NCBI GenBank assembly: GCA_030158285.1
Contig: JAOATF010000136.1
Location: forward strand, 1-46,489
DNA: 46,489 bases
Origin: Hyphomonadaceae bacterium
GTDB taxonomy: Bacteria; Pseudomonadota; Alphaproteobacteria; Caulobacterales; Hyphomonadaceae
Direction: 5' to 3'
Shown here: positions 1-46,489 of the stretch, in pieces
Position numbering within the stretch: position 1 is the first letter of the stretch
How the letters are laid out: the number at the start of each line of letters is the position of its first letter
The notes under the pieces: model-generated
The model's database searches: none
What the model saw: only the letters and a program-made list of their open reading frames with translations
What the model was told of the DNA's origin: nothing
Program-made: the position numbers and the translations under genes

Positions 1-34
1 TTGCAGCGCGCTGAGGACCACCGGGACGCCGCGG

Positions 35-61
35 GCGGGCGGAGGCCTCGCCTCCGCCCGC
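35..61. terminator. GC-rich hairpin at window start
   Basis: A perfect 12-bp stem (35-46 with 50-61) closes a 3-nt loop CTC. No T-run follows on either strand, so this may be a Rho-independent-like hairpin of the gene lying before the window, or simply a structured intergenic element. It sits about 140 nt upstream of the sensor kinase start. Confidence 0.35.
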
Positions 62-198
62 GCACCGCTGCAACCCAGTGACCACAACTCCCTGATTGTT
101 CATGGGTTAACCGTGAATTCCGCGCGAGGCGCCTTGTCGCCCTCGTGAACGGCCTAGATGGTATCTGAGCCAAATGTGCCTCGGGCGCAGGAGATCGG

Positions 199-1722
199 GT
201 GGTCATCGGGATAAAGCGGTCGGGCGCGAAGCCGGGCGGCATTCGCGCGGCGATTGCCTTGCTTGTGCTGATTCCGGTGCTTGTGCCCCTGTTTGCAGCG
301 GCGCTCATCTGGCTGGGTGAGCGGGAGGTTACGGCGGCGGCGACGGACAAGGTCCGGGCGGCGGCGACGCTGGCGAGCTCCAATGTGCGGCTGCTGGTGG
401 AATCGACGCTCGAGAAGCTGCGGCTGCAGGATGAACAGCTAGGCCCGGACCCCAAGCGTTTCACGGCGCGGACGCTGACCTTCGTCAACGGCTTCGGCGC
501 GGTCTACGATGCCGCGGGCTTCCAGATCACCGCCAATGGCGAGCGGGACGTCAACATCGGCACGAACGCCGAATTCCAGGTGCTGGCCAAGGGCAAGCCC
601 TGGGTGGTGACGCCGCTGCTGGTGTTCGGGCAGAACCTTCGCTTCTTCGGCATCGCGCGGCGGGTTGAACGTGGCGGGAAATTCGCCGGCGTCATCACGG
701 CCTACATTCCCGCCGAGATCCTGTCCGACACGTGGAATGCGGTGGGCCTTGGCCAGGACTCCACGGTGGGCGTGATCCGGGACGATGGCTGGCTGGTGTC
801 GCGCTTTCCGCTGCCGAAGGAGACGCAGAACATTTCCAGCGGCCAGTTGTCCGAGAATGTACGCAAGGCCCCGGAAGGCATCTTCAACTCGGCGTCCTCG
901 CCCATCGACAATGTCTCGCGGCGCGTCGGCTATGTCGTGCAGAAGGATCTCGGCCTCGTCGTCACGGCGAGCATGTCGCGCACATCGACGGTAGAGGGGT
1001 TCTGGGCGCGCGTGCGGTCGACCGCGATGGTGGCTGCGCCGATCTTCGTGGCGATGGTGTTCCTGTGCGGGTGGGCGGTGTTGCTGCTGATGCGCCATGA
1101 GCGCAACCGGGTGGAGCTGGAGCTGGCGTTGCAGCAGAACAAGATGCTGTTCCAGGAAATCCATCACCGCGTGAAGAACAACCTCCAGCAGGTGGCTTCG
1201 CTCGTGCGCCTGCAGCAGGCGCCGGCGGCGATGAAGGAAGACCTGACGCGCCGCATCGTCGCCATGTCGGCGGTGCACCAGCATATCTATGAGAGCGACC
1301 AGTTCGGCATTCTCGATGCGGAAGCCTATCTCGCGCGCGTGCTGTCGAGCCTGCGCGATTCAGCCCCGCCGGGTGTGGAGCTGAAGTGGACGCTGGCGCC
1401 GTTGCAGCTCTCGCCCGATCAGGCGCTGCCGCTGGGCATGATGGTCAACGAGGTGGTGTCGAACGCGTTCAAGCACGGCTTTCCGAATGGCCGCGCAGGC
1501 CGCGTGACAATCACGCTGGTGCGGCCGCTGGACGGCAATGACGCTGTGCTGACGGTCGAGGACACTGGCGTCGGCATGAGCGAGACGCCCGCAGGTGGGC
1601 AGGGCCTCGGCACCCGCCTGATCGCGGGCTTCGCGGGCCAGCTGCAGGGCAAGGCCGACGTGACGCGCAGCAGCGATGGCGTGAAGTTCGAGCTGAAGTT
1701 TCCGGTGCAGCCGCAGAAATGA
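199..1722 (+). CDS. Membrane sensor histidine kinase, HisKA_2/HWE type
   Basis: A 507-residue two-component sensor kinase. Two membrane helices (about residues 17-39 and 275-298) bracket a periplasmic sensor region of about 235 residues that resembles a Cache-type domain; its ligand cannot be told. The phosphoacceptor motif EIHHRVKNNLQ lies at 320-330 (likely phospho-His 323). The ATP-binding domain follows, with an N box VNEVVSNAFKHGF (417-429) and a G1 box DTGVGM (455-460). This motif set is that of the HisKA_2/HWE kinases common in alphaproteobacteria, which often signal to PhyR-type or single-domain regulators. The start is GTG, chosen because AGGAG lies 6-7 nt before it. No response regulator is adjacent in the window, so the partner is unknown. 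Confidence 0.85.
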   Translation: MVIGIKRSGAKPGGIRAAIALLVLIPVLVPLFAAALIWLGEREVTAAATDKVRAAATLASSNVRLLVESTLEKLRLQDEQLGPDPKRFTARTLTFVNGFGAVYDAAGFQITANGERDVNIGTNAEFQVLAKGKPWVVTPLLVFGQNLRFFGIARRVERGGKFAGVITAYIPAEILSDTWNAVGLGQDSTVGVIRDDGWLVSRFPLPKETQNISSGQLSENVRKAPEGIFNSASSPIDNVSRRVGYVVQKDLGLVVTASMSRTSTVEGFWARVRSTAMVAAPIFVAMVFLCGWAVLLLMRHERNRVELELALQQNKMLFQEIHHRVKNNLQQVASLVRLQQAPAAMKEDLTRRIVAMSAVHQHIYESDQFGILDAEAYLARVLSSLRDSAPPGVELKWTLAPLQLSPDQALPLGMMVNEVVSNAFKHGFPNGRAGRVTITLVRPLDGNDAVLTVEDTGVGMSETPAGGQGLGTRLIAGFAGQLQGKADVTRSSDGVKFELKFPVQPQK

Positions 1723-1749
1723 AGACGCAGGGCGCGCTGTCGCTCCGCC

Positions 1750-2730
1750 TCAGGCCTTGAGCGGAGACAGGCCTACGCGCTTGCGCCACTCATTGAGCAC
1801 CTGCATCGGATTTTCACTCCACCCGAAATAGGCGAGGGGCTGCTCGGTGATGTAGGGGCCGATCGCCTCGAAGTGCGCCCGGCTGAGGTCGATCGCCCGC
1901 ACCATGACCAGAAAGCCCGCCATGTTGTTGTGGGCGACGATCGCCTCTGATCCAACGAGTGGCGCCTTGGCGTGTGTCTCCCAGAACAGCTTGTCGATCT
2001 GTCCGGCAAACGCGCGGAAGGCGGGATCGGCGAGCTTGACGCCATACTGGTGCTGGCGGTTCGGATCGTCGCCGAATGAATAGCTGTAGAGCCACTCCTC
2101 GACATGGGCGCGCGCCGCTATGGAGACCCACGCTGCATTGTGAGGCTGGCTGGCGTAGGTGTTGGCGGCCGCCCACATCTGCTCGAGCGAGCCATGCCAT
2201 TTTGGCGCGATGAAATTCATGTGGCTCTGGACGGCGTAGATGTTGGCTTCCGGGGAGCGGCTGAGCCGCGCGGTGAGCTTCGTCAGGGCTTCATAATTGC
2301 TGCCAAGCCCCATTTCGGCCCGCAGGTGCAGGGCGATGATCGTGCTGTCCTGCGGTGCGACATCACCGGCAGTTTCAAGCATGGGTGCGGCGACGAGGAG
2401 GCAGCGTTCCATGTTCTCGCCACCGGAGGCGGAGACTTCGCTGCCACGGCCGCCGCCACGGTGGCGCCACGCCCAACCGACGCGGATACCAGCGATGATG
2501 GCGGCAACGGCCGGATCGTCGGCTTCTGTCGGCAGGTCATCACCGAGCAGATCGGTGAGCTCTCCCAATCCCTGGATGAAGTGGAAGCGGTCGCTGGGGC
2601 TCTGCGCGCGATAGAGCTCCGCCAGCGCGGCCCAGTTCTTCTCAGCCAGCAAACGCAGGCCGGGGGCGACATGCGGATTGCCCTGCGCGCGATCGTAAGC
2701 GGGGAGCCGCGCCGTACCGAAGAATGCCAT
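1750..2730 (-). CDS. Conserved hypothetical protein
   Basis: A soluble protein of about 326 residues with no signal peptide or membrane helix. I do not recognise a family with certainty. The sequence is mostly helical with Trp/Tyr-rich segments and could be a repeat-like helical domain (the opening resembles tetratricopeptide-like scaffolds), but no clear motif repeats. An upstream in-frame ATG at 2742 exists, but GAGG lies 8 nt before the ATG at 2730 and nothing comparable precedes 2742, so 2730 is preferred. It is convergent with the sensor kinase (27 nt between stops) and is separated from pnp by a strong terminator. Confidence 0.6.
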   Translation of the reverse strand: MAFFGTARLPAYDRAQGNPHVAPGLRLLAEKNWAALAELYRAQSPSDRFHFIQGLGELTDLLGDDLPTEADDPAVAAIIAGIRVGWAWRHRGGGRGSEVSASGGENMERCLLVAAPMLETAGDVAPQDSTIIALHLRAEMGLGSNYEALTKLTARLSRSPEANIYAVQSHMNFIAPKWHGSLEQMWAAANTYASQPHNAAWVSIAARAHVEEWLYSYSFGDDPNRQHQYGVKLADPAFRAFAGQIDKLFWETHAKAPLVGSEAIVAHNNMAGFLVMVRAIDLSRAHFEAIGPYITEQPLAYFGWSENPMQVLNEWRKRVGLSPLKA

Positions 2731-2779
2731 GCCCAACCTCATTCACCCGATGCGGTCTAACCCGGGTGACTGCGAAAGC

Positions 2780-2811
2780 AAAACGGCCGCCTCCTTTCGG
2801 AAGCGGCCGCT
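2780..2811 (-). terminator. Intrinsic terminator of pnp
   Basis: An 11-bp stem (2784-2794 with 2799-2809, one G-U pair on the RNA) closes a GAAA tetraloop on the minus strand and is followed by TTTTGCTTT. The plus strand also has a T-run (TTGTTTTTC), so the hairpin could act in both directions. Confidence 0.85.
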
Positions 2812-2836
2812 TGTTTTTCAGCGATGAAGCTGCGGA

Positions 2837-5119
2837 TTATTCCGCGTCTTCGGTGGCTTTGGAGCTGCCTTCGCCGCCGCCTTCGCGACGGGGGCCACGG
2901 TCACGGCCGCCGCGGCCGCGATCGCCGCCACGGCCACCACGGTCGCCATCACGACGCGGACGGTCGCCACGCGGCGGGCGGTCGCCCGACGGGCCATCGT
3001 CCACGACGCCTTCGATGGCTTCGCCGGTTTCCTGGTTCACGGCTTTCATCGAGAGGCGGACTTTGCCGCGATCGTCGAAGCCGAGGAGTTTCACCTTCAC
3101 GGTGTCGCCTTCCTTGACGACAGCCGACGGCGACTCAACGCGTTCCGCGGCGAGTTGCGTGACGTGCACGAGGCCGTCCTTCGCGCCGAAGAAGTTCACG
3201 AACGCGCCGAACTCCATGACCTTCACGACCTTGCCTTCGTAGATCTGGCCGACTTCCGGCTCGGCGGTGAGGCCGACGATCCACTTCTGGGCAGCTTCGA
3301 GCGACTCTTTCTCGACAGCGGCGATCTTCACCGTGCCATCGTCCTCGACGTTGATCTTCGCGCCCGTCTTTTCGACGATCTCGCGGATGACCTTGCCGCC
3401 CGTGCCGATGACGTCACGGATCTTGTCGACCGGGATCTTCATCGAGATCATCTTCGGAGCGTTCTCGGAGACTTCGGTGCGCGCACCGTCCATCGCCTTG
3501 TTCATCTCCTTGAGGATGTGGAGACGGCCGGCATTCGCCTGGTTGAGCGCCGTCTTCATGATGTCGAACGTGACGCTATCGATCTTCAGGTCCATCTGGA
3601 GCGAGGTGACGCCCACTTCCGTGCCGGCGACCTTGAAGTCCATGTCGCCGAGGTGATCTTCATCACCCAGGATGTCGGACAGGATGGCGATGCCTTCCGC
3701 GTCCTTGATGAGGCCCATCGCGATGCCCGAGACCGGACGCGAGATCGGCACGCCAGCGTCCATCATGGCGAGCGAGGCGCCGCAAACTGAAGCCATGGAA
3801 GAAGAACCGTTGGACTCCATGATCTCGGACACGATGCGGAGCGTGTAGGGGAAGTCAGCCGGGGCCGGGAGGACGGCTTTCACCGCGCGCCAGGCCAGCT
3901 TGCCGTGACCGATTTCGCGACGGCCCGGGGAGCCGCCACGGCCGGTTTCACCGACGGAGTAGGGAGGGAAGTTGTAGTGAAGGAGGAATTTCTCCTTCTT
4001 CGTGCCGCCGAGGCCGTCGACGTACTGTTCGTCTTCAGCGGTGCCGAGCGTGGCGACGCAGAGGGCCTGCGTTTCGCCGCGGGTGAACAGCGCCGAACCG
4101 TGCGTGCGCGGCAGGACGCCGACTTGCGACGTGATCGCGCGGACCTGGTCGGTCTTGCGGCCGTCGATGCGCGAGCCGGTGCGGATGATGTCACCGCGGA
4201 CGACTTTGGCTTCGGCTTCCTTGAAGACTTCCTTGAACACCAGCGCGTCGGCGCCGGTCGGGTTGGCTTCGGATTTCACGAGCGAGGCTTTTGCCTTCTC
4301 GCGGGCGACGCCAACGGCGGCGTAACGGTCGGCCTTTTCCTTGATCTTGTAGGCGGCGGAGAGATCCGCGCCGGCAATCTCCTGGATCGATTTGAGCAGC
4401 GCGGAGTGGTCCGGGCTTTCGAACGCGAACGGCTCCTTGGCGGCTTTCTCGGCGAGCTGGATGATCGCGTCGATGACCGGCTGGATCGAGTCGTGGCCGG
4501 CCTTGACGGCGCCGAGCATGACTTCTTCCGAAAGCTCCTTGGCTTCGGATTCAACCATCATCACGCCTTCGGTGGTGCCGGCGACGACGAGGTCGAGCTG
4601 GAAGCCTTCCATCTGTTCCTGCGTCGGGTTGATGATGTAGCCGCCATCCTTGTAACCGACGCGGGCAGCCGCGATCGGGCCAGCGAAGGGCGCGCCGGAG
4701 ATGACGAGGGCAGCGGAGGCCGCAACCATGCCGACGATATCCGGATCGTTCTCCTGGTCGTACGAGAGAACCGTCACGGTGACTTGCACTTCGTTCTTGA
4801 AGCCGTCAGCGAACAGCGGGCGGATCGGACGGTCGATCAGGCGCGAGGTGAGCGTTTCTTTTTCAGTGGGACGGCCTTCGCGCTTGAAGTAGCCGCCGGG
4901 GACGCGGCCAGCCGCGTAATAGCGCTCGAGGTAGTTCACGGTGAGCGGGAAGAAGTCCTGGCCTTCTTTCGCTTTCCGCGCATAGACGACGGCGGCAAGG
5001 ACGCTGGTTTCGCCGTAGGTTGCGAGCACCGCACCATCAGCCTGGCGCGCAATGCGGCCTGTTTCCAGCGTGAGCGGACGGCCCGCCCAGTCGATCGTAA
5101 CGCGTTTGATGTCAAACAT
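2837..5119 (-). CDS. pnp: Polynucleotide phosphorylase
   Basis: PNPase degrades RNA 3' to 5' phosphorolytically and forms a trimer in the degradosome. The 760-residue protein has the full architecture: two RNase PH-like domains joined by a helical linker, a KH domain with the GxxG loop as GTGG (in [14 protein letters not shown]), and an S1 domain beginning near [18 protein letters not shown]. About 45 extra residues follow the S1 domain and are dominated by RGG/RGD repeats, longer and more Arg/Gly-rich than the E. coli tail. The gene follows rpsO on the same strand as in most bacteria, with a terminator-like hairpin between them. The start ATG has a weak purine-rich ribosome site and matches the family N-terminus. 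Confidence 0.97.
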
Positions 5120-5140
5120 CTCTATTGTCTCTTTCCATAC

Positions 5141-5169
5141 GAAAACCGCCGGCCCCGGTGGGCCGGCGG
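5141..5169 (-). terminator. Hairpin/attenuator between rpsO and pnp
   Basis: A 10-bp GC stem (5146-5155 with 5160-5169, 4-nt loop) is followed on the minus strand by TTTTC. It ends about 22 nt before the pnp start codon. In E. coli the rpsO-pnp junction also holds a partial terminator and an RNase III processing hairpin; a similar role here is inference. Confidence 0.7.
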
Positions 5170-5187
5170 GGATTGTAGAACCGCGGT

Positions 5188-5457
5188 CTAGCGGCGGAGC
5201 TCCAGCTCCTTGATGATGGCCTGGTAGCGGCCTTCATCCCTCGACTTCAGATAGTCGAGCAACCGGCGACGCTGCGAGACCATCTTGAGAAGGCCGCGGC
5301 GCGAGTGGTTGTCTTTCTTGTGTTCCTTGAAGTGGCCGGTGAGATCGTTGATCCGGTAGGTGAGGATCGCGACCTGCACTTCGGGCGAGCCCGTGTCACC
5401 TTCGGTGCGGGCGTGTTTCTTGATCAGGGAGGCCTTGGCCTCCGGCGTGATCGACAT
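5188..5457 (-). CDS. rpsO: Ribosomal protein S15
   Basis: S15 binds 16S rRNA early in 30S assembly. The 89-residue length and the conserved run [18 protein letters not shown] are typical, as is the C-terminal RRLLDYLKS segment. GGAG lies 8 nt before the ATG. It starts 17 nt after the truB stop on the same strand, so truB and rpsO are almost certainly co-transcribed, and pnp follows after the hairpin at 5146-5169. The truB-rpsO-pnp order is widely conserved. In E. coli S15 represses its own translation through a leader pseudoknot; nothing comparable can be called by eye in the short gap here. Confidence 0.97.
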
Positions 5458-5474
5458 CGGGTTGCTCCATAAGT

Positions 5475-6437
5475 CTATTGGTTGAATACGCGGACTGGCA
5501 GGAATCTGCCGGCCCGGACTTCGCCCAGGGCAACTCCGAGTTGTTCTTCACCCACCTTTTCAGTGGCCAGACAAATGCGGGATGCATCCTCCCCGTTCAC
5601 TTGACGAGGACGGCGCATCTCCCGAAACGCCTCGACCTGATGGGGCAGAAGTACGATCTCTCGGCCCTGCCTGAGCCTGGACGCCTCTTCCCCGGTGATG
5701 GCCAGCGCCGGGATGTCGTCCAGCGCGGTCTCGAGTGGGACAAGGTGGTCGTCCAGCGCGGGCTTATCGCTCATTTGCTGCAGAATTGGAAGCTGAATTG
5801 CCGCGTCCTCGGCAAAAGCGCCGACACGGGTTCTACGGAGAGCCGCAACATGCCCTTCAGCGCCGAGAGCGGCGGCGATATCGCGGACCAGAGCCCTGAT
5901 ATAAAAGCCTTTTCCGCAGGTTACCTTGATGACGGCCAAGTCGGCCGAGGGGACGTCCGCCAGCTCGGCCTTGTAGAGGTTTACCTTACGTGAGGCCAGC
6001 TCGACCGTCTCACCGTCGCGGGCGAGGTCGTAGGCGCGCTCGCCATTGACCTTGATGGCCGAGAACTGGGGGGGCACCTGCTCGATCTCGCCGATGAACG
6101 TCGGGAGCAGGGCTTCGATGGCCTCGCGGGTGGGGCGGACGTCGGACGTGCCGGTGACTTCGCCTTCGCGGTCCTGCGTGGTGGTGGAGGACCCCCAGCG
6201 GATGGTGAAGACGTAGTCCTTGTCCGCTTCCATGACATAGCCGACCGTCTTGGTGGCTTCGCCGAAGGCCAGCGGCAGGATTCCTGACGCGAGAGGATCC
6301 AGCGTTCCGCCATGGCCGGTCTTCTGGGCATTGAAGATGCGGCGGCAGATGCCCACGGCTTGCGTGGACGTGATGCCTTCCGGCTTGTCGAGGATCAGCC
6401 AGCCGTGAACCGGCTCGCCTTTTTTCTTGCGGCCCAT
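5475..6437 (-). CDS. truB: tRNA pseudouridine(55) synthase
   Basis: TruB converts U55 in the T-loop of tRNAs to pseudouridine. The 320-residue protein opens with [17 protein letters not shown] and carries the catalytic motif [20 protein letters not shown] (Asp of TLDP is the nucleophile). The reading frame remains open for 65 codons upstream, but that part is low-complexity and covers a tRNA-like arm and a palindrome. The ATG at 6437 has GGAG about 9 nt upstream and matches the usual TruB N-terminus, so the start was placed there. It is the first gene of the truB-rpsO(-pnp) unit. Confidence 0.95.
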
Positions 6438-6450
6438 CGTTCTGTCTCCA

Positions 6451-6477
6451 GGCGCCGTGGCGGGATCGAACCGCCAA
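6451..6477 (-). other. tRNA T-arm-like fragment
   Basis: On the minus strand a 5-bp stem with a 7-nt TTCGATC loop (GGCGG and CCGCC arms) is followed by ACGGCGCC, which resembles the T-arm and 3' acceptor strand of a tRNA. No matching 5' acceptor, D-arm or anticodon arm was found in the 100 nt upstream, and there is no CCA. It is either a decayed tRNA 3' end or a chance resemblance. Confidence 0.25.
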
Positions 6478-6498
6478 CGGGTCGAGTCACTTGTGTTG

Positions 6499-6524
6499 GT
6501 TCCGAAGTCCAGGGACTTCGGAAC
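6499..6524. repeat. 12-bp inverted repeat upstream of truB
   Basis: Perfect arms GTTCCGAAGTCC and GGACTTCGGAAC are separated by only 2 nt (AG). It lies 60-90 nt upstream of the truB start. It could be an operator for a dimeric regulator or a transcript hairpin; no T-run follows. Confidence 0.6.
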
Positions 6525-6646
6525 GGCTCGCGACGTAGGCGTGACGGGGGATCGGGTCAAGCAGGACTGCACGAATCGAGAAGCTGGGCTGCCTTGGTCT
6601 GCGGGGCGGGAGGCGTATGGTCGGGCGGACAAGCGGAGGGACGATC

Positions 6647-7057
6647 ATGGCGATGACGGGTGGATGTTATTGCGGGGCGGTGCGCTATGCGGCGGAGGGC
6701 GCGCCGATGCTGAAGGCGCAGTGCCATTGCCGCGCGTGTCAGCACGTCACGGGCGGGGCGCCGAACTATTTCATGCTGATGCCGGGGCAGGGTTTCAAGT
6801 GGACGCAAGGCGAGCCAAAGAGCTTTACCAAGCCGGACAAGGAGAACGCCGTCACGCGTTACTTCTGTCCGACATGCGGCACGCACATGACGACACAGCG
6901 CCCGGGCCTCGATGCGGTGATCCTCAAGGTCGGCACGCTGGATGAGCCTGCGCAGTTCGGCGCGCCGATGATTGCGATCTTTACCGAGGAAGAGCAGGCT
7001 TTCCATCTCGTGCCGCAGGGCGTGCCGAAATTCGACAAGCTGCCGCCGGGGCGATAG
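6647..7057 (+). CDS. GFA/CENP-V family zinc protein
   Basis: A 136-residue protein of the GFA family (glutathione-dependent formaldehyde-activating enzyme/CENP-V fold). It has the expected zinc ligands: CxC in GGCYCGAVRY, the CHCRACQ motif and the C-terminal FCPTCGTHM pair. Family members bind two zinc ions; most have no proven substrate, so a specific glutathione/formaldehyde role is not claimed. The start ATG at 6647 is preferred to an upstream in-frame start because GGAGGG lies 6 nt before it. The next plus-strand gene begins 66 nt downstream, so the two may be co-transcribed. Confidence 0.88.
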   Translation: MAMTGGCYCGAVRYAAEGAPMLKAQCHCRACQHVTGGAPNYFMLMPGQGFKWTQGEPKSFTKPDKENAVTRYFCPTCGTHMTTQRPGLDAVILKVGTLDEPAQFGAPMIAIFTEEEQAFHLVPQGVPKFDKLPPGR

Positions 7058-7123
7058 CGCCCTCGCTGGCGCGTCGCTGCGGCTTGGCCTAGTCTCGCCG
7101 CGCACTCACTCACGAGGTTTCCC

Positions 7124-7633
7124 ATGGCGTTGCTTGTCCTGAGCGTTGTCGGCAGCGACCGGCCCGGCCTGACCAAGGCGCTGGCGGCGGCTGTGTTGTC
7201 GGCGGGCGGCAACTGGCTGGAGGGGCATCTCTCGCGGCTGGGCGGGCTCTATGTCGGCTCGGTGCTGGTGGAGCTTGATAAGAGCAAGGTGGAGGCGTTG
7301 CGCGCGGCGGTGGCCGCTGTCGATGCGGCGGGGCTGGAAGTGCGCATTGCGCCGGCGGTGGAAACGGCGGGCGCCACGGGCGAGACGCTGGCCTTCTCGC
7401 TGGTGGGGCAGGACCGGCCGGGCATCGTCAACCAGGTGACGGCGGCGGTGAGCGAACTCGGCGTCAATATCGAGACGTTCCAGACATGGCTCACATCCGA
7501 GGCGCATTCGGGCGCGCCGCTGTTCCACATGGACGCGAACCTGCGCCTGCCGGTGGGGATGAACGCCGCGCGCGTGCAGGACGCGCTGGAAGCGATCTCG
7601 GGCGAGATCATGGTGGACTTCGCTCTCAACTAG
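7124..7633 (+). CDS. Double ACT-domain protein (GcvR-like)
   Basis: A 169-residue protein made of two ACT domains. The first begins LVLSVVGSDRPGLTKALA and the second LAFSLVGQDRPGIVNQVT (about residues 90-107). ACT domains bind amino acids and dimerise; this two-domain layout is that of the glycine cleavage regulator GcvR. In gammaproteobacteria GcvR antagonises the activator GcvA; no gcv genes are present here, so a direct glycine-cleavage role is inference. GAGG lies about 8 nt before the ATG. Confidence 0.85.
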   Translation: MALLVLSVVGSDRPGLTKALAAAVLSAGGNWLEGHLSRLGGLYVGSVLVELDKSKVEALRAAVAAVDAAGLEVRIAPAVETAGATGETLAFSLVGQDRPGIVNQVTAAVSELGVNIETFQTWLTSEAHSGAPLFHMDANLRLPVGMNAARVQDALEAISGEIMVDFALN

Positions 7634-7723
7634 GTCGACTGGGGGCTAGTGCACCTGCGCCGCGCGATTGACGGCGGCGGCGAAGCCTCGCGATAGTTCC
7701 TCCGCACGTTGGGAGGGCGATCC

Positions 7724-8191
7724 ATGAAATATGCAGGTCTGGCCGCGCTGGCAGTCGCACTGGCGCCGATTGCGCACGCGCAGGATTGCGCGCCGCTCGA
7801 CCGCGTGGTCGCGGCGGCCTTTGACGGCTTCGAGAGCATCGCCGGCGAAGAGGCCGATGACGGCTTCTTCGAGACGACCATCTCCTTCTTCAACGCGGAT
7901 GACTGCGCCATCGATGCGTTCGAGGGGCAGTACTATTGCCTCTGGGCAAGGCCCACCGTGGCCGACGCCGACAAGGCGATCGCGCCGCTCTACGACATGG
8001 CGAAGGTCTGCCTCTCGGGAGATTGGAAGTGGGATGATCTGGCGGGCAAGAAATCCACCTCCAGCATGACGATCACCGAAGGCTACCGCATGACGAAGAC
8101 GAAGGGCGCCAACAAGGACGCCAGCGTGCGCGTCTACATGGAAGGCGCGCCGGGCGAAGCGTGGCGGCAGGTGTGGCTGCAGGTGGAGTAG
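7724..8191 (+). CDS. Small secreted hypothetical protein
   Basis: A 155-residue protein with a clear Sec signal peptide (KYAGLAALAVALAPIAHA, cleavage near AHA-QD) and therefore likely periplasmic. Mature Cys residues are spaced so that disulfides are possible (DCAPLD, DDCAIDAF, YYCLWA, KVCLSG). I do not recognise the family. The start at 7724 has GGAGGG 7-8 nt upstream; five extra in-frame upstream codons would lie before it and spoil the signal peptide. It ends just before a cluster of hairpins. Confidence 0.7.
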   Translation: MKYAGLAALAVALAPIAHAQDCAPLDRVVAAAFDGFESIAGEEADDGFFETTISFFNADDCAIDAFEGQYYCLWARPTVADADKAIAPLYDMAKVCLSGDWKWDDLAGKKSTSSMTITEGYRMTKTKGANKDASVRVYMEGAPGEAWRQVWLQVE

Positions 8192-8203
8192 GGCGCGCGT
8201 GGA

Positions 8204-8300
8204 AGCGGACCTAAGGTCCGCTCCCGGCGAAGGCCGGGATCTGCCGGAGCCAATTCGAAGGACACGCCTTCGAAGAAAGGCCGGCGTGCTGGAGCCGGCC
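8204..8300. repeat. Cluster of four consecutive inverted repeats
   Basis: Four adjacent palindromes: 8204-8222 (9-bp arms, 1-nt centre), 8222-8239 (TCCCGGC/GCCGGGA, 4-nt loop), 8254-8274 (TTCGAAGG/CCTTCGAA, 5-nt loop) and 8279-8300 (GGCCGGC/GCCGGCC, 8-nt loop). The second resembles the CCCGGC-GCCGGG units that are dispersed in many alphaproteobacterial genomes. The cluster fills the gap between a plus-strand gene and the 3' end of the DUF4062 gene, and may act as a bidirectional terminator or a REP-type element. Confidence 0.7.
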
Positions 8301-8397
8301 TCAGGCGAGGTTAGGCGGATGTAGAAGTCGAGGGCGAGCCGCGTCTCGTGCTCCATCGAATATCCAATTGAGTAAGCCGCATGCGTCAAGCCACAGA

Positions 8398-9558
8398 CTA
8401 CTCTGCGGCGCGGAGCCCATCTTCAATAGCCTTCAGCAGCTGCAAGCTGCCGCGAAGTTCAGACAGCAAGCGCTCTAGCGCTCCGCCTGCGGCGCGTTTT
8501 GCTTTGTTCAAATCTGCTGTCATTCGAGGCAGAGATACGATCGTCCCATATAGAGCTTCCATACCCTCTACGCCCAAAAGAAGGGACCCTTGGAGTTGGG
8601 TGATTGCAGGCAATGCCTCACCCGCTTGATGCGGTTCTCCGAGGTCCTTTACAATGCTGGTATACGCAACAATCGCTCCGGCCATTTTTTCGAAGGCCCG
8701 TTTGTAAACGGGGATGTCTGGCTCAACTTTCGCTGCGAAAGATATCATGTCCGACGCGGCTGCGGAAATCAGCTGTCGCGATTGATTCCGCGGCGGAGGT
8801 CCCGCCGCAGCGTCGGTAATTTCATTCATTCTATCTGCGTGCGCGGATATGGAGTCGCCGAGTTCACTGGTTGCTTCTGAAATTCTCTCAACGGCGGCGG
8901 TCATCTCGCTCAACTCAGCTGCGATGACTTCTTCCAAGTCGAGCAGACCCGGTTCATCGTCTGGTTGTGCCACTTCCCGGCTTTTGCAAAGAACAGGCGT
9001 GGGTGTCTGCTCTCTGGTAGCGGGAGACTCTGCTGCCATACGGGTAATTTGCAGACTTAGATGAATTCGAGCCTGTTTCGCTAGGTCGTGCTCGTCATCG
9101 AAAGCTGCTGAAAGCACGCCTGTTTGCTTGAGCTTTTCTTGAAAAGCCCGCAGCCTTCCAAACTGCTCCGCATCAATGATGGCTAGCGGCGGAGCCGATT
9201 GCTTGAAGTAGAGCATGATCTCGACGTTCTCGCCACGGTCGAGTTTTGCACGTGCAATCTCATACTCCTCGATGCTGCCCGAATCCGCGCGTAAGGTCTT
9301 TGTGCCAGCGCGAGTCCAAAACAATCCGATGAATATGTCATAGTCTTGGGGTGCAGTCTCATTCACTCTTGCCTGGGCGTCTGCTGCTACCCCAGGTATC
9401 GCATGTGTCTCCCAACGCACCAGTTCCAGCAGTACGCCTTGCGATCTTGCGATGGAATAATTCAGCTCGGAAATAACTGCTTCAATGACGTCACGCTCAT
9501 CGGCAACGTCAGACGGAGAAGCGAGGAATACTCGCAGGACTTTGCGTTGTTGCGGCAT
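8398..9558 (-). CDS. DUF4062 (TIR-like) protein with helical C-terminus
   Basis: A 386-residue protein whose first ~110 residues match DUF4062: VLRVFLASPSDVADERDVIE, a central DIFIGLFWTRAGT strand and a GSIEEYEIA segment. DUF4062 has a TIR/Rossmann-like fold and is normally the N-terminal module of large STAND NTPase or WD40 proteins, some in prokaryotic defence and cell-death systems. Here it has no NTPase; residues ~200-386 look helical (EMTAAVERISEATSELGDSI and a later TADLNKAKRAAGGALERLL). No membrane helix is evident. The ATG at 9558 follows GGGAGGG by about 9 nt; an upstream TTG at 9576 is unlikely. It looks less GC-rich than its neighbours and lies between dapF and a hairpin cluster, suggesting acquisition. 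Function unknown; defence is inference. Confidence 0.75.
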   Translation of the reverse strand: MPQQRKVLRVFLASPSDVADERDVIEAVISELNYSIARSQGVLLELVRWETHAIPGVAADAQARVNETAPQDYDIFIGLFWTRAGTKTLRADSGSIEEYEIARAKLDRGENVEIMLYFKQSAPPLAIIDAEQFGRLRAFQEKLKQTGVLSAAFDDEHDLAKQARIHLSLQITRMAAESPATREQTPTPVLCKSREVAQPDDEPGLLDLEEVIAAELSEMTAAVERISEATSELGDSISAHADRMNEITDAAAGPPPRNQSRQLISAAASDMISFAAKVEPDIPVYKRAFEKMAGAIVAYTSIVKDLGEPHQAGEALPAITQLQGSLLLGVEGMEALYGTIVSLPRMTADLNKAKRAAGGALERLLSELRGSLQLLKAIEDGLRAAE

Positions 9559-9622
9559 TGTAAACTGCCCTCCCAATTCACGGGAAAGGCGATTCTAGGT
9601 GAGAGTCTAGCGGGGCTATCCC

Positions 9623-10441
9623 TCAAACCTCGCTCACATACTCCAGCTCGATCGGGCCCGTCATGATGACGTGGTCGGTGGCTTCGCTCCACTCGATCTC
9701 GATGTCGCCACCGTCATTGTGGACGAGGGCTTTGCGGTCGGTGAGGTTGCGGCGGGCGGCGGCGACGATGGCGGCGCAGTTGTTGGAGCCGCACGCGAGC
9801 GTCTGGCCGGCGTTGCGTTCCCAGGTGCGCAGGCGGGTTTCGGTTCTGGAGAGAACCTGCAGGAAGCCGACATTGACGCCCTGCGGAAACAGCGGATGCC
9901 ATTCGACGAGTGAGCCGGCGGCTTTCACGTCGATGGTGTCGAGGTCGGGCACGAAGAAGATGACGTGGGGGTTGCCCATGTTCACTGCGCCGGGGAGTTG
10001 CAGGTAGGGCGCGTCGATGGGGCCGATCTTGAGATCGATGCCGCGCGTGTCCATCCGCTCGGCCAGCGGGATCTCTTCCCACTTGAGGAGGGGCGAGCCC
10101 ATGTCGACGGAGATGCGGGTGGCGCCGAGGCGATCGGCCTTCAGTTTTCCGGCGATGGTCTCGACGACGATCTTGTCTTTTCCGGTCTCCTCCATGACGA
10201 GCCAGGCGACGCAGCGCGTGGCGTTGCCGCACGCCTCGGCGGAGGAGCCGTCCTTGTTCCAGATGCGCATGAAGACGTCGCCACGCAGCGTCTGCTCCAT
10301 GGCGATGACCTGATCGGCGCCGACGCCGGTTTCGGCGTTGGCGAGGGCCGCGATCTGCGGCGGGGTCAGCGCGAGGCCGCCCTTGCGGTCATCGAAGATG
10401 ACAAAGGAATTCCCGGCGCCATTCATCTTCCAGAATTTCAT
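9623..10441 (-). CDS. dapF: Diaminopimelate epimerase
   Basis: DapF converts LL- to meso-diaminopimelate in lysine and peptidoglycan synthesis. The 272-residue length is normal. Both catalytic cysteines are visible: C71 in AEACGNATRC and C217 in TLACGSNNCAA; the latter replaces the more usual ACGTGACA, keeping the Cys. The N-terminal MNGAGNSFVIFD motif is also typical. The gene is oriented like the DUF4062 gene, which starts 64 nt after its stop, and is divergent from the peptidase at 10611, with a repeat-containing intergenic region between them. Confidence 0.95.
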   Translation of the reverse strand: MKFWKMNGAGNSFVIFDDRKGGLALTPPQIAALANAETGVGADQVIAMEQTLRGDVFMRIWNKDGSSAEACGNATRCVAWLVMEETGKDKIVVETIAGKLKADRLGATRISVDMGSPLLKWEEIPLAERMDTRGIDLKIGPIDAPYLQLPGAVNMGNPHVIFFVPDLDTIDVKAAGSLVEWHPLFPQGVNVGFLQVLSRTETRLRTWERNAGQTLACGSNNCAAIVAAARRNLTDRKALVHNDGGDIEIEWSEATDHVIMTGPIELEYVSEV

Positions 10442-10476
10442 GGGGGGAGATTTAGAGGGTTGCGCGGCCGGTTGCT

Positions 10477-10555
10477 AGGGAGTGGGCAGTCGGGAGTGGG
10501 CAGTAGGGCAGGGTTTGGCGCAAAACCACGGCCTACTCTCTATTCCCTACTCCCT
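10477..10555. repeat. Direct and inverted repeat element in dapF/peptidase gap
   Basis: Two copies of GGGAGTGGGCAGT (10478-10490, 10492-10504) are followed by sequence complementary to them: AGGGAGT (10477-10483) can pair with ACTCCCT (10549-10555) and AGTAGG (10502-10507) with CCTACT (10532-10537), enclosing a near-palindrome GTTTGGCGCAAAAC. The whole may fold as one long imperfect hairpin. It looks like a dispersed-repeat unit rather than a simple terminator. Confidence 0.55.
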
Positions 10556-10610
10556 TGCGGCGCCCTGGCGCCGCCGCTAACCCTTTCCGCTCAGAAAACG
10601 AGGTTCGGTC

Positions 10611-12767
10611 ATGCGCACTATAGTGTTGGGTGTTGCGGCAGCAGTGCTGGCGGCGTGTGCGAGCCAGGAGGAGACGACAGTGACGGCCAAAGCCATCGAT
10701 CGGGATGCCCACCTTTATCTGGAAGAGGTGGAGGGCGCCGATGCGCTGGCGTGGGTGCGCGCGCAGAACGAGCGGACGCTGAAGGTGCTGGAGGGGGATA
10801 CGCGCTTCCAGGGCTATTACGACGCGGCGCTGAAGATCGCGACGTCGAAGGAGCGGATCCCGTACGGGTCGATCCGCAAGGGCTACGTCTACAATTTCTG
10901 GCAGGACGAGGCGCATGAGCGCGGCCTGTGGCGGCGGACAACGCTGAGCGATTATGCGGGCGCTTCGCCTGCGTGGGAGACGCTGCTGGATATCGATGCG
11001 CTGGCGACCAAGGAAGGCGCGAACTGGGTCTACAAGGGCGTGCAGTGCCTGCCGCCGGAGCAGACGCGGTGCCTGCTGTCGCTGTCGAATGGCGGCAAGG
11101 ATGCGGTGCGCGTGCGCGAGTATTCGATCGCTGAAGGTGGGGCGAAGGCGGGGTTCGTTGAGGGCGGGTTCGACCTGCCGGAGGCCAAGAGCTCGTTCGT
11201 GTGGGAGAACAAGGACGCGTTGCTGCTCTCGACCGACTGGGGTCCCGATACGCTGACGGATTCGGGCTATCCGTTCGTGGTGAAGCGGCTGAAGCGCGGG
11301 CAGGCGATGGACGCCGCCGGCGAAGTGTTCCGCGGGGCGAAGGACAATGTCGGCGTCTGGCCGCTGTCGATGGAGGACGAGGCGGGCAATCGCTGGTTCG
11401 GCGTGAGCCAGGCCGAGACGTTCTTCACGTCCAGCTATTTCATTTTCCCGCAATCGGGCGAAGGCGCGCCGATCCAGCTGCCGATCCCGAAGAAGGCGAG
11501 CCCGGTGGGGCTGTTCGCCGGATCGCTGGTGCTGACGCTGGAAGAGGACTGGGCGCCGCAAGGCCCCAATTCTCAAGAAGGGGGCCAGTTCAAGGCGGGC
11601 GATCTTGTCGCGTTCAACTGGGCGAGCTTCATGGCGGATGGCCGCCTGGGACAAGTCGAGCTGGTGTTCCGCCCGACGCCGAAACAGGCGCTGCAGGGCG
11701 TCGGCATCTCGAAGAACCAGCTGCTGGTCAACATCTCGGACAATGTCGCGGTCAAGGTGATGGCGTACACGCGGGATGGCGCGAACTGGGTGTCGAAAGA
11801 AGTGCCGCTGCCGCCGAACGGATCGGCGGGCGTGATCTATGCCGACCATGACGAGACGACGGCGTTCCTCGGATACGAAGGCTATCTCTCGCCGGACACG
11901 CTCTACACCTACGACACGACGTCGGGCGACGTGAAACAGCTGCGCCAGTTGCCGGCGTGGTTCGATGCGGGGCCGTACAAGGTCGACCAGCATGAGGCGA
12001 CGTCGAAGGACGGGACGAAGGTGCCGTACTTCGTGGTGCACAAGAAAGAGATCAAGCTCGACGGCACGAACCCCACGCTGGTTTATGGCTATGGCGGTTT
12101 CCAGGTGAGCCAGACGCCGGGCTATTCCGGCACGGTGGGCAAGCTGTGGCTGGAGCAGGGCGGCGTCTATGTGATGGCCAACATCCGCGGCGGCGGCGAG
12201 TTCGGTCCGGCCTGGCACCAGGCGGGTCTCAAGACCAAGCGGCAGGTTGTCTATGACGACTTCATCGCGGTGGCCGAGGATCTGGTGACGAAGAAGATCA
12301 CTTCGCCAAAGCACATGGGCGCGATGGGCGGCTCGAATGGCGGCCTGCTGATGGGCGTGATGTTCACGCAGCGGCCGGACCTGTTCAACGCCATCGTCTG
12401 CCAGGTGCCGCTGCTCGACATGCTGCGCTATCACCTGCTGCTGGCGGGCGCATCGTGGATCGACGAGTACGGCGATCCGGCCGTGCCGGAAGAGCGCGCA
12501 TGGCTCGAGAAGCTGTCGCCCTATCACAATGTCGATCCGGCCAAGACGTATCCCGAAATCTACTTCGAGACGTCGACCAAGGATGACCGCGTGCATCCCG
12601 GCCACGCCCGCAAGATGGCCAAGCTGCTCGAGGACATGGGCAAGCCGTTCTTGTACTACGAGAACATCGACGGCGGCCACTCGGCAGCAGCCAACCAGCG
12701 TGAAACGGCGCGCAGGACGGCGCTGGAGTTCACGTATCTGGCGCGCAAGCTGATCGACGGGAAGTAG
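10611..12767 (+). CDS. Prolyl oligopeptidase family lipoprotein (S9A)
   Basis: A 718-residue serine peptidase of the S9A family, which cleaves short Pro-containing peptides. An N-terminal beta-propeller-like part is followed by an alpha/beta hydrolase domain with the nucleophile in GGSNGGLLMG (Ser about 575), the acid in TKDDRVHPGH (658-659) and the His in GGHSAAANQ (about 690). The N-terminus MRTIVLGVAAAVLAAC is a lipoprotein signal with lipobox LAAC, so it is probably anchored in the envelope. The start has no strong ribosome site (an AACGAGG precedes it), but the signal sequence supports it. It stands alone, divergent from dapF. Confidence 0.92.
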   Translation: MRTIVLGVAAAVLAACASQEETTVTAKAIDRDAHLYLEEVEGADALAWVRAQNERTLKVLEGDTRFQGYYDAALKIATSKERIPYGSIRKGYVYNFWQDEAHERGLWRRTTLSDYAGASPAWETLLDIDALATKEGANWVYKGVQCLPPEQTRCLLSLSNGGKDAVRVREYSIAEGGAKAGFVEGGFDLPEAKSSFVWENKDALLLSTDWGPDTLTDSGYPFVVKRLKRGQAMDAAGEVFRGAKDNVGVWPLSMEDEAGNRWFGVSQAETFFTSSYFIFPQSGEGAPIQLPIPKKASPVGLFAGSLVLTLEEDWAPQGPNSQEGGQFKAGDLVAFNWASFMADGRLGQVELVFRPTPKQALQGVGISKNQLLVNISDNVAVKVMAYTRDGANWVSKEVPLPPNGSAGVIYADHDETTAFLGYEGYLSPDTLYTYDTTSGDVKQLRQLPAWFDAGPYKVDQHEATSKDGTKVPYFVVHKKEIKLDGTNPTLVYGYGGFQVSQTPGYSGTVGKLWLEQGGVYVMANIRGGGEFGPAWHQAGLKTKRQVVYDDFIAVAEDLVTKKITSPKHMGAMGGSNGGLLMGVMFTQRPDLFNAIVCQVPLLDMLRYHLLLAGASWIDEYGDPAVPEERAWLEKLSPYHNVDPAKTYPEIYFETSTKDDRVHPGHARKMAKLLEDMGKPFLYYENIDGGHSAAANQRETARRTALEFTYLARKLIDGK

Positions 12768-12795
12768 GCATCACGCGACCTGCAGGGCTGGGCCG

Positions 12796-13752
12796 CTACG
12801 GCGTCCCCGCCTGCAGGCGTTGATACGCGTCTACCAGCGACGTGTAGGGTGGCAGCGGTACGTTTTCGAGCGCGCCGGTGGACGGGTTCACGATCGGCAT
12901 GCGGATCTCGAAGTGGAGGTGGCGCGTGGTGGCCACAGTCACTGTGCCGTCGGCTGTTCCTGCCTGAATATTGCCGATGCGGCCGAGCACGGCGCCGCGG
13001 CTGACGGGGATGCCGCCGGGTGTGGCGGACAGCTGGGCCTGGGTGTAGGGGCGGCTGGCGAAGTGCATGTGCAGGAAGTTGAAGTAGGTGCTCTCGTCGG
13101 CGCTCAGCAGCTTTGTGTAGTGCGGTTCGATGGCGATGATCCGGCCATCCGTGACGGCGACAACCTGGTTGGCGGCATCATTGGTCTTGCAGAGTGTGCC
13201 GCGGATATCGACGCCCTGGTGGCCTGTCCGGCCGGGGCAGGAGAGGTTGGCCTGCGTGCTGCCGGCGCGCTGTTCGCAGAAATTGTCCTGCCAGGGATAG
13301 CTGTAGTTGCGGCTGTCGCACTGTTCGATGCCGCCCGGATCATTCTGGGCGCCGAGCTTGACGCCGGTGGGCCCGAGCCAGTTCGAATCATAGCCGCCCT
13401 TGTAGCGATAGACTTGCGAGTTGAGGTAGGCGGGGCCGGTCTTCAGCGGAAAGCGCATGCCCGGAAACCAGAGCGTGCTGTCGGTCGTGCCGGTCCAGGT
13501 GGTGAGCCCGTTGAGGAGCTTGCCCGCGGGCATGCAGGCGAAGTTGGACGCAACGCTGCCGGTGGAGACGCATCCGGCGAAACCGGCGGGCGGCGGGGGC
13601 GTCGGCGGGCTGGGCGGCGATGAGGGTGTCGAGACGGGAGGCGGCGGCGTGGAGCCGCTGCCGGCGGGCTTGGGGCCTTTGCATGACGAGAGGGCGAGGC
13701 CGGCGGCGAGCGCGCCGAGCATCAGTAACGCGGGTGAGCGATCAACGCGCAT
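12796..13752 (-). CDS. M23-like lipoprotein (LytM domain)
   Basis: A 318-residue putative lipoprotein: signal peptide ending LALSSC, then a Pro/Ser-rich linker (residues ~27-60) and a C-terminal region with M23/LytM features, namely HQGVD (Hx3D zinc ligands) and HLHFEI (HxH). These are the metal ligands of glycyl-glycine endopeptidases that cut peptidoglycan cross-links, so activity is plausible, though the segment between the motifs is unusual and activity is not certain. Its ATG overlaps the last 11 nt of the upstream gene, which implies translational coupling. Confidence 0.8.
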   Translation of the reverse strand: MRVDRSPALLMLGALAAGLALSSCKGPKPAGSGSTPPPPVSTPSSPPSPPTPPPPAGFAGCVSTGSVASNFACMPAGKLLNGLTTWTGTTDSTLWFPGMRFPLKTGPAYLNSQVYRYKGGYDSNWLGPTGVKLGAQNDPGGIEQCDSRNYSYPWQDNFCEQRAGSTQANLSCPGRTGHQGVDIRGTLCKTNDAANQVVAVTDGRIIAIEPHYTKLLSADESTYFNFLHMHFASRPYTQAQLSATPGGIPVSRGAVLGRIGNIQAGTADGTVTVATTRHLHFEIRMPIVNPSTGALENVPLPPYTSLVDAYQRLQAGTP

Positions 13753-14395
13753 TGATCACCACCAGGTTGCTGGCGATGTCGGTCAATTCCCGCTCGGCAT
13801 TGCATGACGCCGTGCATGTGAGTTCGATCTCGTAGGCGCAGCCGAACTTCGAGAAGGTCATCTGGTTGCCTGTTTCGGTGGCGGTGATCTGGTAGCGCTC
13901 GCCAAGGGACGGCAGCAGGGGGCGCTGGCGTGTCTCGGCCTGCATGCTGCGCACGATCGGGTGATCATCCGGCAGGCGCGTGCCCGAGCACATGCCCAGC
14001 ACGGAGGAGGTCTGGCCGCCGGGATAGCTCGCCGAGAAATTGTAGAACGTCTTGCCGGTGACGAGCTCGGTTGTGTCGGCCCGCGCGGCAGACAGCGGGA
14101 TCAGCACGGCTGCGTTGACGGCAGCGGCCTGCGTGACGAAGCTGGAGAGCTTGCCCTGCAGATCACTTGGCCGCTGGCCGGCCTGTTGCTGCTTGATGGC
14201 GCTCTGGAGCTGGTCGAGGCCCTGCACCTGCTGCGATCGTTGCGCCGCGGTGACCTGAGACCAGTTGGGTTCCACGCGAACAGGCCCGGGCTTCGTGGTG
14301 GGCGCCTGCGGCTGGTTGGGCGTTTGCTGCTGTCGCTGCGCGATGGCGCCGGGCGTGGCGAGCGCAAGCAGGAGTACCAGAGCCAGTCTGCGCAT
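13742..14395 (-). CDS. Secreted hypothetical protein coupled to M23 lipoprotein
   Basis: A 217-residue protein with a signal peptide (MRRLALVLLLALATPGAIA) followed by a Gln/Pro-rich stretch, then a mixed domain with Cys residues near the C-terminus (GMCSGTRL, KFGCAYEI, ELTCTASCNAE). I do not recognise the family. Start 14395 is preferred over an ATG three codons upstream (14404) because GGGGGAG abuts 14404 but is well placed for 14395. The 11-nt overlap with the M23 gene suggests that the two proteins work together in the envelope. Confidence 0.65.
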   Translation of the reverse strand: MRRLALVLLLALATPGAIAQRQQQTPNQPQAPTTKPGPVRVEPNWSQVTAAQRSQQVQGLDQLQSAIKQQQAGQRPSDLQGKLSSFVTQAAAVNAAVLIPLSAARADTTELVTGKTFYNFSASYPGGQTSSVLGMCSGTRLPDDHPIVRSMQAETRQRPLLPSLGERYQITATETGNQMTFSKFGCAYEIELTCTASCNAERELTDIASNLVVINAR

Positions 14396-14804
14396 GATCG
14401 CCATCTCCCCCAGGAGCGAGCTGAGCCCAAGTGTTCGCTGCAGGCTCTGGGGAAGTCAATTGACGGCAAGCAGGCCGCTGGAAACAGCCGCCAAATCAGA
14501 AGCTTTCGCCAACCATCTTTTCGCTGAGCGCCCAAAGGGCAGGGCATGACCGCGTTGGGGCACGGGTCGCGCTCATGGAGTCGCGTGCGATGTGGCCGGA
14601 ACCAGAGGACGCGACGCGCGTTGCCGCGCGCTTGAGTGAACAGCGGTTCAGGCTGTTGCAGACACGATGATGCGAGATTTGTAACCGCGTGTCGCGAGAG
14701 CCGGGAAACGGGACGGATCGATACGAAAGAGGGCGTCGCGGGGGAAATTTGCGCCCCATCTCTGCGTCTAGGTCAGCGAGAGATGACAAACGAGGCCTCC
14801 CCCC
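14396..14804. other. Divergent intergenic region, no gene seen
   Basis: About 410 nt between two divergent units (a secreted-protein/M23 pair on the minus strand and the MacAB pair on the plus strand). I see no supported ORF, RNA gene or clear operator. It presumably holds both promoters. Confidence 0.5.
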
Positions 14805-16121
14805 ATGCCCGCCGATACAACACACACATTGATCGATGCCGATAGCGGCGTGAGCGCGCCCGAAACGAAGCGTAGCGGCGTGGCTGCGCTTGGTCATCAG
14901 GTGAAGAAGCATCGCTGGCTGATCGGCGCGGCGGTGGTGGCGATCATCGCGGCTGCGGTGATGTTCAATCCGTTTGCGGCGCCGAAGACGCAGATGGTGA
15001 CGGCGGCGGTCACGCGCGGCGACCTCGAGCAGACCGTGCTGGCGACGGGCGTGTTGGAGCCGGCGAAGCTGATCAATGTCGGCGCGCAGGCGTCGGGGCA
15101 GGTGAAGAAGCTCTATGTCGAGCTGGGCGACACGGTGAAGGCGGGCGATCCGATCGCCGACATCGACTCGCGCACGCAGGTCAACTCGGTCAGCAATGCG
15201 CAGGCCGCCCTCTCCAACGTGACGGCGCAACGTTCCGCGGCCAGCGCCAGCCTGACGGAAGCGCAGCTGAATTATGACCGGCAGAAGCGGCTCTACGATG
15301 CGGGCGCTGCGGCGAAGGCCGATCTTGATTCAGCGCAGGCGCAGCCCGCCAATGCGCGCGCCAGCCTCGCGGCGGCGGGCGCGCAGATCAAGCAGGCCAA
15401 TCTCTCGCTGAACACGGCGGAGACGAACCTCGGCTATACCAAGATCGTGGCCCCGATGGACGGAACGATCGTGGCGATCGTCACGGAAGAGGGCCAGACG
15501 GTGAACGCCAATCAGTCCGCGCCCACCATCGTGATGCTGGCGCAGCTCGACAAGATGACGGTCAGCGCGGAGATCTCCGAAGCCGACGTGCCGAAGGTGA
15601 CCGAGGGCCAGGAGGTCTATTTCACCACGCTGGGCGATACGCGCACGAAACACTATGCGCAGCTGCGCACCGTGGCGCCCGCGCCGACATCGATCGAGAG
15701 CACGACGTCTTCATCGTCTTCCAGCAACACGAGCGCGGTCTACTACAACGGCCTGTTCGACGTCGACAATGCAGACGGCAAGCTGAAGACCGGCATGACG
15801 GCGCAGGTGAACATCGTGCTCGCCTCGGCAAAGGATGCGATCACGGTTCCGGCGTCGGCGCTCGAGCGCAAGGGGCGCAATGAGTACGCCGTGAAAGTCG
15901 TCAAGGAGAATGGCGAGGTCGAGCAGCGCGCCGTGAAGGTGGGCCTGTCGACCAGCGTGACGGCGCAGGTGACGGAAGGCCTGAAGGTCGGCGAGAAGGT
16001 TGTTGTGGCTGAAGGCGCGACGCAGTCCAGCAGCAGCAACCGGCAGCAGAACAGCAACCCGCTGATGCCGGGCGGCGGATCGCGCCGTGGCATGGGCGGT
16101 GGCGGAGGGCCGCGCCCGTGA
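14805..16121 (+). CDS. macA: Periplasmic adaptor of MacAB-type efflux pump
   Basis: A 438-residue HlyD/MFP-family adaptor. It has an N-terminal membrane anchor (about residues 38-57), a biotinyl-lipoyl half ([20 protein letters not shown]), a coiled-coil hairpin (about 120-205) and a second lipoyl half ([16 protein letters not shown]), then barrel domains. A Ser-rich insertion ([12 protein letters not shown], about 294-305) and a Gly/Arg-rich tail are extra. In the MacAB system the adaptor links the MacB transporter to an outer-membrane TolC channel, which is not present here. It overlaps macB by 4 nt (GTGA). The start lacks a clear ribosome site, so a nearby alternative is possible. Confidence 0.88.
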
Positions 16122-18124
16122 CGCCAGCCGCTGATTCATCGACGTATGAGCGTTTCGAGCGTCCGGCAAAGCCGGTCACGCCGCCGCTGATCGAACTCAA
16201 GAAAGTGCGCCGGGAGTTTCCGGCGGGCGACGAGGTGGTCGTTGCGCTGAAGGATGTCAGCCTCACCATCGAGAAGGGCGAGATGGTGGCGATTGTCGGG
16301 TCTTCGGGCTCCGGCAAGTCGACGCTGATGAACATTCTGGGCTGCCTCGACCGCGCGACGCGCGGGACCTACAGGGTGCTGGGACGCGACACGCGGGAGA
16401 TGGCGCCGGATGATCTGGCGGCGCTGCGGCGCGAGCATTTCGGATTTATCTTCCAGCGTTATCACCTGCTGCCCGACCTGACGGCGGCAGGCAATGTGGA
16501 GACGCCTGCGATCTATCTCGGGCGTGATCCGGCCGAGCGGAAAGCGGAGGCGAAACGGCTTCTGGAGCGGCTGGGCCTCAAGGATCGCGCGGGGCATACG
16601 CCGAACCAGCTTTCGGGCGGCCAGCAGCAGCGCGTGTCGATCGCGCGGGCGCTGATAAATGGCGGCGACGTGATCCTGGCGGACGAGCCGACGGGCGCGC
16701 TGGATACGACGACCGGCGAAGAGGTGATGCGCATCCTGCGGCAGCTGAATGCCGAGGGACGCACGATCATCATCGTGACGCACGACATGAAGGTGGCCGA
16801 GCACGCCGACCGCATCATCGAGCTGAGCGATGGCGCAATCATTGCCGACCGGCGGAAGCCGGGCACGGCGGAGATTGCGGCGGATGTCGCGCCGAAATCC
16901 GTCAAGATGCGGCAAGGCGCTGCGAGCTGGCGTGACCGGTTCAACGAGGCGTTCCGCATGGCGGTGCGTGCGATGCGGGCGCACAAGCTTCGCACCTTCC
17001 TGACCATGCTGGGCATCATCATCGGGATCGCGGCGGTGGTGTCTGTTGTCGCGCTGGGCGAGGGGTCGCGGAAGCAGGTGCTGGAGAATATCAGCGCGCT
17101 GGGTACGAACACGATCGATGTGCGGCCGGGATCGGGGTTTGGCGACAGGCGATCGTCGGCCATTCGCACGCTGACGGTGGCGGATGCGGAGGCGATTGCG
17201 GCGCAGAGCTATGTCGATAGCGCGACGCCGACGGTGACGACGAGCGTGACTCTGCGGCGTGGCAATGTCTCGGCGTCGGCGTCGGCGACGGCGAATGGCG
17301 TGGGCGACCAGTATTTCCGCGTGCGCGGGATGAAACTGGAATCGGGTGCGTTCCTGGGCGCGGAGAGCATCAACAATATCAGCCAGGAGATCGTGATCGA
17401 TCCCAACACCAGGTCGACGCTGTTTCCGGATGGCGAAGACCCGCTGGGGCAGGTGATACTGGTGGGGCAGATGCCCGCGACGGTGGTTGGCGTGGCAAGC
17501 TCGACCGGGTTCGGGTCGGAGAACCTCAATGTCTATGCGCCTTACACCTCCGTGTTGCGGCGGTTGCTGGGGCAGGACTATCTGCGCTCGATCACGGTGC
17601 GGGTGGCGGACAATGCCTCGATGGATGCGGCGCAAGCGGGTATCACCGCCTTGCTGAAGACGCGGCACGGCACGGAGGATTTCTATCTCAACAATACCGA
17701 CGAGATCCGCCAGTCGATCGAGCAGACGACGGGAACGCTGACGCTGCTGATCGCCTCCATCGCGGTGATCTCGCTGATTGTAGGCGGTATTGGCGTGATG
17801 AACATCATGCTGGTGTCGGTGACCGAGCGGGTGAAGGAGATCGGCGTGCGTATGGCGGTGGGCGCGCGGCAGGGCGACATCATGCAGCAATTCCTGATCG
17901 AAGCGGTGCTGGTGTGCATGATCGGCGGGGCGCTGGGTGTCAGCCTGGCGCTAAGCCTTGGCTTCATCTTCCCGCTGTTCGGATCGGGCTTCGTGCTCGA
18001 CTTCTCGGTCGCGTCGATCGTGCTGGCGTTCACATGCTCGACACTGATCGGCGTGGCGTTCGGCTTCCTGCCGGCGCGGAGCGCGTCGAAGCTGGATCCG
18101 ATCGAGGCGCTGGCCAGGGAGTAG
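16118..18124 (+). CDS. macB: MacB-type ABC exporter (ATPase plus permease)
   Basis: A 668-residue fusion of an ABC ATPase and a four-helix permease. Walker A is GSSGSGKST, the signature LSGGQQQR and Walker [13 protein letters not shown]. The permease half begins with helix [20 protein letters not shown], has a large periplasmic domain and ends with three helices, the first in [20 protein letters not shown]. MacB-type pumps use ATP to drive export of macrolides, peptides or lipids from the periplasm through TolC; the substrate here is unknown. The GTG start overlaps the macA stop (GTGA), showing tight coupling. It converges with a TetR gene, 4 nt apart. Confidence 0.92.
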
Positions 18125-18128
18125 GGCG

Positions 18129-18737
18129 CTACTTCCCGTCCACCAGCTGCTGGATCACCGGTGCGAGAAGCTTCTGCAGCGCCGCCGGCGAGGTCTTTGC
18201 GAGCGGCGTGAGGCCGATCATCTGGCGCATGATCTGGACGCCGGCGATCAGCGACAGGATGAGGGCGGCGCGCTCGGCGGCGTTGTCGCCCTTGAGGGCG
18301 GCGGTGAGCGTCTTTAGGTGCATCTTCTCGATCTGCTTGCGGCCTATCTCGATGACGCGGGGATTGGTGGTGCCGCCTGTGCGGACCATCATCAGCGAGC
18401 CGTCGAGCGGTGTGGCGTCCGGGTCGGTGGTTTCGAGGACGCCAGCGGCGAGATAATCGCCGAGTGAAGCCAGGTCCGACATGTCTTTCCGGATCACCGA
18501 GGCGCCGGACATGGCGTCGTCCACGGCTTCTGCGAACAGGCCCTCTTTCGATCCGAAATAGCGATTGACCAGCATGGCGGTAACGCCCGCGTCGGCCGCG
18601 ATCTCGCGCACGCCGGCGCCGTCATAGCCGTGGGCGGCAAAGGCGCGGCGGGCGGATTTCAGGATCGCCTCGCGGGTGACGGCGGCGTCGCGTTTGCGCG
18701 GCGCGGCGGCGGCTTTCTTCGCGCGGGAGGCGGGCAT
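18129..18737 (-). CDS. TetR-family repressor, divergent from a reductase
   Basis: A 202-residue regulator. After a basic Ala/Lys/Arg-rich leader, the TetR helix-turn-helix runs from TREAILKSARRAFAAHGYDG through REIAADAGVTAMLVNRYFGS, with a ligand-binding C-terminal half. The reading frame continues far upstream across the opposite-strand gene, but ATG 18737 starts a normal TetR protein. It is divergent from the epimerase/reductase gene at 18840; the 102-nt gap holds two copies of TATACG-N3-GTAGAC, the probable operators, so it likely represses itself and that gene. Confidence 0.88.
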   Translation of the reverse strand: MPASRAKKAAAAPRKRDAAVTREAILKSARRAFAAHGYDGAGVREIAADAGVTAMLVNRYFGSKEGLFAEAVDDAMSGASVIRKDMSDLASLGDYLAAGVLETTDPDATPLDGSLMMVRTGGTTNPRVIEIGRKQIEKMHLKTLTAALKGDNAAERAALILSLIAGVQIMRQMIGLTPLAKTSPAALQKLLAPVIQQLVDGK

Positions 18738-18754
18738 CGGCGAAAACCTATAAA

Positions 18755-18802
18755 TATACGACTGTAGACTTGTCTTGCGTTCGTATGTATACGGTCGTAG
18801 AC
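18755..18802. promoter_or_regulatory. Paired TetR operator
   Basis: Two copies of TATACG-N3-GTAGAC at 18755-18769 and 18788-18802 (33 nt apart). The second lies inside a better palindrome, TGTATACG-GT-CGTAGACA (8-bp arms, one mismatch). Placement in the gap between the divergent TetR and reductase genes fits repression of both. Confidence 0.65.
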
Positions 18803-18839
18803 ATAGATCGACAAGGCCCGACGGACAAAGGATTGCACG

Positions 18840-19847
18840 ATGGCGAACACGGTTCTGGTGACGGGCGGCACGGGCTATGTGGCGGGCTGGTGCATCGTTG
18901 AGCTGCTGAAGCGCGGCTATGATGTGCGGACCACGGTGCGCAGCGCGGCGAAGGAAGCGAGCGTGCGCGCGGCGGTGACGACGCAGATCGATCCGGGCGC
19001 GCGGCTGTCGTTCGTGCATGCGGACCTGCTGAAGGATGACAACTGGGACAAGGCCGTCGCAGGCTGCGCGTATGTGCTCCATGTCGCCTCTCCCATCGGC
19101 GCGGCGCAGACGAAGGATGCGGATGATTTTGTGCGGCCGGCGCGGGAGGGGGCGTTGCGTGTGTTGCGCGCGGCGGCGAAGGCGGGCGTGAAACGTGTGG
19201 TGATGACGTCGAGTTGTGGCGCGGCAACGCCCACCAAGCTGGGCGTCAATACGGTGAGCGACGAGACCACGTGGAGCGATCCGGTGGCTCAGAGGCAAGA
19301 TCACTATCGCCTGTCGAAGACTCTGTCGGAGAGGGCGTCGTGGGAGTTCATGACGAGCGCTGAAGGGCGGGGCACGGAGTTCGTCACGCTCCTGCCGAGT
19401 GGCGTGTTCGGGCCGGTGCTGACGATGGACGGGCTGGGCTCGGTGCAGTTCATACAGCGGCTGATCGACGGGCGCCTGCCGCGCGTGCCGAATGTGGGGC
19501 TGAACATCATCGACGTGCGCGATCTCGCGGTGGCGCATGTCGATGCGATGACGGCGCCGGGAGCGGCGGGTCAACGCCTGATCGTGAGCGGGGACTTCAT
19601 GTGGATGAAGGACATCGCGGCGGCGGTGAAGGCCAAGCTTGGCGCGAAGGGCGATAAGGTGCCGACGAAGGAGCTGCCGGACTGGGTGGTGGGTGTCGGG
19701 GCGAACTTCTCGCACGCGCTGAAGACGCTGAAGCCGTTGATCCGGCGGAGCCACCGGTTCTCGTCCGAGAAGGCGCGGAAGGTGATCGGGCTGAAGACGC
19801 GGCCGGCGGTGGAGACGGTGGTGGAGTGTGCGGAGAGTTTGCTGTAG
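18840..19847 (+). CDS. NAD(P)-dependent epimerase/reductase (extended SDR)
   Basis: A 335-residue extended short-chain dehydrogenase of the dihydroflavonol-4-reductase/aldehyde-reductase type. It has the nucleotide-binding motif VTGGTGYVAGW near the N-terminus (TGxxGxxG), the segment YVLHVASPIGA and the catalytic region with Ser in MTSSCG and the YRLSK motif (Tyr and Lys of YxxxK). The substrate is probably a carbonyl compound or aldehyde, not determinable here. AAGGA lies about 8 nt before the ATG. The gene is expressed from the region with the two operators and is likely induced by whatever ligand the divergent TetR binds. Confidence 0.88.
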   Translation: MANTVLVTGGTGYVAGWCIVELLKRGYDVRTTVRSAAKEASVRAAVTTQIDPGARLSFVHADLLKDDNWDKAVAGCAYVLHVASPIGAAQTKDADDFVRPAREGALRVLRAAAKAGVKRVVMTSSCGAATPTKLGVNTVSDETTWSDPVAQRQDHYRLSKTLSERASWEFMTSAEGRGTEFVTLLPSGVFGPVLTMDGLGSVQFIQRLIDGRLPRVPNVGLNIIDVRDLAVAHVDAMTAPGAAGQRLIVSGDFMWMKDIAAAVKAKLGAKGDKVPTKELPDWVVGVGANFSHALKTLKPLIRRSHRFSSEKARKVIGLKTRPAVETVVECAESLL

Positions 19848-19886
19848 GGGGGGCGGAGCAGGCGCTGCGGTCAACCATAGCGGAAA

Positions 19887-19914
19887 CGCCGCCCCGGAGT
19901 AATCCGGGGCGGCG
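19887..19914 (-). terminator. Probable terminator of RcnB-like gene
   Basis: A perfect 12-bp stem (19887-19898 with 19903-19914) closes a 4-nt loop; on the minus strand it is followed by a short TTT. Orientation and position downstream of the RcnB-like gene fit its terminator, though the T-run is weak. Confidence 0.6.
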
Positions 19915-19967
19915 CGTGGTTCAGGCCATGGCGTCAGTGCCTACGCCGGGCCGATGCCCTTATCCGT

Positions 19968-20351
19968 TCAGTTGCCCAGGATGATCGAGGCGATCACGCC
20001 GGTTGCGATTGCGGCGAGCAGGATCTCGCCGCTGTTGTTGTCGCGCACATAGCGGTAGCCGCGCGGCGGGGCATTATAGCGGTAGTCGCGGTAGTTGACC
20101 TCGTGGAAGCGACGGTTGTCGTACCGGATGCGGTCGCCACGGTGCCAGACCTGCTTCTTCACGACGACGACGCGGCGATCGTTGCGATGGTTGTCGCGGT
20201 TATCGTAGCGGTCGTTCCGGTCGTTCCGGTCGTTGCGCTCATAGCGGTCGTTACGCTCGTACCCGCCGCGCTGGTCGGCGAAGGCGGGCGCCGCGGCGAG
20301 CGGGGCGGCAGCCGTGAGGAAGGCGGCAGTGATGAGGGCGAGGCGTTTCAT
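19968..20351 (-). CDS. RcnB-like secreted protein with NDR repeats
   Basis: A 127-residue protein with a signal peptide (cleavage after PAFA), a highly charged Asn-Asp-Arg repeat stretch (about residues 30-58: YERNDRYERNDRNDRNDRYD and so on), then the RcnB-like core VWHRGDRIRYDNRRFHEVNY and a hydrophobic C-terminus (LLAAIATGVIASIILGN). RcnB in E. coli is a periplasmic protein linked to nickel/cobalt homeostasis, but most family members have unknown roles. The repeat is coded by 9-bp units at 20209-20262. The C-terminal hydrophobic stretch could be a membrane anchor. Confidence 0.75.
   Translation of the reverse strand: MKRLALITAAFLTAAAPLAAAPAFADQRGGYERNDRYERNDRNDRNDRYDNRDNHRNDRRVVVVKKQVWHRGDRIRYDNRRFHEVNYRDYRYNAPPRGYRYVRDNNSGEILLAAIATGVIASIILGN
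20209..20262 (-). repeat. 9-bp in-frame tandem repeat in RcnB-like gene
   Basis: Six imperfect 9-bp units (CGGTCGTTC-like), each encoding a three-residue unit such as NDR, YER or NDR. Because the unit is 3 codons long, copy-number change would alter the length of the charged linker without a frameshift. Confidence 0.75.
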
Positions 20352-20852
20352 GACTCAGTCTCCTTGTCGTATCCGCAGCGAGGGGAGCGCTGCGTGGTGT
20401 GTGACAAGTAAACGCCTGGGCGGGTGAACAGACGGGAGTCGGCCTGTTGGATTGGGTTCATCGCTGTCGCAAACCGTCGCAGAAGCGGCGAATGCGGGCG
20501 TGCTGACACGTCTCGCGACAACATTCTCGCCTTCGTGAAGCGGCGGCCCGCGCGTGCGGATGCGGAAACGCGCCGGTACTTGTGGAGAGACGAAAGCCGC
20601 GCGCGTTTACGATAAAATACGTCGTCGTGAAGGCTCGCAGAGCATGACGAAAGTGCAACGTGGGATTCGCAATTGAATCAGAAGCCTCCGTACACGCATG
20701 AACTGAAGGTAATCAGAGAGGCGGAACAAGCGTCTCCTTCGACGCGAGCCGCCAGCGCGGCAACCCTCGGAATGCGTGAAGGTTTGCTGTCATTTCACTT
20801 GCCGCGATGCGCGCGCGCGTCATGTTCCCGCTCAGGTGATGGAGGTTACTCA
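20352..20852. other. Divergent intergenic region, no gene seen
   Basis: About 500 nt between the RcnB-like gene (minus) and the coiled-coil lipoprotein gene (plus). I find no convincing ORF or RNA gene; a frame open in the last 180 nt upstream of the lipoprotein has no ribosome site. An A/T-rich patch, TACGATAAAATACG (about 20607-20620), is a possible -10 region for a plus-strand promoter. Confidence 0.45.
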
Positions 20853-21437
20853 ATGAACTTTAAAATGATCGTGGCGATCGCCGCCATGGCGACGTCTGCT
20901 GCTGCGTGCCAACAGATTCCCGAGAACATGACGGTCGCGCAATACTGCGCACAAGCCGACAAGACGAACACCGACATCTGCAAGATCAACGTCGAGATCG
21001 ACGGTCAGAAGCAGGCGCTGTCGCAAACGAACATGAGCCTCGCCCAGGCTCGCACGATCGCTGATAACGCGCTCGCCCGCGCCAATGGCGCCCAAGCTTC
21101 GGCTGATGCTGCGATGACCGCTGCGAACGAGGCCAAGACCATGGTCGCGACGCAGGCTGCGTTCAACTGCACGACCAAGACCGTGCAGAAGGCCAAGGCC
21201 GGCTCGTGCGGCGAAGGCTACAAGGTGCAGTCGTGCGTCCAGACGCGCTTCACCTACAGCGCCGGCGCGCCGTCGATCCTGCGTGAGATCAACGACGAAG
21301 GCTGCCGCTTCAACGACAAGGTCCTCGAGATGCAGATCCGTTGCTGCACCACGGGGCCAGCCCCGGTCGCGACCGACATCGCTGCTCCGGTTGAGCCGCA
21401 GCCGACCGCGCCGAAGACCCCGGCTCAGTCGTCGTAA
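20853..21437 (+). CDS. Coiled-coil outer-membrane-type lipoprotein
   Basis: A 194-residue lipoprotein: signal peptide MNFKMIVAIAAMATSAAAC with the lipid-modified Cys at 19, then an N-terminal region followed by a heptad-rich Ala coiled coil (SLAQARTIADNALARANGAQ onward, about residues 62-98) similar in style to the Lpp/OprI alanine zipper. A C-terminal Cys-rich domain follows (NCTTKTV, GSCGEGY, VQSCVQT, EGCRFND and a terminal CC pair) and then a Pro/Ala-rich tail. Start 20853 has GGAGG 7 nt upstream; an ORF open 60 codons further upstream has no ribosome site. No family recognised. A strong terminator follows. Confidence 0.7.
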   Translation: MNFKMIVAIAAMATSAAACQQIPENMTVAQYCAQADKTNTDICKINVEIDGQKQALSQTNMSLAQARTIADNALARANGAQASADAAMTAANEAKTMVATQAAFNCTTKTVQKAKAGSCGEGYKVQSCVQTRFTYSAGAPSILREINDEGCRFNDKVLEMQIRCCTTGPAPVATDIAAPVEPQPTAPKTPAQSS

Positions 21438-21497
21438 GGACTGGCCGTCCTAATCAATCGATCCCGTCGGCCTCCCCACAGGCTGATGAGACCAGAG

Positions 21498-21530
21498 ACG
21501 CCGCTCCCTCACGGGAGCGGCGTTTTTCTT
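21498..21530 (+). terminator. Strong intrinsic terminator
   Basis: An 11-bp stem (21498-21508 with 21513-21523, 4-nt loop TCAC) is followed by TTTTTCTTT. It ends the transcript of the lipoprotein gene. Confidence 0.9.
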
Positions 21531-21552
21531 TGGCCCGTTTGGAGAGGCGTGT

Positions 21553-22260
21553 TCAGGCGGGTTGCGCGTGGACCGAAGTCGCCGTGCGGCCGCGCACCAG
21601 CATCATGACGCCGAGGACGAGCGCCCAGAGGGCCCAGAGCGAGAAGCCGATGGCGTTGATGTCCGCGGTGTAGGGGACGCCGAAGGGCTCGAGCATGCCG
21701 GCCATCACGGTGAAGCTGAGGGCCATGCCGGTGACGGCGAGGATGCGCTGTTGGCCGAAGAGGAGCGCGGAGACCAGCAGCGTCCATACTCCGGTGAAGA
21801 GATAGCCGAGATGTTCGCCGACGCCGACGCCGAGATAGGCGTTTGTCGCGTCGAAGAGAGAGACGGCCATCGCCTTGTCGATCTCCGTCGCGCTGGGGGC
21901 GGTGTAGTTCGCGGCGAGGACCGGCACGAGCATCACCCAGCGGATGAGGCCGAGCGCCTGGACGAGGCCGGCGAGCACGCCGAAGCCGATGGAGAGGCCG
22001 GCGAGGAGGCTGTCGCGTTTCCAGAGATGGAGGCCCGTCGCGATGCTGGCCGGGATGAGGCCGATGGCGGCGGCCATCATGGCGTACCAGTAGACGTGAA
22101 GATCAGCGCCGGCATGTGCGAAGCGCGTGAGAACTTCGCCGGCAGGGTGGCGCAGGATATCGGGATACTCGAACGTCATCTGCAGGCCGGTGAAGCCGGC
22201 GGTGAAGACGAGGGGAACGGCGATGAGAAGGGCGCCGGCGGCGCCGCGTGCGGCGGTCAT
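21553..22260 (-). CDS. DUF4386-like membrane protein
   Basis: A 235-residue integral membrane protein with about six helices; segments such as LIAVPLVFTAGFTGLQMTF and WYAMMAAAIGLIPASIATGL are visible. The sequence and length fit the DUF4386 family, whose function is unknown. The frame stays open well upstream, but ATG 22260 overlaps the TetR stop as ATGA, an arrangement that implies coupling. The pair therefore forms one operon: repressor then membrane protein. Confidence 0.75.
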   Translation of the reverse strand: MTAARGAAGALLIAVPLVFTAGFTGLQMTFEYPDILRHPAGEVLTRFAHAGADLHVYWYAMMAAAIGLIPASIATGLHLWKRDSLLAGLSIGFGVLAGLVQALGLIRWVMLVPVLAANYTAPSATEIDKAMAVSLFDATNAYLGVGVGEHLGYLFTGVWTLLVSALLFGQQRILAVTGMALSFTVMAGMLEPFGVPYTADINAIGFSLWALWALVLGVMMLVRGRTATSVHAQPA

Positions 22261-22889
22261 TTCGATTTGTCCTTGGAAGTACGAGGGGAGAGGATGTGAG
22301 GGGCGAGGATGCGGCGGAAGAGGCGAACGCCCTGGTCCATGTCGGCCGGCACGATCTCCTCGCCACCCGCATCGCGGAAGACGAGCCAGAAATCCCCGAC
22401 CAGCCAGAGGAGCTGGGTGATCTCGTCGAGCGTGCGCTTGTCGGTGGAGGCCATCAGGCCGGCGTCGATGAAATGGCGCAGCAGGGCGTTGGTATTGGCC
22501 ATGCCGGTCTCGCGATTGGTGCGGTACTGGCCGGCAAGGTCTTCGTCCGCGGCGAGCAGCATGGTGAGGTCGCGGAAGAAGAAGCGGTATTGCCACTGGA
22601 TGTCGAAATTGCCGGCGGCCATGGAATCCATCGACTTGAAGGTGGGAGATTTGCCGGTAGGCAGAGCGTAGTTGTCAGCCCACGCCGCCATGATGCGCGC
22701 GAACAGGCCGCGCACGATCTCGGCCTTGTTGCGGAAATGGTAGTAGAGATTGCCGGGGCTCATCCCCAGCGCCTCGGCGATGTGGTTGGTGGTGACGTTG
22801 GCGGAGCCGCGCTCATTGAAGAGGGCGAGGGCCGCATCGAGGATGCGGGCCTTGGTGTCGGGCTTGGGATCGGCTTTGGTGTTGCTCAT
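22257..22889 (-). CDS. TetR-family repressor with paired palindromic operator
   Basis: A 210-residue regulator with the HTH region TKARILDAALALFNERGSAN through HIAEALGMSPGNLYYHFRNK at residues ~12-58 and a longer C-terminal ligand/dimer domain. It is divergent from a small monooxygenase at 22996 and overlaps the DUF4386-like gene by 4 nt. Upstream are two identical-type palindromes, TAGAG-N6-CTCTA (22907-22922 and 22931-22946), which are the obvious candidates for its binding sites. It probably controls both directions. Confidence 0.88.
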   Translation of the reverse strand: MSNTKADPKPDTKARILDAALALFNERGSANVTTNHIAEALGMSPGNLYYHFRNKAEIVRGLFARIMAAWADNYALPTGKSPTFKSMDSMAAGNFDIQWQYRFFFRDLTMLLAADEDLAGQYRTNRETGMANTNALLRHFIDAGLMASTDKRTLDEITQLLWLVGDFWLVFRDAGGEEIVPADMDQGVRLFRRILAPHILSPRTSKDKSK

Positions 22890-22906
22890 AAGGCTAGCCC
22901 ACGAAG

Positions 22907-22948
22907 TAGAGTAATTGCTCTAGTCTTGATTAGAGCAAAAACTCTAAT
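22907..22948. promoter_or_regulatory. Double TAGAG-N6-CTCTA operator
   Basis: Two palindromes with the same arms and spacer length: 22907-22922 and 22931-22946, centred 24 bp apart. The second extends to ATTAGAG-N6-CTCTAAT (22929-22948). They lie between the divergent TetR and monooxygenase genes. Confidence 0.75.
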
Positions 22949-22995
22949 TCGTCAAGCGGCTTTTCGGGCGGGCTTAAAGTGGAAGGAAAACAGGC

Positions 22996-23295
22996 ATGAT
23001 CCTGATCACGGGGACGGTGGTGATACCCGAGGCGAACCGTGCGGAGTTCATCGCGGCGGTGACGCATCATGTGACGCTGTCGCGGCTGGAGCCGGGATGC
23101 ATCAGCCATGGCTTTGCGGAGGACGTGATGGCGCCGGGGACGTTCGTGTTCGTGGAGCGCTGGCGTGACATGGCGGCGGTGCAGGAGCACTTCGCCAAGC
23201 CGTACAGCCGGGAGGTGGTTGTCACGATGCGGCGTCTGGCGAGCGAGTCGACGGGTGTGGAGATTCATGAGGTGGCGTCGACGCGGATAGTGTGA
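22996..23295 (+). CDS. Antibiotic biosynthesis monooxygenase family protein
   Basis: A 99-residue protein with the ABM (antibiotic biosynthesis monooxygenase-like) fold: ITGTVVIPEANRAEFIAAVT, a HVTLSRLEPGCISHG segment and FVFVERWRDMAAVQEHFAKP. Such small proteins include quinol monooxygenases and heme-degrading IsdG-type enzymes; the exact reaction cannot be assigned. AAGGA lies 8-9 nt before the ATG. The divergent TetR gene and its operators suggest the pair is induced by a small organic compound. Confidence 0.85.
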   Translation: MILITGTVVIPEANRAEFIAAVTHHVTLSRLEPGCISHGFAEDVMAPGTFVFVERWRDMAAVQEHFAKPYSREVVVTMRRLASESTGVEIHEVASTRIV

Positions 23296-23331
23296 AGCGC
23301 GGGCTTCCGGCATCTCAACACCCGAAAGCAA

Positions 23332-23359
23332 AAGGCCGCCCCGTTTCCGGAGCGGCCTT
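23332..23359 (-). terminator. Intrinsic terminator of TonB-dependent receptor
   Basis: A GC-rich stem, AAGGCCGC against GCGGCCTT with an inner CCG/CGG pair around a GAAA loop (minus strand), followed on the minus strand by TTTTGCTTT. It closely resembles the pnp terminator. It lies between convergent genes and may also act on the monooxygenase transcript, with a weaker T-run. Confidence 0.8.
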
Positions 23360-23382
23360 CTTCGGCGCGTTGGCGCTGAGGC

Positions 23383-25572
23383 TTAGTTGGCGATCTTGAC
23401 CGAGACGCCCCAGACGCGTGGGTCGTTCACGAAGGCCGTGTTGTTGTTGAAGTCGATCGCACCCTTGATGTTGTGTTCGTCCGTGATGTTGCGGGCGAAG
23501 ACAGCGACTTCGAGTGAGCCGTCGAGCTTGGTCCAGCCAGCCTTGAGGCCGCCTTCGAACTGGTCGTCGGTCTGGAATTCGGTCGACTCATAGAGGAAGA
23601 GGTTCGTCGCGCCCTGGTAGGACCAGTCGGTGTAGACGAACATTTCCGAGGTCGAGTCGATCGGTGCGGCGTAACGGGCTGTGAAGTTGGCGATCGATTC
23701 CGGCGCGTTCGGGAACGGGTTGCCGTTCACGAGGGCGCGGGTGTTGCCGAGGATCACGACGGTCGGGTCGGTGACGGTGCACTGGGCGCAGATGCCGACG
23801 GCCAGCGCGCTGTCCTGGATCTCGCTGTCAACGTAGGAGTAGCCGGCGGTGAGCACGAGGTTGTCGATCGGCGCCCATTCGGCGTCGACCTCGAAGCCCG
23901 TGGCCTTGCCGGTGTCGGCGTTGACCAGCTGCACGAGGTTTCCGCCGCCGCCCACAGCCGTGAGCTGGATGTCGGAGACTTCGTAGGTGAACACGGCCGC
24001 GTTGAGGCGCAGGGTGTCGAACAGGGTCGATTTGAAGCCGGCCTCGTAGGACATGACCGTTTCGGACCGGGCGACCGATGGCGGATTGAAGAAGGCAACA
24101 TCGCGGCCCTGGATCGACGGGCCACGGAAGCCATCGGCGACGCGGGCGTAGACCGAGATGTCGTCGTTCAGGGCGTACATGGCCGACAGATCCCAGCTGA
24201 CATGGTCATCCGTGATCGAGCGGTTGTTGGCCGGAGCGGCGGCGACCGTGAGGTCCTTGTCGTCTTCCGTGTAGCGCACGCCGCCGGTGACGGTGAGGGC
24301 GTCGGAGACGGCGTAGGAGGCCTGGCCGAAGACAGCCCAGGACTGGTTGCCGTGCGTCAGCGTGGTCGACGGCGGGAAGCCGAACGGACCGACCGTGGTG
24401 ACGGTAAACTCAGAGTCGAAGTAGTACGCGCCGACCTGCCAGGAGAGCGCGCCGCCCGTGTCGCTGGCGAGGCGGAATTCCTGCGTGGTCTGATCGAGAT
24501 CGTCGATCGAGTCGCGCGTGTCCGAGTCGAACGGGATGAAGCCCGGGCCGGAGCCGGCGACGCCGCCGTCGATGTCGCCGCGGCTGGAGCCGCTGGTCGA
24601 CTCATAGGCGGTGATCGAGGTGAGTTTCACGTCGCCGAAATCATAGCCGACCTTCGCCGAGGCGCCGAACCCGGAATAGTTCTGCGGGTTGCCGCCGCCC
24701 TGGTTGAAGCGCACGCGGTCGCGGACGTAGTTGCTGTTGAGGCCGTTCGTGCCCGGCGTGATGACGTTGGCGCGGAAGACGGCGGCGGTGCCGTCGAGGT
24801 CGCGGGCGTGCACATTGAGCAGCACGTCGAGCTTGTCATCGGGCTGGTAGGCGAGCTGGACGCGGCCGGCGACTTCATCGAAGCCGCCCATTTTCGTGTT
24901 GTCGAAGGAGTTGGTGATCCAGTCGTCGCGATGCTGGACGAGCACGGAGGCGCGCGCCGAAACGCCGGGAGCGATGCCGCCGCCGACGGCGCCGTCGAAC
25001 GTGGTTGAGCCGTATTCGCCGTAGGAGGCGTTGGCGCGGTAGGAGAACTCCTCGCTCGGCTTCACCGAGGTGAAGCGCACGATGCCGGCGGTGGTGTTGC
25101 GGCCGAACAGCGTGCCTTGCGGGCCGCGATAGACCTCGACGCGATCAACGTCGAAGATCGGCGTGGACTTGAGGACCACGTTCTCCATCACGACGTCGTC
25201 CATGATGATCGAGACGGGCTGCGAGGCGGCAAGGTCGAAGTCGGTGTTGCCGAGACCGCGGATGTAGAAGCGCGGGGCGACACGACCGTTGGAGCTTTCA
25301 GCGTAGAGCGCCGGGACGCGGGCGGCGAGGGCGAGCACGTCTTCGCCGGCGGAGAAGATCGCTTCAATCTGCTCGGCCGGCAGCGCTGCGGCGGAGACCG
25401 GCACGTCCTGCAGGTTCTCTTCACGCTGGTTGGCGGTGATGATGACGGTGCTGAGGCGTGCATCGTCGGTCGGCTCCTGCGCGAAGGCAGGGGCCGCGAG
25501 CAGGGCCGTGGCGGAGGCCGCGGCCATCAACGTGGCGGCAAAGGATCGGGCAGAGAATTTGCGGTGGAACAT
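23383..25572 (-). CDS. TonB-dependent outer membrane receptor
   Basis: A 729-residue outer-membrane receptor that imports large ligands (metal chelates, saccharides, others) powered by TonB. Signal peptide MFHRKFSARSFAATLMAAAS to about APAFA; a plug domain with VIITANQREENLQDVPVSAA and a PQGTLFGRNTTAGIVRF segment; then a 22-strand-type barrel. The C-terminus ends KIAN rather than the usual aromatic residue, though GVSVKI is barrel-like. The frame is open 13 codons further, but ATG 25572 follows GGGAG and starts the signal peptide. No adjacent transporter or regulator reveals the substrate. Confidence 0.92.
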   Translation of the reverse strand: MFHRKFSARSFAATLMAAASATALLAAPAFAQEPTDDARLSTVIITANQREENLQDVPVSAAALPAEQIEAIFSAGEDVLALAARVPALYAESSNGRVAPRFYIRGLGNTDFDLAASQPVSIIMDDVVMENVVLKSTPIFDVDRVEVYRGPQGTLFGRNTTAGIVRFTSVKPSEEFSYRANASYGEYGSTTFDGAVGGGIAPGVSARASVLVQHRDDWITNSFDNTKMGGFDEVAGRVQLAYQPDDKLDVLLNVHARDLDGTAAVFRANVITPGTNGLNSNYVRDRVRFNQGGGNPQNYSGFGASAKVGYDFGDVKLTSITAYESTSGSSRGDIDGGVAGSGPGFIPFDSDTRDSIDDLDQTTQEFRLASDTGGALSWQVGAYYFDSEFTVTTVGPFGFPPSTTLTHGNQSWAVFGQASYAVSDALTVTGGVRYTEDDKDLTVAAAPANNRSITDDHVSWDLSAMYALNDDISVYARVADGFRGPSIQGRDVAFFNPPSVARSETVMSYEAGFKSTLFDTLRLNAAVFTYEVSDIQLTAVGGGGNLVQLVNADTGKATGFEVDAEWAPIDNLVLTAGYSYVDSEIQDSALAVGICAQCTVTDPTVVILGNTRALVNGNPFPNAPESIANFTARYAAPIDSTSEMFVYTDWSYQGATNLFLYESTEFQTDDQFEGGLKAGWTKLDGSLEVAVFARNITDEHNIKGAIDFNNNTAFVNDPRVWGVSVKIAN

Positions 25573-25865
25573 GGAGAGCGCTCCCGGTTGAAAATCTGGA
25601 GGGCACATCAACCGAACAGTCCTTACGAGTCTTGCTCGCTCGCCCGGGACTTGTGCGTATACGGCGCTTTGTGCGATTTCGATGCAAAACTGTCACGCAG
25701 CGCCTGCGCGTGATGCGGCGAGGTTCGCTTTTTGAGCGAGTGACGTTGCGCGAATTGCTCATCCCGCACGGGTAGTCTCACCGGCGCGTTAGGCGCGTGG
25801 TGATGAAGGTTGCCGGAGATGCACGTGAGCACGTCACGCGATGATGACTTCAGGCGATGACGACG
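25573..25865. other. Upstream region of TonB receptor and tandem repeats
   Basis: About 290 nt between the receptor start and the stop of the DUF465 gene. It presumably carries the receptor promoter. The far end contains two 16-bp direct repeats (CGATGATGACTTCAGG 25839-25854, CGATGACGACGTCAGG 25855-25870) and a partial third that runs into the end of the DUF465 gene. No gene or metal-uptake regulator box was recognised. Confidence 0.5.
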
Positions 25866-26099
25866 TCAGGCGATGATATCGGGCGTCACTTTCGCGGACA
25901 GCCAGGCGATGCGGTCCTTGAGGCGAAGCTTCTCGCGCTTGAGGCCCATGATGCGGATGTCGTCTCCGCCTTCGGACTTGAGTTGCTCGATCGCGGCATC
26001 GAGATCGCGGTGGCGCGCGCGCAGCTCTTCGAGCTGCTGCACCATCGCCTCCATGTCGGTGGGGTCGAAAACGATATCGCTCAACCCAACTGCCTCCAC
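25866..26099 (-). CDS. DUF465/YdcH-type small protein
   Basis: A small protein, up to 77 residues, of the DUF465 family: ELRARHRDLDAAIEQLK, then GGDDIRIMGLKREKLRLKDRI. The family is short and helical, with no assigned function. The start is uncertain: GTG at 26099 gives the full length, but GGAGG fits a TTG at about 26084 better. It is divergent from a second DUF465 gene at 26541, separated by 440 nt. Confidence 0.8.
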   Translation of the reverse strand: MEAVGLSDIVFDPTDMEAMVQQLEELRARHRDLDAAIEQLKSEGGDDIRIMGLKREKLRLKDRIAWLSAKVTPDIIA

Positions 26100-26540
26100 T
26101 CATTGCCCGTCATTGGGCTCGTACCGGAATCGCGTCAGGAATCCTGCAGGCGATTCAAGGCGATGGAATACGAGAACGGCACGCCGGAAAATTGCGCCCG
26201 GCCTCCCTCCCGCCGGCTCGCGGCATAGCAAATCCGGTGCGTTCCGGGAAGGTGCGCTGCAACAACCGGCGCCTTCCGCAGAGGCCGTTTGGGCACGTTT
26301 GGAGGGCGCCTCGAAAAAATTTTCTTGCGTGATGCATTTTCCCGCTTTCAAGGCGTGACGATCAGAATTCTTCATGTTTCACTCCCCTCTGCGGCTGGTA
26401 GCGAGCCGCATCGGTCTCCTCGAATTCCCTCCTCGAGGCCGTAGCGGACGCAGCCCGTCCGCTCGCGGTCGAGGTTGGTCCGCCTGCGGCGTTTCCCTCT
26501 GCGGAAATGCCCGGGGCCAAAGACAAGGAGAGACCTCTCA
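26100..26540. other. Region between two divergent DUF465 genes
   Basis: About 440 nt with no supported gene. It contains an A/T-rich patch (TCGAAAAAATTTTCTTGCGTG, around 26310-26330), and should hold the promoters for both DUF465 genes. A TGTTTCAC half-site near 26374 is only half of a ParB-type parS and was not called. Confidence 0.4.
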
Positions 26541-26708
26541 ATGAGCCTGGAAGCACGCATCAAAGAGTTGAGTGAGCGTCACAAGCGTCTCGACGTGGCA
26601 ATTGCAGCCGAGATGAAACACCCGGCCGGCGACGACGTGCGCATTCACGAACTCAAGCGGAAGAAACTTCGAATAAAAGACGAGATCGCCCAGCTGCGCA
26701 CCAACTAG
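26541..26708 (+). CDS. Second DUF465/YdcH-type small protein
   Basis: A 55-residue protein: SLEARIKELSERHKRLDVAI, then GDDVRIHELKRKKLRIKDEI, clearly paralogous to the product of the gene at 25866 in its second half. ATG 26541 follows AAGGAGAG at a workable distance; the frame is open upstream but without a ribosome site. Function unknown; likely a small helical hairpin. Confidence 0.85.
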   Translation: MSLEARIKELSERHKRLDVAIAAEMKHPAGDDVRIHELKRKKLRIKDEIAQLRTN

Positions 26709-26865
26709 GCGCGCCTTACTCCCCTTAAAATCCGTGGCGTCAGCGGGCGCTCATCGCGACCGCGCAACCAACTTGTCGTTGACCTTCGCTGTAACCCTGC
26801 GAAGTCTGGCCCGTGACGGGCTGGATGTCTGGGGGCAGGCGAAGGCGGACGAGGGACAGCTGATG

Positions 26866-27222
26866 CGTGGCCTGTGGGAGAATGAGAAGTCCATGTCGCC
26901 GGCGCTGTTGCGATCGGCGCTGGGGCTGGCGGGCGCGTTCCTGGCGCTGAGTTCCGCCGTGATGCTGATTATCGCGGTCGCCAGCGTGACGAACGGGAAA
27001 TACCCCGCCGCCGCGATGCAACTGGCCGCCGGGATCGCGGTGCCGTTCGGTATCTGGCTGGCGCTGCGCATGCTCGCCGACATGCTGATCACGCTGCATC
27101 GCGCGCATGACCGGCTACAAGCCATCGAGCGGCTGGCCGGAGGGCCGCTGCCAGCGGAAGCAGAGCCGGTGCTTACGCAGACTAGCGCGGGATCCCGCGC
27201 GGGCGATGCCGGGCCGGCTTAA
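26866..27222 (+). CDS. Small two-helix membrane protein
   Basis: A protein of 118 residues, or up to 162 if a GTG at 26734 is used. Two hydrophobic helices are present (ALGLAGAFLALSSAVMLIIA and MQLAAGIAVPFGIWLALRML), followed by a charged C-terminal tail. GAGGGA lies about 8 nt before the ATG at 26866, whereas the GTG has no ribosome site, so the shorter form is preferred. Family not recognised. Its TAA stop overlaps the TAA of the convergent chromate transporter within TTAA. Confidence 0.55.
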   Translation, partial: RGLWENEKSMSPALLRSALGLAGAFLALSSAVMLIIAVASVTNGKYPAAAMQLAAGIAVPFGIWLALRMLADMLITLHRAHDRLQAIERLAGGPLPAEAEPVLTQTSAGSRAGDAGPA

Positions 27223-28433
27223 CCGGTCGAGGCGTAACCAATCGCGGCGACGCCAGCGACGACGAGCCACACAGGTGCGCGGGCAAACAGGGCGGCAAGC
27301 CCTGCCGCTGCGATCAGGGCGTCAGCAGGTGAGAGGATGGCGGATGTGATCACCGGGCGCCAAAGGGCCGCAGCCAGAACGCCGACCACGGCAGCGGAGG
27401 CGCCAGCCGCGAGACTTGCCATCCAGCGTCGTTCCGCCAAAGCGCTCCAGAAGGGCAGTACGCCCAGCACCAGAAGAAAACCCGGGGCGAAGATTGCTGC
27501 CGTCGCCGTCAGGCTGGCGACAAGTGGCGGCAGGCCGGTGCTGGATGCCGCTCCGAGATAGGTGGCAAAAGCCGTCAACGGTCCGGGCAAGGCCTGCGCA
27601 GCGCCGTAGCCTGCAAGGAAGACGTCCGCGCTTATCCAGCCACGCCCGACGGTTTCGGTCTCGAGCAGGGGCAGGATCACGTGACCGCCGCCAAAGACCA
27701 TCGCGCCTGACCGGTAGAAGCCATCCGCCAGAATGAGCGTTGGGGCCTGCGTCATCGACGCGGAGATAGGCAGTGCTGCCAGAAGCGTGATGAAGACTGC
27801 CAGGCTGGCCATGGCGGCACGTCGGGAGATGATTACGGGCGAGGGAGCGGGCGCGTTGATCTTGCCGCTGATGAATGACAGCCCGGTGCAGCCGCCAAGG
27901 AGAATGATGGCCGGTTGCAGCCAGGGCAGACTGAAGGCTGTCATGATGGCGCAGGCGGCGAGCCCGATTGCGGCGGTAACGGGTCGATCGCAAAGGCGCA
28001 TGGCCATGCCAGCCACTGCGTGGGCGACAACCGGCACAGCGACAAGCGCGAGACCATGGAATAGCGGTCGCGCGATGCTATCGGGGAGCAGGTCAAGGCT
28101 GCCCGCTGCCGCGATCATCAGCAGGCAGGAGGGAAATGTGAAACCGAGAAAGGCGGCCAGTGCGCCGGCAAGCCCGGCCGTTCGCAGGCCAATTGCAAAA
28201 CCCACCTGGCTGGAAGCCGGACCCGGCAATATCTGGCACATCGCGACGAGGTCCGCATAAGCGGTCTCGCTGAGCCAGCGTCGGCGCACGACAAAGGCTT
28301 CACGGAAATAAGCGAGATGGGCGACCGGGCCGCCGAAGGACGTCAGCCCAAGCAACAGAAAGACGCCAAAGACGTGAAGGGCGGGCCGCCGCGGAAGTGC
28401 CTTCGCATCATCCGTGGCGGCAGGCTGTTCCAT
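27219..28433 (-). CDS. chrA: Chromate transporter
   Basis: A 404-residue membrane transporter of the CHR family in its long, two-domain form. The N-half carries GLTSFGGPVAHLAYFREAFV and QILPGPASSQVGFAIG; the C-half has MVFGGGHVILPLLE and GYGAAQALPGPLTAFATYLG. ChrA proteins expel chromate by proton-linked exchange; homologues may handle other anions. It starts 8 nt after the trcR stop on the same strand, with only a weak ribosome site, so it is probably co-transcribed with trcR. No chrB is present. Confidence 0.93.
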   Translation of the reverse strand: MEQPAATDDAKALPRRPALHVFGVFLLLGLTSFGGPVAHLAYFREAFVVRRRWLSETAYADLVAMCQILPGPASSQVGFAIGLRTAGLAGALAAFLGFTFPSCLLMIAAAGSLDLLPDSIARPLFHGLALVAVPVVAHAVAGMAMRLCDRPVTAAIGLAACAIMTAFSLPWLQPAIILLGGCTGLSFISGKINAPAPSPVIISRRAAMASLAVFITLLAALPISASMTQAPTLILADGFYRSGAMVFGGGHVILPLLETETVGRGWISADVFLAGYGAAQALPGPLTAFATYLGAASSTGLPPLVASLTATAAIFAPGFLLVLGVLPFWSALAERRWMASLAAGASAAVVGVLAAALWRPVITSAILSPADALIAAAGLAALFARAPVWLVVAGVAAIGYASTG

Positions 28434-28441
28434 CCGCTGCG

Positions 28442-29149
28442 TTATTCCGCGTCCGAGCCGGTTTTCTTGCCGAAGTTGGCGAAGAGCTGTTCGGCGGTGA
28501 TGTTCTCGCGCTTGGGCTCTTCACCGTCTGCCGTGGTTTCGGCCGGATCAGCCGGGGCCGGCGTCACGACCTTGCGCAGCGTCGGGCCGGCGAGACGGGC
28601 TTCCTTCTCGTCGCGGGCCGTGGCGCGCTTGGCGGCGGCTTTCGAGATGACGGCGTCGAGCTCGATCTGCGAGACGAGGCCCAGCGTCACCGGGTCGACC
28701 GGCTTGAGGTTGGTCGCATTCCAGTGCTGGCGCGAGCGCACGGATTCGATGGTCGACTTGGTCGTGCCGATCAGCTTCGAGATCTGCGCGTCGGTGACTT
28801 CCGGGTGGTGCTTGAGGAACCAGGCGATCGCGTCCGGACGGTCCTTGCGGCGCGACACCGGGGTGAAGCGCGCGCCCTTCTTCTTGGGCTGCGGGACCTC
28901 GGTGTATTTCGGCGCCGGCTGGTTGAGGCGATAGGCCTTGTCGTCCTCGCCCTTCTGGATCTCTTCGCGGGTGAACTCGCCCGAGGCGACCGGATCGGCG
29001 CCGCGCATGTTCTCGGCGACCTCGCCATCGGCGATGCCCTTCACCTCGAGCGGGTGCAGTTCGCAGAATTCGGCGATCTGTTCGAAGGTCAGCGTGGTGT
29101 TGTCGATCAGCCAGACGGCTGTCGCTTTGGGCATGAGGATTTTGGCCAT
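28442..29149 (-). CDS. trcR: TrcR-like cell-cycle regulator (DUF1013)
   Basis: A 235-residue protein matching DUF1013, annotated as cell cycle transcriptional regulator TrcR in alphaproteobacteria. Conserved features: ATAVWLIDNTTLTFEQIAEF near the N-terminus, HPLEVKGIADGEVAENMRGA, and a helix-turn-helix-like segment DAQISKLIGTTKSTIESVRS. The tail is Ala/Glu-rich. GAGG lies 6 nt before the ATG. An intrinsic terminator ends only about 22 nt upstream of the start codon, so expression may depend on read-through. It is followed by chrA after 8 nt. Confidence 0.88.
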   Translation of the reverse strand: MAKILMPKATAVWLIDNTTLTFEQIAEFCELHPLEVKGIADGEVAENMRGADPVASGEFTREEIQKGEDDKAYRLNQPAPKYTEVPQPKKKGARFTPVSRRKDRPDAIAWFLKHHPEVTDAQISKLIGTTKSTIESVRSRQHWNATNLKPVDPVTLGLVSQIELDAVISKAAAKRATARDEKEARLAGPTLRKVVTPAPADPAETTADGEEPKRENITAEQLFANFGKKTGSDAE

Positions 29150-29170
29150 GGGCGCCTCGTTAGTCCTGAA

Positions 29171-29201
29171 AAAGCAAAAACCCGGCGCTTAGGGCCGGGT
29201 T
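29171..29201 (-). terminator. Terminator/attenuator in trcR leader
   Basis: On the minus strand an 8-bp stem (AACCCGGC/GCCGGGTT, 29194-29201 with 29179-29186, 7-nt loop) is followed by TTTTTGCTTTTT. The T-run ends about 22 nt before the trcR ATG, leaving no room for a normal promoter in between. Upstream lies a small hairpin TTCTCG/CGAGAA that touches the first arm. It terminates the qor transcript or attenuates trcR. Confidence 0.8.
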
Positions 29202-29249
29202 TCTCGGAATGGTCGAGAATGGAGAGTAGTCCTGAGCGTCGCTGATATA

Positions 29250-29279
29250 ATTCAGGTTTTCAGAAATGTGAACCTGAAT
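29250..29279. repeat. Inverted repeat between qor and trcR
   Basis: Arms ATTCAGGTT and AACCTGAAT (9 bp, perfect) with a 12-nt spacer. It lies upstream of the terminator that precedes trcR. Candidate operator or transcript hairpin; the right arm ends in GAATC, a GANTC site. Confidence 0.55.
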
Positions 29280-29321
29280 CGACCCAGTTCCGGCGAGCCC
29301 CATCCCCCCGGAATCAAGGGA

Positions 29322-30302
29322 TTAGGCGACCACCTGCAGAATTATTTTCCCGGCATGGTCGGCAGCGCCCATCTGGGCGTGCGCGGCCTCGGCCTCGGCG
29401 AGGGGGAAAACACCCGAAACCTGGGGCCGGAACTTGCCTGCGGCGATCCACGGCCAGACGTTTTTCACGACACCCTCGGCCAGCATCGCCTTGTGGGCGT
29501 CGGTGCGGATGCGCAGTGTGGAGCCGGAGACGGAGATCCGCTTCAGCATCAGGCGCGTGAAATCTCCCTCGATGCGCGAGCCCTGCAGGAAGGCGATGTA
29601 GGTGAGGCGGCCGAGGTCGTTGAGGATCGACAGGTTCTTCTCGAAATAGGGTTTGCCGACCATGTCGAGCACGACATCGACGCCGCCGGCCTCACGCAGC
29701 ACCGTCTCGAAATCTTCCGTCCGGTAGTTGATGCCCCGTTTCGCGCCGAGCGTTTCGCAGAGCCGGCACTTCTCGTCTGTGCCTGCTGTTGCATACACTT
29801 TGGCGCCCCAGTTGGTCGCGAGCTGGATAGCCGTCGTGCCGATGCCGCTGGCGCCGCCATGGATCAGCAGCGTCTCGTTCGGCTTCAGTTGCGCCATGTG
29901 AAAGACGTTGTTCCAGACTGTCAGCACAGTCTCGGGAAGGCCTGCGGCTTCGACATAAGTGAGCGGTGCGGGCAGCGGCATGCACGAGCCTTCATGCGCG
30001 ATTGCATACTCCGCATAACCGCCGCCGGGCACGAGCGCGCAGACGCGATCGCCAGCCTTCCATCGCGTCACGCTGTCGCCGACCGCTTCAATTTCACCGG
30101 CCACTTCGAGGCCCAGTGTTGAAGGCGCGCCCGGCGGCGGTGGATACAATCCGGCGCGCTGGATAAGGTCGGGACGGTTTACGCCCGCCGCGTGAACACG
30201 GATGAGAACCTGCGACGGGCCGGGCGAGGGTTTCCCGATTTCGTGCAGGCGAAGTGGCTCGCCAACGACAGATTGCACGGCTGTCATCATCGGTTTGGAC
30301 AT
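29322..30302 (-). CDS. NAD(P)H quinone oxidoreductase (zeta-crystallin family)
   Basis: A 326-residue member of the MDR/QOR family, reducing quinones with NADPH. It shows the segment PGPSQVLIRVHAAGVNRPD, then LGLEVAGEIEAVG and the nucleotide-binding motif in LIHGGASGIGTTAIQLA. The usual zinc-binding cysteines of alcohol dehydrogenases are absent, as expected for QOR proteins. The start at 30302 lacks a clear ribosome site; an ATG four codons later is possible. It lies divergent from DUF1192 and upstream of trcR, a neighbourhood shared with many alphaproteobacteria. Confidence 0.9.
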   Translation of the reverse strand: MSKPMMTAVQSVVGEPLRLHEIGKPSPGPSQVLIRVHAAGVNRPDLIQRAGLYPPPPGAPSTLGLEVAGEIEAVGDSVTRWKAGDRVCALVPGGGYAEYAIAHEGSCMPLPAPLTYVEAAGLPETVLTVWNNVFHMAQLKPNETLLIHGGASGIGTTAIQLATNWGAKVYATAGTDEKCRLCETLGAKRGINYRTEDFETVLREAGGVDVVLDMVGKPYFEKNLSILNDLGRLTYIAFLQGSRIEGDFTRLMLKRISVSGSTLRIRTDAHKAMLAEGVVKNVWPWIAAGKFRPQVSGVFPLAEAEAAHAQMGAADHAGKIILQVVA

Positions 30303-30444
30303 TTCGGGCGTCCCGCGCTTTAATCATGAAGGGAAGGCAAGCTGACTTGAGCGTGGACATGGGCGCGTGGCCCCCACGTGGTCAAGGCAGGGGTGGGGGC
30401 GAAACAGTCAGACCCGGCAGACAAGGCCGGTGGGAGGCATGGCC

Positions 30445-30621
30445 ATGACGTTCGACGAAGAGCCAATCAGGGTTGTAAAACGCGGTCTGGACGACATGTC
30501 GATCCAGGAACTGAAAGAGCGGATCGAGACGCTGAAAGGCGACATTGCCGCCTGTGAAGCGATGATCCAGAAGAAGGAAGCGACCCGGAAAGCGGCGGAA
30601 GCGGCGTTTTTCAAGTCCTGA
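30445..30621 (+). CDS. DUF1192 small protein
   Basis: A 58-residue protein of DUF1192: FDEEPIRVVKRGLDDMSIQE, then LKERIETLKGDIAACEAMIQ and AEAAFF at the end. Function unknown; helical. Start 30445 is chosen because GGGAGG lies 8 nt upstream, whereas an ATG at 30439 is too close to that site. It precedes rcdA, as in relatives, but is separated from it by a regulatory region. Confidence 0.85.
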   Translation: MTFDEEPIRVVKRGLDDMSIQELKERIETLKGDIAACEAMIQKKEATRKAAEAAFFKS

Positions 30622-30626
30622 CGGAG

Positions 30627-30699
30627 CTGATGCCAAGCTGATGGCTATCTGGTAGATTTCTGACGCCAACCTGATGGAATTGCCAAAGTTCCCTGACAG
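30627..30699 (+). promoter_or_regulatory. 11-bp phased CTG half-site array upstream of rcdA
   Basis: Seven 7-mers spaced exactly 11 bp apart at 30627, 30638, 30649, 30660, 30671, 30682 and 30693: CTGATGC, CTGATGG, CTGGTAG, CTGACGC, CTGATGG, GCCAAAG, CTGACAG. Six of the seven start with CTG; the 4-nt spacers are mixed. The layout matches direct-repeat binding of OmpR/PhoB-type response regulators (Pho box CTGTCAT-N4-CTGTCAT). A TTGACA at 30724-30729 lies 25 nt further on. Confidence 0.7.
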
Positions 30700-30817
30700 G
30701 CGACCAGCGGCAAGGGACTTGCGTTGACACCGGTGAACAAGAGGCCCGCTGCAATCAAGGCTTGAGCAAGGACTGAAGCCGAAACTGCCGCCGGGACAGA
30801 GTTGATTTGAGGGACTG

Positions 30818-31363
30818 ATGCGCGACGCCATGCATTCCACCGATCCGACGCGCGATCATTGGAAAGAACGTGTCACCGAGTTCGCGGGATCGGAGATGTT
30901 CGATCGCCTGTTCAAGGAGGGCATGTCCCTCGTTGAGGAGGCCGCGAGCTATCTGGACGGCCCTGGCCGCGTGGATTCCCGCAAGCTTAATCGTGAACTC
31001 GCGTTGGTTTACGCTGCCGAGAGCATGGAAGTCACCACGCGCCTGATGCAGGCCGCCTCGTGGCTGGTGGTGCAGCGCGCCGTGCGCGAGAAGGACATGA
31101 AGGTCGAAGAGGCGGGCGACGAGAAATACCGCCTGTCCAAGCCCGGCGACCCGCACCCGGTGGATCGCAGCGTGATGCCGGCGCACCTGATGACGCTGGT
31201 GGACCGCTCGCGCGCGCTCTACGAGCGTGTCTGGCGCTTCGATGCGACGCTGTATTCGGAAACGCCGCAGCCGGCCGAAAACCCGGTGATGAAGCAGATC
31301 GATCGCCTGCGTCAGGCGGCCGAGGGCGGCGCCTTCGACCCGCTGTCGGTCTGGCGCCGCTAG
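30818..31363 (+). CDS. rcdA: RcdA-like CtrA-degradation adaptor (DUF1465)
   Basis: A 181-residue protein of DUF1465, the family of Caulobacter RcdA. In Caulobacter RcdA works with CpdR and PopA to deliver the master regulator CtrA to the ClpXP protease at the swarmer-to-stalked transition. The conserved middle GSEMFDRLFKEGMSLVEEAA and YAAESMEVTTRLMQAASWLV segments are visible, followed by a charged C-terminal part. GAGGG lies about 5 nt before the ATG at 30818; an in-frame ATG at 30830 is also possible. Upstream is a phased array of half-sites. Confidence 0.87.
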   Translation: MRDAMHSTDPTRDHWKERVTEFAGSEMFDRLFKEGMSLVEEAASYLDGPGRVDSRKLNRELALVYAAESMEVTTRLMQAASWLVVQRAVREKDMKVEEAGDEKYRLSKPGDPHPVDRSVMPAHLMTLVDRSRALYERVWRFDATLYSETPQPAENPVMKQIDRLRQAAEGGAFDPLSVWRR

Positions 31364-31465
31364 GCTGTTCTCCAACATCCTCGCCTGAATGCTGGCCGCC
31401 ATCCTGGTGGACATGCGCCTGCCTGCCGTGCGGAATACGCGCACAGGCAGCTGGGAGGGCCGGAC

Positions 31466-32107
31466 GTGCTGCGTCATCGCAAGCGTGACATTGCCGTGGC
31501 CATCGGCGCGGCCGTGCTGGCCGGTTATGTCGACGCCATCGGCTTCCTGAGCCTTGGCGGGTTCTTCGTGTCTTTCATGAGCGGGAATTCGACACGGCTG
31601 GCCGTAGGCCTTGCCGGGCTGCCGCCAGAGGCGCTGGTTGCGGGGCGCTTGATCGCCAGCTTTGTGGTTGGCGTGATGCTGGGCACGCTGCTGGGCGCAT
31701 GGCTGAAGCCGATGCGGCGGCCCGCGGTTCTCGTTCTGGTGGCGGGATTGCTGGCGAGTGCGGCCCTGTTGAATGCGGTCGATGTCCACGTCGCGATGAT
31801 GTTCGCGGCGGCGGCGATGGGTGCGGAGAACACCACGTTCGAGCGCGATGGCGAGGTGTCGATCGGGCTGACCTATATGACGGGCACGCTGGTGAAGCTG
31901 GGACAGAGGCTGGCGGGCGCGATGCTCGGCGGGCCGAAGCTGGCGTGGGCTCCGTACCTGCTGCTGTGGCTGGGGCTGGTGAGTGGCGCAGTTGCTGGCG
32001 CGATGGTCTGGCCGGTGGCGGGCCTTGCCGGATTGTGGGCGGGCGTTGGCGGCGCGCTGGCGCTGGCGGTTGCTGCGTGGGGGATCGCGCGGAGCGAAGC
32101 AGCCTGA
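31466..32107 (+). CDS. DUF1275 (YoaK-type) membrane protein
   Basis: A 213-residue membrane protein of DUF1275 with about six helices. Conserved motif GYVDAIGFLSLGGFFVSFMS and the middle TTFERDGEVSIGLTYMTGTL are typical. Function unknown; some members are annotated as permeases without evidence. The start is GTG at 31466 with GGGAGGG 6 nt upstream. It is transcribed in the same direction as rcdA, 102 nt downstream, but linkage is uncertain. Confidence 0.9.
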   Translation: MLRHRKRDIAVAIGAAVLAGYVDAIGFLSLGGFFVSFMSGNSTRLAVGLAGLPPEALVAGRLIASFVVGVMLGTLLGAWLKPMRRPAVLVLVAGLLASAALLNAVDVHVAMMFAAAAMGAENTTFERDGEVSIGLTYMTGTLVKLGQRLAGAMLGGPKLAWAPYLLLWLGLVSGAVAGAMVWPVAGLAGLWAGVGGALALAVAAWGIARSEAA

Positions 32108-32116
32108 AAAGCAGAA

Positions 32117-32138
32117 GGCCCGCCGTTTCCGGCGGGCC
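32117..32138 (-). terminator. Intrinsic terminator of rpmE
   Basis: A 9-bp stem (32117-32125 with 32130-32138) closing GAAA on the minus strand, then TTCTGCTTTTC. It sits between convergent DUF1275 and rpmE genes. Confidence 0.8.
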
Positions 32139-32165
32139 CTCGCGGTATTCGGTCAGAGGTGAAGC

Positions 32166-32390
32166 TTACGACTTCACGAAGCCCTTGAACTTGTCCTTGA
32201 AGCGCGACAGGCGGCCGCCGCGATCCAGCGAGACGCTCGCGCCGCCGGTCCAGGCCGGGTGCGTACGCGGGTCGATGTCGAGCGCGATGACGTGGCCTTC
32301 CTTGCCAGCTGTCGAGCGCGTCTTGTAACGCGTGCCGTCGGTCATGACGACTTCGACGAAGTGATAATCGGGGTGGCCTTCTTTTTTCAT
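32166..32390 (-). CDS. rpmE: Ribosomal protein L31, zinc-free type
   Basis: L31 is a 50S subunit protein near the B1 bridge. The 74-residue protein begins [19 protein letters not shown] and ends [17 protein letters not shown]. It lacks the CxxC zinc ligands, the form normal in this class. ATG 32390 matches the family start; 11 further in-frame codons upstream are not typical. It is divergent from the ABC exporter at 32537. Confidence 0.95.
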
Positions 32391-32536
32391 CGGACGTCTC
32401 TGGCGTCTGCGCGAGGGTCCCAAAAGCGTTAACGCCGGGAGCCTTGCTGAATTCGGGAGCGGGGCTCATACCCGATGAGGCAGGCGCTGGCAAGCAGCGC
32501 AGGTGAAACCTCTGGAATCAGGGCTTTGGGCAGGAC

Positions 32537-34384
32537 ATGAGCGACGGAAACAGCCAGTCCGGCCAGGCCTCCTCGGCGGGAAATGCAGGGTTTGACCGGA
32601 CCGCAGGCGCGCAGCGCTGGAGCGAGGGCGGGCCGGAGCGGGGCAAGTCGCGCTCGCTGCGGCCGCTGATGCGGTTGTCGCCCTATATCGCGCGGCAGCG
32701 GACGACGGCGACCATGGGGATCCTGTTCCTGTTCATCGCAGCGGCGCTGAACCTCGCCATCACCTTCCCGGTGCAGTGGCTGGGCAATAACGCGTTCCAG
32801 AGTTTCGACCCGGCGCTGATCAACACCGGCTTCATGGCGATGATCGCCATCGCGCTGGTGCTGGGCGTCGCCTCGGCGGTGCGGTTCTACTTCTTCTCGC
32901 GCTTTGGCGAGCGGCTGGCGGCGGACCTGCGCGGGGATGTCTATGCGCGCCTGATGTCGCTCTCGCCGGCGTACTTCTCGAAGCTCAAGACGGGGGAGGC
33001 GGTCTCGCGCCTGACCGCCGATGTGACGCTGATCGAGACGTTCTTCGGATCGACCTTCTCGATGGCGGTGCGTTCCTTCGTGACGTCGGTCGGCGCGCTG
33101 GTGCTGATGTTCATCACGTCGTGGAAGCTGACGGGCATTCTTTTCATCCTGGCGCCGGTGCTGATCCTGCCGATCCTCTCGATGGGCCGGCGCGTGCGGA
33201 AACTGTCGGTCAACGCGCAGGACCGGATCGCGGATGCAGCTGCGGAAGCGACCGAAACCATCGATGCGATCGACCTGGTGCAGGCCTATGGCATGGAGAA
33301 GGAACGCGAAGGGCGTTTCCGCTCCGCCATCGAGCTGGCGTTCAAGGCGGCGCTGGCGCGGATCGGCGCGCGGGCGTGGCTGACGGGCATCATCATCGCG
33401 CTGATGTTTGCGGGCGTCACCGGCGTCGTCTGGATCGGCGCGCTGGAAGTGCAATCCGGCGCCATGACGGTCGGCGCATTCATGCAGTTCGTGCTGTTGG
33501 CGATGTTCGGCGTCGGCGGCTTTGCGACCGTGGCCGAGGTGATGGGCGATGCGATGCGCGCCTCGGGCGCGGCGCAACGTGCGGTCGAGATTCTCGACCA
33601 GCGGCCCGACATCGCCGCGCCGCCGAGCCCCAAGCCGATGCCGGCGAAGGTTTCCGGCCATGTGAAGCTGGACAACGTGTCGTTTGCTTACCCTGAGGCG
33701 CAGGGGCCATCGCTGAAGGATGTGTCGTTCGAGGCGAAGCCCGGTGAACTCGTGGCGCTGGTCGGGCCTTCGGGCGCGGGCAAGTCGACCGTGTTCCGCA
33801 TGCTGCTGCGCTTCTTCGATCCGCAGACGGGTCTGGTGACGCTCGACGGGCTGGATGCGCGCGACGCTGATCCGGGCGAATGGCGTGCGCGCTTTGCCTA
33901 TGTGCCGCAGGAAGCGCCGATCTTCTCGGGCGATGCGGCCGGCAACGTCCGTTTCGGGCGGACAGATGCAAGCGATGACGAGGTGCGCGAGGCGCTGGCG
34001 CGGGCAGAGGCGTTCGCTTTCCTCGAGCCGCGTGGCGGACTGTCGGCGGAAGTCGGCGCCAAGGGGCGGCAGCTCTCGGGTGGTGAGCGGCAGCGCATCG
34101 CGATCGCGCGGGCGCTGGTGCGTGGCGCGCCGGTGATGTTGCTGGACGAGGCGACGTCAGCGCTGGACGCGGCCAATGAGCGGCTGGTGCAGAAGGCGCT
34201 GGATCAGGCCAGCCAAGGTCGCACCACGCTGGTGATCGCGCACCGTCTCGCCACCGTGCGCAAGGCCAACCGGATTGTCGTGTTCGACCATGGCCGCGTG
34301 GTGGAGCAGGGCGACCATGAGAGCCTTGTCCGCGCGGGCGGGCTCTATGCGAACCTTGCGGAGATGCAGTTCACGAGCGCTTGA
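32537..34384 (+). CDS. ABC exporter, MsbA/ABCB-like fusion
   Basis: A 615-residue half-transporter: six helices (the first near MGILFLFIAAALNLAITFPV) then the ATPase domain with Walker A GPSGAGKST, signature LSGGERQ, Walker B VMLLDEATSALD and the H-loop in LVIAHRLATV. The N-terminal ~40 residues are a charged Ser/Gly-rich extension. Such ABCB-type proteins export lipids, peptides or drugs; the substrate cannot be assigned. GC and motifs are ordinary. It is divergent from rpmE and almost touches the convergent hypothetical gene at 34388. Confidence 0.92.
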   Translation: MSDGNSQSGQASSAGNAGFDRTAGAQRWSEGGPERGKSRSLRPLMRLSPYIARQRTTATMGILFLFIAAALNLAITFPVQWLGNNAFQSFDPALINTGFMAMIAIALVLGVASAVRFYFFSRFGERLAADLRGDVYARLMSLSPAYFSKLKTGEAVSRLTADVTLIETFFGSTFSMAVRSFVTSVGALVLMFITSWKLTGILFILAPVLILPILSMGRRVRKLSVNAQDRIADAAAEATETIDAIDLVQAYGMEKEREGRFRSAIELAFKAALARIGARAWLTGIIIALMFAGVTGVVWIGALEVQSGAMTVGAFMQFVLLAMFGVGGFATVAEVMGDAMRASGAAQRAVEILDQRPDIAAPPSPKPMPAKVSGHVKLDNVSFAYPEAQGPSLKDVSFEAKPGELVALVGPSGAGKSTVFRMLLRFFDPQTGLVTLDGLDARDADPGEWRARFAYVPQEAPIFSGDAAGNVRFGRTDASDDEVREALARAEAFAFLEPRGGLSAEVGAKGRQLSGGERQRIAIARALVRGAPVMLLDEATSALDAANERLVQKALDQASQGRTTLVIAHRLATVRKANRIVVFDHGRVVEQGDHESLVRAGGLYANLAEMQFTSA

Positions 34385-34387
34385 GCC

Positions 34388-34807
34388 TCAGATCAGGGCC
34401 AGGCCCAAGGCGACAATCCTATCTTGGTGCGCATCGAGAAATGCCTCGAATTGTCGAAGCCATTCTGCGGTTTTCGCCTGATCGGGCGTCTCTAGCGTGC
34501 TCGTTTCGAGTGAAGGTCCGTCGGCGACGATAGCGCCGTCGCTGAGGCATATGTCCGACGATAGTTTTATTTGGTTTACGCCTAGCCATGCGTCCACACC
34601 GATTGCAACTTCATCGCCTTGTGCGTGGCGGAACACAGACAAGCTGGCCCTGAACGGGAAGGCATCGTTTGAGTAATGATGAAGTCGCGTTGTCAGATCA
34701 CTAGCCTGTTCATTCAGATCGGATTCCATTTTTCGCAAGCGCTCGAGCGCGTGTTTGCCAACTTCTTCCGACCAGTCTCGCAGCGCAGGATGCAGCGGCG
34801 GTGACAT
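34388..34807 (-). CDS. Hypothetical protein coupled to lspA
   Basis: A 139-residue soluble protein, start MSPPLHPALRDWSEEVGKHA. A helical N-terminal part (ALERLRKMESDLNEQASDLT) precedes a more mixed part; no family recognised. Its ATG overlaps the lspA stop (TGATG), so it is translated with lspA. Codons such as those around 34550-34580 look less GC-rich than in neighbours, suggesting a recent or poorly adapted gene. Confidence 0.6.
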   Translation of the reverse strand: MSPPLHPALRDWSEEVGKHALERLRKMESDLNEQASDLTTRLHHYSNDAFPFRASLSVFRHAQGDEVAIGVDAWLGVNQIKLSSDICLSDGAIVADGPSLETSTLETPDQAKTAEWLRQFEAFLDAHQDRIVALGLALI

Positions 34808-35334
34808 CAGGCCATCGCCTGCGGATCGGCTTTCGGTTTCGGCGCCGGCCAGAACAGCAGGCCGAAGCCGGCAAAGATCGCGATGTCGGCGACGTTGAAC
34901 GACCACGGATTGCGGATCCCGAAGCCCGACATGTTGATGAAGTCGGCCACCGCGCCATAGGTGAAGCGGTCGATCAGGTTGCCGATGGCGCCGCCGGCCG
35001 CGATGCCAAGGCCAAGCGCGCTGAGCGGGCGGCGGCTCCACATGGCCGAGACGATGAGGGCGGCGGAGATCGTTCCCGTGAAGGCAATCAGCAACCAGCG
35101 GCCGGTCTCCGTGTCGGACGACATCAGGCCGAAATTGACGCCGGCATTCCACGCCATGCGGAAGTTCAGGAAGGGGATGAAGTCGATCGCCTTCACCTCC
35201 TTGAGGTTCATGTATTCGACCACCAGCCATTTGGTGAACTGGTCGAGCGTGACGATCACGGCCAGCGCAATCAGCGCGCGGGCGAGATTTCCCGTGAGGA
35301 TGGAGCGGGGCGGAAGCGGCGGAACAAGTTGCAT
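34807..35334 (-). CDS. lspA: Lipoprotein signal peptidase
   Basis: LspA cleaves signal peptides of lipoproteins after lipid attachment. The 175-residue protein has about four helices and the aspartate pair in GGAIGNLIDRFTYGAVADFI (NLID and VADF). The opening segment RSILTGNLARALIALAVIVT is the first helix. The open frame extends 44 codons further upstream, but those come from a tandem repeat, so ATG 35334 is preferred; no clear ribosome site precedes it. Coupled to the downstream hypothetical gene. Confidence 0.93.
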   Translation of the reverse strand: MQLVPPLPPRSILTGNLARALIALAVIVTLDQFTKWLVVEYMNLKEVKAIDFIPFLNFRMAWNAGVNFGLMSSDTETGRWLLIAFTGTISAALIVSAMWSRRPLSALGLGIAAGGAIGNLIDRFTYGAVADFINMSGFGIRNPWSFNVADIAIFAGFGLLFWPAPKPKADPQAMA

Positions 35335-35405
35335 GGGGGAAGAACTAGTTGGCCTGTGAGGGGCGGGCAAGCGGCCCGGCGCAGCGAAGCGACGCACCCT
35401 TTTCG

Positions 35406-35450
35406 GATGACAGGCCAGATGACAGGCCAGATGACAGGCCAGATGACAGG
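35406..35450. repeat. 12-bp tandem repeat upstream of lspA
   Basis: Unit GATGACAGGCCA in three complete copies (35406-35441) plus a 9-nt partial fourth (35442-35450). Perfectly repeated, so length variation between strains is likely. It lies between divergent lspA and YCII-family genes. Confidence 0.85.
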
Positions 35451-35540
35451 AACGTGCGAGCCCCAAAAAATCGGCCAGCGCAAACGTAGGGTGGCGCCGG
35501 GCGGGCGCGTCCTCGGGTTTTGGCCATGGAGGGAAAGCCT

Positions 35541-35876
35541 ATGCGTTTCATGATGTTTGTGTGCTCGGACAGCGAGCCGGACCCCAGACCCGAAGCCAAG
35601 GGCGAGATCGAGGCCTGGCTGGATGAGGTTGACGGCGGCGGCAAGCGCATTACGGGCGACCGGCTGCGGCCTGTCGCGGATGCCAGGACCGTGCGGGTGC
35701 GCGGCGGGCGGCGGATGGTGACGGACGGGCCGTTTGCGGAAGCCAAGGAAGTGATCCTCGGCTTCGACATTCTGGAATGCGCCAGCATGGATGAGGCGAT
35801 CGAGATCGCCGCGAAGCACCCGATGGCGCGGGCAGGACGTATCGAAGTGCGGGCGTTCTGGCCGTTCGAGGGGTAG
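35541..35876 (+). CDS. YCII-related (DGPF) protein
   Basis: A 111-residue protein of the YCII/DGPF-domain family: MRFMMFVCSDSEPDP start, DARTVRVRGG, then DGPFAEAKEVILGFDILECA. Such proteins have a ferredoxin-like fold of unclear role, often found near sigma factors, though none is adjacent here. GGAGGG lies 7 nt before ATG 35541. The inositol-phosphatase-like gene starts 28 nt downstream, so they may be co-transcribed. Confidence 0.85.
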   Translation: MRFMMFVCSDSEPDPRPEAKGEIEAWLDEVDGGGKRITGDRLRPVADARTVRVRGGRRMVTDGPFAEAKEVILGFDILECASMDEAIEIAAKHPMARAGRIEVRAFWPFEG

Positions 35877-35904
35877 GGGCCTATATCGGACGTGGAGGTT
35901 CCTC

Positions 35905-36774
35905 ATGTCCGATGTCGTCAATCTTGGTCTGCTTAATGGCCACAGCGTGGGCCGCATCCTGAAGGAGGCGGTGCGGCGCGCGGCAACCGTGATCCGCGCC
36001 GAGCGGCAGACATTCGAGGCGCACACCAAGCTGAGTTACGGCGGCACGATGGACGACGTGTTCACGTCGGCCGACAAGGCGGCGCAGGAGGTTTACCTGC
36101 GCACCTTCATCGAGTGCTTTCCCGGATGCGGTGTGCTGGGCGAGGAGGACTCGCTGTCATTGCCGCCCGTGGCGCCGATTACAGCTTATTTCACGGTCGA
36201 TCCCATCGACGGCACGCGCGCCTTCATCCGGCGCCAGAGCCACGGCATCTCGACCATGGTGGCGCTGGTGGATGGGGGAGAGGTGATCTCGGCCTATATC
36301 GGCGATATCTCGTCAGATGAGGTCTATGGCTATCGGCCGGGGTCGAACCGCGTGCATCGCATCACGCGGCTCGATACGTTCGAGACACTGGAGCCGGGGC
36401 TGTCCGCGCCTGCGGGCATCGAGGACACGTTCGGGCTGCTGCGCGATCCCGCGCATGAATATTCGCCGCAGACGCAGGCGCTCGTCGAGCGCTTTCGCGG
36501 ATATGAAGTGATGGGCTCGTCGCTGGGCACGTGGGCGGCGCGGCTATGGAAGGGCGAAGTGGGGGCGCTGCTGTTAGCGCCGAACTTCGAGACGCCGTGG
36601 GATTCAACGCCAGTGATCGGAATCTCGCGCAAGCTGGGCTTCGTGTGGCTGAAGCCCGAGGGCGGTCACTGGGTGCAGTACGCGCCCGAATTGCCGCTGA
36701 AACCGGTGCGACGCGATCACGACACGCTGGTGGTGCATGAAAGTCTGGTTGTGGACGGAAAGCTGAAAGCGTGA
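35905..36774 (+). CDS. Inositol monophosphatase family phosphatase
   Basis: A 289-residue protein with the metal-binding motifs of the IMPase superfamily: GEEDS (first acidic cluster) and VDPIDGTRAFIRRQ (DPIDGT), plus a late PWDSTPVIGI in the place of the usual WD-AA motif. Substrates in the family include inositol phosphates, histidinol phosphate and PAP; this one cannot be assigned, and the late motif is divergent. ATG 35905 has GGAGG upstream. It converges with suhB at 3 nt. Confidence 0.82.
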   Translation: MSDVVNLGLLNGHSVGRILKEAVRRAATVIRAERQTFEAHTKLSYGGTMDDVFTSADKAAQEVYLRTFIECFPGCGVLGEEDSLSLPPVAPITAYFTVDPIDGTRAFIRRQSHGISTMVALVDGGEVISAYIGDISSDEVYGYRPGSNRVHRITRLDTFETLEPGLSAPAGIEDTFGLLRDPAHEYSPQTQALVERFRGYEVMGSSLGTWAARLWKGEVGALLLAPNFETPWDSTPVIGISRKLGFVWLKPEGGHWVQYAPELPLKPVRRDHDTLVVHESLVVDGKLKA

Positions 36775-36777
36775 CGC

Positions 36778-37611
36778 CTAGGTCTTCTTGACCAGGATCG
36801 TCTTGCTGGCCACGGCAGGCTTCTTGATCTTGCCTTCGACCGTCTCGGCCAGCTTCGGCGCGAGGCTGGTGTTGGCGGCGACGAAAGAGCCCTTGAACGG
36901 GTCGGCCTTGTCGAGACCGATGACCATGCCGCCAGCTTCCTGCATCAGCACGAAGCCCGCTGCGATGTCCCACGGCGAGAGGCCGCGTTCCCAGAAACCG
37001 TCGAAGCGACCGGCGGCAACCCAGGCGAGATCAAGCGCGGCAGAGCCGAAGCGGCGGACGGCAGCGACTTCAGTGCGGACACGTGCGAGTTCATCGAGGA
37101 ATTTCTCGCCGCCATTGACGCCGAGTTGCGGGATGCCCGTGGTGACGACGGCTTCCGCCAGCTTGCGGCGGGCGCCGACGCGCAGGCGGCGGTTTTCCAT
37201 CCACGCGCCCTGGCCCTCTTCAGCCCAGAAAATCTCGTTGCGCATCGGATCAAAGATCACGCCTGCGCGCAGCTTGCCCTCGCGCTCGAGACCGATGGAG
37301 ATCGCGAAGTGCGGAATGCCGTGCAGGAAGTTGAGCGTGCCATCGAGCGGATCGATGATGAAGCGGTGCGTCTTGTCCGTGCCCTTCACCTCGCCGCCTT
37401 CCTCCAGGAGGAAGCCGTAACCGGGGCGCGATTTCTCGAGCGCCTTGCGGATGATTTCTTCGGCTTTCTGGTCGGCGGCCGAGACGAAGTCTGCCGGGCC
37501 CTTGCGGGAGACCTGCAGGTTCTCGACTTCGCCGAAGTCGCGGATCAGCCGGCGGCCAGCGGCGCGCGCAGCATCCATCATCACGGTGATGGTGGGGGAG
37601 GGACGGGACAT
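36778..37611 (-). CDS. suhB: Inositol-1-monophosphatase
   Basis: A 277-residue IMPase with all family motifs: EEGGE (metal), IIDPLDGTLNFLHGIPHFAI, and WDIAAGFVLMQEAGG. This is the SuhB form, which in E. coli also modulates rRNA transcription. It lies downstream of thiE on the same strand (85-nt gap) and converges with another, more divergent IMPase gene, so the two may reflect an old duplication or different substrates. Confidence 0.93.
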   Translation of the reverse strand: MSRPSPTITVMMDAARAAGRRLIRDFGEVENLQVSRKGPADFVSAADQKAEEIIRKALEKSRPGYGFLLEEGGEVKGTDKTHRFIIDPLDGTLNFLHGIPHFAISIGLEREGKLRAGVIFDPMRNEIFWAEEGQGAWMENRRLRVGARRKLAEAVVTTGIPQLGVNGGEKFLDELARVRTEVAAVRRFGSAALDLAWVAAGRFDGFWERGLSPWDIAAGFVLMQEAGGMVIGLDKADPFKGSFVAANTSLAPKLAETVEGKIKKPAVASKTILVKKT

Positions 37612-37696
37612 GTCAAACAGCCTTTGGCTAGGCGGCCTCCTCTAACGGGATAGGGCCAAAGCGCAAGCCTTGCTCGTCTCTCCGGGGTGCGGCGGG

Positions 37697-38356
37697 TCAG
37701 CCCGCCAGATCGTCGAAAATGGCGTTGAAAGCCCTTACGGCAGCGCCCGGGCCGCCCTCGGCGCGCCAGACGCCGGCGGAAACCGCGAGGAAATCCGCCC
37801 CCGCCTCGGCCAGCGGGCGGGCGTTGTTTACCGTGATGCCCCCGATGGCGACGCAGGGCATTTCCATCATCTGCTGCCACCAGGTCAGCAATTCAGGCTC
37901 GGCCTTCGACTTGGGGTCCTTGGTGTTCGTGGGATGGAAGGCGCCGAACGCGACATAGTCCGCGCCCGCTTCGCCCGCTTCCATGGCGAGGTGGCGGCTG
38001 TCGTGGCAGGTGACGCCGACAATGGCGTCCGGCCCCACCAGCTTGCGGGCCTTGGCATAGGGCATGTCGGTCTGGCCGATATGGACACCATCGGCGCCAA
38101 GTTCGACAGCGAGATCCGGCCGGTCATTCACCAACACCGCAACGCCACGCTCCTGTGCACGGGGGATGATGTGGCGGCCGAGGTCGAGGATGTGGTGGTC
38201 CGGCGCGGGAACGCCGTCACGCGATTTCAGGCGGATCTGAAGCGAGGCAACATCGCCAGCATCCAGCGCTTCATCGAGCTGCTTCGAGAACGCGGCAATG
38301 TCCACGATCTCTGGCGGCGTGATGAGGTAAAGGCGGCAACGGCGTGGCTCGGACAT
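37697..38356 (-). CDS. thiE: Thiamine-phosphate synthase-like protein
   Basis: ThiE couples HMP-PP and thiazole phosphate to give thiamine phosphate. The 219-residue protein has a TIM-barrel layout with SLQIRLK, the [20 protein letters not shown] segment (usual HLGQxD is here HIGQTD) and ending [20 protein letters not shown]. The frame is open 70 codons upstream but ATG 38356 fits the family. No TPP riboswitch is evident before it. It follows the hypothetical lipoprotein gene and precedes suhB. Confidence 0.88.
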
Positions 38357-38394
38357 GGCCGAGGCGTACGCCTGCGGACGGGGAGGGGCAAGCG

Positions 38395-39087
38395 TCAGTC
38401 CGTGCCGTCCGGCGCCGGGCCGACATACTGCATCAGGCCGGTCGGTGGCCGTGAAGCGGCCTCGCGGGCAGTGGCGCGCATGGCGGCCTGATCCGGGATA
38501 GCGCAGTAATCCGTGCGAAGGATCGACAGCGAGCCATCGACCCTGCGCTCGATGCCATATGCGCAAGACGGGTCGAGGACATTGTACTGGTCTTCCGGAT
38601 CGCCCTCGCGCCGCGACAGCACGAGATAGGTAGATCCTGTGCGGACGCCGATCTCCCAGAGATAGAGGTCGAGACCCGTGACGTCATCGCGGCCCAGATC
38701 GATGACATAGCCAGCATCTGGCAGGAGAATGTCCGTGGCTCCCTGTGCCGTCCCGCTCTCGAACACGCCGGTGCAATGGATGGCGCCGCCCAAGCGGACA
38801 CGCCACCAGACGGGGTCATCCTTGTAACCGGAGGCTGTCGGCGCGGATGTCTGCTTCCAGTTGCCGGTCGGAACGGCGATGAGGCAGCCAAAGGCGCCTT
38901 CTGCGTGGAACGAGCGCGGAGAAACGGCATCCGTGCCATCCTCCATCCAGAGCGGAACGTCGGAGCGGAGAATGATGTCGTAGCGGTCGTCGATCTGATC
39001 GAGGTCCGTGTCGGCGACGGGCGAGGTCTGGCAGGCGCTGAAGCCAAAGGCTGTCAACAGGGCCAGCGTTCGCAGCACGCCTGACAT
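38395..39087 (-). CDS. Hypothetical lipoprotein
   Basis: A 230-residue protein with a lipoprotein signal ([19 protein letters not shown]). The mature part is Asp/Trp-rich with several strands ([40 protein letters not shown]) and Cys residues that could form disulfides. Family not recognised. It lies between DUF1272 and thiE on the same strand. Confidence 0.7.
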
Positions 39088-39098
39088 CTATGACTCCC

Positions 39099-39344
39099 TC
39101 AACCCGCCGGACATCCTCCTGTCTTTACCACGCGCTTGGTCGAAGCGGGATATTTCGCCAGCTTGTCCGCCGCGCGGGGTGGACGCGGCACAAGTGGCCC
39201 GCCGCAGTTGGGGCATTTGCCCTTCAGCGTGCCGTCCGCGCAGGAGGCGCAGTAGGTGCACTCGAAGGAGCAGATGCGGGCGTCGGTCCCGGAGGGATCG
39301 AGATCCTTGTCACAGCATTCGCAGTTGGGGCGCATCTCGAGCAT
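39099..39344 (-). CDS. DUF1272 Cys-rich protein
   Basis: An 81-residue protein of DUF1272: MRPNCECCDKDLDPSGTDAR, then CSFECTYCASCADGTLKGKC and PNCGG. The nine or so cysteines suggest two zinc sites. Function unknown. It ends 11 nt before the start of the lipoprotein gene, which implies one transcript. Confidence 0.88.
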   Translation of the reverse strand: MLEMRPNCECCDKDLDPSGTDARICSFECTYCASCADGTLKGKCPNCGGPLVPRPPRAADKLAKYPASTKRVVKTGGCPAG

Positions 39345-39425
39345 GGCGCGAGGCTAGGGCTCCACAGGCTTGCCCACAATGCAGCCACAGGACAAAGAGG
39401 CCGCAATTCCGGCCATCAAACGAGA

Positions 39426-39456
39426 AAGCGGCGCGATCCACCGGATCGCGCCGCTT
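39426..39456 (-). terminator. Probable terminator after fba
   Basis: A 14-bp perfect stem (39426-39439 with 39443-39456) and 3-nt loop, followed on the minus strand by TCTCGTTT. It lies 24 nt after the fba stop. The T-run is poor, so termination may be partial. Confidence 0.6.
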
Positions 39457-39479
39457 CGTTTCTAACAGGCTGTGGAAGT

Positions 39480-40565
39480 CTATTCCGCGGCCTTCGCCGT
39501 GACGGCGATCTTCGGATCGAGCTTTCCGGCGGAATAGTCCTTGGCCATCGCGGCCAGCGGGATCGGCGTGATCTTGCCGGCCATGCCTTCGCAGCCAAAC
39601 TCCTGATAGCGCTGGATGCAGACCTTGCGCATCGCTTCCTTGGCGGGCTTCAGGTAGCTGCGCGGATCGAACTCGCCCGGCTTCTCGGCGAACAGCTTGC
39701 GGATCGCGCCGGTGATGGCCATGCGGTTGTCGGTGTCGATGTTGATCTTGCGGACGCCCGAGCGAATGCCGCGCTGGATTTCTTCAACCGGCACGCCCCA
39801 CGTTTGAGGCATCTTGCCACCGTACTTGTTGATCTCGTCCTGCAGGTCCTGCGGCACGGACGAAGAGCCGTGCATGACAAGGTGCGTGTTGGGCAGGCGG
39901 CGGTGGATTTCCTCGATCACGTTCATGGCGAGGACGTCGCCGTCCGGCTTGCGCGTAAACTTGTAGGCGCCGTGGCTGGTGCCCATCGCAATGGCGAGCG
40001 CGTCGACCTGCGTGGCGCGCACGAAATCGACGGCCTGATCCGGGTCAGTCAGCAACTGCGAATGGTCGAGCACGCCTTCGGCGCCGTGGCCGTCTTCGGC
40101 TTCGCCCATGCCGGTTTCCAGCGAGCCAAGCACACCGAGTTCGCCCTCAACCGAAACGCCACACGCGTGCGCCATCTCGACGACCTTGCGCGTGACGTCG
40201 ACATTGTAGGCGTAGTCGGCGGGCGTCTTGGCGTCTTCCTTGAGCGAGCCGTCCATCATGACGGAGGTGAAGCCGAACTGGATGGCGGTGGCGCAGGTGG
40301 CCGGGCCGTTGCCGTGGTCCTGGTGCATGCAGATCGGGATGTGCGGGTACATCTCCGCGCAGGCGTCGATGATGTGCTTCAGCACGATGTCGTTGGCGTA
40401 GGAGCGCGCGCCGCGCGAAGCCTGCATGATGACGGGGGCGTTCACCTTGTCGGCGGCCTCCATGATCGCGAGGGCTTGTTCCATGTTGTTGATGTTGAAT
40501 GCCGGCAGGCCATAGCTGTACTCGGCCGCGTGATCGAGCAGTTGCCGGAGCGTGATACGCGCCAT
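39480..40565 (-). CDS. fba: Class II fructose-bisphosphate aldolase
   Basis: A 361-residue zinc-dependent aldolase of glycolysis/gluconeogenesis. Zinc ligands are visible: [13 protein letters not shown] and HGSSS motifs, with the acid EGELGVLG. The frame continues 72 codons upstream across low-quality sequence, but ATG 40565 follows AGGGG by about 7 nt and begins [20 protein letters not shown], a normal start. It is in the same strand group as tkt, gap and pgk, which together cover the lower sugar-phosphate path. Confidence 0.95.
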
Positions 40566-40690
40566 CGAAAATCCCCTGAGACCTGTATTCCGCCTTGTGG
40601 CGGGACAGTGGAAAACGGTCAACAGCTGCACGGCAATGTGCGTGCCGCGCGCGTCAAAATCGCCGGATTCTTGGGTAAATCTGCCTCTCG

Positions 40691-41386
40691 CTAACCGAGA
40701 AATTCCGCGAACAGGCGGTGATAGGTCTCCGGCTTCTCCACCATGCCCATATGGCCGCAGTTTTCGATCGTCTTCAGCCACGCGCCCTTGATGCCTGCGG
40801 CGATCTCGTCGGAATTGTCCGGGGTGATGAGTTTGTCGTCGGCCCCGGCGATAACCAGGGTGGGAACCTTGATCTCCGACAGGGTGGGGCGGCTGTCGGC
40901 GCGGCCGATGATGGCGGCGATCTGGCGGGCGAAGGCCTCCGCGCCGAGGCTCTCGGCCATGTCGATGAACATGCTGCGCAGCGGGATGTCTTCGTGGCGG
41001 GCCGGGTGCACGAGGCTGGCATACAGCGCCAGCGTGCCGCGGCGCATGCCGTGCTCACGCGCGGCGGCGACCTGCTTCAGGCGGTCCGCGCTGCGTTCGG
41101 GCGCGTCTGGCTTCGCGCTGGTGCTCATCAGGATCAGCTTTTCAACGCGTGTCGGCGCCTGGCGCATGATCTCGAAGGCGACATAGCCACCCATCGACGT
41201 GCCCGCGAGCGCGAAGGTCTCCGGCGCTTCATCGAGAATGCTCTTCGCGATCTGGCTCATGGTCTGGTGATGCCAGTGCTGGGCAAGCATGACGGGATAA
41301 CGCCAGCTCATCCGCTCGACCTGATGCAGGTAGATGCGGCCCGTGCACATCAGGCCAGGGATGAAGACGATGGGCAGGTTCGGCAT
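40691..41386 (-). CDS. Alpha/beta hydrolase
   Basis: A 231-residue alpha/beta hydrolase with the nucleophile elbow [10 protein letters not shown] (GxSxG), an oxyanion region [17 protein letters not shown], the acid near [13 protein letters not shown] and the His in [12 protein letters not shown]. The substrate is unknown; similar proteins act on esters or lactones. It lies between a membrane protein gene and fba on the same strand. Confidence 0.88.
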
Positions 41387-41436
41387 GGGCGCGCCTTTCT
41401 ACATCAGGTCCGCTGATTGAAATGGCAGGTCAGGCG

Positions 41437-42678
41437 TTACTGTAAAGGGGCGGTGCTGCCGATATGCGCGGGCGGCGCCGCGTGTGCCGTGATGGTCCAC
41501 CAGCGTGCGCCGATAAGGCCATGATAGAGGTTGATCTCGACCACTGTTCCGGCAGGCGCGCGCGCCTGCAGGTCCTCGGACACTCTGGCGTCGTAGGCCT
41601 GGGTGTAAGGGCCCCAGGGGGTGAGCGTGATGGAGCTGTCATTGCCGTCTGCTTCGGACGCCTGGACCTTCACCGCGAATGTCTGCGCGCGTGACGGGTC
41701 GAGCTGGACGTTGAGATGTGCTGCGGCTGAATAGCCATAAGTCGCCAGGATCAGCGCGAGGCCCGTATGGCCCAGCGAAAGCTGCCGCGTGGAGGGCCGA
41801 AGCAGGTAGAGCAACAGCCAGGCGATGGCGGCGAATACGGCGGCAATGACGAAGAGGCGCGGGTAGTCGGCAATGCGATAGTCGAGCGATCGTAACGTGA
41901 GTGCGCCGATGGGGAACACGTAGGCCAGCACAAGGCTTGGCCGCATGTCCCCGCCTCTTGCGCCCGCAAAATCCCAGCGGTCCTTCAACATGATCGCAAT
42001 AACGAAGACTGCCAGCGGAATGAGCAGGCCGACGCCGACCGCAGCGAGATGAGGCGTTGGCCAGAGCATGATCCAGATGCTCAGCAGGATCACACCAACG
42101 CTGGCCCAGTTTGCGATGCTGCGTTCACGCAGCAGAGCCGTATGACGTGCGTCGGGCGAGGCGCCATACCGGTCATCGGCCATGATGGCGTCATAGCTCT
42201 CGGCCTTGGCGAGTTCGTCGGTGTTGGGGATTGGATCCAGCCACGCGAGCAGCTCGGGCTCGTCGAGACTTCCAAGTGGTAAATCCACGCTCCTGCGATC
42301 GTCCTTCACCGCCAGTTTGACAACGCTGTCCCAGCTATCGTCATCGACGGTGGACCAGCCGGTTATGTCTCTTTTTTCAACACGCTTGTGGCGGAAGACC
42401 ATCGCAATCTCGACGGCGTCCGGGTGCAGCGTGATGGCATAGCGCTGGCGAAGAAGTGCGCAGTAGCCGGCAAAGCCTCCGAAGCAAAGCGCAAGGCAGG
42501 CAAGGGCGACAAGCGTGGGCGTATCGCGTCCGGAGATCCAGCCGGCGATACCGCCACCGATCGACGCCGCAGCCGCCAGGCCACCGATGGCAATGCCAGC
42601 CCAGTTGCGCCAGCCCCGCATGCGGATGATGTGCGGCTTTGCCAACCCCGAGCCCTCCGCGCCGGCAAGAAAGCTCAT
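41437..42678 (-). CDS. Multi-helix membrane protein
   Basis: A membrane protein of about 413 residues, family not recognised. An N-terminal helix pair (about residues 22-65) is followed by a soluble region (RYAITLHPDAVEIAMVFRHK and DITGWSTVDDDSWDSVVKLA, reminiscent of PH-like membrane-adjacent domains), then several helices and an extracytoplasmic C-terminal region. The start is uncertain; no good ribosome site is seen. It begins 53 nt after pgk on the same strand. Confidence 0.65.
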   Translation of the reverse strand: MSFLAGAEGSGLAKPHIIRMRGWRNWAGIAIGGLAAAASIGGGIAGWISGRDTPTLVALACLALCFGGFAGYCALLRQRYAITLHPDAVEIAMVFRHKRVEKRDITGWSTVDDDSWDSVVKLAVKDDRRSVDLPLGSLDEPELLAWLDPIPNTDELAKAESYDAIMADDRYGASPDARHTALLRERSIANWASVGVILLSIWIMLWPTPHLAAVGVGLLIPLAVFVIAIMLKDRWDFAGARGGDMRPSLVLAYVFPIGALTLRSLDYRIADYPRLFVIAAVFAAIAWLLLYLLRPSTRQLSLGHTGLALILATYGYSAAAHLNVQLDPSRAQTFAVKVQASEADGNDSSITLTPWGPYTQAYDARVSEDLQARAPAGTVVEINLYHGLIGARWWTITAHAAPPAHIGSTAPLQ

Positions 42679-42731
42679 GCGGACACAAACGAGACTAGTC
42701 TGCTCCGGCGGCTGGCGCCAATCGCCTGCGC

Positions 42732-43925
42732 CTAGATCTTCAGCGCGTCCACGCCCGGCAGCGGCTTGCCTTCCATCCATTCGAGGAAGGCGCCGCCTGC
42801 GGTGGAGATGAAGGTGAAATCGACGGAGACGCCGGCCATGTTGAGGGCCGAGACGGTGTCGCCGCCGCCTGCGACCGCCGTGAGCTTGCCATCGCGGCAG
42901 AGCTGGGCGGCGTGCCAGGCGGCTTCCATCGTGCCGCGCTGGAAGGGCGGGATCTCGAACACGCCGAGCGGGCCGTTCCAGATCAGCGTTTTCGAATTGC
43001 CCATCGCGCGCTTGAGGCGAGCCACGGTTTCCGGGCCGGCGTCGAGAATGCGCTCATGGTCGTCGACATTGCCGAGATTGCGCACGCGCGTGGGAACGCC
43101 GGATGCCATCTGTTCGGCCACCACGATATCGAGCGGCAGGAACAGCTTGCAGTTGTTTTGTCCGGCAAGGCGGATGATCTCGCGCGCGGTTTCGGCGAGG
43201 TCTTTCTCGCAATAGGACGCGCCGACATCATGGCCCTGCGCATAAAGGAAAGTGTTGGCCATGCCGCCGCCGATCGCCAGCTTGTCGAGCTTGGTGACAA
43301 GGTTCTTGAGCAGGTCGAGCTTGGTCGAGACTTTCGAGCCGCCGACAATGCCCATCACCGGGCGCTGCGGATTACCGAGCGCTGCGTCGAGGGCGGAGAG
43401 TTCGCGCTCCATCGAGAGACCGGGATAGGCGGGCAGCAGCTTGGCGACGCCTTCGGTGGACGCATGGGCGCGATGCGCGGCGGAGAAAGCGTCGTTGACA
43501 TAGATGTCGCCGAGCTTGGCCAGTTCGGCGGCGAAGGCGGCATCGTTCTTTTCTTCGCCCGCGTGGAAGCGCAGGTTTTCCAGCAGGGCAACGCCCCCGG
43601 GTTTCAGCGCCTTGATCGTGGCTTGCGCGGCTTCGCCGATGCAGTCGTCACCAAAGGCGATGTCTTTTCCAACCAGCGCAGCCAGCGGCGCGACCACCGG
43701 CTTGAGGCTCATCTCCGGCACGCGCTTGCCTTTCGGGCGATCAAAGTGAGCCAGCAGAACGACTTTCGCGCCGGCTTTCGACAGCAGGTCGATGGTCGGC
43801 AGGGCCGCCTTCAGGCGCGTGTCGTCAGTGATCTGGCCGGCGTCATCCATCGGTACGTTGAAATCGACGCGCACCAGCGCGGTCTTGCCCGAAAGGTTGG
43901 CGCCCTGAAGCGTGCGGAAGGTCAT
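42732..43925 (-). CDS. pgk: Phosphoglycerate kinase
   Basis: A 397-residue glycolytic kinase with the substrate motif VRVDFNVPMDDAGQITDDTR and the late segments GVFEIPPFQRGTMEAAW and GGGDTVSALNMAGV (nucleotide site). Length and composition are normal. It lies between the DUF6173-like gene and the membrane protein, 48 nt from the former. Confidence 0.97.
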   Translation of the reverse strand: MTFRTLQGANLSGKTALVRVDFNVPMDDAGQITDDTRLKAALPTIDLLSKAGAKVVLLAHFDRPKGKRVPEMSLKPVVAPLAALVGKDIAFGDDCIGEAAQATIKALKPGGVALLENLRFHAGEEKNDAAFAAELAKLGDIYVNDAFSAAHRAHASTEGVAKLLPAYPGLSMERELSALDAALGNPQRPVMGIVGGSKVSTKLDLLKNLVTKLDKLAIGGGMANTFLYAQGHDVGASYCEKDLAETAREIIRLAGQNNCKLFLPLDIVVAEQMASGVPTRVRNLGNVDDHERILDAGPETVARLKRAMGNSKTLIWNGPLGVFEIPPFQRGTMEAAWHAAQLCRDGKLTAVAGGGDTVSALNMAGVSVDFTFISTAGGAFLEWMEGKPLPGVDALKI

Positions 43926-43973
43926 GTCGTCTGTCCCGGTCTCAATAGTCTGTGCGAGGGGTAGCGTCGCCGC

Positions 43974-44501
43974 CTAGCTGATCGGATCGCCCCAGGGCTG
44001 GGGCTGGTCCTTGAAATTCTTGAGCAGCTCGAAGCCGATGCGGCGGGGTTCTTCGTCAGAGGCTTTCGGCACGGCGACGAGCAGGACGCTGACCTGGCTG
44101 TAGTGCTGGATCAGTTCGAATTTCCGGCCATCGGGGAATTGCCCGATGAACAGGATCATGTCCGGGCCCCAGCTGGCGAGATTGGTGATGTGCAGGGGTT
44201 CGGAGCCGGGGCCTTCGACGAAGCGGCCGCCGACTTCCTGCTCGGCGCCGAGGCCCTTCTCGAACTCGATGATCTGGTGGACGAGGCGCTCGTGCATCCA
44301 CTGCGCCGGATTGTGCGGCTGCTGAGCGGGCGGGGCGCCGACCACGCTCGTTCCCGGCGGCGTCACCGGCGCGGGCGGCGTCGGCGCGTCGTCCTGCGGG
44401 TCGATGTGGACGTCGGTGACGGTGTAGGGCGGGGTGGCGGTCGCATGGACGGCGGCTTCTTCAGCCGCCGGTCCATGCTTCGTGTTCTTGCTATCCGCCA
44501 C
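43974..44501 (-). CDS. DUF6173-like hypothetical protein
   Basis: A 175-residue protein with an N-terminal Pro/Ala-rich region (about 1-60), then a conserved domain: NPAQWMHERLVHQIIEFEKG, VGGRFVEGPGSEPLHITNLA, LIQHYSQVSVLLVAVPK and RRIGFELL. This fits the conserved alphaproteobacterial family I associate with DUF6173; the function is unknown. It starts 4 nt after gap ends and is surely co-transcribed with it and pgk. Confidence 0.7.
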   Translation of the reverse strand: MADSKNTKHGPAAEEAAVHATATPPYTVTDVHIDPQDDAPTPPAPVTPPGTSVVGAPPAQQPHNPAQWMHERLVHQIIEFEKGLGAEQEVGGRFVEGPGSEPLHITNLASWGPDMILFIGQFPDGRKFELIQHYSQVSVLLVAVPKASDEEPRRIGFELLKNFKDQPQPWGDPIS

Positions 44502-44505
44502 CGGA

Positions 44506-45513
44506 CTAGATCAGCTTCGCCCAGGCGACAGCCGTGTCGCTCATGCGGGTGGAGAAGCCCCACTCGTTGTCATACCAGCTCATGATCGAGACGAGCGTGC
44601 CGTCCATCACCTTGGTCTGGTCGGTGTGGAAGATCGACGAGTGCGGGTTGTGGTTGAAGTCCGACGAGACGAGCTTCTCGTCAGTGTAACCGAGGATGCC
44701 CTTCAGCTTGCCGTTGGCGGCGGTGCGGATGAGATCGTTGATCTCTTTCGCGGTCGTCGCGCGCTTGGCGATGAACTTGAAGTCCACCAGCGAAACGTTC
44801 GGCGTCGGCACGCGCACCGAGACGCCGTCGAGCTTACCGTTGAGGTCGGGCATCACGAGGCCAACGGCCTTCGCCGCGCCCGTCGAGGTCGGGATCATCG
44901 ACAGCGCAGCCGCGCGGCCGCGATAGAGATCCTTGTGCATCGTATCCAGCGTCGGCTGGTCGCCGGTGTAGGAGTGGATCGTCGTCATCATGCCCTTCTC
45001 GATGCCGATGGCTTCGTGAAGGACGCTGACCACCGGCACGAGGCAGTTGGTGGTGCACGAGGCGTTCGAGACGATCATGTGCTCTTTCGTGAGCTTCTGA
45101 TGGTTCACGCCGTAGACGACGGTGAGGTCGGAGTTCTCGCCCGGGGCCGAGATCAGCACGCGCTTGGCGCCGGCCTCGAGGTGAAGGGCGGCCTTGTCCT
45201 TGGCGGTGAAGATGCCCGTGCACTCGAACGCGATGTCGACGTTCATGGCCTTGTGCGGCAGCTCGGCCGGGTTCTTGATCGCCGTCACTTTGAACGACTG
45301 GTTGCCGACGGTGACCTGATCACCTTCGACCTTCACGTCCATGTTCAGCGGGCCGTGCACCGAGTCGTACTTCAGCAGGTGGACGTTGGTTTCCACCGGG
45401 CCGAGATCGTTCACGGCGACGACTTCGATGTCCGTGCGCTTGTGCTCGAGGATCGAGCGGAGAACCAGTCGACCGATACGGCCAAAGCCGTTGATCGCAA
45501 CACGAACAGCCAT
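44506..45513 (-). CDS. gap: Glyceraldehyde-3-phosphate dehydrogenase
   Basis: A 335-residue dehydrogenase with the N-terminal NAD motif VRVAINGFGRIGRLVLRS, the catalytic Cys in SNASCTTNC and the C-terminal segment SWYDNEWGFSTRM. ATG 45513 (GAGG 8 nt upstream) is the family start; the upstream open extension is spurious. It is followed at 4 nt by the DUF6173-like gene and pgk. An inverted repeat lies about 110 nt upstream. Confidence 0.97.
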   Translation of the reverse strand: MAVRVAINGFGRIGRLVLRSILEHKRTDIEVVAVNDLGPVETNVHLLKYDSVHGPLNMDVKVEGDQVTVGNQSFKVTAIKNPAELPHKAMNVDIAFECTGIFTAKDKAALHLEAGAKRVLISAPGENSDLTVVYGVNHQKLTKEHMIVSNASCTTNCLVPVVSVLHEAIGIEKGMMTTIHSYTGDQPTLDTMHKDLYRGRAAALSMIPTSTGAAKAVGLVMPDLNGKLDGVSVRVPTPNVSLVDFKFIAKRATTAKEINDLIRTAANGKLKGILGYTDEKLVSSDFNHNPHSSIFHTDQTKVMDGTLVSIMSWYDNEWGFSTRMSDTAVAWAKLI

Positions 45514-45620
45514 CGGGAAAACCTCAAAAATCCAATGCTGGCCCGGATGCAGGAACAGGGCCGCCGGGGCCACGGTCTATGCGGGGCCTAATACCGGATT
45601 TTGAGCGCGATGCGAGTGTT

Positions 45621-45642
45621 TTGCGCGGTGAAAATCGCGCAA
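45621..45642. promoter_or_regulatory. Inverted repeat upstream of gap
   Basis: Perfect 7-bp arms TTGCGCG and CGCGCAA with an 8-nt spacer GTGAAAAT. It lies between tkt and gap and about 110 nt upstream of the gap start, so it could be an operator for the gap promoter. The regulator is unknown. Confidence 0.5.
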
Positions 45643-45692
45643 TTCGATGCAGCATTTCGTGAGAGGCGCGATAAGCCCGGTTACAGGACGGC

Positions 45693-46489
45693 TTACAGGC
45701 GCTCTTTCGCGGCCTTCACCACGTTCTCCGCAGTAATGCCGAAATGCTTGTAGAGCGCCTTGTAGGGGGCGCTGGCGCCAAAACCGGACATGCCGACAAA
45801 GCCGCCTTCTGGACCGATCCAGCGGTCCCAGCCGTCGCGGACGCCGGCTTCCACGGCCACTTTCGGCAGCTTTCCGCCAAGTGTTTCCGAACGGTACGCG
45901 TCAGGCTGGGCGGCAAACAGCGCAAAGCACGGCAGGGACACGACGCGGGCGCCGATGCCCTCGGCTTCGAGCAGCTTCTGGGCTTCCAGCGCGATCTCGA
46001 TTTCCGAGCCGGTCGCGCAGAGCACGACTTTCTCAGGCTTCGAGGCCGGGGAAAGGACGTAACCGCCTTTTGCCACCAGGTTCGCGTCTGTGTGCGTCTT
46101 GCGCGCCGGGGCGAGGTTCTGGCGGGTGAGGGCGATCAGCGAGGGGCCGGTCGTGGTCTCGAGCGCGATCTGCCAAGCTTCGGCGGTTTCCACGCCATCG
46201 GCGGGGCGGAAGACCAGCAGGTTCGGGATCATGCGCAGCGAGGCGACATGCTCGACGGGCTGGTGCGTCGGGCCGTCTTCGCCAACGCCGATCGAGTCAT
46301 GCGTCATGACGTGGATCACGCGCTGGTTCATCAGCGCGCCGAGGCGGATGGACGGGCGGGAGTAGTCCGAGAACACGAGGAAGGTGCCCGAATACGGGAT
46401 CACGCCGCCATGCAGCGCCATGCCGTTCATCGCGGCGGCCATCGCATGCTCGCGGATGCCGTAATAGATGTAGCGGCCGGCGGTATCGG
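45693..46489 (-). CDS. tkt: Transketolase, C-terminal part (cut by window)
   Basis: The last ~265 residues of transketolase, a thiamine-diphosphate enzyme of the pentose phosphate pathway. The visible part begins near the conserved [14 protein letters not shown] and has [20 protein letters not shown], then the C-terminal domain with LAPARKTH and ends [12 protein letters not shown]. The N-terminal cofactor domain lies outside the window. It is the first visible gene of the tkt-gap-pgk-fba series. Confidence 0.95.

Follow-up and report, generated by a model that had tools for sequence, protein, structure and literature searches.

A stretch of 46,489 nucleotides from a Hyphomonadaceae bacterium (the window) carries a row of similar heptamers at 11-bp steps between a DUF1192 gene and rcdA, which raises the question of what this row is and which protein would read it. 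In Caulobacter, rcdA is the gene of an adaptor for CtrA degradation. The source genome (G000) measures 4.19 Mb in 271 contigs and is 90% complete, and its nearest named relatives are mostly metagenome-assembled Hyphomonadaceae.

The array upstream of rcdA

The locus has the following features:

30445..30621, + strand: DUF1192 gene (PF06698), the upstream neighbour; start predicted from the alignment-conserved GGCCATGA
30618..30624, + strand: CTGACGG copy containing the DUF1192 stop codon TGA (30619-30621)
30627..30632, + strand: half-site 1, CTGATG (7-mer CTGATGC); a conserved CTTGCG at 30718 lies 91 bp downstream
30638..30643, + strand: half-site 2, CTGATG (7-mer CTGATGG)
30649..30654, + strand: half-site 3, degenerate, CTGGTA (7-mer CTGGTAG)
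30660..30665, + strand: half-site 4, CTGACG (7-mer CTGACGC)
30671..30676, + strand: half-site 5, CTGATG (7-mer CTGATGG)
30682..30688, + strand: empty step of the array, GCCAAAG, without CTG
30693..30698, + strand: half-site 7, degenerate, CTGACA (7-mer CTGACAG)
30708..30817, + strand: conserved stretch from the array to rcdA (AGCGGCAAGGGACTTGCG...), alignable in 11 members of the genus with the array present or absent
30818..31363, + strand: rcdA (DUF1465, PF07323), 181 aa

When the sequence was read directly at 11-bp steps from 30627, six of the seven positions began with CTG and four of the seven matched CTGAYGS. An earlier note on this DNA had described seven 7-mers from 30627 to 30693, six of them with CTG, and this was borne out; its remark that most match CTGAYGS is fair but thin. 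Half-sites 1 and 2 form an exact CTGATG-N5-CTGATG, and half-sites 4 and 5 make up a second exact pair. A step of 9 bp instead of 11 separates the CTGACGG at 30618 from the first unit, so that this copy probably falls outside the array in this genome. The stretch 30708..30817 is the probable promoter and leader of rcdA. The layout is that of a tandem operator of the OmpR/PhoB family, in which same-strand half-sites are spaced by one turn of the helix in front of a gene.

The array is real and exceeds what chance would give. None of 20,000 order-1 shuffles of the intergenic region 30622-30817 brought CTG to six of seven 11-bp steps, and 3,000 shuffles of the same region never placed any triplet at six of seven steps for any period of 8-14. 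In 395 kb of the same genome, six of seven CTG was not found at any period of 7-16 on either strand, nor any triplet at six of seven steps of period 11; the closest was one place with five of seven CTG at period 11. The pattern CTGAYG-N5-CTGAYG-N5-CTG occurred once in G000 and six times in 15 genomes of the genus, and never when read backwards. These counts agree with the earlier note in its view that an array of this length is unusual, and periodic CTG arrays are not common in the genome as sampled.

Two other kinds of element were considered for this region and rejected. CtrA sites have the form TTAA-N7-TTAA, and no TTAA was present in 30622-30817. An RNA element is unsupported, since 30618-30710 (z 0.14) and 30700-30817 (z -0.15) folded no better than shuffled sequence.

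It may be noted that the leader at 30708-30817 holds inverted repeats, GCAAG-N3-CTTGC and GTCTC-N5-GAGAC, seen by eye in many of the 11 aligned members of the genus. They occur independently of the array, the second is degenerate in the window, and they may be separate operators or promoter parts. By eye, many genus members also carry a GCTTGCG-type element about 70-80 bp behind ybgC at their tolQ loci (L138, L131 and others), often followed by a GCAAGC copy; it resembles the CTTGCG of the rcdA core.

Conservation and recurrence of the half-sites

The region upstream of rcdA was compared across the genus. Three strict units were present in each of G005 and G001, three in G009 (the first being CTGATC) and two in G003. 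At rcdA of six close relatives (G004, G007, G010, G011, G012 and G013) no array was found, and G006, whose genome is 73% complete, gave no rcdA match. Conservation of the spacing, which the earlier note had offered as a check, thus held for the first four genomes and failed for the six. In the rcdA tree, G000, G009, G005 and G001 fell into one branch with the array-less G007, G013 and G004, with moderate support; the array would thus have been gained and then lost, or gained repeatedly. Measured from the conserved CTTGC[GC], half-sites stand at -69/-58/-47 in G000, G005 and G001, at -68/-57/-46 in G009, and at -46 and -35 in G003. The position of the degenerate half-site 3 is CTGATG or CTGATC in G005, G001 and G009.

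An array of this kind might be a tandem repeat without function that slippage or duplication created past the DUF1192 stop. The number of copies differs between genomes (six to seven in one, three in each of three, two in one, none in others), in the window the unit pairs 1-2 and 4-5 resemble a 33-bp duplication, and in several genomes the stop codon itself lies within CTGACG or CTGATG. However, the six CTG units of the G000 array agreed in 69 of 90 half-site comparisons against 22 of 75 for the spacers. Between species, too, the half-sites were conserved and the spacers much less so: over the three steps shared by G000, G009 and G005, the half-sites agreed at 45 of 54 positions, the spacers at 16 of 45 and the adjoining 25 bp at 15 of 75, a comparison whose register was set by the half-sites and which favours them somewhat. 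Near-identical here, G005 and G001 differed at 3 of 15 spacer positions and at 0 of 18 half-site positions. As a recent tandem copy would keep its spacers, these figures suggest that the array behaves as a binding pattern and not as a copied repeat. Tandem Repeats Finder did not report the array, and the same pair recurs before unrelated genes. The repeat explanation is largely refuted, and we hold it to be very improbable.

The recurrence was assessed by counting CTGAYG-N5-CTGAYG in 15 genomes of the genus. There were 97 such pairs against 48 for N8 (P 6e-5), the sole control spacing counted, which has equal codon phase and a 14-bp step. Five genomes were rich in sites (N5/N8: G000 15/5, G009 11/2, G005 9/6, G001 7/1, G006 11/2), with 53 against 16 in all (P 9e-6), and the other ten had 44 against 32 (P 0.21); since the five were singled out after the counts had been seen, the P values are descriptive. 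Outside rcdA, 22 of the 46 N5 pairs in these five genomes were intergenic compared to 2 of 16 for N8 (P 0.017), as judged by simple codon-usage gene calls (the sampled genome is 88% coding and about 12% non-coding). The 24 pairs in coding DNA look like chance occurrences. G000 has 266 CTGAYG pairs at spacings of 0-30, and among the roughly 100 listed only three had spacing 5; the apparent lack of enrichment was overturned by the counts by spacing. Triples of units were rare outside rcdA, and several of those found lay in coding DNA. One triple, CTGACG-N5-CTGACG-N5-CTGACT, was observed on the minus strand at position 1501 of L099 (G009:C119); a transposase-like reading frame immediately precedes it, and the gene of a large repeat-type protein follows after 434 bp.

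Small PilZ-like protein genes lie downstream of 7 of the 22 intergenic pairs. They are of two types, 44-47% identical. In Pfam, the one type-A protein scanned had no match, and the one type-B protein scanned had a match to PilZ (PF07238) slightly below the cut-off (E 1.6e-4). When a type-A protein served as query across the genus (E 1e-8), 20 genes were recovered from 11 genomes. All six type-A genes, found only in the five site-rich genomes, have an exact pair upstream, which begins 106-124 bp before the start in five cases and, in the sixth, 47 or 149 bp depending on the start chosen. For the 11 type-B genes the figures were one exact pair, three pairs with one mismatch and seven without a site, and three further PilZ-like genes of G010 also had none.

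A second group consists of large haem-peroxidase genes. In five of five (G000 C132, G000 C17, G005 C147, G009 C118 and G006 C77, not a systematic sample), CTGAY[GC]-N5-CTGA[CT]G was present at -73 to -76, followed by GAATA; the first half-site deviates from CTGAYG in four of them. With 209.9 and 147.9 bits, the two proteins of G000 clear the cut-off for PF03098, and the other three are fragments that scored 17.8-18.9 bits against a cut-off of 25. A promoter block before haem-peroxidase genes, in which GAATA adjoins the CTGA pair and TCGCA comes next, is common to four genomes (L348, L350, L335, L336, L351). Other pairs lie near an Hpt-type gene, rpsA/ihfB, a fecR-like gene and genes of unknown function, several of them named by eye, and some of these are surely there by chance.

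Two genes for OmpR-family response regulators also adjoin sites in G000:

G000:C16:3440-4120: RR-A, OmpR-family response regulator with a histidine kinase downstream
G000:C132, about 6484-7164: RR-B, OmpR-family response regulator divergent from a haem-peroxidase gene

Upstream of RR-A we found CTTACG-N5-CTGATG at -33 in G000 and CTTACG-N5-CTGACA at -32 in G009, and no good site in G005 or G001. A matrix was built from the PilZ, peroxidase and RR-A sites, without those of rcdA. In the 46-kb window it ranked the two rcdA pairs first (half-sites 1 and 2, 24.4 bits) and second (half-sites 4 and 5, 22.9 bits); the third match scored 13.2, and the best in the 395 kb scored 20.9. Such recurrence before other genes is a further property of tandem operators of the OmpR/PhoB family. 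That family had been proposed in the earlier note, and the proposal appears sound, as the sites recur with an 11-bp step, much of the time in intergenic DNA, and the genomes carry two related regulators of the family.

Candidate regulators

The OmpR-family regulators were surveyed by their PF00486 domain, which gave 15 matches in G000 and 86 in seven relatives; seven genomes of the genus, including G003 with its two units at rcdA, were outside the survey. The matches read were 12 of 15 in G007, 8 of 8 in G004 and 10 of 12 in G013, and part of those in the others.

PhoB was the regulator offered as an example in the earlier note, which would link rcdA to phosphate starvation. The PhoB box is CTGTCAT-N4-CTGTCAT; like the array it has 11-bp tandem half-sites beginning with CTG, and PhoB is encoded. 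Unlike the box, however, the array lacks CTGTCA: neither CTGTCA nor TTGTCA occurs in 30610-30720. The recognition helix of PhoB is identical in site-rich genomes and in the site-poor G004 and G007, both without rcdA and PilZ sites, and no phosphate gene was recognised among the neighbours of the sites read. The link to phosphate was thus not upheld, and PhoB as the owner of the array is hardly credible.

CenR, a conserved envelope regulator, was a stronger candidate. It is essential in Rhodobacter sphaeroides, where its motif is TGA-N8-TGA with an 11-bp step (PMC9275681). This motif, like the array, is an 11-bp direct repeat with TGA, and TGA-N8-TGA pairs are found in the array at 30628/30639 and 30661/30672. 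With a matrix from 31 R. sphaeroides sites, which themselves score 0.4-15.2, the 30661 pair reached 12.2 bits, second in the window; the remaining array pairs gave -5.2 to 6.7 bits. Most of the published CenR sites precede the -35 element and point along transcription, which is how the array is placed relative to rcdA; they are for the most part T[CG][AG]C pairs and not arrays (PMC9275681). The CenR candidate of G000, named by resemblance, has D11-D13, D51 and D56 at the published positions. Its counterparts are 89-90% identical in G002 and G014 and 93-98% in 11 other relatives, and none was found in G004. Among these, G007 (98%) and G013 (95%) have neither rcdA nor PilZ sites. In R. sphaeroides, tolQ and cenR are CenR targets, and no exact CTGAYG pair was present in 13 tolQ and 14 cenR loci of the genus. 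CenR was therefore demoted to second place, being conserved in genomes poor in CTGAYG sites and lacking CTGAYG pairs at tolQ and cenR; we consider it quite improbable as the regulator here. Second CenR-like regulators were also encountered, in L195 (G003:C434) and G011:C46, 73% and 69% identical to the G000 candidate, and G003 has a third at 55%.

ChvI was tried as well and set aside: the motifs given for it in PMC9731502, TTGC-N3-GCAA in Caulobacter and GCC-N8-GCC in Sinorhizobium, do not describe the array.

Of the groups of OmpR-type regulators compared, RR-A and RR-B followed the distribution of the sites best. RR-A occurs with its histidine kinase in G000 C16, G009 C136 (88%), G001 C27 (75%) and G005 C272 (74%), and RR-B stands beside a peroxidase gene in G000 C132, G005 C147 (73%), G006 C77 (71%) and G009 C118 (64%), with neighbours that resemble, by eye, a multicopper oxidase and an SCO-type gene. 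At least one of RR-A and RR-B is present in all five site-rich genomes, and neither was found among the matches read in G007 and G004. When 74 of the 101 matches from the eight genomes were grouped at 58% identity, 16 groups resulted; RR-B was the sole multi-member group confined to site-rich genomes, and RR-A was likewise confined except for a diverged copy in G013 (63% identical, with a similar recognition helix), a genome without rcdA or PilZ sites. Two further singletons, in G000 and G009, are uninformative in this grouping, which took in the CenR and CtrA proteins only in part. RR-A was not seen among 11 of 13 matches read in G006 (73% complete), nor RR-B among 8 of 10 read in G001 (78% complete), and for this reason neither was singled out over the other as the owner of the array.

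In NCBIfam, PmrA ranked first for both RR-A (177.9 bits) and RR-B (151.4 bits), below the 330-bit equivalog cut-off, and their best solved relative is BasR/PmrA (8jo2, 4s04). The PmrA (BasR) box of Salmonella and Klebsiella is CTTAAG-N5-nTTAAT (PMC3973317). Like the array it has 6-bp half-sites on the same strand, 5 bp apart, the first beginning with CT; its CTTAAG/nTTAAT sequence differs from the CTGAYG of the array, and CTTACG in one half was seen only upstream of RR-A. Asn188 and Asn196 of the PmrA recognition helix enter the major groove, and Asn188 contacts a base (PMC4660055). RR-A and RR-B keep Asn188 and have Arg in place of Asn196. In PhoB, Arg201 occupies the latter place and bonds guanine (PMC3973317), and by analogy an Arg there would suit CTG in place of CTT. 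This Arg is not specific to RR-A and RR-B, because PhoB and CenR of G000 share it. A long array such as that at rcdA is a further difference from the PmrA box, and the targets seen here are other genes.

The CTGAYG regulon might instead belong to another OmpR-family regulator, or to a member of some other family that reads direct repeats of 11 bp. Several OmpR-family paralogues have similar recognition helices, and only regulators with the PF00486 domain entered the survey. G007, which has no array at rcdA, carries CTGAAG/CTGACG-type pairs beside the genes of a QseB-like regulator and of a second regulator (L345, L346), hinting that paralogous regulators read related half-sites; the QseB-like regulator of G007 and G006 (helices NAVEVAISRLR and NALEATVSRLR) could, from these helices, read a similar sequence. 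Against this stand the better fit of RR-A and RR-B to the distribution of sites and their position next to sites. We regard a different owner as unlikely, if less so than CenR.

The reading that we favour, with some reserve, is that the array probably serves as a multi-dimer operator, within a lineage-specific regulon, and that its reader is an OmpR-family response regulator of PmrA/BasR-QseB type. The binding of RR-A and/or RR-B to the array, the sign of the regulation and the signal behind it are inferred.

Meaning for the control of rcdA

In the mechanism proposed, the half-site would be CTGAYG and the unit operator CTGATG-N5-CTGACG or CTGATG-N5-CTGATG. The regulator, once phosphorylated, would settle as dimers on half-site pairs, lined up head to tail along a single helix face immediately before the probable rcdA promoter, and a long array would give a graded or high-occupancy response of rcdA. 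Besides rcdA, such a regulon would comprise the genes of the small PilZ-like proteins and of the large haem peroxidases, and probably one of the regulator genes as well. At ompF of Escherichia coli there is reportedly a multi-dimer OmpR array with six OmpR. The rcdA array would be like it in that a single promoter carries several tandem sites for the same regulator of the OmpR family, and unlike it in half-site, regulator subfamily and target. Among the papers listed in searches on Hyphomonadaceae regulons, and on RcdA with PhoB/OmpR, there was no report of a CTGAYG regulon, and a search for rcdA together with DUF1192 gave no paper.

The earlier note had tied the array to RcdA-dependent proteolysis of CtrA, a tie that is open to doubt in this family. 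Hyphomonas neptunium, also a member of the Hyphomonadaceae, showed no obvious phenotype when rcdA was deleted, and its CtrA kept the same level and stability (PMC7200025). Hence, regulation of rcdA need not act through CtrA degradation. RcdA may, speculatively, have other clients.

In Caulobacter, CtrA activates rcdA (PMC4433202). We tentatively suggest, as a possibility well short of likely, that in one branch of the Hyphomonadaceae rcdA moved from CtrA control to a PmrA/QseB-like two-component system with a new half-site, CTGAYG, in which a rheostat of six to seven sites couples RcdA to the signal that also sets PilZ-like effectors and large haem peroxidases, joining life on surfaces to the cell cycle. 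What began as an odd repeat has become a testable regulon, for which there are two candidate regulators, a motif and a set of target genes in several genomes. If the interpretation is true, rcdA would have been rewired from CtrA to another two-component system, and a change of T to G in the half-site would pair with one residue of the recognition helix, making the evolution of PmrA/QseB specificity testable.
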